Shown here piece by piece: positions 1-22,840 of a stretch of 22,840 bases of DNA (position 1 is the first letter of the stretch; the number at the start of each line of letters is the position of its first letter). The DNA is from a virus. The stretch is taken from positions 1 through 22,840 of IMG/VR virus record IMGVR_UViG_3300032797_000050. One strand, written 5' to 3'. The notes under the pieces are model-generated. The model saw nothing but the letters and a program-made list of their open reading frames with translations, was not told the DNA's origin and did no database searches. A program made the position numbers and the translations under genes.

Positions 1-215
1 TCTCTCAGGTCTTGGTAAACTAAGTCCTCGACCATTCTTCCCATGTCGAAGATCATCTGGAGCCGGGCATCATGTAAAGTCTTTTCCTGCCAGCGAGTTC
101 GGTTAAGGACTAGGTAACGAAGGCACTCATGGCCTAGCTCGCTCGCTCGATTGGCGTTTACGGGCCATTGCTTTATCTTTGCCTGTTTAGTTTCCAGGAC
201 TTTCTCGACTATCAT
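1..215 (-). CDS. PD-(D/E)XK nuclease, N-terminal part (cut by window edge)
   Basis: Only the first 71 codons are present; the gene runs off the left edge. The ATG at 215 has a strong SD (GGAGGTG) a few bases upstream and overlaps the end of the preceding gene by 29 bases. The visible protein contains ANRASELGHECLRYLV, then an RTRW segment and an IFDMGRMVEDL helix. This matches the N-terminal alpha-helical part of RecB/Cas4-like PD-(D/E)XK exonucleases found in phages, where the helix holds the first acidic and the glutamate residues. The catalytic D and ExK motifs would lie outside the window. Its position directly after a probable annealing protein fits an exonuclease plus annealing pair, like lambda Red (inference). 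It is also too short to exclude another PD-(D/E)XK role. Confidence 0.6.
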   Translation of the reverse strand, partial: MIVEKVLETKQAKIKQWPVNANRASELGHECLRYLVLNRTRWQEKTLHDARLQMIFDMGRMVEDLVYQDLR

Positions 216-1047
216 TGCCCACCTCCTTCTGAAGTACTACAACCACTGTACTTGCTTGGCTCTTTGTCAACTTCACCAGGGAAGTCGGTATTTCCTTGAG
301 CCCTAGAATCCCGGCCACCTTTTGCATCTTCCCGAGTTCGTCCTCAATACCGAGCCTTTCCTTTAAGATGGCATGGATGGCCTTGACCTGAGCTTCAGTT
401 GCCGGGGCACCGGGGTCGGTCATCACTGGCTTGCTTTGAGACTTCCCGGGCTGAGGGGGTCTGCCCCTGCTCTTGTATTCGACTGAGGTAACTTGGGATT
501 GTTGAATCCCGGCATACTCGGCCAGTTCGCCATAAGTAAGATTACGAATCCCCAACAACCGGGTGATGCCATTGGCTAATAGATTGGTGTAGGCTGCCTT
601 CTTGACATCGCCGGGGTCAATCTCTGAGGCGGGGAGTTCAATCTTCTCCCTATCATCCCCTTCCCCTTGATACTTGTACTTCTTGAAGAAGCCGTCCTTG
701 CTTGACCGGGTTCCAACGGCCTCAATAGTCGCCCCGGCCAAGGAAAACTCGCCGTGATAGGTGTAGATAAAGTGTCCACCTTCGGCGGTCTCCTTTATTG
801 GCTCCGAGATCCGCCAGGAGATACCGAATAGTCTTGCTACCTTCTCGGCCCCGGATGCCTGAAGGTAAGGCCGGCCACTCTCATCCACCCAATCATGGGG
901 GTTCGTCAGTTTCAATGCCATACGCTTGATCTTGTTCATGGCATCAACCCGCTTCTCGGCCTGTTCCGCTATGGCGATTAGAGTATTGTCGGCAATCGCT
1001 GGTAATAGGTCTTTCGGTTCTGTTTCGATAATTGCTGGTTCACTCAT
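187..1047 (-). CDS. Probable single-strand annealing/recombination protein
   Basis: 286 residues; ATG at 1047 preceded by AAGGAGGACAACG. The N-terminal two thirds contain LTNPHDWVDESGRPYLQASG (about 48-67), a beta-rich stretch with GATIEAVGTRSSKDGFF, and DPGDVKKAAYTNLLANGITRLLGIRNLT (about 143-170). The phrase 'DVKKAAYTN...GITRLLGIRNLT' recalls Rad52/Sak-type phage recombination proteins, where a similar helix follows a beta sheet. After a Pro/Gly-rich linker, residues 215-275 form an ATEAQVKAIHAILKE-type helical module commonly found at the C-terminus of phage recombination proteins. The next gene is a PD-(D/E)XK nuclease, which supports a recombination pair. The assignment rests on recalled motif similarity and context; the fold was not tested. 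Confidence 0.5.
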   Translation of the reverse strand: MSEPAIIETEPKDLLPAIADNTLIAIAEQAEKRVDAMNKIKRMALKLTNPHDWVDESGRPYLQASGAEKVARLFGISWRISEPIKETAEGGHFIYTYHGEFSLAGATIEAVGTRSSKDGFFKKYKYQGEGDDREKIELPASEIDPGDVKKAAYTNLLANGITRLLGIRNLTYGELAEYAGIQQSQVTSVEYKSRGRPPQPGKSQSKPVMTDPGAPATEAQVKAIHAILKERLGIEDELGKMQKVAGILGLKEIPTSLVKLTKSQASTVVVVLQKEVGNDSRESPGN

Positions 1048-1058
1048 CGTTGTCCTCC

Positions 1059-1235
1059 TTATACCGGGCTTGCCTCTCGCATGGCTCTCAAGTCTGCGAG
1101 TTCCTTTTCAATAAGAATATCAATAGGCTTGGTGTCATAATTGCCACAGCAAGGGCAAATCCCATTTTTGTATTCGTTCTGTGTTTGGTCCATCTCATCG
1201 AATCTAGCTCCGCACGCTAGACATTCGTAGTTCAT
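1059..1235 (-). CDS. 58-residue zinc-ribbon-like protein
   Basis: A short gene whose ATG at 1235 overlaps the TGA of the previous gene (ATGA). The SD GGAGGAACG lies inside the upstream gene. The product begins MNYECLACGARFDE and continues with GICPCCGNYD, giving two Cys pairs (C5/C8 and C28/C30 with C29) typical of small rubredoxin- or zinc-ribbon-like proteins. The rest is a charged helix (IDILIEKELADLRAMREA). The gene ends 11 bases before the ATG of the probable annealing protein, whose SD lies in that gap. Function unknown; metal binding is inferred from the Cys spacing. Confidence 0.7.
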   Translation of the reverse strand: MNYECLACGARFDEMDQTQNEYKNGICPCCGNYDTKPIDILIEKELADLRAMREASPV

Positions 1236-1420
1236 CGTTCCTCCTTATAGAGTTCTACGGAATCTCTTAATTCCTGCCGTTCCACTTCTAGCCCCTTTAG
1301 CTCTGCTTCAGCTACTATGCTGCACCTGCCTAGAGGTTCATTCCACCAACTACACCCACACCCTTCACATCCCCAATCATCGGGGTTTGGCCTATTAAAC
1401 TTCATTGGACAAAACTTCAT
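1232..1420 (-). CDS. 62-residue Cys-rich small protein
   Basis: ATG at 1420 overlaps the TGA of the preceding gene by ATGA, with SD GAGGAACG just upstream. The product opens MKFCPMKFNRPNPDDW and then has GCEGCGCSWW and GRCSI, so five cysteines (C4, C18, C21, C23, C33) in the first half, suggesting a small zinc- or iron-binding knuckle. The second half (about residues 36-62) is a charged helix, probably coiled coil. It belongs to a chain of small overlapping genes (1602 to 1059) that are translationally coupled. No family recognised. Confidence 0.7.
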   Translation of the reverse strand: MKFCPMKFNRPNPDDWGCEGCGCSWWNEPLGRCSIVAEAELKGLEVERQELRDSVELYKEER

Positions 1421-1602
1421 CGTTCCTCCTCTTCTTCTAGTTTCGCCTTACCCTCGGGATCGAGCCCCTCTTGCACTGCCCAGACGATGCGCTGTCGGGC
1501 TAGGTCCATTGAAAGACCATGACCATGTAGGGCGATATACAGAGTCTTGAGATTCACCTGGACATTCTCTGCGGTTATGATTTCGTCCTTAACTTCTATC
1601 AT
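1417..1602 (-). CDS. 61-residue hypothetical protein
   Basis: The chosen ATG at 1602 (MIEVKDEIITAENVQVNLK) follows a strong SD, GGGAGGGAAG. A longer reading beginning at 1623 would place the start before this SD and is less likely. The product is a small alpha/beta protein with an acidic C-terminal tail (LEEEEER); GHGLSMDLARQRIVWAVQEGL suggests a helical pair. The stop overlaps the next start by ATGA, placing it at the head of a coupled run of small genes. No family recognised. Confidence 0.6.
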   Translation of the reverse strand: MIEVKDEIITAENVQVNLKTLYIALHGHGLSMDLARQRIVWAVQEGLDPEGKAKLEEEEER

Positions 1603-1711
1603 CTTCCCTCCCCAGCTCTTCAATCCTGATGTTCCCTTTCTCTTTACAGAACAAGTCGAAGAGCTTGAATACTAGACTTGCTTTCCCTTTTAGTGTTATA
1701 ATGACTTTCAA
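1589..1711 (-). CDS. Possible 40-residue protein with TTG start
   Basis: An ORF starting with TTG at 1711, five bases after the stop of the HNH gene, with GAGGAG eight bases upstream inside the HNH coding end. It reads LKVIITLKGKASLVFKLFDLF, then CKEKGNIRIEELGREDDRS, and overlaps the next gene start by 14 bases. Codon flow and the well-placed SD favour translation, but the non-ATG start and short length keep it uncertain. Without it, 1603-1715 has no other gene. Confidence 0.4.
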   Translation of the reverse strand: MKVIITLKGKASLVFKLFDLFCKEKGNIRIEELGREDDRS

Positions 1712-1715
1712 GTTA

Positions 1716-2306
1716 CTAACTCCTCGGGGCCGGGAGACTCAATCCCGACCCCTCTTCTATTTGGTTCGACCTTTTATTACCTCGATCTATGCCTAAAATT
1801 GCTTGCATCCTCAAGTTATAATGATGTTTCATGTGTTCATTTAGGTTTGGGAAAAGCATCAGGTTGCTAATATCATCATTAAAATGATTGCCATCAATAT
1901 GATGTACTACCTCTTCAGGTGATAGATACCGACCTAGATGCCTTTCCATCACTATATGTGACCTCAACACTCGACCATCACCGTGTGCGTAGGGATGAAT
2001 TTCACAACGTATTCGAGGTCGTGTTTCTTTAATCTTGGTAGCGTTTGATTTAGGAAAACGTGTCGCCATGCCAAGTTCGGCAAGATGCCCTTGAGTTCCA
2101 CACCTCTGGCATAAGCTATGCCTTGGCCTGTTGTGTTCCACTTGCACCCACCTGCACTCACCACAGTTCTCACAAGCTGCCCAAACGTATGGTCTCCGAT
2201 AGGGCAAATAGTATTCGTATAGTTTCTTAGTGCCGTCTTTTAATGTGCAGATTCTTGCGAATCTTTTTTGGGCAAACCTATACTGAATCTCACCTATGCT
2301 AGGCAT
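1716..2306 (-). CDS. HNH endonuclease with zinc ribbon
   Basis: 196 residues; ATG at 2306 with SD GGGAGG about nine bases upstream. The upstream 69-residue KGG gene overlaps it by 13 bases. A treble pair of cysteines (ACENCGECRWV at 44-54 and LCQRCG at 65-70) forms a zinc ribbon. The HNH core follows: RSHIVMERHLGRYLSPEEVVHHIDGNHFNDDISNLML, with the catalytic pair H136/H137 in VVHHIDGN and the Asn of the third element near residue 148. The family includes free-standing phage homing endonucleases that cut DNA at specific sites. It is the most diverged of three related HNH genes in the window. Its neighbours are the coupled small genes downstream. Confidence 0.9.
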   Translation of the reverse strand: MPSIGEIQYRFAQKRFARICTLKDGTKKLYEYYLPYRRPYVWAACENCGECRWVQVEHNRPRHSLCQRCGTQGHLAELGMATRFPKSNATKIKETRPRIRCEIHPYAHGDGRVLRSHIVMERHLGRYLSPEEVVHHIDGNHFNDDISNLMLFPNLNEHMKHHYNLRMQAILGIDRGNKRSNQIEEGSGLSLPAPRS

Positions 2307-2503
2307 GACCGTGGCCTCCCTCCCCTTTTACCCATTTCAACAAAATGCTCTCTCCCATATCTCTTTAATGTCGCTTCACCTCCCGCGTGTCCTACTTCTG
2401 AGTAGAACGCACTTTTAATTAAGGACCCGCACAAAGGACACAAACTCGGATACTTGTCCCTTGTCGCTGTCCCGCCTTTTCTACCTGATTCTATGGGGTT
2501 CAT
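2294..2503 (-). CDS. 69-residue KGG-motif protein with Cys pair
   Basis: ATG at 2503 preceded by AAGGAA. The protein carries two Gly-rich KGG/GsiB-type units: ESGRKGGTATRDKY near the start and GGEATLKRYGREHFVEMGKRGGRPR near the end, separated by CPLCGSLIKSAF, a zinc-knuckle-like Cys pair. The Gly-Gly-Arg-Pro ending resembles AT-hook-like DNA-binding tails. The last 13 bases overlap the HNH gene at 2306. The HNH gene at 2939-3583 has the same KGG unit fused to its N-terminus, so this gene may be a separated targeting domain for its HNH neighbour (inference). Confidence 0.65.
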   Translation of the reverse strand: MNPIESGRKGGTATRDKYPSLCPLCGSLIKSAFYSEVGHAGGEATLKRYGREHFVEMGKRGGRPRSCLA

Positions 2504-2654
2504 TTCCTTAACCTCTGGATACTAGATAGATGGTAGTGTGGCAATCTGCAAAGTCTCTTATTGCGATTTTAGGGGTCTGCCCGTTCTGCATTAGGGGCTT
2601 TAGACACAGACTCGGATTATGCCCGTGCCTGCTTTCCTATCTATCCAGTATTCA

Positions 2655-2667
2655 GTTGTTAAAGAAC
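2655..2667 (-). promoter_or_regulatory. boxA-like element
   Basis: On the minus strand this reads GTTCTTTAACAAC, differing at one base from the E. coli rrn boxA core GCTCTTTAACAA. It sits just downstream of the helix-turn-helix gene and before the KGG/HNH pair. boxA binds NusB-S10 in antitermination complexes. The match could be chance, and no boxB or nut-like hairpin is convincing nearby. The surrounding stretch 2504-2673 holds no other gene that I can support; it does contain two CCCCTAA copies on the minus strand. Confidence 0.3.
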
Positions 2668-2673
2668 TGTTTC

Positions 2674-2880
2674 CTACTTCTTAGCTTTTCCAGTAGCACT
2701 GTTGGGAATTCCATCAGCATCATTGGACAAACCATTGTGTCTATTCCTTGATATAACCATTGATACTGCACTCTCTGTCATCTTGAACATCTTGGCTATA
2801 GATTTCTGTCGCCAGCCCTTGCCATTATCCCAGAGGGCTAGTATCTTCTGATTCCGTTCTGTCTTTGTCCTGTTTGCCAT
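2674..2880 (-). CDS. 68-residue helix-turn-helix protein
   Basis: ATG at 2880 with SD AAAGG and its own strong promoter upstream. Residues 9-47 (RNQKILALWDNGKGWRQKSI, then AKMFKMTESAVSMVISRNR) form a helix-turn-helix like sigma-70 region 4 or resolvase-type DNA-binding domains: one helix, then AKMFKMTESAVSMVI as turn and recognition helix. The C-terminal 20 residues look disordered and basic at the end (GKAKK). Likely a small DNA-binding regulator, perhaps acting on the nearby promoters (inference). Target unknown. Confidence 0.75.
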   Translation of the reverse strand: MANRTKTERNQKILALWDNGKGWRQKSIAKMFKMTESAVSMVISRNRHNGLSNDADGIPNSATGKAKK

Positions 2881-2897
2881 GTCTAACCTTTCACCAC

Positions 2898-2926
2898 ATA
2901 TTACAACAGGGCATTTTAGTTGTCAA
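2898..2926 (-). promoter_or_regulatory. Sigma-70-type promoter for the helix-turn-helix gene
   Basis: Minus strand: -35 TTGACA (2921-2926, perfect consensus), 17-base spacer, -10 TAATAT (2898-2903). Transcription would begin around 2890, giving a short leader that still contains the SD of the gene starting at 2880. The same promoter may also drive the KGG/HNH pair and the recombination genes further left. Confidence 0.7.
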
Positions 2927-2938
2927 GTGCCATTTTAG

Positions 2939-3583
2939 CTATGGTTTAGATACGGGAATCATGGCTTTAAGTTTGGCAATTTTAGCTTCTAGTTCTTTTA
3001 TTTTGCGAGAGCGTCCGTCTTGAAAACCTTTGGCAAAGCCGTCTGAATATCCCTTGTTGTGATCTGAGGCATGGTTATTCTTAGTCGTTAGTTCCAAGTT
3101 ACTCAATTCGTTATTAGATTTGTTGCCGTCCTTATGGTGGACGGTTTCCCAGGGTTGGAGACATCGTCCCATTGATTGTGCCATGACAAGCCGGTGTTCA
3201 AATACATACCCCTCGATATTGGCCATAGAATAGTAATGATCATCAGACTTCAACTTAATCTTGATATAGCCAGTCGCACACACTACACGACCGCCTTTCC
3301 AATTAGACCTGACACAATGACGGCATACTCTTGTCTCCGGCTTGCCCTTAACAAATCTTACCCAGCGTTCTTTGCCACACCCCTCACAGGGCAGTAGGAC
3401 AAATAGGTTCGTATCTGCTGGCCTGCCAATATCACGACCTCTAGTAACCAAGTGACCTTCATATTCAGTAGGTAACTGTGCCAGTGGTCTCCCCCCTGAC
3501 TTCCCTATATCGCTATAATGAGACGGCCCATGCCTTCGGAATGTTTCAAGTCCACCGATTCTGCCACCTTCCTTCTTATCCAT
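2939..3583 (-). CDS. HNH endonuclease with KGG N-terminus and zinc ribbon
   Basis: 214 residues. Residues 4-33 hold a KGG/GsiB-like unit (GGRIGGLETFRRHG, then SDIGKSGGRP). A zinc ribbon follows (C66/C69 in PCEGCGKERWV, C87/C90 in VCRHC). The HNH nuclease core includes NWKGGR, EHRLVMAQSMGRCLQPWETV (129-148) and HHKDGNKSNNELSNLEL, with catalytic H149/H150 and a conserved Asn near 162. The C-terminus is a basic coiled coil (KIKELEAKIAKLKAMI). No SD precedes the ATG at 3583; the promoter's -10 lies only 7 bases upstream, so the message is probably leaderless. The stop leaves about 60 bases before the helix-turn-helix gene. Likely a free-standing homing endonuclease. Confidence 0.92.
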   Translation of the reverse strand: MDKKEGGRIGGLETFRRHGPSHYSDIGKSGGRPLAQLPTEYEGHLVTRGRDIGRPADTNLFVLLPCEGCGKERWVRFVKGKPETRVCRHCVRSNWKGGRVVCATGYIKIKLKSDDHYYSMANIEGYVFEHRLVMAQSMGRCLQPWETVHHKDGNKSNNELSNLELTTKNNHASDHNKGYSDGFAKGFQDGRSRKIKELEAKIAKLKAMIPVSKP

Positions 3584-3590
3584 GCTAGTT

Positions 3591-3619
3591 ATTATAGCAC
3601 ATCAGGCTAGATGTCGCAA
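3591..3619 (-). promoter_or_regulatory. Promoter of the HNH gene, implying a leaderless mRNA
   Basis: Minus strand: -35 TTGCGA (3614-3619), 17-base spacer, -10 TATAAT (3591-3596, perfect). Only AACTAGC separates the -10 from the ATG at 3583, so transcription should start at or one base before the AUG. Confidence 0.7.
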
Positions 3620-3630
3620 GTTCGTGTAGA

Positions 3631-3723
3631 ATGGTAGAGAACTACGTCAAAGCCCACCAGGAAAAACGGGCACTGAAAGCACATGAAAGATTTAGCCCGG
3701 TTGACAGACTTGGCCTAAAATGA
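3631..3723 (+). CDS. Doubtful 30-residue plus-strand ORF
   Basis: The only plus-strand frame that looks protein-like: MVENYVKAHQEKRALKAHER, then FSPVDRLGLK and a stop at 3721-3723, followed within 10 bases by a hairpin plus T-run. It lacks a good SD and no frame extends it upstream past a stop at 3595. It could be the last piece of a lost plus-strand gene. The region 3584-3853 otherwise holds only the HNH promoter and the terminator. Confidence 0.15.
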   Translation: MVENYVKAHQEKRALKAHERFSPVDRLGLK

Positions 3724-3731
3724 AAAGAGAG

Positions 3732-3753
3732 CCCTGGATTTCTCCAGGGTTTT
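3732..3753 (-). terminator. Rho-independent terminator, probably bidirectional
   Basis: A 7-bp stem CCCTGGA/TCCAGGG (3732-3738 with 3743-3749). Read on the minus strand the loop is GAAA, a stable GNRA tetraloop, followed by CTCTCTTTTCATTTT. Read on the plus strand the stem is followed by TTTT. It lies about 100 bases after the last gene of the tail operon and would end late transcription before the HNH region. Confidence 0.75.
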
Positions 3754-3853
3754 CTGTCATTGTCAGCGTTGAAAAGGCAGGGATAACTACTTGGGGCTAG
3801 TAAATAGACATAGAAGTCAATCAACAGGCAACCAGCAGTGTCCTAGAGGCATC

Positions 3854-4015
3854 TCAGCTTAGTTCTCCTTTGGCGATAATCTTTGCCTCTGAATCTCTTG
3901 CAGCTTGGTCTAAGATAAAATGAATCACCTCTTCTCTAATGTCATCGGCTCTCATTCTAGATATAAGACAGGATACTTCGTGTTCAAATTTCTCAATCAA
4001 GTCAGTATCATCCAT
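3854..4015 (-). CDS. 53-residue hypothetical protein at operon end
   Basis: ATG at 4015, three bases after the stop of the XhlA-like gene; product MDDTDLIEKFEHEVSCLISR, then MRADDIREEVIHFILDQAAR and DSEAKIIAKGELS. It is helical and acidic, without membrane segment or signal peptide. The SD is weak, so translation probably depends on coupling to the gene before. As the last gene before the terminator, it follows the putative membrane protein, but no lysis function can be read from it. Confidence 0.55.
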   Translation of the reverse strand: MDDTDLIEKFEHEVSCLISRMRADDIREEVIHFILDQAARDSEAKIIAKGELS

Positions 4016-4018
4016 TTA

Positions 4019-4273
4019 TCATCTTAGTCTTGTCGCTACATCAATGATAATCAATGCGATCAAGGAAGCGATAAGGGTTATTGTCTGCCAGTTGATTCTC
4101 CATATTGACTTTGATTCGCCACACCCGCTAGATTCTAGTTTAGTTATCCTACTTTCATGTTTGGCAATAGTGTTATTTAGTCTTGCAAGATGGTCAACGG
4201 TTTCATTACTGGCTTGAGCCACTAAGACTAGCAATTCTCTCTCTGTTTTTGCCTCAAAATCAATGTGTGTCAT
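4019..4273 (-). CDS. XhlA-like membrane protein (holin-associated)
   Basis: 84 residues. ATG at 4273 overlaps the previous stop by ATGA, with SD AAGGAG upstream. Residues 8-48 form a coiled coil (RLNNTIAKHESRITKLESSG at its end); residues 62-80 are one hydrophobic transmembrane segment (TITLIASLIALIIIDVA) followed by TRLR. The layout of an amphipathic helix with 'HExRI' and one C-terminal membrane span matches the XhlA/haemolysin family, which partners a holin in phage and PBSX lysis. No separate holin or endolysin is seen here, so the lysis role is inferred. Confidence 0.65.
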   Translation of the reverse strand: MTHIDFEAKTERELLVLVAQASNETVDHLARLNNTIAKHESRITKLESSGCGESKSIWRINWQTITLIASLIALIIIDVATRLR

Positions 4274-5103
4274 GCTAGTCTCCTTATCAAGACTTCAGCA
4301 CCTATTACGGTTATACTGTCTCCTGCCCCGGTTGTACCTAATATCTCTAAAGTATATTGTTTATCAACTGCGATGACTTCGGGAGCTGTTAGAACTGCTT
4401 CCGAGGAGAAGTCGCCATCGGCGTCTATCTGTGTTATGCCTCCACCTGCTACGTCAGTTGTGGTCAAGGGATCAGCTAAATTAACTTTCACGAGTTTGCA
4501 ATCTAGAGTCAAAGCGGCGGCTTCTGTAGCATCTCCGTTTAGTTTGTAAACTATGATCGCATCTCCTATTTTCAGGAAATTAAGGGGAATCCAGACCTTC
4601 TTAGCGGTTAAACTCTGTGCAAGACCAGCACCTTCCAGTTGAGGAGTCCAGTCCGTTCCCGGTGCTGGATATTGAAAGGCATTGACACAGAAAGTTAAGT
4701 CTTTTGCTGAGTCCAGGGGAACCCAATTCCCGGCAGAGTTCTGGATTAACGAAATATGCTTTGTTACATCATCTAACGTGACATCGCCTCCGGGATAGAT
4801 ATTACCTGTCCCCTCTTTCACAACGACCACTCGTGCTGCATCGACCGCTCTTAAAAAGATGACCATTCCCTCTTCTCCGCCAGAGATTGTATCTAAATCA
4901 TCTGTAGGGTCATCATCCTGAGTATCTACCATGTGATAAGCGTCTGTGACAGTGATAATCCCTGCCGCGATAGTTAATTCACTGGCAGATTCCAAAGCGA
5001 TATGTGTTTTGAGATAATCAGTATTATCCCGCAAATAGGTGTTCATATCGGCTGATGACAATACTTCTGATCCCCAAGTTTTAGGTGGTTCTGTCCAGGC
5101 CAT
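4270..5103 (-). CDS. Tail fibre-like / receptor-binding protein
   Basis: 277 residues, SD AAGGAGGACAC before ATG 5103. The N-terminus, TEPPKTWGSEVLSSADMNTY followed by LRDNTDYL, is a widespread phage fibre opening that anchors C-terminal domains to the virion. The middle (about 45-135) is beta-rich with TISGGEEGMVIFLRAVDAAR and HISLIQNSAGNWVPLD, like the shaft-to-head domain often seen after this opening. Residues 160-277 form a beta-sandwich tail (VWIPLNFLKIGDAIIVYKLN, then LEILGTTGAGDSITVIGAEV). Lies after the hub genes and before the XhlA-like gene, where receptor-binding proteins usually sit. Confidence 0.7.
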   Translation of the reverse strand: MAWTEPPKTWGSEVLSSADMNTYLRDNTDYLKTHIALESASELTIAAGIITVTDAYHMVDTQDDDPTDDLDTISGGEEGMVIFLRAVDAARVVVVKEGTGNIYPGGDVTLDDVTKHISLIQNSAGNWVPLDSAKDLTFCVNAFQYPAPGTDWTPQLEGAGLAQSLTAKKVWIPLNFLKIGDAIIVYKLNGDATEAAALTLDCKLVKVNLADPLTTTDVAGGGITQIDADGDFSSEAVLTAPEVIAVDKQYTLEILGTTGAGDSITVIGAEVLIRRLA

Positions 5104-5112
5104 GTGTCCTCC

Positions 5113-6003
5113 TTAGCCCAATATATCCGAGCCGTCTAATTCGCTGCTGTCTAAGATAAAAATACTTGGCTCTTCCGAAGGTCTGACTTGCTCTAGGTGC
5201 CAGATTGCTTCTAAGAGTCCTTCAGAATCGTGGGATGGATTTATCGAGTTAATAAAGAAATCATCCGCAATCCCTAGAATTGTATGATTTATTGTTATTC
5301 TATCTGAAATCTTCCTTGTCAGAATCTGCGTGACCAAATCATCAGTGCTGCCCTGAATCCTGACCGTAAGAAGAGGGACGGGCTCTTTATGCCTCTCCAA
5401 ATACCCGTCTACTAAACTTTGAGTTTGTTCTATAGATTGTCCAAGCGGCCAGACTAAATTCATCACTCTGCGGCCGTATTTTTGGATGCTCGTATCATCG
5501 GTTGAGCGAACAAGAATCGTTCTTTCAGAAAGATAGCGATATGCAATTTCAATACGCCATCGCAATGTTAAGTAAGGATGATTATTCGTGACCTCAAAGG
5601 TAAAACTGTAGTCTGTGCGTTCAATTTCCTCGACTGTTAGATACTCTGTCATACTACCGAAGGTACACATTCCACCTAGAACATTTTTCCACGTCCCGCC
5701 TAAAGTGGAACATTCAGCCTGAGAGATTTCTGTTATTGTCTCCCCAACTGCACTGACATCGGTTATTTCCAACCATGTTATTTCCGTATCTCCGCTATCA
5801 GGATGAACGGTAATCTGTTGCGTAACTCCTGCGCCGATTTGTGGAGGATAGTCACATCTATTAGGCCGAATTGTCTTTGTCGAGTAAGCTTCCTCGAATC
5901 CTTCAGTATCACTTGTCTGTGACCTAACATCGTTGTAAATCTCTCTGTCATTATATTCGAGAGTAATATCCGCCATTGTATCCGTGAAAGTCGCTACACT
6001 CAT
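5113..6003 (-). CDS. Tail hub protein, C-terminal section as separate gene
   Basis: 296 residues; ATG at 6003 overlaps the previous stop (ATGA). The N-terminus (ATFTDTMADITLEYNDREIY, then NDVRSQ) is normally found inside a single large siphovirus tail/hub protein, directly after a segment like the last 35 residues of the preceding gene. Later motifs fit the same family: LVDGYLERHKEPVPLLTVRI and TRKISDRITINHTILGIADD. Cysteines at about 138 and 151 (AECSTLGGTWKNVLGGMCTF) lie in a small insert. The split into genes is discussed in the findings. Function: tail-tip hub or tail-associated structural protein. Confidence 0.7.
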   Translation of the reverse strand: MSVATFTDTMADITLEYNDREIYNDVRSQTSDTEGFEEAYSTKTIRPNRCDYPPQIGAGVTQQITVHPDSGDTEITWLEITDVSAVGETITEISQAECSTLGGTWKNVLGGMCTFGSMTEYLTVEEIERTDYSFTFEVTNNHPYLTLRWRIEIAYRYLSERTILVRSTDDTSIQKYGRRVMNLVWPLGQSIEQTQSLVDGYLERHKEPVPLLTVRIQGSTDDLVTQILTRKISDRITINHTILGIADDFFINSINPSHDSEGLLEAIWHLEQVRPSEEPSIFILDSSELDGSDILG

Positions 6004-6737
6004 GGATTCCTCGCATAGCGGGATTCGTATTTAGCGTTCCCTTCCTCGTCTATGTAAAACCTTCCCCTAGCTCCCATTTCGATATTGCGGATAGCTTCTA
6101 GGGTAACGATGTCCTGCACGGGTTTTGCTTCACGGGGGGATAAGTCCTCACTATAGAAATCAGAAGTCACTTGCCATCCATTGTAGCCATCGAAATGGTC
6201 TCTTGTGGCTGAAAATTGCCACTTGCATCTGGCATGACCCAAAGGGCAAGCGGTTGAACCAGTGAGGAAAAGGTAATTAGTCGGTAGTACCTCAGGCTCT
6301 GCCGCCTCCCATAAGTGATAATGGTATCTTTTGCCGCCGCCATCTATATGCCAACTTGGTTCCAAAGTTTCGATATATTGTTCGGCACTAATACTGGTTG
6401 CTACAAACCAACCACTCCTTAAGGAACTATAGCAATCTGTATGGCCGGAGGCACAAAGACCCGGTATCGCCCTTGGAACTATGTCAGAATCAAGTACTAA
6501 AATTGCTTTCACCTGATGAGTATGGTGCAGGCTATCTCCAATTTGGCTCGTCGTTAGATTTTGAACTGAGCCTGGAATAGGGATAGAAATGGTGCTAACT
6601 CCACTCTTCATTTGGCATAAATAATGCCCCGAAGGACAATTCTGCAAAATGCCAAACCAGCCACCTGCAGCAGGACCTACTATCGTTAAATCATGTGAAA
6701 AGGGATAAAATTGATAAGTGTGATAATGCTGTGTCAT
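6000..6737 (-). CDS. Tail hub middle section with three CxxGHxxC repeats
   Basis: 245 residues from the ATG at 6737, which has SD GAGG at proper spacing; a TTG start at 6752 overlapping the upstream gene is possible but less likely. Residues 1-200 contain three repeats, each opening with a His cluster (HYHTYQ at 4, HHTHQV at 71, YHYHLW at 138) and reaching CPSGHYLC (34-41), CASGHTDC (95-102) and CPLGHARC (164-171). Residues 210-245 (VTLEAIRNIEMGARGRFYID, then EEGNAKYESRYARNP) match the part of siphovirus hub proteins that precedes 'ATFSDT' in the next gene. So a His/Cys module appears placed into a hub protein. Metal binding is inferred; no function is known to me. Confidence 0.65.
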   Translation of the reverse strand: MTQHYHTYQFYPFSHDLTIVGPAAGGWFGILQNCPSGHYLCQMKSGVSTISIPIPGSVQNLTTSQIGDSLHHTHQVKAILVLDSDIVPRAIPGLCASGHTDCYSSLRSGWFVATSISAEQYIETLEPSWHIDGGGKRYHYHLWEAAEPEVLPTNYLFLTGSTACPLGHARCKWQFSATRDHFDGYNGWQVTSDFYSEDLSPREAKPVQDIVTLEAIRNIEMGARGRFYIDEEGNAKYESRYARNP

Positions 6738-6748
6738 AGGGATATTCC

Positions 6749-7303
6749 TCAATATGGATGAGTCGCAGGATAATTTAACAAATCATCCCCTCCATTTGTG
6801 TCTATATTCCGTCTTGTCGGACTCCAACCCGCAGCGTCTAATACTCTCTCGATAGCTTCGCCATCTGATATTGAATCCGTATCTTCGGGGTCTTGTGTTA
6901 TCATTTGACGAGCTAATAAGTCAGTCCCATCCGTCACGTATAAAATCACGGTTTGTCTATCAGGGCGGGGGTCTACCTTGATACTGGAAATGAAACCAAA
7001 GAAGACGGGATATTCAACCGCATTATGCGTCGCTCTTATCCTCACCGTCAGCCAAGGACGGATTCTGTCATAATATGGACTCGCCACATTATAAGGTGAA
7101 TAGTCAGCACACAGCCCAGCTTTCAGTCTAATTTGCAGAGTCGCAGCGGGAGCGTTCCCTTCCTCTGTTTCCTTTCCCCTGACAGTCTCGATATAAGAAA
7201 CGTCATCGGAAATATCATCATCTCCACTGAAAACAGGGTCATGAGCCCAGTTCGTAGCATCCCAATCTACCATGACTTCGTAGCTTATACTTGATAGCGT
7301 CAT
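6749..7303 (-). CDS. Tail hub protein, N-terminal section as separate gene
   Basis: 184 residues; ATG at 7303 overlaps the tape measure stop (ATGA). VMVDWDATNWAHDPVFSGDD and DVSYIETVRGKETEEGNAPA are the N-terminal signature of siphovirus hub proteins with a gp27/distal-tail-like beta barrel, followed by ATLQIRLKAG, SPYYDRIRPWLTVRIRATHN, YPVFFGFISSIKVDP and VTDGTDLLARQ. In related phages the chain continues past 'LDAAGW...IDTNGGDDLLN' into the 'FYID' segment; here it stops at PATHPY. Directly follows the tape measure gene, as tail-tip genes do. Confidence 0.72.
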   Translation of the reverse strand: MTLSSISYEVMVDWDATNWAHDPVFSGDDDISDDVSYIETVRGKETEEGNAPAATLQIRLKAGLCADYSPYNVASPYYDRIRPWLTVRIRATHNAVEYPVFFGFISSIKVDPRPDRQTVILYVTDGTDLLARQMITQDPEDTDSISDGEAIERVLDAAGWSPTRRNIDTNGGDDLLNYPATHPY

Positions 7304-8574
7304 ATTGCACTCTTTCCATAGAAGTAACCCTGATTGACTGGTGCAAAAGCGTTTCTGCGTCCGTCCTCTCCACTGAGTTGTTTTATCCTGCGCATGAACT
7401 CGCGCAAGCCTATTTCATCAGCTATAAGCGTTCCAACATGAAAGTGTTGGTGTATTTCCCCCATTGGTCGTCCTATGTTCTGGACTCCGAGATATTCCTC
7501 GCCTCCATGAGCTAGAATGGGAATCGGCGCACCTATCGGGCCGGGGACGATACCACCATATTGCATTCCTGGGACTTCGGCTTCAGGGGTTTCGTATGTT
7601 ACAGAACCCATCAACTTACCCATCCCAACAATAGCGGCGGCTGCTATCCCAATCCCGATAGCTAACTTCGCCCATCCTGCGGGGCCAGCCAGCCCGTGCA
7701 TGATTGCTATGGCTACGTTTATGGCTATGATGGCTTTTGCCAAATTACCTAACCCTATTAAGATCATACCCCCAACGGCCAGAATTCCACCTATCTTGAG
7801 TAAACTGACCACGAGATCTTCATGTGTCTTAATCCAGTCAGCTACCTTGGTGATTAACGGGACGATCTTCTGCTCCATTAAGTCAGTGAGGATCGGCATC
7901 AATGTACTCCCAATCGCATCTGCTATCTTCCCAAAACTCTCCTTTAGTTTAACAAGAGCATCATTGAAGGCATCAGACTTCTTGGCTGCTTCCTCATCTA
8001 CAATCCTCCCGTATTCGTGAGCCTCCTCACGCATCTTGGCAATCCCGTCGGCTCCATTGGCTAGCATAGGAAGTAAATCTGTCCCGCTTCTGCCGAAGAT
8101 TTGTGTAGCTGTAGCAGCCCGTATAGTAGGGTCTTCAATCTGTGCTATTGCCAAACCCAGAGCATAGAATTGTTCCTCCGGAGACATTGCCTTCAACTCT
8201 TCAATAGATAGTCCTAGTTCATTAATGGCCTTAGTTGCTTCCGGTGCCCCTGAGAAGGCATCAGACAATACCATCTGCATCCGCTTGATTCCAATTTCTA
8301 AGCCTTCTATAGACGTTCCAGATAGTTCAGCCATATACCTAAGCTCGGAAAGAGCAACCGTGCCTAGCCCTGTCCTTTTGGACATCTCATATATTTCATC
8401 ACCGAGCTTGGCAGAAGCGATGGTTGCCCCGATTAACCCACCGGCAATAGCTGTGCCGAGCAGCAACATTTTCTTGCCGAGATCAGTACATCGCTTCTCG
8501 ACGTTCTTGAGTCCCTTTTCAAGATCGGTTGAATCTACCCGGAGTTTTAATAGAGCGTCACCTAGTTGTATCAT
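7300..8574 (-). CDS. Tape measure protein
   Basis: 424 residues; ATG at 8574 overlaps the stop of the chaperone frameshift product (ATGA). N-terminus LRVDSTDLEKGLKNVEKRCT, then a hydrophobic segment (about 35-53) and ARLGD-like 'SAKLGDEIYEMSKRTGL', 'LRYMAELSGTSIEGLEIGIK' and 'IFGRSGTDLLPMLANGADGI' are standard tape measure motifs. Two long hydrophobic stretches follow (about 255-315). The C-terminus has GGIVPGPIGAPIPILAHGGE and an IHQHFHVGTL His cluster. It is short for the family; if tail length follows the usual ruler relation, the tail is short for a siphovirus (inference). Confidence 0.92.
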   Translation of the reverse strand: MIQLGDALLKLRVDSTDLEKGLKNVEKRCTDLGKKMLLLGTAIAGGLIGATIASAKLGDEIYEMSKRTGLGTVALSELRYMAELSGTSIEGLEIGIKRMQMVLSDAFSGAPEATKAINELGLSIEELKAMSPEEQFYALGLAIAQIEDPTIRAATATQIFGRSGTDLLPMLANGADGIAKMREEAHEYGRIVDEEAAKKSDAFNDALVKLKESFGKIADAIGSTLMPILTDLMEQKIVPLITKVADWIKTHEDLVVSLLKIGGILAVGGMILIGLGNLAKAIIAINVAIAIMHGLAGPAGWAKLAIGIGIAAAAIVGMGKLMGSVTYETPEAEVPGMQYGGIVPGPIGAPIPILAHGGEEYLGVQNIGRPMGEIHQHFHVGTLIADEIGLREFMRRIKQLSGEDGRRNAFAPVNQGYFYGKSAI

Positions 8575-9175
8575 TTACCACCTAGTATCATATTCCAGAT
8601 TTTTATTTTCTCGAACATTTGGCTGGGAGTTTGATTAGTCTGTTTCTTCTGTTTCTTGGGGAGGAAATCGGATACCTTAAAAGACTTCTGCTTCGACCCG
8701 CGGAGTGAATTAGCAATGACAGCACAGATCAATGCAGCACGTATGTCCGCATTGTCCTCCCGGACTTGAAGGATTTTGTCCTGCTCTTCCTTTTCCCGAT
8801 TATAGATTTCTACTAGAGCCTTCAGCTCAGATGGTGTTAATTGCCAGAATTCCTCTTCTGTCAGATTTGTGTGGAGCTTGCAGAAGGCCCAGTATCCGAT
8901 AAAGGGTTCTCTATCTCCTGGGATAAGGAAATAATAGCCTCTGTTACAGCCCCCATATTTTTGAGTGTTACCAGACTGCCGACCTCTTCCAGTGTTAGCG
9001 GGTCCTTTAGACAAGCCCACAGGAAGGCTTTGATTATTGACGGGGTGAGATCAGAGAAGGCTTCTTTCAGTCCCTCCCCTTTCAAAAGATTAATCCCCGT
9101 CTGTTTATAGAACTTGTCTATAGCGTTGAGGTCTAAGCAGAGTTCCCTTTCCTTGTCTAAGAATACTTTTGCCAT
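8571..9175 (-). CDS. Tail assembly chaperone G-T fusion made by -1 frameshift
   Basis: Translation starts at 9175, shifts -1 at the slippery heptamer (8900-8906) and continues to the stop at 8571, giving about 201 residues: 92 from the first frame and 109 from the second. The second-frame part reads IGYWAFCKLHTNLTEEEFWQ, then LTPSELKALVEIYNREKEEQ, the typical T-domain 'W.LTP.EL..L...Y' motif, and ends with a Lys/Gln-rich tail. No start with an SD precedes the T part in its own frame, so it can only be made by frameshift. Chaperones of this kind coat the tape measure during tail assembly in many siphophages. Confidence 0.85.
8861..9175 (-). CDS. Tail assembly chaperone G
   Basis: 104 residues, in the fixed position between tail tube and tape measure genes. 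Opens MAKVFLDKERELCLDLNAID and contains ITPSIIKAFLWACL-like helix (DLTPSIIKAFLWACLKDPLT), which recalls tail chaperones of siphophages. After the slippery site it ends with a 12-residue tail (SDTGPSASSTQI). The start ATG 9175 has AAGGGGG just upstream; that SD can be hidden in a hairpin (see the hairpin entry). Confidence 0.85.
   Translation of the reverse strand: MAKVFLDKERELCLDLNAIDKFYKQTGINLLKGEGLKEAFSDLTPSIIKAFLWACLKDPLTLEEVGSLVTLKNMGAVTEAIISLSQEIENPLSDTGPSASSTQI
8900..8906 (-). promoter_or_regulatory. -1 ribosomal frameshift site CCCTTTA
   Basis: The heptamer C CCT TTA fits X XXY YYZ in the chaperone frame, and the -1 frame opens directly into the T domain. Downstream, a 6-bp stem CTTCTG/CAGAAG (8881-8886 with 8855-8860) begins 13 bases after the heptamer and may be a weak stimulator. 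Confidence 0.85.
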
Positions 9176-9178
9176 GTT

Positions 9179-9212
9179 CCCCCTTAAGGGGGGAGGCGTA
9201 ATGCCTCCCCCC
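9179..9212 (-). promoter_or_regulatory. Competing hairpins after the tail tube gene
   Basis: Minus strand: six bases after the tail tube stop comes a perfect 10-bp stem GGGGGGAGGC/GCCTCCCCCC (9203-9212 with 9188-9197) with a 5-base loop and no U-run. Its 3' arm can instead pair with the following GGGGG (9179-9183) across a TTAA loop, which would hide the SD of the chaperone gene. The two folds exclude each other. Confidence 0.6.
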
Positions 9213-9218
9213 GGATAT

Positions 9219-9956
9219 TTACGGTCTGCCTATGTATAGCGTGTAATTCTTGGCAATCTTGCCGACTTCGTATGTGGTGAGTTCAATTTCGGTGAAACTA
9301 TTGGCTGCGCCTATTGCTATCTCGCCAGACTGCACACCACTTGCTAACGTGGACCAGGCACCGTCATTGACTCTGTATTTGATAGTGTGAGGGTTGGTCA
9401 ACTGTGTCGCTGTCACCTTCACCCATGTTGAGGCCGTGTTGACCAGGATAGTGTACAAATAAGTAGCATTGAGGAAGTTCGGTACAAAATCCAAGGCCGC
9501 GCCGGCATTCTCTTCTATACCAGTCAATGTCGTCAAACCAAGCGAAGTATTGACTGCTAATACAGGAATTCCTGAAACCTTGATCGTAGCTGTGAAGGAC
9601 AGTTTATTGTCCATCGGCTGAGCGAAGTCCAACCCTGTAACCACTCCATCAAATGTCCAGGTGGCTACAATAGGACTTGATAACGTGATAATGACTTCCT
9701 TAGTGGATTTAGCATAGGCATCCGTTATGAATGCCTGTTGGCCGAGAGTATCACTTCCTATGAAGTTACACTCAAAAGTGATCTCTCCCCCATCTCCGAA
9801 CCCTGCGATGAATTCCTTGAATTGCGACGGTGATGTGTAGTGTGTCGCATCAATCGTATCAATCGAGAGGGTTGGCCCGGAGATATTCGACACCTCCGCT
9901 ATATCTACCCCATCCCAGTTTAATACTGTTCCGTAACCTGGTTTTGCAAGTGTCAT
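9219..9956 (-). CDS. Major tail tube protein with C-terminal beta-sandwich
   Basis: 245 residues, strong SD AAGGAGGTTAAAC. Residues 1-135 show the tail tube pattern: GTVLNWDGVDIAEVSNISGP, DTIDATHYTSPSQFKEFIAG, GDGGEITFECNFI and KLSFTATIKVSG at the end. Residues about 139-245 are an added domain (LTTLTGIEENAGAALDFVPN, then YLYTILVNTASTWVKVTATQ and KNYTLYIGRP) that matches the cadherin-like beta-sandwich fold often attached to phage structural proteins. This domain would project from the tail surface and may aid host binding. Located between tail terminator and chaperone genes; likely one of the most abundant virion proteins. Confidence 0.88.
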   Translation of the reverse strand: MTLAKPGYGTVLNWDGVDIAEVSNISGPTLSIDTIDATHYTSPSQFKEFIAGFGDGGEITFECNFIGSDTLGQQAFITDAYAKSTKEVIITLSSPIVATWTFDGVVTGLDFAQPMDNKLSFTATIKVSGIPVLAVNTSLGLTTLTGIEENAGAALDFVPNFLNATYLYTILVNTASTWVKVTATQLTNPHTIKYRVNDGAWSTLASGVQSGEIAIGAANSFTEIELTTYEVGKIAKNYTLYIGRP

Positions 9957-9958
9957 GT

Positions 9959-10381
9959 TTAACCTCCTTTGATTTTTATCTCAAAAAATGTACGAACTGA
10001 GAAGTAATTTGGTATCTCATCCTGTAAATCTTGCCCCTGTACCTCCTCTCTTGCTGAAAGGATATAGTAGGTATTTGCGCCAACTACTACCGGTGTGTAT
10101 GCGTCATAATACCCACCTATCCCCTGCAAGCAATCAAACAATGATCTGTAAATTGTTCTTGCATCAATGGGATCGTCGTCCCAGCAATCGAATTGAACAG
10201 ACGGACTTACGATACCGTCTACTATAGGGAGAGCTGTCCCTCCCCTTGTTAGGAATGTTATATTTGGAAGGACAGCGTTCTCCGGTGCTCGGGGGCAGTA
10301 GATTCTATTCGTCACTAAAGCCGCCACAGGTTGAGTTAATAGATAGGCTCTTATTATTGTATTCGTATCCGGCAAACTCAT
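9959..10381 (-). CDS. Tail terminator / tail completion protein (DUF3168-like)
   Basis: 140 residues; ATG 10381 overlaps the HNH stop (ATGA) and the gene ends 2 bases before the tail tube start. LPDTNTIIRAYLLTQPVAAL, VTNRIYCPRAPENAVLPNIT and SVQFDCWDDDPIDARTIYRS are characteristic of the small alpha/beta tail terminator proteins that cap the tail tube. Position between the gp10-like gene and the tail tube is conserved for this role. Because the HNH gene lies just upstream, translation here may be coupled to it. Confidence 0.8.
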   Translation of the reverse strand: MSLPDTNTIIRAYLLTQPVAALVTNRIYCPRAPENAVLPNITFLTRGGTALPIVDGIVSPSVQFDCWDDDPIDARTIYRSLFDCLQGIGGYYDAYTPVVVGANTYYILSAREEVQGQDLQDEIPNYFSVRTFFEIKIKGG

Positions 10382-10992
10382 AATTTTTCTCCAATCACTC
10401 GGTTTAATTCGATTTTAAGTGCCCTGTTTTCCTCTTGAAGTCGCTTTATCTTATTCTGCATAATGGTCAGTTGATTGTGATTATTAATCAATTCAAGGGA
10501 AAGATTTTCTATACGGTTATCATCCCTGACCCCATTTTTATGATGAACTATCTCCCAAGGTAATAAGCATCGCCCTATATATTTTGCCATTACAAGGCGA
10601 TGCTCTTTTATCCTTCCGTGAAATGCCATCGGATAGAAGAAATCATCGGGTCGAATCCATATTTCTATGTATCCCTTAACTGTCTTATGTCTTCCACCCT
10701 TCCAGTTATAGGCATTTTCACCTCTAATACTTGCTTTTCGTTCCTCATTCCAGTGTGTACCCTTCTTTTTCCTACCAGCCTGCCTATATTTCTCTCTTGT
10801 TTCCTCAGTAAGAATTTTGGCTTTATTACCACACTCAACACAAAGAGTTCTAATCGCCTTCCCATTCCTGATAGCTACCCATCTTTCAAGACCACACCTC
10901 GCACAGGATTGCCAGATAAATTTATGGTATTGGTCTGCTTTGTTAGTTCTGCCAATCTCTAATCCCTTTTTAATTTCCCCTAGTTCTACCAT
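10378..10992 (-). CDS. HNH homing endonuclease inserted in the head-tail module
   Basis: 204 residues. Zinc ribbon (C30/C33 in SCARCGLERWV, C51/C54 in LCVECG), then a GENAYNWKGGRHKTVKGYIE segment, EHRLVMAKYIGRCLLPWEIV (130-149) and HHKNGVRDDNRIENLSLE with catalytic H150/H151 and conserved Asn near 163, then a coiled coil (174-199). The layout equals that of the HNH gene at 2939 without its KGG unit. It interrupts an otherwise standard gene order (gp10-like, tail terminator), overlaps its downstream neighbour by only four bases and carries its own promoter. It probably cuts phages lacking it at this locus (inference from homing endonucleases). Confidence 0.92.
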   Translation of the reverse strand: MVELGEIKKGLEIGRTNKADQYHKFIWQSCARCGLERWVAIRNGKAIRTLCVECGNKAKILTEETREKYRQAGRKKKGTHWNEERKASIRGENAYNWKGGRHKTVKGYIEIWIRPDDFFYPMAFHGRIKEHRLVMAKYIGRCLLPWEIVHHKNGVRDDNRIENLSLELINNHNQLTIMQNKIKRLQEENRALKIELNRVIGEKL

Positions 10993-11009
10993 AATGCCCC
11001 CATATCCAT

Positions 11010-11038
11010 ATTATACTATGGGATAGGCATTATTTCAA
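11010..11038 (-). promoter_or_regulatory. Promoter of the inserted HNH gene
   Basis: Minus strand: -35 TTGAAA (11033-11038), 17-base spacer, -10 TATAAT (11010-11015). The -35 overlaps the last Leu-Lys codons of the upstream gp10-like gene. The ATG follows at 10992, with GGGGG as SD. Confidence 0.65.
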
Positions 11039-11437
11039 ATAACCTCTCACTTTTTCCGAATATTTTTCAGAGGTGAAATTCCTATCTAGGGCGGGTTTAA
11101 AATAGGGACGCGCAGCAACAAAACTACCAGACTTGGTATGATGGCCTGTTTCGAGAAATCCACCATAACCCGACGTGGAATAGACAGCCCCCTCGATTTT
11201 AGAATCATCAACCATTCTTTCGGCTCCACCTTCTCCCCCGGAAGCCACCTGCCCCATACCTGAAACTTCACCTGCTATTGACCTACGGTTGTTCCCAGTC
11301 TTCCAGGGGGATAACTCTACGGAGTCATGGGTAACGTCCACCACGGTGTCTCTCATGGCCAATCTAGAGGCTTCTGTAACCTTTTCTACAACCTCTTCGG
11401 TTTTGAGGTTCAATTCTACCGAGACTTCCATCCTCAT
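11030..11437 (-). CDS. HK97 gp10-like neck/tail protein
   Basis: 135 residues. The ATG at 11437 overlaps the upstream TGA (ATGA) and has SD GGAGAGA five bases away; a longer start at 11458 would lie before this SD. The sequence has VDVTHDSVELSPWKTGNNRR and YGGFLETGHHTKSGSFVAAR followed by PYFKPALDRN, the hallmark 'YA.ylE.G......a.pfl.pA' of the HK97 gp10 family. These proteins act at the head-tail neck or tail completion. Sits between head closure and tail terminator genes as expected. Confidence 0.85.
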   Translation of the reverse strand: MRMEVSVELNLKTEEVVEKVTEASRLAMRDTVVDVTHDSVELSPWKTGNNRRSIAGEVSGMGQVASGGEGGAERMVDDSKIEGAVYSTSGYGGFLETGHHTKSGSFVAARPYFKPALDRNFTSEKYSEKVRGYLK

Positions 11438-11760
11438 TTGACTCTCTCCAGATAACATTGCTTGTGATGCCCGCCTACGTTATCCTGTCTGAAAACAACT
11501 GACAGGACTTCATAAGTTACACAATCGATGATCACCCTGTCCTGTTCGTCTATCGTGATATCGTTAAGAAACAACTCATCGTAAATTATCACGACTTCCT
11601 GCCCGATCTTGACCTCTCTTCCCTTTCCTGAAACGTGTCGGCAGGGTTCATTATCGTATAAAACTGTCCAGACCTTAATAGGCTGGCCGTAACTATCCGT
11701 CCCGCCTGATGCAAAATGCTGGACTTTACAGGTGTTAATTAACAAGCTATCAAAACTCAT
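11434..11760 (-). CDS. Head closure / head-tail joining protein
   Basis: 108 residues, ATG at 11760 overlapping the preceding stop (ATGA). The beta-barrel-like sequence with VQHFASGGTDSYGQPIKVWT, EVKIGQEVVIIYDELFLNDI and DRVIIDCVTYEVLSVVF resembles head-tail adaptor proteins of the SPP1 gp16 / lambda FII type, where 'G...Y..p..VW' and 'GD.v.i.g..Y.V' recur. Order connector, closure, gp10-like supports this. Family assignment from context is firmer than from sequence. Confidence 0.7.
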   Translation of the reverse strand: MSFDSLLINTCKVQHFASGGTDSYGQPIKVWTVLYDNEPCRHVSGKGREVKIGQEVVIIYDELFLNDITIDEQDRVIIDCVTYEVLSVVFRQDNVGGHHKQCYLERVK

Positions 11761-12098
11761 TCCGTATCCCCTTCGTCAGTACCTAATAGATCAGGTTCGG
11801 CCCAGGTTATAGAAGGTACGGCGGCATCTGCAGCTCTTAGGCTGGTGGCTAGTTTAATCATCTTGTCCGAGGTTGACTGAGCGTATGAGTAATCCCCAAT
11901 GCGTTCATTATCGGCATTCAAGGCGTAAGCAGCAGCCCAACTCTCTAAGGCGGCAGCAGCCGCCAAGTTGATCGAACCTTCGGAAGTTAGAAAGACCTGC
12001 AATTCCTCATCTGAAAAATGATAATCAGTCGAGGTCTTATCCGATATAATGAGCCTGATTTTACCGATGTCTGTAGTTAAAACGTATGTAAACGACAT
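11757..12098 (-). CDS. Head-tail connector (gp6-like)
   Basis: 113 residues with very strong SD AAGGAGGATAAA. TTDIGKIRLIISDKTSTDYH, FSDEELQVFLTSEGSINLAA and AAALESWAAAYALNADNERI followed by GDYSYAQSTSDK form the small all-helical connector that docks under the portal in HK97/SPP1-like phages. Residues 40-80 are alanine-rich helices. It is first in the run of connector, closure and gp10-like genes and follows the accessory island. Confidence 0.85.
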   Translation of the reverse strand: MSFTYVLTTDIGKIRLIISDKTSTDYHFSDEELQVFLTSEGSINLAAAAALESWAAAYALNADNERIGDYSYAQSTSDKMIKLATSLRAADAAVPSITWAEPDLLGTDEGDTE

Positions 12099-12110
12099 TT
12101 TATCCTCCTT

Positions 12111-12281
12111 TTAGCATCCTCTTATCCATCTTCCCAGAGCGGTTCTCGCTATACCAAATCTGTTAATGTCCATCCGGGCGATTGTACGTTTAACATAAGC
12201 CCAGAACCTTTCTAGTAATAAGGCGCACCCATCCTCTTTTAACAGAACAGAACCATCTTCTTTCAAAATCTTACAAGTCAT
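12111..12281 (-). CDS. 56-residue virion-associated small protein
   Basis: ATG at 12281 immediately follows the stop of the 64-residue gene, with SD AGAGGA inside that gene. The product MTCKILKEDGSVLLKEDGCA, then LLLERFWAYVKRT, contains the repeated 'xLLKEDG' pattern of small phage proteins often found near connector genes. A basic amphipathic helix follows. It ends 12 bases before the connector start. The first 17 bases around its start also occur as a second copy 209 bases upstream (see repeat entries). Confidence 0.6.
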   Translation of the reverse strand: MTCKILKEDGSVLLKEDGCALLLERFWAYVKRTIARMDINRFGIARTALGRWIRGC

Positions 12282-12284
12282 TTA
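12268..12284. repeat. 17-bp direct repeat, copy A
   Basis: ATCTTACAAGTCATTTA on the plus strand; on the minus strand it spans a stop and the first codons of the 56-residue gene (TAA ATG ACT TGT AAG). An exact second copy lies at 12477-12493. Confidence 0.9.
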
Positions 12285-12476
12285 TTTCCTCTTGAAAAGT
12301 GTTGAACCATCCAATAGATTTATCCCTTCTTGCTTAGCCCATTCCTCAGTGTGAGCCATTAATTCTAGCTTCTTAAGGACTTCCGTAACGGTAGAATGAA
12401 TTGTCTTATATGGCACACCTTTTCTGTGCATAACAAAAACTAACTGCCAGAATTTATGTTCGTATTTATAATCCAT
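12282..12476 (-). CDS. 64-residue hypothetical protein between direct repeats
   Basis: ATG at 12476. The product begins MDYKYEHKFWQLVFVMHRKG and continues VPYKTIHSTVTEVLKKLELM, ending with a basic KRK. It is mostly helical with no membrane segment. No good SD precedes it; translation may depend on a short upstream reading frame. It lies almost exactly between two copies of a 17-bp direct repeat, suggesting it was added by recombination. No family recognised. Confidence 0.5.
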   Translation of the reverse strand: MDYKYEHKFWQLVFVMHRKGVPYKTIHSTVTEVLKKLELMAHTEEWAKQEGINLLDGSTLFKRK

Positions 12477-12490
12477 ATCTTACAAGTCAT
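12440..12490 (-). pseudogene. Vestigial copy of the 56-residue gene start
   Basis: A 16-codon frame, MTCKIWIINTNINSGS, begins directly after the 190-residue gene with SD AGGAG. It shares its first five codons and flanking stop with the gene at 12281, then diverges and stops. It looks like the original start displaced by insertion of the 64-residue gene, or a translated leader for it. Confidence 0.35.
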
Positions 12491-12493
12491 TTA
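12477..12493. repeat. 17-bp direct repeat, copy B
   Basis: Identical to 12268-12284; on the minus strand it covers the stop of the 190-residue gene and the vestigial MTCKI start. Confidence 0.9.
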
Positions 12494-13063
12494 ACTCCTA
12501 AAGTGCATTGGGAGTGGGCCAGTTCTTCTTACCCACTCAATATGAAGTTTAGCCGAAAGTCCTGGTGTTGCATTCCAAGCATACGATATACACTCCCTGA
12601 CTGTACCCTCGACAATGGGTTTGAAAATTGCTACCAGTGCTGTGGGTGAGTAATTGTCAATGACTTCCTGCAAGGAGGTAACTAAACTCGGAGATTGCTT
12701 CCAACCAGTTCCTAGACTACTCTCCTCCCAATTAACATGGGCAGTTGTGAATATTCTGCTTGTTATATCAGCATTATTATTTGTAAATTGTGCAGGTGAA
12801 CCTGCTTTCTCGAAATACCACTCACCATCCATGTCATCTGAATCTGTTGTTTTAACATATATCTCTATGTAGGCAGCAGTTATAACGCTATCTTGAGGTG
12901 GTAATAATGCACTCGACCAACGATGTGCTGTATAATCGCTGTTTGGTAGTGCATTACCAGAGCGGTGAAGTTGCTCGGTACCAATAATCCAACATATCGT
13001 TGTGGCACCTTCTTCATTACCATCATCTGCGCTCGCTGATACCTGAAGGTCTATCTTAGGCAT
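12491..13063 (-). CDS. Beta-sandwich virion protein (DNRLRE/CBM-like)
   Basis: 190 residues with SD GAGGAG; it starts one base after the 947-residue gene's stop. Sequence such as VITAAYIEIYVKTTDSDDMD, SRIFTTAHVNWEESSLGTGW, SLVTSLQEVIDNYSPTALVA and GLSAKLHIEW follows the pattern of DNRLRE-type jelly-roll domains: 'A.L.lyv......v.W......W..p.......i.......a.l.ie'. These are found in cell-surface and phage proteins and often bind sugars. It may be a virion decoration or carbohydrate-binding protein linked to the fibre cassette. Similarity judged by eye only. Confidence 0.5.
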   Translation of the reverse strand: MPKIDLQVSASADDGNEEGATTICWIIGTEQLHRSGNALPNSDYTAHRWSSALLPPQDSVITAAYIEIYVKTTDSDDMDGEWYFEKAGSPAQFTNNNADITSRIFTTAHVNWEESSLGTGWKQSPSLVTSLQEVIDNYSPTALVAIFKPIVEGTVRECISYAWNATPGLSAKLHIEWVRRTGPLPMHFRS

Positions 13064-13064
13064 T

Positions 13065-15908
13065 CTAATATCTCCTCAACCAATCTAAGTCTTTTCTCTC
13101 ATGCTCGGCATACCAACCCTTCCCATGCAAATCCTGCACCTTCATAAAGTATTCCTGATACTTCGGAGCAATCACATCCATAGAGTAATTAGCAACTGCA
13201 TACTCTCTACAGCGCTTCGGACTTATCTTGTCTATATTCCTCGCTGCCCACAGGAAGTCGTCCATTGTATGACATCTATATCCAACCTCACCTTGTAAAA
13301 CAATCTCCGGGAAACTGCCCCAGTCTGTCGTTATCACTGGAGTCCCACATAATAAAGCCTCCACAACGACTAACCCGAAGGGTTCAAAGTATAACGAAGG
13401 TGTTATAACCGCTCTAGCGTTCCTTAGGAGCTCGTTACGGCTCTTCAAATCTACCGTGCCTATATATTCCACATGAGGCTGTAAGAGTCCTAAATCCTTG
13501 AGACATTGTTTATCATCAGGATAAAGAGGCTGCCCAGCGACAATTAACTTCGCTCCCAATCGCTTTGTAATATCGGCAACGATATGAATACCTTTCCGTT
13601 TAATCAGTCTCCCGATGTAAACATAGTGGTCGCCCTTCTTTTCCTGAAAGGTGAAGTCATCAGGGTCGAAGAAATGAGGTATAACAGCGTCATACCAATT
13701 TCCACTAGCGAAGTTTTCGGCTTTTGTCTTTGCTGATAACGCCCTAGCCTCGCACCTTCTCCCTGCCATGTGGTGCATCCAGGCGTAAGACGGGAACACT
13801 TTATATTTAGAGTAGTATCCAATGTATCCTACTATCGGCTCGATAGCCTGCATTGACGGAAAGGCATTGCTAATCTCAGCCATCCAAGAACCGTTGGAAA
13901 TGAGAAGCATATCTTTCGGCTCGGCTCGTTTCTTAATTTCTTCAATGGCATTCTTGCGGAAGGTTCGGTAGGCTAAATCTTGACCGTTGTGAATCCATAA
14001 TTGTTTTCTGGAATCCCAGTCTCCATATGCTTCCTTTTGAACCGCCTGAGTCAGAACATCTATGTGTTCGGTGCATTGAAGCTCACTACCCTCTGTTCCA
14101 TAATGATAGACCTCATGTCCCAGATTTGTGAGCATTGTCGAGAGTCTATAAACGAGTTGTGTGAAGGCACACATCGTCTCTTCCTTTCGGGTTATCGCAT
14201 GAGGTAAACCGAGAAGGTGAAACCTAAAGTGGTCAGTCTTTGGGGTAGAAATTGGAACCTGTTTAGGTCGCTTTTCTACTTTCAATAATTGAGCCTTCAG
14301 CCTCCCAAACTTTCGTGGGTAAAGGTCAGTCTCAGGCATCACCTGACATTGATAATCATTTGTTAGCTCGTTCTTAATGAAGTACGACCCTATGAAAGGC
14401 ATCTCATCGCAGTAGTCATCGAAATAGACGACTGTATCATCCTTCATTAGTTTAGATGAATATTGCCAATCGCTACGAGTTGTCTCGATAGTATGCCCAC
14501 CATCTATGTAGATTAAATCCATCTTGGGAAGAGAGTCTATATATTGAGGGAGAGTCTTGCGGGAATTGCCCTTAAATAGCGTTATGCGGGCTCTAGTGGC
14601 ACTTTCTAGTCTTTGCCTTACTTCTTCTATGGTCGGGACTTTATTAGTCTGGAAACTCCACTCCTCGTCTCTTAATTGAGGAGTCATCTCCTCAAACAGG
14701 TCAAATCCGTAGAATCTAATCTCTTCTTCGGGTACTTTCTTGGCAGCTTCCTTAATCATGGCTACGGCGGATGCCCCATCAAATACGCCAATCTCCATGA
14801 TGTTTCTACATTGTTTCTCTGATAGTGTCCTGAAAAGAGGTCTATAATGCTTCCTGTAATCGGTTAGCCATGTCTCCGAAGGTGTTTTTTCTAGCATATA
14901 GATAACTCTCCTTCCATTGAACCTGTTCGCAACCTTCATGTCGGTATTCTGTTCTATTTCTTTTATGGACTCCGGGGTGTGAAAGTCATACTTTGGATAA
15001 GGGTCTTTACCCCATCCCCTCTCATTCTGATTATTAGGCACTTCCATGAAGATTAGATTAGCCTTGTCTCTAAGAAGTTGTAGCTTTTCTAATCCCTTCT
15101 CAATGCCGATTGTTTTCATGTCGTTATGAATCACAGCTAAGAAGAGGATGGTATCATATACGACACCGTTTAGAGATTCCGACCAGTCTTTCACCAAATG
15201 GTAATCAACCTTCAAATTTTGAAGGACTGTCAAGTATCTCGCAGCAGCGATTAACCCCTTAGAACGGTCAATGGCGGTTACTTCATAACCTCTTTTTGAG
15301 AGTTCCCTTGAGTAGTATCCTTCAGAGCAACCGATGTCTAAAACTCGTTTGCCGTTCAGATTTTTGAGTATATACTCCAATCTTTGAGCAGCATCATAGC
15401 GGTCAACCTTCCAGCCCTTTAATCTGGAATCCTCTACTGGCTGATAAGTCCACTTGCCTTGTGGAGCTTCTTTTAGTAAAACTTCTTCTAGAGGAAAGTC
15501 CTTATGAAACTTCCCATCATATCTATCTTTCCAATTCGTCTCACAGTTTAGAAGAATGTCCTGATTGAGATAATGTAAGATTGCTACTCGGTGGAAGCCG
15601 TCTCCTAAGTGAATAAACCCTTCCTCATCGAACCAGATGTAAATTGTAGAGCCGTTGTAGCCACTCTTTAGGCTTTCATATAGGTCTATAATCTGCTGCT
15701 GTCTCTCGTAAGCGGACTCTATCGTATTGCCTTTATCGAAACAGTAGGCATGGTGCTTCCATTGGGTCGCTTTTATGAACGGGGAGTCGGTTAAATCCTC
15801 TCCTCTATCATACATAGCAAGCATTTCCTGGACGGGTTTCTCTATCGGCTTGCCTGTTATGTAGGACTTATCGGCAGGTAACAGGGAGCTTCTAATTTGG
15901 TATTTCAT
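13065..15908 (-). CDS. Four-domain fusion: ParB-like, two methyltransferases, GT4 glycosyltransferase
   Basis: 947 residues. Domain 1 (about 1-125) has the ParB/sulfiredoxin-fold motif GDGFHR (102-107). Domain 2 (150-340) is a class I SAM methyltransferase with VLDIGCSEGYYS (189-200) and is similar along its length to the separate 206-residue methyltransferase. Domain 3 (350-545) is a second, different methyltransferase-like fold: MEIGVFDGAS (371-380), YGFDLFEE and YIDGGHT (467-473), like Methyltransf_24/macrocin O-methyltransferases. Domain 4 (560-930) is a GT-B glycosyltransferase of GT4 type with IGRLIKRKG (765-773) and EPFGLVVVE, the E-x7-E motif (842-850). ATG 15908 overlaps the upstream gene by 17 bases. 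Its GT and methyltransferases probably act on a glycan; the target is inferred from the adjacent collagen-like fibre. Confidence 0.88.
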   Translation of the reverse strand: MKYQIRSSLLPADKSYITGKPIEKPVQEMLAMYDRGEDLTDSPFIKATQWKHHAYCFDKGNTIESAYERQQQIIDLYESLKSGYNGSTIYIWFDEEGFIHLGDGFHRVAILHYLNQDILLNCETNWKDRYDGKFHKDFPLEEVLLKEAPQGKWTYQPVEDSRLKGWKVDRYDAAQRLEYILKNLNGKRVLDIGCSEGYYSRELSKRGYEVTAIDRSKGLIAAARYLTVLQNLKVDYHLVKDWSESLNGVVYDTILFLAVIHNDMKTIGIEKGLEKLQLLRDKANLIFMEVPNNQNERGWGKDPYPKYDFHTPESIKEIEQNTDMKVANRFNGRRVIYMLEKTPSETWLTDYRKHYRPLFRTLSEKQCRNIMEIGVFDGASAVAMIKEAAKKVPEEEIRFYGFDLFEEMTPQLRDEEWSFQTNKVPTIEEVRQRLESATRARITLFKGNSRKTLPQYIDSLPKMDLIYIDGGHTIETTRSDWQYSSKLMKDDTVVYFDDYCDEMPFIGSYFIKNELTNDYQCQVMPETDLYPRKFGRLKAQLLKVEKRPKQVPISTPKTDHFRFHLLGLPHAITRKEETMCAFTQLVYRLSTMLTNLGHEVYHYGTEGSELQCTEHIDVLTQAVQKEAYGDWDSRKQLWIHNGQDLAYRTFRKNAIEEIKKRAEPKDMLLISNGSWMAEISNAFPSMQAIEPIVGYIGYYSKYKVFPSYAWMHHMAGRRCEARALSAKTKAENFASGNWYDAVIPHFFDPDDFTFQEKKGDHYVYIGRLIKRKGIHIVADITKRLGAKLIVAGQPLYPDDKQCLKDLGLLQPHVEYIGTVDLKSRNELLRNARAVITPSLYFEPFGLVVVEALLCGTPVITTDWGSFPEIVLQGEVGYRCHTMDDFLWAARNIDKISPKRCREYAVANYSMDVIAPKYQEYFMKVQDLHGKGWYAEHERKDLDWLRRY

Positions 15909-16353
15909 ACTTCGTTACGAGTTTATCCTTTGCTGAATCCAATAATTCCACAATAGACGGATTGAAGTTCTCCATGAACCAGTCCCTTGATAGAAACTGC
16001 TTTCTTCTCCCGCCGGTGACCTGAACAGGAATACTCTCTAGATTGAGAGCCATCGCACAACAGAACCTATGTCTGCCGTCTCCTATCCAATAGTCCTCTT
16101 GTACTCTGATCGGACTGCACTCAAGGAAGCCTTCAGCCTTCATACGCTTCATCAAGCCCTTAATTCGCTTCCAACTTCCAATATGCCAACCCAGTTTGAC
16201 GACTTTAGAACCCAGTTCCTCGTAGTATCTCTCGTAATCCTCGTTATCTTCGCAATCTACGATTGATTCAAAGACAATGTAGTAATATAAACACTCGTAT
16301 CTCTTGAAGTCACCATCACGGCATTGGAGTCTAAATAAAGTTGCAAGTTCCAT
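15892..16353 (-). CDS. ParB/sulfiredoxin-fold protein
   Basis: 153 residues. The motif IGDGRHRFCCAMALNLESIP at 91-110 matches the nucleotide-binding GxxRxxA signature of ParB-like domains. The N-terminal half is helical (ECLYYYIVFESIVDCEDNED) and a helix of basic and aromatic residues precedes the motif. The start overlaps the methyltransferase end by about 23 bases (ATG 16353; TTG 16356 is also possible). The same domain type opens the next gene's 947-residue protein. ParB-like domains may act as CTP switches, nucleases or, in the serine kinase SerK, as kinases; which applies is unknown. In this setting a non-partitioning role is likely. Confidence 0.7.
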   Translation of the reverse strand: MELATLFRLQCRDGDFKRYECLYYYIVFESIVDCEDNEDYERYYEELGSKVVKLGWHIGSWKRIKGLMKRMKAEGFLECSPIRVQEDYWIGDGRHRFCCAMALNLESIPVQVTGGRRKQFLSRDWFMENFNPSIVELLDSAKDKLVTKYEIPN

Positions 16354-16951
16354 CAAGTATGAAAATGATTCTTCGGAACCGAGCCGAGTCTATAATTCTC
16401 AATCCGGTAGCATCCTCAACCCTTTTCCGAGATTCCTTTACGTTGAAGTCCAGATAATCAGGAGTGTTTCTTTCCTTTATCCCCCCAGGTACTTCAAAGA
16501 ACAATCTATTTACTCTTCCTCTGAACGAATTGAGCTTTCTTAAAGTTCCCTCTATGCCTAACCTCTTCACTTCATTGTGAAACACGCTTAGATAAAGGAC
16601 ATTATCGAACTGATCCATAATGTCAACCCAGTCTCCGGCGTAACAAGTAACGTCTAATCCTTCTGTCAAGTACTTCGCAACCTCAATAATATTCGATCTG
16701 TTATCAACCGCCGTCACCTTAAACCCCAACTTCGCTATCTCGCGACTGAAGTAACCTTCAGCACAGCCAATGTCTAAGACTGTTTTCCCTACCAGGTTTT
16801 CAGTGATGTACTTCAGTCTTTCGGGAGAATCCTTGCGGGATACTTCCCAATCATCTAATACTGGTTGATAGGTTTTTCTACCGCAAGGTCGCTCTTTTTG
16901 TAGTATCTCAATAAGGTGAGAATCCATTATTAGGTTTTTTGCTCCTGCCAT
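16331..16951 (-). CDS. Class I SAM-dependent methyltransferase
   Basis: 206 residues, SD AAAGGAGATAA. Motif I is VLDIGCAEGYFS (58-69), with the acidic residue after beta-2 in VTAVDNRSN (79-87) and NVLYLSVFHN (117-126) as motif IV. The leading segment GRKTYQPVLDDWEVSRKDSP matches a segment of the 947-residue protein (GKWTYQPVEDSRLKGWKVDR), so the two are paralogues. Ten bases separate it from the fibre gene. A sugar or protein O-methylation role is inferred from neighbours; no DNA-methylase catalytic motif (DPPY/NPPY) is present. Confidence 0.85.
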   Translation of the reverse strand: MAGAKNLIMDSHLIEILQKERPCGRKTYQPVLDDWEVSRKDSPERLKYITENLVGKTVLDIGCAEGYFSREIAKLGFKVTAVDNRSNIIEVAKYLTEGLDVTCYAGDWVDIMDQFDNVLYLSVFHNEVKRLGIEGTLRKLNSFRGRVNRLFFEVPGGIKERNTPDYLDFNVKESRKRVEDATGLRIIDSARFRRIIFILDGTCNFI

Positions 16952-16961
16952 TTATCTCCTT

Positions 16962-19703
16962 TTAGGTTGCCATTATTAAGTAAGTTAGCAAATAAGTGTC
17001 AACAGTTGACCCGAATATAGTTTGTGTTGCACCACTGCCATTATAAACACCAACACTAATCAAGTCATTGACACTCAGAAGGAATATCCCAGATGTAAAT
17101 GTTGTGAGGCCTGAGTAGTTATGCGAACTGTGGAAGTATGCAGCCTGTATATTAACTTCATTTTTGGATATTATGGGGAGATAGAACTTATCAGCCACGA
17201 TGGTTCCTCCGTGCCAGGTCATTGAAACCCCTATAAAGTAGTATCCAGCTACGGGTACTTTATACGCTGCCTTGGTAATCGTATAGTAATAATTATTGGC
17301 AAAATTATCACCAGTGGTTTTTTGAATAGTAAGGTTTGAAGCATCAACTACGGCAGTTACATACCCCTTGCCAGTGTTTAGAGTTCCATTCCAGTCGCTT
17401 GACCATGTTACCCTACAGTTCTTCAATCCGTTAGTTTGTCCTGTTATAGTTTGGAAATTAACACTTGTATCCCTAATATTGGTCGCTGTGCAGTTGTTGG
17501 CATCGGCTTGCTCTTGGTTATAGTATTTGCCTGTCTGGAAGTTACTGCCTAAATCAAAGTTACTTGTATTCAATTCAATTCTGGCATAGTTTAATGCGGC
17601 GGGAATATCATCTTGGTCAGAACTCATATAATATCTACAGAAGGTAGTATTGGGGTGTATGGATGTTTTTAGTTGAACATTATGGTTACTATATAGAATA
17701 GTATTTGCCCCTGCTCCATGAACGCCTGTGGTGGCAACTCCATGGTCATACATCACATTGGAAGTTGGTGCTTTGGTCGTTTCTCCGTCAGTGCCACCTG
17801 CGGTATTGTCAAGAGAAACAGCAGGACCGCTCGGTCCTGACGGTCCGCTAGGTCCGCTAGGTCCAGTCGCATTTACACCTGTTGGACCACTCGGGCCTGA
17901 TGGTCCACTAGGCCCTGTAGCGTTCACGCCTGTCGGACCTGAAGGACCGCTTGGACCAGAAGGTCCTGAAGGTCCACTCGGCCCTGAAGGGCCTGATGGG
18001 CCTGACGGCCCTGTCGCATTGACCCCTGTTGGCCCTGACGGACCCGAAGGGCCTGAGGGGCCTGAAGGTCCAGTTGTACCAGCGCCTGTCGGACCACTTG
18101 GCCCACTGGGTCCTGAAGGACCTGTTGCTCCAGCTCCTGTCGGTCCTGAAGGGCCTGACGGGCCTTTTTCTACCAGTAAATCCCAATAAGTTGTCCAACT
18201 TCCGCCTACTCCTGGTTCATCGCCAGCAGCAGAGGTATGACCTAGAATACAGACATATCCGCTTCCGTCATTCTCAACACAATCATTAACTTGATATGTA
18301 GTTGATACTACCCAGGGGCCTTCCCAAGTAAACTCAGTTCCAGTGGGTCCTGAGGGTCCTGATGGTCCGCTAGGCCCTGAGGGACCAGTAGCATTCACTC
18401 CTGTAGGACCGCTAGGACCGGACGGTCCTGACGGGCCACTAGGCCCCGAAGGGCCCGTAGCATTAACACCTGTTGGACCTGACGGCCCTGATGGACCGCT
18501 GGGTCCCGATGGACCAGATGGCCCGGTTGCGTTCACACCAGTTGGACCGGATGGTCCAGACGGGCCACTCGGTCCTGAGGGACCAGAAGGTCCTGTTGAG
18601 TTGACACCCGTTGGTCCTGAAGGACCAGACGGCCCCGACGGGCCACTTGGACCAGATGGACCAGTTGCATTAACTCCAGTAGGGCCAGATGGACCAGACG
18701 GTCCTGAGGGTCCTGACGGGCCAGTAGCATTTACTCCTGTTGGTCCAGACGGTCCTGAGGGACCAGACGGACCAGAGGGTCCACTAGGTCCACTAGGACC
18801 TGTACTGCCCACTCCAGTTGGACCCGAAGGGCCAGATGGTCCTGATGGTCCACTGGGGCCAGTAGCGTTTACCCCAGTCGGGCCAGATGGGCCAGACGGG
18901 CCTGAAGGGCCCGAAGGACCTGTAACTGATGCTGATCCTGCTGGCCCAGACGGTCCACTTGGACCATGGGGTCCTGATGGGCCACTCGGACCAGTCGAAC
19001 CTGGAGTTCCTACTCCAGTCGGCCCAGACGGGCCTGACGGTCCAGAGGGACCTGACGGCCCGGTAGAACCTGCACCTGTCGGGCCACTGGGTCCTGATGG
19101 ACCACTGGGTCCTGACGGACCGGATGGCCCAGAAATACTAACACCTGACGGCCCCGATGGGCCACTTGGCCCTGAAGGACCGCTAATTCCAACTCCTGTG
19201 GGACCTGACGGCCCCGACGGACCAGAAGGGCCACTTGGACCTGATGCACCTGCTCCGGTTGGACCCGAAGGCCCGCTTGGTCCACTAGGCCCACTAACCC
19301 CAGCACCAGTAGGCCCACTCGGGCCTGATGGCCCTGAAGGGCCTGTTGCATTTACTCCAGTAGGACCGGAGGGTCCGCTAGGACCACTCGGGCCTGATGA
19401 GCCAGTTCCACCAACCCCGGTTGGTCCACTAGGACCTGAAGGACCACTGGGTCCGCTTGGTCCACTGGGACCGCTGGGACCAGATGGTCCACTAGGGCCA
19501 CTGGGGCCGCTAGGTCCTGAGGGTCCAGTTGCCCCTGATGGGCCTGTAACGCCAGGTCCACCACCAGCCATTGCTATCTTAAGATTAGCTCCTGTGATTT
19601 TCTTGGTCTGGTCAGGGGTGGCTTCTGTATCTACAATAGCAAATAAATCAGCATCAGCAACCGTAACCTTTGCATCAAGTTCACTTATTCTTTGATCGGC
19701 CAT
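16962..19703 (-). CDS. Collagen-like fibre with C1q/TNF-like C-terminal head
   Basis: 913 residues; SD GAGGATGAAAT. Residues 1-47 ([20 protein letters not shown], then [17 protein letters not shown]) are a phage fibre anchor motif. Residues about 48-453 and 512-628 are Gly-Pro-Ser/Thr collagen triplets with [12 protein letters not shown] blocks. Between them (about 454-511) sits a globular module, [20 protein letters not shown], resembling carbohydrate-binding/chitin-binding type 3 modules. Residues 629-913 form a head whose end ([52 protein letters not shown]) reads as a C1q-like domain, with an about 75-residue insert (DTSVNFQT..., [13 protein letters not shown]). A trimeric virion fibre, probably receptor binding, is likely. 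Adjacent GT and methyltransferases may modify its Ser/Thr. Confidence 0.9.
17820..18170 (-). repeat. Collagen-triplet coding repeats, second block
   Basis: Tandem nine-base units coding Gly-Pro-Ser (with Gly-Pro-Thr at block ends) near the C-terminal head of the fibre. Synonymous codons vary widely between units (GGA/GGT/GGC, CCT/CCC/CCA), so selection on protein rather than simple slippage probably maintains the repeat. Ends are approximate. Confidence 0.85.
18343..19560 (-). repeat. Collagen-triplet coding repeats, main block
   Basis: About 400 codons of Gly-X-Y, mostly GPS, broken periodically by GPTGVNATG or GPTGAGxxG. Units differ in synonymous codons. Because GGN-CCN is self-complementary in pattern, the opposite strand also reads Gly-Pro triplets without stops. 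Confidence 0.85.
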
Positions 19704-19728
19704 ATTTCATCCTCAATAGGCAAATTTT

Positions 19729-20031
19729 CTATTTATAAGATACCGTTATGTCCGCCGTTACCGCATTGCTAAAAACTATATATAGGCCGGCAAGGTATCC
19801 GACATCGTAAACCAGTGTCGTAGGAATGACAAAGAGGGCGGCATCCATTGCGATTATGCTTATGATATTGGCCGTAACCCCTATTCCGTCATAAACGGTA
19901 ACAATCGCACTCGCTGTCGTATCAGGGCGGTTTATCGTTATCGTATGAAGCATTCCAGGGGCAGAAGCCACCTGATTTGTATTTGTAAGATGCTTATAGT
20001 CAAAAGGTCTTTCTAATGGTGTAAAAGGCAT
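19729..20031 (-). CDS. 100-residue hypothetical virion protein
   Basis: ATG at 20031 chosen because SD GGAGGTGAAT lies directly before it; a start at 20043 would contain the SD in its coding part. The product starts MPFTPLERPFDYKHLTNTNQ and is beta-rich, with PGMLHTITINRPDTTASAIV and VYDVGYLAGLYIVFSNAVTA, ending DITVSYK. The pattern resembles small head or fibre-anchoring beta proteins next to capsid genes, but no family is recognised. It sits between the capsid gene and the fibre, and its SD can be hidden in a hairpin. Confidence 0.65.
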   Translation of the reverse strand: MPFTPLERPFDYKHLTNTNQVASAPGMLHTITINRPDTTASAIVTVYDGIGVTANIISIIAMDAALFVIPTTLVYDVGYLAGLYIVFSNAVTADITVSYK

Positions 20032-20034
20032 ATT

Positions 20035-20070
20035 CACCTCCAAGGGAGGTGGGGGCCTATGCCCCCACCT
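20035..20070 (-). promoter_or_regulatory. Competing hairpins after the capsid gene
   Basis: Minus strand: 12 bases after the capsid stop is a perfect 10-bp stem AGGTGGGGGC/GCCCCCACCT (20061-20070 with 20047-20056) with a 4-base loop, no U-run. The overlapping CACCTCC (20045-20051) can instead pair with GGAGGTG (20035-20041), the SD of the next gene. Only one of the two stems can form fully. Confidence 0.6.
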
Positions 20071-20082
20071 GATTTGAAAAGA

Positions 20083-21219
20083 CTAGACAGCACTTAACTG
20101 TCCGTAAGTTGCTCGCCATTCGAGCCTGTTGCATCCAAAGACATCCCTCACGCGGTAGAACACGTTATCAGTAGCGAAGTCTCCAGTCATAGGAGAAATC
20201 TCGCCACCGCCAATGTTCACCTTGTCGGAAGCCTTCATGCAGATTTCGGGTCTCTCATGCCCGGTTAAGTAGTCGCATTCCATAGCTGCTATATCCTTCG
20301 GGTCTGCAAACAGGAACCACGAAAGAACAGCGTTAGGAGCGAAGATAGGAATGTACGGGTCTACTACTAATTGCAGTCCGTACTGAGAGACTACATTAGT
20401 CGTTGGATAAGGAACTGGCGTACCTCCAGCCCCTAATGTCTGCCATTCCAGCCACATCTTAGTAGCTGAACTCAGGATTTGTCGTGCTGTGAACTCCAAG
20501 CCGGGGCCGACTACGAGATATTTAGCTCGATTCATTATCGGCTCGCCATTGGCATCCGTAAACGCAGCCATCGCCTCACAAGTGTTCTCAAGATTGGCGA
20601 TAGTCAGAGGGAGCGCGCCGGAGTTGGCATTCGCAGCAGCATACAGATTCGCAGCACCTACGAGGTCAGCCACATATACCCCTGTAACCAGCCGATGCTC
20701 AGTCCGTATCGCAGCACGGGCAAATCTCTCTGGGGTGTCCTTTAAGGCACCGAGGTCATCATTTACCAGGGCTTCCCACGAGATGTCGAACTGTCGCCCG
20801 TATTTCTTGACATAGCAAGCGTAACGAGCTTCGTTCCTCTCACTTGCTAAATACTCGCCCTTCTCGGCGACTTCCTCTAAGTGCTGATCGCCCCCGGTGA
20901 TACCGAACCGATATCCACCTATTTGAGGGAAGATTCTCGGCACGGTTCCCATTCTAACAAAAGCCTTCCAAACAGGGTCAACTGCTTTGTAAGCAGCCAA
21001 TACCTGTCTATCTAAGACATCGCCGAACAGGTAAGGAAAGTCGCTCGTGGTCAGAGCCTCACGCAGCATGAACTCGTGCCTGTGAGGTGAATAACCCTTC
21101 GCGTTCGACAAAAGGTCAAGCGTTTCCTTCAGTTTAATATCATAGTTTTCTGGTTTCTTTGTTTCTGAGAGGGCAAAATACCCATCCCAGGATTTCATAG
21201 TCTCTAAAAGATCAGACAT
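20083..21219 (-). CDS. Major capsid protein (HK97-fold)
   Basis: 378 residues with SD AAGGAGGTTTAGAA. The N-terminal helical part (MSDLLETMKSWDGYFALSET) leads to HEFMLREALTTSDFPYLFGD, VLDRQVLAAY and VDPVWKAFVRMGTVPRIFPQ. The later body has EKGEYLASERNEARYACYVK, FDISWEALVNDDLGALKDTP and KYLVVGPGLEFTARQILSSA. These match the Mu gpT-type branch of HK97-fold capsid proteins. No N-terminal scaffold of typical length is visible, so a separate scaffold or protease would be upstream. Decoration-type proteins precede it and a strong hairpin follows it. Confidence 0.9.
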   Translation of the reverse strand: MSDLLETMKSWDGYFALSETKKPENYDIKLKETLDLLSNAKGYSPHRHEFMLREALTTSDFPYLFGDVLDRQVLAAYKAVDPVWKAFVRMGTVPRIFPQIGGYRFGITGGDQHLEEVAEKGEYLASERNEARYACYVKKYGRQFDISWEALVNDDLGALKDTPERFARAAIRTEHRLVTGVYVADLVGAANLYAAANANSGALPLTIANLENTCEAMAAFTDANGEPIMNRAKYLVVGPGLEFTARQILSSATKMWLEWQTLGAGGTPVPYPTTNVVSQYGLQLVVDPYIPIFAPNAVLSWFLFADPKDIAAMECDYLTGHERPEICMKASDKVNIGGGEISPMTGDFATDNVFYRVRDVFGCNRLEWRATYGQLSAV

Positions 21220-21221
21220 TT

Positions 21222-21467
21222 CTAAACCTCCTTGTTTTGTTTTTCTTTTTGTGCTTGGATTATGGCTTCCCGTGTATCGATGTCCTTCTGAACCAAATCA
21301 TTAGCTATCTGAGCCCCTTCTAGTTGCTGTAACGTGTCGTCTATTTCATCGACTCGCCGCATGAGCCGAAGGCGTTCATAAGCCAACTTTTGAATTTCCT
21401 TATCAAAGGATTCCTTTCGATTCTTCAGGTTATCAATTACCGGGTCGCCTGTTACACTAATGTTCAT
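21222..21467 (-). CDS. 81-residue coiled-coil protein before the capsid gene
   Basis: ATG at 21467 (MNISVTGDPVIDNLKNRKES) preceded by AAGAGGG at very short spacing; an in-frame TTG at 21500 lies within the previous gene. Residues 14-75 are one or two long charged helices (FDKEIQKLAYERLRLMRRVD, then EIDDTLQQLEGAQIANDLVQ). It ends 2 bases before the capsid start. Helical proteins here can act as a scaffold or chaperone, but none is proven. Function unknown. Confidence 0.55.
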   Translation of the reverse strand: MNISVTGDPVIDNLKNRKESFDKEIQKLAYERLRLMRRVDEIDDTLQQLEGAQIANDLVQKDIDTREAIIQAQKEKQNKEV

Positions 21468-21472
21468 CCCTC

Positions 21473-22504
21473 TTAATTCCAGGCAATGACAGGGATGCAA
21501 TAGATGGTTCCATTGATGTTAATTGGAATCTCATGAGTCGTATTCAGAGCAAGACTCCGTACATCAGCCTTCAGACCAGCACCACGCCCTATTTCAGTCT
21601 GGAACCAACTCTGCTTCGTTCCCAGTGTCCCATCACCCATAACCTGAAAGACAGACTGTGTCGCGGGGGCGCAACCTGCACCGCCCATATTGACCGAAAG
21701 GCCAAAACTCTCCGTAATGGCAGATGAGGCGGTATTTGCGATGGCTATGTACTGGCCATATAAACGAGTCCAAACACCATTCGCATTGTTGCAGTGAACC
21801 TGTGTCCTGATACCCTGTAGGTCACCACCAGCCGCAGCCATCGTGTCCTCAAGACGAACCTTGATGGCATGAATCCTGTCCCCGGATGCGGCCATGATGT
21901 CTACCGGCCTGACGAACAATCCCAAACCCGAAGCCTCTAGTTGTCCACTGGCCTTCTGGTCTGATAACTCTATCTCCAGGTTGTCACCAAACACGCCCAT
22001 GTATACGCCGTAGTTCTTGGAATTGGTCAACTGAGAGGTCATACCATGAACCTTCACAGCTACCAAGTCAGGTGTTCCGGCTTCCAGGTCTGCGGTCACA
22101 TCACCCAATAGATACCCGAACCTTCGATAGTTCTGTGGGTCACTCTGTCCGGATAGGATGTTAGTGTCCGTGCCTGGCACTCTCTTGATATAGACAGGAT
22201 CGCCGGTTGTCAATACATGAGCTGCACCGTTGACTGTACCATCGGAAATACAACCAAAGACATTCAGGAAGAATATCCCCTCAGTATCGATGGTTATGTA
22301 ATCAGTCGCGGCGGCGGCACTATTCATTGCCACACCAACAATTTCATCCCCGACTAGAACGGGGTCACCCTTGTCTACCAATCCGTCTACATAATGGTAG
22401 GGGTGAGTAAGGTAGGATTCCTCAAGTGAGAGGTACCTGCCTTCATTTGTGCTGGAAACTTCGTCTCCAGCGGTTTTACCAGTTGATAAATATAATGCTG
22501 GCAT
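21473..22504 (-). CDS. Capsid decoration protein (DUF2190-like N-terminus)
   Basis: 343 residues, SD AAAGGAGGTAAACAAAT. Residues 40-130 (VDKGDPVLVGDEIVGVAMNS, then ITIDTEGIFFLNVFG and GDPVYIKRVPGTDTN) follow the DUF2190 beta-barrel pattern 'GD.V..g..vGVA.....D.v.v.TeGvf.l.v'. Residues 150-343 are a further beta-rich domain (NYGVYMGVFGDNLEIELSDQ and HAIKVRLEDTMAAAGGDLQG). The preceding partial gene has a related N-terminal fold. Capsid surface or fibre role is inferred from position just before the capsid gene. Confidence 0.65.
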   Translation of the reverse strand: MPALYLSTGKTAGDEVSSTNEGRYLSLEESYLTHPYHYVDGLVDKGDPVLVGDEIVGVAMNSAAAATDYITIDTEGIFFLNVFGCISDGTVNGAAHVLTTGDPVYIKRVPGTDTNILSGQSDPQNYRRFGYLLGDVTADLEAGTPDLVAVKVHGMTSQLTNSKNYGVYMGVFGDNLEIELSDQKASGQLEASGLGLFVRPVDIMAASGDRIHAIKVRLEDTMAAAGGDLQGIRTQVHCNNANGVWTRLYGQYIAIANTASSAITESFGLSVNMGGAGCAPATQSVFQVMGDGTLGTKQSWFQTEIGRGAGLKADVRSLALNTTHEIPININGTIYCIPVIAWN

Positions 22505-22519
22505 ATTTGTTTACCTCCT

Positions 22520-22840
22520 TTATACTTCGGTTTCTGTGGTATAGAACCAGTATGGGTACATCCAGTGAACCTTGACGGCGATCACTTGGGTTATCGGGGC
22601 TCCCTGCCCGGGGTCGGCAATAGGTTCAAGAGCTAGTCCAAAGATCGCAAATGAGGTTGACCATTCATCGAAGATCACCCCACTGGAGTCTATGAATAAC
22701 ACCTGGCCTACTGTTATATCCCCGAAGGCGTTTATACCCGTATTTGTTACCGACAGTCTCCAGACGCCTTCAGTCTCCACTGGTATGGAATCTGTATTTG
22801 CCGTAGCGGATTTCAGAGCTACCCCAACGCCGTCCCAGAA
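22520..22840 (-). CDS. DUF2190-like capsid protein, C-terminal part (cut by window edge)
   Basis: The frame is open to the right edge (FWDGVGVALKSATANTDSIP, then VETEGVWRLSVTNTGINAFG), so the start lies beyond it. The GTG at 22780 is an internal valine. GDITVGQVLFIDSSGVIFDE and FAIFGLALEPIADPGQGAPI, ending VIAVKVHWMYPYWF, match the DUF2190 fold and resemble residues 40-140 of the next gene. These small proteins decorate capsid surfaces. It ends 15 bases before the next start. Confidence 0.65.
   Translation of the reverse strand, partial: FWDGVGVALKSATANTDSIPVETEGVWRLSVTNTGINAFGDITVGQVLFIDSSGVIFDEWSTSFAIFGLALEPIADPGQGAPITQVIAVKVHWMYPYWFYTTETEV

Follow-up and report, generated by a model that had tools for sequence, protein, structure and literature searches.

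In skunaviruses, carbohydrate-binding inserts in the tail-tip protein Dit, a neighbour of the hub, have been shown experimentally to aid adsorption (PMC10688798). Split hubs of the lambda and RcGTA type contain an Fe-S site, and the R4C hub contains an oligosaccharide-binding domain as well (PMC10721106, PMC10276861). In lambda, gpL, gpI and gpJ share the corresponding domains between them, and the Fe-S cluster is in gpL (PMC10721106). The tube of T5 and of the GTA is closed by a large insertion in hub domain II (PMC10038345). T4 gp37 has established iron sites of the HxH kind, as reported in PMC11705849. We describe here a tail hub divided over three genes, the middle one of which carries a His- and Cys-containing domain.

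The window analyzed is the whole stretch of 22,840 nucleotides of a 22.8-kb record from an uncultured virus. Its minus strand carries structural genes for capsid, tail terminator, tail tube and tape measure, followed by the three genes that we call hub N-part, middle gene and C-part. The capsid gene (20083-21219, minus) matches Pfam Phage_capsid_4. Among isolates, its product is closest to that of the Methanoculleus viruses Blf4/L4768 (39%); the relatives of the hub, by contrast, were met in genomes of Chloroflexota and in a phage of Microcystis. A collagen-like protein of 913 amino acids with GPS repeats and a CBM_5_12-like stretch (E 1.5e-5) is encoded at 16962-19703 (minus), and its gene adjoins methyltransferase and glycosyltransferase genes (13065-15908, 16331-16951) whose products might decorate it. 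Three HNH_3 endonuclease genes (1716-2306, 2939-3583 and 10378-10992, all minus), one of them between the head and tail genes, probably encode free-standing homing endonucleases. The features of the hub locus are as follows.

6749 to 7303, minus: hub N-part gene, encoding hub domain I and the first part of hub domain II (from the AF2 model and PDB matches); ends ...LLNYPATHPY-TGA
6746 to 6750, minus: GAGGA, Shine-Dalgarno-like site of the middle gene; overlaps the stop codon of the N-part
6000 to 6737, minus: middle hub gene (cargo and hub strip), 245 amino acids, ATG start
6123 to 6737, minus: cargo, residues 1-205, threefold HxH and CxxGHxxC module (from the motif search; a similar module occurs in L018 and L019)
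6720 to 6728, minus: unit 1 HYH, residues 4-6
6615 to 6638, minus: unit 1 CPSGHYLC, residues 34-41 (DNA pattern search)
6516 to 6527, minus: unit 2 HHTH, residues 71-74
6432 to 6455, minus: unit 2 CASGHTDC, residues 95-102 (DNA pattern search)
6315 to 6326, minus: unit 3 YHYH, residues 138-141
6225 to 6248, minus: unit 3 CPLGHARC, residues 164-171 (DNA pattern search)
6003 to 6122, minus: strip of conserved hub sequence, KPVQDIVTLEAIRNIEMGARGRFYIDEEGNAKYESRYARNP, making up the second half of hub domain II and aligning to residues 228-258 of the Mae-JY09 hub
6009 to 6012, minus: GAGG, Shine-Dalgarno-like site of the C-part, in the last strip codons (GCGAGGAAT, kept in several relatives)
5113 to 6003, minus: hub C-part gene, the rest of the hub (from sequence and profile); its start overlaps the middle-gene stop by 4 bases

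The AF2 model of the N-part (pLDDT 75) was compared with the PDB. By Foldseek, matches at E<=1e-3 were to hubs and VgrG-type spikes only, and the top ones were baseplate hubs of contractile injection systems and phages. The PDB matches as a whole were tail hubs, tube proteins and VgrG-type spikes, including T4 gp27, phi812, HFTV1 and T5 pb3, and VIA gave Z values of 8-10 to these four. The alignment to gp27 covers gp27 residues 4-166, so by the domain limits of gp27 the N-part ends within hub domain II. Taken together, the three genes encode a tube-like domain I followed by domain II, as in hubs of the gp27/pb3 type.

The single-chain hub of the Microcystis phage Mae-JY09 (432 amino acids) aligns with the N-part, the strip and the C-part in that order. 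The N-part is aligned up to residue 221 of this hub (E=3e-15), and residues 213-243 of the middle gene match it with E=1e-4, leaving about 7 residues between the two matches. The C-part, found by profile at residues 305-430, gives a weaker match (E=0.0015), so that the collinearity of the three genes with single-chain phage hubs is less firm at this end. The middle gene thus consists of a cargo of about 205 residues and a conserved hub strip of about 40. N-part and strip follow each other on one chain in four Chloroflexota single-chain hubs as well (three clear, one weak with E 0.005), and a fifth Chloroflexota hub, L036, matches the N-part only. Cargo is absent between N-part and strip in the Mae-JY09 hub and in these four. 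Because the two elements adjoin in single-chain hubs, the cargo interrupts two normally adjacent elements of hub domain II. An earlier note on this DNA, made from the sequence alone, had placed the module in a tail hub at a site where hub proteins usually continue without interruption. The fold of the N-part and the collinearity bear out the hub context, and the single-chain hubs bear out the site. The claim of an insert needs amendment, as the cargo is not inserted in frame but lies in a gene of its own with an ATG and a Shine-Dalgarno-like site. A second extra hub domain was seen at residues ~28-168 of the C-part (gene at 5113-6003, minus); it contains SQAECSTLGGTW...GGMC and has no counterpart in the Mae-JY09 hub.

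Relatives of the locus were collected by N-part search and by strip search. The N-part stop lies at the same place in eleven relatives and is TGA, TAA or TAG across the family. The next ATG stands no more than about 30 bases further on, and a Shine-Dalgarno-like site often accompanies it. Where the C-part start is readable, in eight relatives, it overlaps the middle-gene stop by 1 or 4 bases. We considered stop-codon recoding or readthrough across the three genes and rejected it. At the junction of N-part and middle gene, TGA, TAA and TAG are each found with a new ATG after them; this excludes recoding, and the split of the hub is real. That the three products reassemble into one hub is what the collinearity suggests.

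The cargo was reported in the earlier note as three copies of a unit with a His cluster and an exact CxxGHxxC. The three motifs are present at residues 34, 95 and 164, with C-to-C spacings of 61 and 69 as it had given, and the clusters HYH, HHTH and YHYH occur one per unit, each CxxGHxxC lying about 25 residues past an HxH. As a DNA pattern, CxxGHxxC has 3 matches in the window against 0.05 expected, and none of 100 shuffles had 3 matches. Among 200,000 shuffles of the 245-residue middle protein, none contained at least two CxxGHxxC. Each unit has two Cys and three His; all six cysteines of the middle protein are inside the three motifs, and there is no CxxC. When the units were aligned pairwise with the motif residues masked, Z was -0.9 to 0.6, i.e. 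there was no measurable likeness outside the motif. Thus motif and spacing recur, as described in the earlier note, but the sequence itself is not repeated, and a recent triplication at the DNA level was rejected since the units are unlike one another outside the motif. An AF2 model of the cargo, computed with three sequences as input, had a pLDDT of 30 and was discarded.

Viral contigs were scanned twice for two CxxGHxxC motifs 159-189 bases apart (the first of them CP). Each scan gave one match, L018 (3182-4087) and L019 (2328-3227), and both are real. Two further profile scans of the viral contigs for the module returned L019 only. The modules of L018 and L019 each have three HxH and three C-x6-C pairs at distances similar to those in the window; from HxH to C there are 21-31 residues. 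Both lie directly behind a hub that the N-part profile of the window fails to recognize, and both run on into a repeated YIDxxGxER region in place of the hub strip. This partner region is itself repeated about three times (YIDxxGxERxxEG; L018:3790-4087, L019:2328-2640), and that of L019 weakly resembles hypothetical proteins of the Thermus phages Cumys and phiMa. Matches of L019 to Thermus phages were not accepted as relatives of the module, as they involve only the C-terminal region of L019. Raw alignments of module pairs gave Z of 8-17 against shuffles, falling to 0.2-2.3 with the motif residues masked; for the window and L019 the values were 16.6 and 1.1. Almost only the His, Cys and Gly of the motif are conserved among the three module proteins, which are the only examples known and all come from fragmentary metagenomic records. 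On these alignments, the likeness of the modules rests on the motif and would fit either common descent or convergence on the same pattern.

HxH and C-x6-C are kept in 9/9 units and CxxGHxxC in 8/9. The exception is unit 1 of L018, CDIHDQTC, whose site may be lost or altered; this is the one place with the variation of Cys and His among homologues that the earlier note took as speaking against its module. Since conservation stops at the His, Cys and Gly of the motif, and recurs three times along each of three divergent chains, the units appear to be organized by metal. The same conservation lends indirect support to the earlier proposal of a metal-binding or disulfide-stapled module. Zinc is the commonest metal for such Cys/His sets, and iron is possible. 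The metal of the cargo would probably be zinc.

The second half of that proposal leads to an alternative which also sees an exchangeable adhesion module here, with C-x6-C forming disulfide staples and the histidines binding ligand instead of a structural metal. Virion proteins are extracellular, and the cysteines of the cargo occur only in three pairs, as staples would have it. A plain disulfide is nevertheless less fitting, because it would require neither the Gly-His nor the upstream HxH, which the homologues keep. We regard this alternative as unlikely, though worth keeping in mind. In another arrangement, the three HxH of one chain would meet on an axis as a six-His iron site, making a single-chain pseudo-trimer of what T4 gp37-type tips build from three chains. 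All three module proteins carry exactly three HxH in the cargo, which agrees with this arrangement, as do the established gp37 sites. It leaves the equally conserved CxxGHxxC unexplained, and we consider it quite improbable. Least probable of all is that the hub carries a zinc enzyme, such as a hydrolase of the wall or capsule. Conserved residues rich in His and Cys and the location on the hub would suit an enzyme; three like sites per chain, the lack of a family match and the freedom of the sequence between the motifs to diverge would not.

Relatives with N-parts about 50-56% identical keep the split but differ in cargo, which is GLUG, FN3-like, DNRLRE-like or without match. GLUG repeats were found by Pfam (E 2e-11 to 2e-17) in L005, L007, L009, L010 and L015, and GLUG cargo was assigned by likeness in L008, L011 and L013. 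The cargo of L016 is FN3-like by a match to Pur_ac_phosph_N below the cut-off (E 0.001), and that of L003 is DNRLRE-like by a weak match (E 0.03). L001 has a long domain and an FN3-like one, judged by eye and without a family match. By BLASTN between these loci and the window, N-part and strip are similar at the DNA level and the cargo is not. On the N-part tree three changes of the GLUG label are needed, most forks being weakly supported. These comparisons show, at the level of sequence, exchange of cargo in the middle-gene slot. In L014 (4579-4797), a second partial copy of the N-part 3' end stands past the N-part stop and before the GLUG cargo; it has a one-base slip in a G run, and its DNA is 77% identical to L007 and hardly similar to L014's own N-part. 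A scar left by recombination during cargo exchange would look like this, as would an assembly chimera.

The exchange bears on the main functional rival to adhesion, in which the cargo is a plug or gate closing the tail tube, like the hub domain II insertion of T5 pb3 and lambda gpI, and its metal sites would compare with the Fe-S site of gpL. The T5, GTA and lambda precedents described above speak for it, as in the window too hub domain II holds the insertion and the hub is split. However, the slot is filled in close relatives by unlike domains of ~100 to ~590 residues, which is ill-suited to a fitted plug in the lumen. In T5 and lambda, the insertion begins close to where domain I ends (T5 residue ~160); in the window, by contrast, about 58 residues come between domain I and the cargo. 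The ligand pattern differs from that of lambda gpL, and in L018 and L019 the module lies in a gene behind a different hub. Because unlike domains are exchanged freely in the slot, we disfavour the plug and consider it improbable.

We prefer to see the middle gene as an exchangeable accessory module of the hub, carrying a metal-organized threefold domain that faces the host and aids adsorption; we put the probability of this reading at about 0.55. The last ~40 residues of the middle gene would complete hub domain II, and the three products would rebuild one hub of the gp27 type. The N-terminal ~205 residues would leave the hub at this point as a host-facing domain of three ~65-residue units, each probably held by one metal ion, most likely zinc, bound by an HxH pair and the CxxGHxxC of the same or a neighbouring unit. 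The remaining surface would thereby be free to diverge. The cargo would most likely bind a structure on the host surface, a glycan or an S-layer or sheath, and lineages would swap cargo by recombination in the conserved flanking hub sequence. We infer the adhesion role from the place of the cargo, its exchange, the GLUG and FN3-type cargo of relatives, the carbohydrate-binding domains of a related hub and the precedent of evolved Dit. The related hub, L039 from a Chloroflexota genome, is a single chain of 1140 amino acids with four CBM_4_9 domains, one of them shortly behind hub domain I.

The cargo matched no solved or catalogued family in Pfam, NCBIfam or the PDB, and nothing in the phage and plasmid collections. 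Comparison of the N-part, the C-part and the cargo with sequence profiles of the PDB gave nothing convincing; one match, to Reticulon-4 (E 0.7), was put down to chance. No relative was found in genome contigs with the N-part profile, and the A5 profile had no match in 400 Chloroflexota genomes. Seven genome-contig matches to two spaced CxxGHxxC lay in unrelated or closed frames, with no HxH pattern or third motif, and were discarded as chance. In the literature searched, CxxGHxxC was not found written in the forms tried; this speaks only weakly for novelty.

A small Cys/His domain family without a database name is thus found behind unrelated hubs. Tentatively, it may be an undescribed family of metal-organized recognition domains. 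Each chain would have three minimal units that keep HxH and CxxGHxxC fixed and leave nearly all other residues free. Unrelated viruses would exchange the domains, and in this lineage they would be supplied by a middle gene that can be replaced within the three-gene hub; metal, or the redox state of the cysteines, might then be needed for host binding or act as its switch. With the hub cut into three genes, a presumably host-facing domain can be exchanged as a gene-sized cassette where the tail tip is most conserved. If the metal reading is true, the scaffold is very compact with nearly all surface residues variable, which would be useful in understanding the host range of uncultured viruses.

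Compared with known systems, the locus resembles evolved Dit/Tal proteins and the carbohydrate-binding inserts of skunaviruses and P335 phages in having a variable domain in a conserved tail-tip protein. It differs from evolved Dit in that the cargo is in the hub, in its own gene together with part of the hub fold, and is a His/Cys module that matches no known carbohydrate-binding fold. Like lambda gpL-gpI-gpJ and the hub and megatron of RcGTA and R4C, it has hub domains over consecutive genes. Those hubs are split after domain I, whereas the split in the window is inside hub domain II, the second half of which is carried by the middle gene. The iron site of lambda gpL uses C173, C182, C205 and C212 and no His; the cargo has no such four-Cys [4Fe-4S] pattern but a threefold HxH and CxxGHxxC in place of the four Cys of gpL and RcGTA, and kinship with the gpL iron-binding domain was rejected on this difference. 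T5 pb3 also has a large insertion at hub domain II, but it is a single chain whose insertion begins near the end of domain I and closes the tube. The recurrent HxH in a phage tail protein, three per chain in the window, recalls the iron tips of the T4 gp37 type; those are trimeric fibre tips, whereas the window pairs HxH with CxxGHxxC in a hub-attached domain. The eight-residue CxxGHxxC also resembles the central knuckle of RING-type zinc domains (a C-x-x-G-H-x-x-C half site), and L019 has a weak Sina_RING match below the cut-off (E=0.002). Unlike a RING cross-brace with its eight Cys/His ligands, the cargo has HxH instead of the flanking CxxC pairs. An exchangeable accessory domain in the tail tip is a kind already known, of which this Cys/His hub cargo is a new variant.

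Follow-up and report, generated by a model that had tools for sequence, protein, structure and literature searches.

The locus raises the question of what is modified by a set of glycosyltransferase, methyltransferase and ParB-like domains encoded among the structural genes of a virus. We analyzed the whole stretch of 22,840 nucleotides (IMG/VR record IMGVR_UViG_3300032797_000050, positions 1 to 22,840), hereafter the window. The enzyme cassette lies directly behind the gene of a collagen-like fiber protein of 913 aa (16962..19703). It consists of P0003, a class I methyltransferase of 206 aa (16331..16951, ribosome-binding site AAAGGAG), P0002, a predicted ParB-like protein of 153 aa from an ATG start or 154 aa from a TTG start (15892..16356), and P0001, a four-part fusion of 947 aa (13065..15908). 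All four genes are on the minus strand and are contiguous or overlapping: 10 bp separate the fiber gene from P0003, the genes of P0003 and P0002 overlap by 26 bp (23 bp with the ATG start of P0002), and those of P0002 and P0001 by 17 bp. These coordinates, lengths and overlaps agree with the sequence-only reading. The analysis adds the Gly-Pro-Ser collagen-like fiber gene just upstream and the position of the cassette inside the virion structural operon, between the capsid and the connector genes of a capsid-connector-tail block. A gene for a 190-aa protein (12491..13063, minus strand, ribosome-binding site GAGGAG), which gave no match in a Pfam search, follows the fusion gene at a distance of 1 bp and possibly belongs to the same operon.

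The C-terminal part of P0001 (residues 556-947, 13068..14243) is a predicted GT4 glycosyltransferase. It matches PHROG 3408 (3.3e-98), its C-terminal domain scores above the Pfam cut-off for Glycos_transf_1 (3.1e-23), and it has the EX7E motif (EPFGLVVVE, 13359-13385), whose two glutamates, E842 and E850, are conserved in the family alignment. Upstream of it in the same protein are two methyltransferase domains, the first (residues 146-343, 14880..15473) matching Methyltransf_23 (6.4e-9) and the second (residues 346-548, 14265..14873) matching Methyltransf_24 (7.2e-15). P0003, a paralog of the first, matches Methyltransf_31/25 (about 2e-8) and carries the SAM motif VLDIGCAEGY at 16751-16780. 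All three domains pass the Pfam cut-offs and have class I SAM methyltransferase motifs (VLDIGCxEGY, IMEIGVFDG). Hence, the proposal that P0001 joins a GT4 domain to two methyltransferases holds (Pfam 3e-23 for GT4, 7e-15 for Methyltransf_24 and 6e-9 for the Methyltransf_23/25-type), with both the GT-B glycosyltransferase and the SAM domains recognized at the level of sequence. In the PDB, the family profile of the first fused methyltransferase matched the methyltransferases of WbdD (1e-9) and ToxA. Class I methyltransferase families show functional promiscuity, which tells against a firm reading of these domains as glycan-modifying.

The same four-domain order was found in one other viral locus, L002, and divided between two genes in another, L089. 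L002 encodes a 941-aa protein that is 68% identical to P0001 and whose gene follows a collagen-like gene of the GPS type at a distance of about 340 bp. In L089, one gene encodes a ParB-like/methyltransferase protein and the other an FkbM methyltransferase/GT4 protein; the contig also encodes a GPS/GAT collagen fiber, which is not adjacent to the enzyme genes. Viral scans with the N-terminal domain of P0001, with P0002 or with the full-length methyltransferase returned L002 only, or nothing; the methyltransferase core as query recovered L089/L090.

The sequence-only reading regarded the pair of ParB-like and methyltransferase parts as present twice, as separate genes and within the fusion. This is correct for the methyltransferases: P0003 and the first fused domain are 43% identical over 207 aligned residues (E 1e-47) and share TYQPV, VLDIGC.EGY.SRE and similar tails. 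A recent tandem duplication can be rejected, because this divergence about equals that between the fused domain and its L089 relative (40%). The two ParB-like parts, in contrast, are not detectably homologous, since only 15 residues around GDGxHR align (E 0.24). P0002 itself, with DGRHR at 16066-16080, matches PHROG ParB families (E 3e-4 and 2e-3), and in a profile comparison it matches chromosomal ParB domains (E 1.4e-4, score 29.3, against a maximum of 19.9 in 100 shuffles); PDB matches to ParB and SbnI are weak. Because Pfam searches gave no ParB match up to E 10, its ParB/Srx-like fold is only moderately supported. It is not a canonical ParB of the ParABS type: its 153 aa include neither helix-turn-helix nor dimerization domain, and no parA-like gene was recognized among the window genes scanned.

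The fused N-terminal domain (residues 1-145, 15474..15908) resembles ParB/Srx proteins by a motif only, DGFHR at 15588-15602. Its score against the ParB profile (12.8) is within its null range, so the idea of a ParB-like part in both copies stands for P0002 and is reduced to a DGxHR motif for the fusion. The L089 homolog of this domain has DGHHR and is likewise fused to a related methyltransferase. Structure models of the domain had pLDDT 37 (2 sequences) and 40 (3 sequences), and Foldseek with the second model gave nothing at E <= 0.001; the complex of the plasmid RK2 ParB type at rank 16 (8qa9, E 2.3) was not used. A scan of 796 genomes of two phyla with this domain found no match, which is weak evidence because the scan had no positive control. 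Neither this domain nor P0002 had a match among phage records, and one genome scan with the ParB-like/methyltransferase part returned remote methyltransferases only.

What, then, could these enzymes modify? Many phages have collagen-like fibers, and few studies have dealt with the modification of these proteins. The fiber in the window (Pfam Collagen 4e-37, PHROG tail fiber 5.5e-90) has its collagen repeats at roughly 17724-19562, with 108 GPS and 21 GPT triplets, almost no charge, and Ser or Thr at the Y position of 139 of the 166 counted triplets (0.84). A 450-aa plus-strand ORF over this gene was set aside as an antisense artifact of the GGN-CCN repeats. Among viral loci of the GT4 family, a collagen-like ORF was found nearby in 38 of 80, against 0 of 79 controls (Fisher p 2e-14), on the strand of the GT4 gene in all 38 and at a median gap of 62 bp. 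The linked collagens are also distinctive, since the median fraction of triplets with Ser/Thr at Y is 0.69, versus 0.33 in unlinked phage collagens (p 5e-7). Fusion to a methyltransferase recurs as well, in at least 23 of the 24 longer non-redundant GT4 proteins (19 of the Methyltransf_23-type, 3 FkbM, 1 Methyltransf_24). Comparative genomics thus points to the collagen-like fiber as the target of the cassette. We found no paper, in the literature searched, linking phage glycosyltransferases to collagen-like fibers as substrate.

The linkage is not universal. Where the full flanks were available, 26 of 45 GT4 loci had a collagen ORF and 19 had none in the fetched stretch, so that many relatives, but not all, lie beside a fiber gene. 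Epimerases and other glycosyltransferases are also among the neighbors, and together with the loci lacking collagen they make other acceptors possible. The enzymes could instead alter a surface glycan of the host (O-antigen, capsule or teichoic acid), blocking superinfection or receptor trapping, with the fiber as a mere neighbor. Phage glycosyltransferases beside fiber genes are usually read in this way (PMC7029224, PMC10202952), and the GT4 loci placed among sugar genes without a collagen gene fit it. We nevertheless consider it unlikely here. The GT4 genes are closely linked, on one strand, to collagen-like genes in particular, whose Y positions are enriched in Ser/Thr; the cassette of the window lies between capsid and connector genes; and no sugar-carrier or flippase partner was recognized in the window. 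The substrate could also be another virion protein, such as the 190-aa neighbor, the capsid or the tail tube. The 190-aa gene does abut the fusion gene, and glycosylation of non-fiber virion proteins has been proposed for mycobacteriophages; still, the recurrent neighbor in relatives is the collagen gene and not homologs of these candidates, and we find this explanation improbable.

From the domains, their place in the operon and the recurrent coupling of GT4 to Ser/Thr-rich collagen fibers and to fused methyltransferases, we infer a substrate, a sugar addition, an order of steps and a possible ParB-like role. Probably, the cassette attaches an O-linked glycan to Ser/Thr of the fiber repeats and methylates it, as is the case for BclA; it would be a virion-modification module that works when the late genes are expressed. 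The GT4 domain would transfer, or extend, a sugar on the Ser/Thr hydroxyls at Y of the Gly-X-Y repeats, and P0003 and both fused methyltransferases would then O-methylate this glycan. The outcome would be a methylated glycan coat on the fiber, comparable to that of BclA of Bacillus spores. This retains much of the machine for building and attaching sugars envisaged from the sequence: attachment and methylation are well supported, but sugar building is not, because the cassette encodes no enzyme that builds sugar nucleotides. A nucleotide-dependent step, regulation or phosphorylation, might come from P0002 and perhaps also from the N-terminal part of the fusion; we regard this step as a conjecture. 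Against the scheme stands the archaeal ParB-fold kinase SerK, whose substrate is free serine, not peptide serine (PMC5120207).

ParB proteins are classically DNA clamps, and the cassette could methylate or glycosylate phage DNA against restriction, with the ParB-like parts binding DNA. A 2025 survey lists phage ParB-fold/Methyltransf_23 fusions as predicted DNA methyltransferases, perhaps for anti-defense, and reports that ParB-fold/SAM-methyltransferase fusions bind ATP (PMC12704722). However, the Pfam matches here are to small-molecule or sugar-type families (Methyltransf_24, Methyltransf_23, and FkbM in relatives), not to N6/N4 or C5 DNA methylases, the methyltransferases are partnered with a GT4, P0002 has too few residues for the canonical ParB helix-turn-helix and dimerization domains, and the genes are in the virion operon; action on DNA thus seems very improbable. 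A further reading takes the ParB/Srx-like domains to be kinases that work with WbdD-like methyltransferases: they would phosphorylate the glycan, or serine, of the GPS repeats, and the methyltransferase would cap the phosphate, giving methyl-phosphate-capped sugars on a collagen fiber. An exploratory hint comes from the three viruses with a ParB-like/methyltransferase pair: ranked by how strongly Ser is favored over Thr at Y, they come 1, 2 and 7 of 44. No kinase family matched P0001-P0003. We give this reading a low probability; if true, some published phage ParB-Methyltransf_23 fusions would be re-read as modifying glycans rather than DNA.

If the fiber is indeed the target, the linkage would provide a substrate for a large family of glycosyltransferases to which DNA protection or modification of the host surface is usually ascribed, and an uncharacterized class of ParB-like domains would gain a functional setting away from DNA.

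Several known systems resemble parts of this cassette. The cyanophage glycosyltransferases of PHROG 3408 (ACG-2014f, S-CAM7 and S-CBWM1) belong to the same GT4 family (28-44% identity) and, as here, adjoin or lie near collagen-repeat fiber genes. Unlike P0001, they are encoded by a lone gene without fused methyltransferases or ParB-like part, two of the three have a 2OG-Fe(II) oxygenase nearby, and their collagen repeats are rich in Thr, whereas those of the window are rich in Ser. BclA is a bacterial spore protein for which we know of no ParB-like part. It also has collagen-like triplets with hydroxyl residues, which are Thr of PTG there and mostly Ser of GPS here. In BclA, these threonines are O-glycosylated and the terminal sugar of the oligosaccharide is 2-O-methylated (PMC6222408), a modification that in our case is predicted from the genes. 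WbdD, the O9a O-antigen cap enzyme, combines a methyltransferase with a nucleotide-using second domain (PMC3482155), and the second domain here may also use a nucleotide; yet the WbdD kinase is eukaryotic-like rather than of the ParB/Srx type, the enzyme ends a polysaccharide chain, and no eukaryotic-type kinase domain was matched in P0001-P0003. The published phage ParB-fold fusions resemble the cassette in having a ParB-like part either fused with a Methyltransf_23-type domain or next to one (PMC12704722), but they are read as DNA methyltransferases, whereas here the pair accompanies a GT4 and a collagen fiber and the N-terminal domain of P0001 does not score as ParB. Finally, the Mimivirus L230 lysyl hydroxylase/glucosyltransferase acts on hydroxylysine, comes from a eukaryotic virus and has domains unrelated to those of P0001, but it is likewise a virus-encoded fusion enzyme, and the protein it glycosylates is collagen-like and viral as well (PMC9614988).

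The window spans the entire virus record (22,840 bases), and its genes, all of them on the minus strand, form a virion module. The order runs from a weakly matched decoration-like protein through a gene of unassigned function to the major capsid protein (20.1-22.8 kb), then the collagen-like fibre (16962-19703), the cassette, the head-tail connectors, the major tail protein and the tape measure protein. Since the collagen gene comes after the capsid gene region (16962-21219), it may encode a head fibre instead of a tail fibre. The cassette genes picked out by the sequence-only reading are genuine open frames: the methyltransferase P0003 (16331-16951) starts 10 bp past the end of the fibre gene and overlaps P0002 (15892-16356) by 26 bp, or 23 bp with an ATG start, and P0002 overlaps the four-part fusion P0001 (13065-15908) by 17 bp. 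Three HNH endonuclease genes, probably homing endonucleases, are dispersed in the structural operon (1716-2306, 2939-3583 and 10378-10992). The tape measure protein (7300-8574) has only 424 aa, which suggests that the tail is short or that the gene is split. A 450-aa open frame on the plus strand opposite the collagen repeats (18343-19695) was rejected as a gene and put down to the GGN-CCN repeat composition.

The association between GT4 and collagen genes extends beyond this virus. We gathered 80 GT4-family viral loci by sequence alone, one of which (L006) is a repeat of the related viral contig L002, and 79 control loci from the same collection with a methyltransferase profile. Open frames with at least 10 Gly-X-Y triplets occurred in 38/80 GT4 loci, where near-identical pairs put the effective number somewhat below 80, and in 0/79 controls (Fisher p 2e-14). 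The controls total 691 kb against 987 kb, a difference that cannot account for this contrast. The two genes shared a strand in all 38 cases and lay no more than 124 bp apart in 22. Among loci with 3 kb on each side, 26/45 had a collagen-like frame, and the remaining 19 had other neighbours, glycan genes included, in the sets scanned. The linkage also occurs in three cyanophage species among reference phages. In cyanophage relatives, a 2OG-Fe(II) oxygenase that could be a fibre hydroxylase adjoins both genes (L003, 13082-13675; L004, 11975-12571).

The fibre repeats carry a possible substrate signature. Ser or Thr occupies Y in a median of 69% of triplets in GT4-linked collagens, against 33% in 67 phage collagens without GT4 of the PHROG 3408 type, found by a Y-blind DNA pattern (p 5e-7 ignoring kinship; 1e-6 with duplicate fibres dropped), and charged residues are depleted in the GT4-linked set. 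The window's fibre reaches 84%, chiefly Ser (111 Ser and 28 Thr in 166 triplets). In preference for Ser over Thr, the three viruses that carry a ParB-like part paired with a methyltransferase take ranks 1, 2 and 7 of 44, which, being post hoc with n=3, is only a hint. Between collagen stretches, fibre residues 464-498 resemble a CBM_5_12 carbohydrate-binding module (1.5e-5, just below the Pfam cut-off).

The 947-aa P0001 runs from an N-terminal domain through two methyltransferase domains, the first of Methyltransf_23/25 type and the second Methyltransf_24, to a GT4 domain. The last matches PHROG 3408 at 3e-98 and has EX7E, the motif typical of retaining GT4 enzymes (EPFGLVVVE), both glutamates being kept across the family alignment. 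P0002 (153 aa) is predicted to be ParB-like: it matches PHROG ParB families (E 3e-4 and 2e-3), and its alignment with chromosomal ParB domains outscores all 100 shuffles. The N-terminal domain of P0001 contains DGFHR, and its homologue in the viral contig L089 DGHHR, in the order expected for the ParB P motif; it gave no significant family match, and neither sequence profiles nor structure prediction supported ParB membership. Hence the earlier proposal that a ParB-like and methyltransferase pair is present twice holds for the methyltransferase only. P0003 and the first fused methyltransferase are paralogues on sequence comparison, sharing 43% identity over 207 residues. Since the copy in a third virus has diverged from that fused domain to a similar extent (40%), either the duplication is ancient or the gene was acquired from elsewhere.

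L002 encodes the same four-domain protein (68% identity), with a 110-aa gene between it and a GPS collagen-like gene, and lacks separate methyltransferase and ParB-like genes. In L089 and a further contig, L090, a 350-aa protein combines the N-terminal part and a methyltransferase, and an FkbM methyltransferase/GT4 gene follows directly; L089 also encodes a GPS/GAT-repeat fibre cut by the contig end. The series ParB-like part, methyltransferase, methyltransferase, GT4 thus recurs, fused in L002 and split in L089, in viruses also encoding collagen-like fibres. The middle methyltransferase varies (FkbM in L089, Methyltransf_24 in the window). The fused form is rare within IMG/VR, GenBank phages, plasmids, one genome scan and selected genomes, a rarity that a wider search could alter. 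C-terminal methyltransferase fusions (Methyltransf_23, FkbM) are common among phage GT4 genes of the PHROG 3408 type in the collected loci. Among 24 non-redundant GT4 proteins above 480 aa, 19 carry a Methyltransf_23-type domain, three FkbM and one Methyltransf_24. Domain order differs, GT4 leading in most fusions and closing the protein in the window and L089; either GT4 and methyltransferase were thus joined repeatedly or the fusion was rearranged.

The simplest account is that the cassette would O-glycosylate Ser/Thr of the fibre and that the sugar would be methylated afterwards. A phosphate cap, added by a ParB-like kinase and then closed by a WbdD-like methyltransferase, seems unlikely. 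The window's methyltransferase family resembles the one to which WbdD belongs; there a partner kinase first phosphorylates the glycan, and methylation follows (PMC3482155). For a possible ParB-like step, known ParB-fold proteins include ATP-binding fusions with SAM methyltransferases (PMC12704722) as well as kinases of free serine, of which one is inactive on peptides (PMC5120207). For glycosylation followed by sugar methylation, BclA, with O-glycosylation and a methylated sugar, is a precedent for both modifications together on a collagen-like protein (PMC6222408), and Mimivirus L230, a virus-encoded collagen glycosyltransferase, shows that a virus can carry such an enzyme (PMC9614988).
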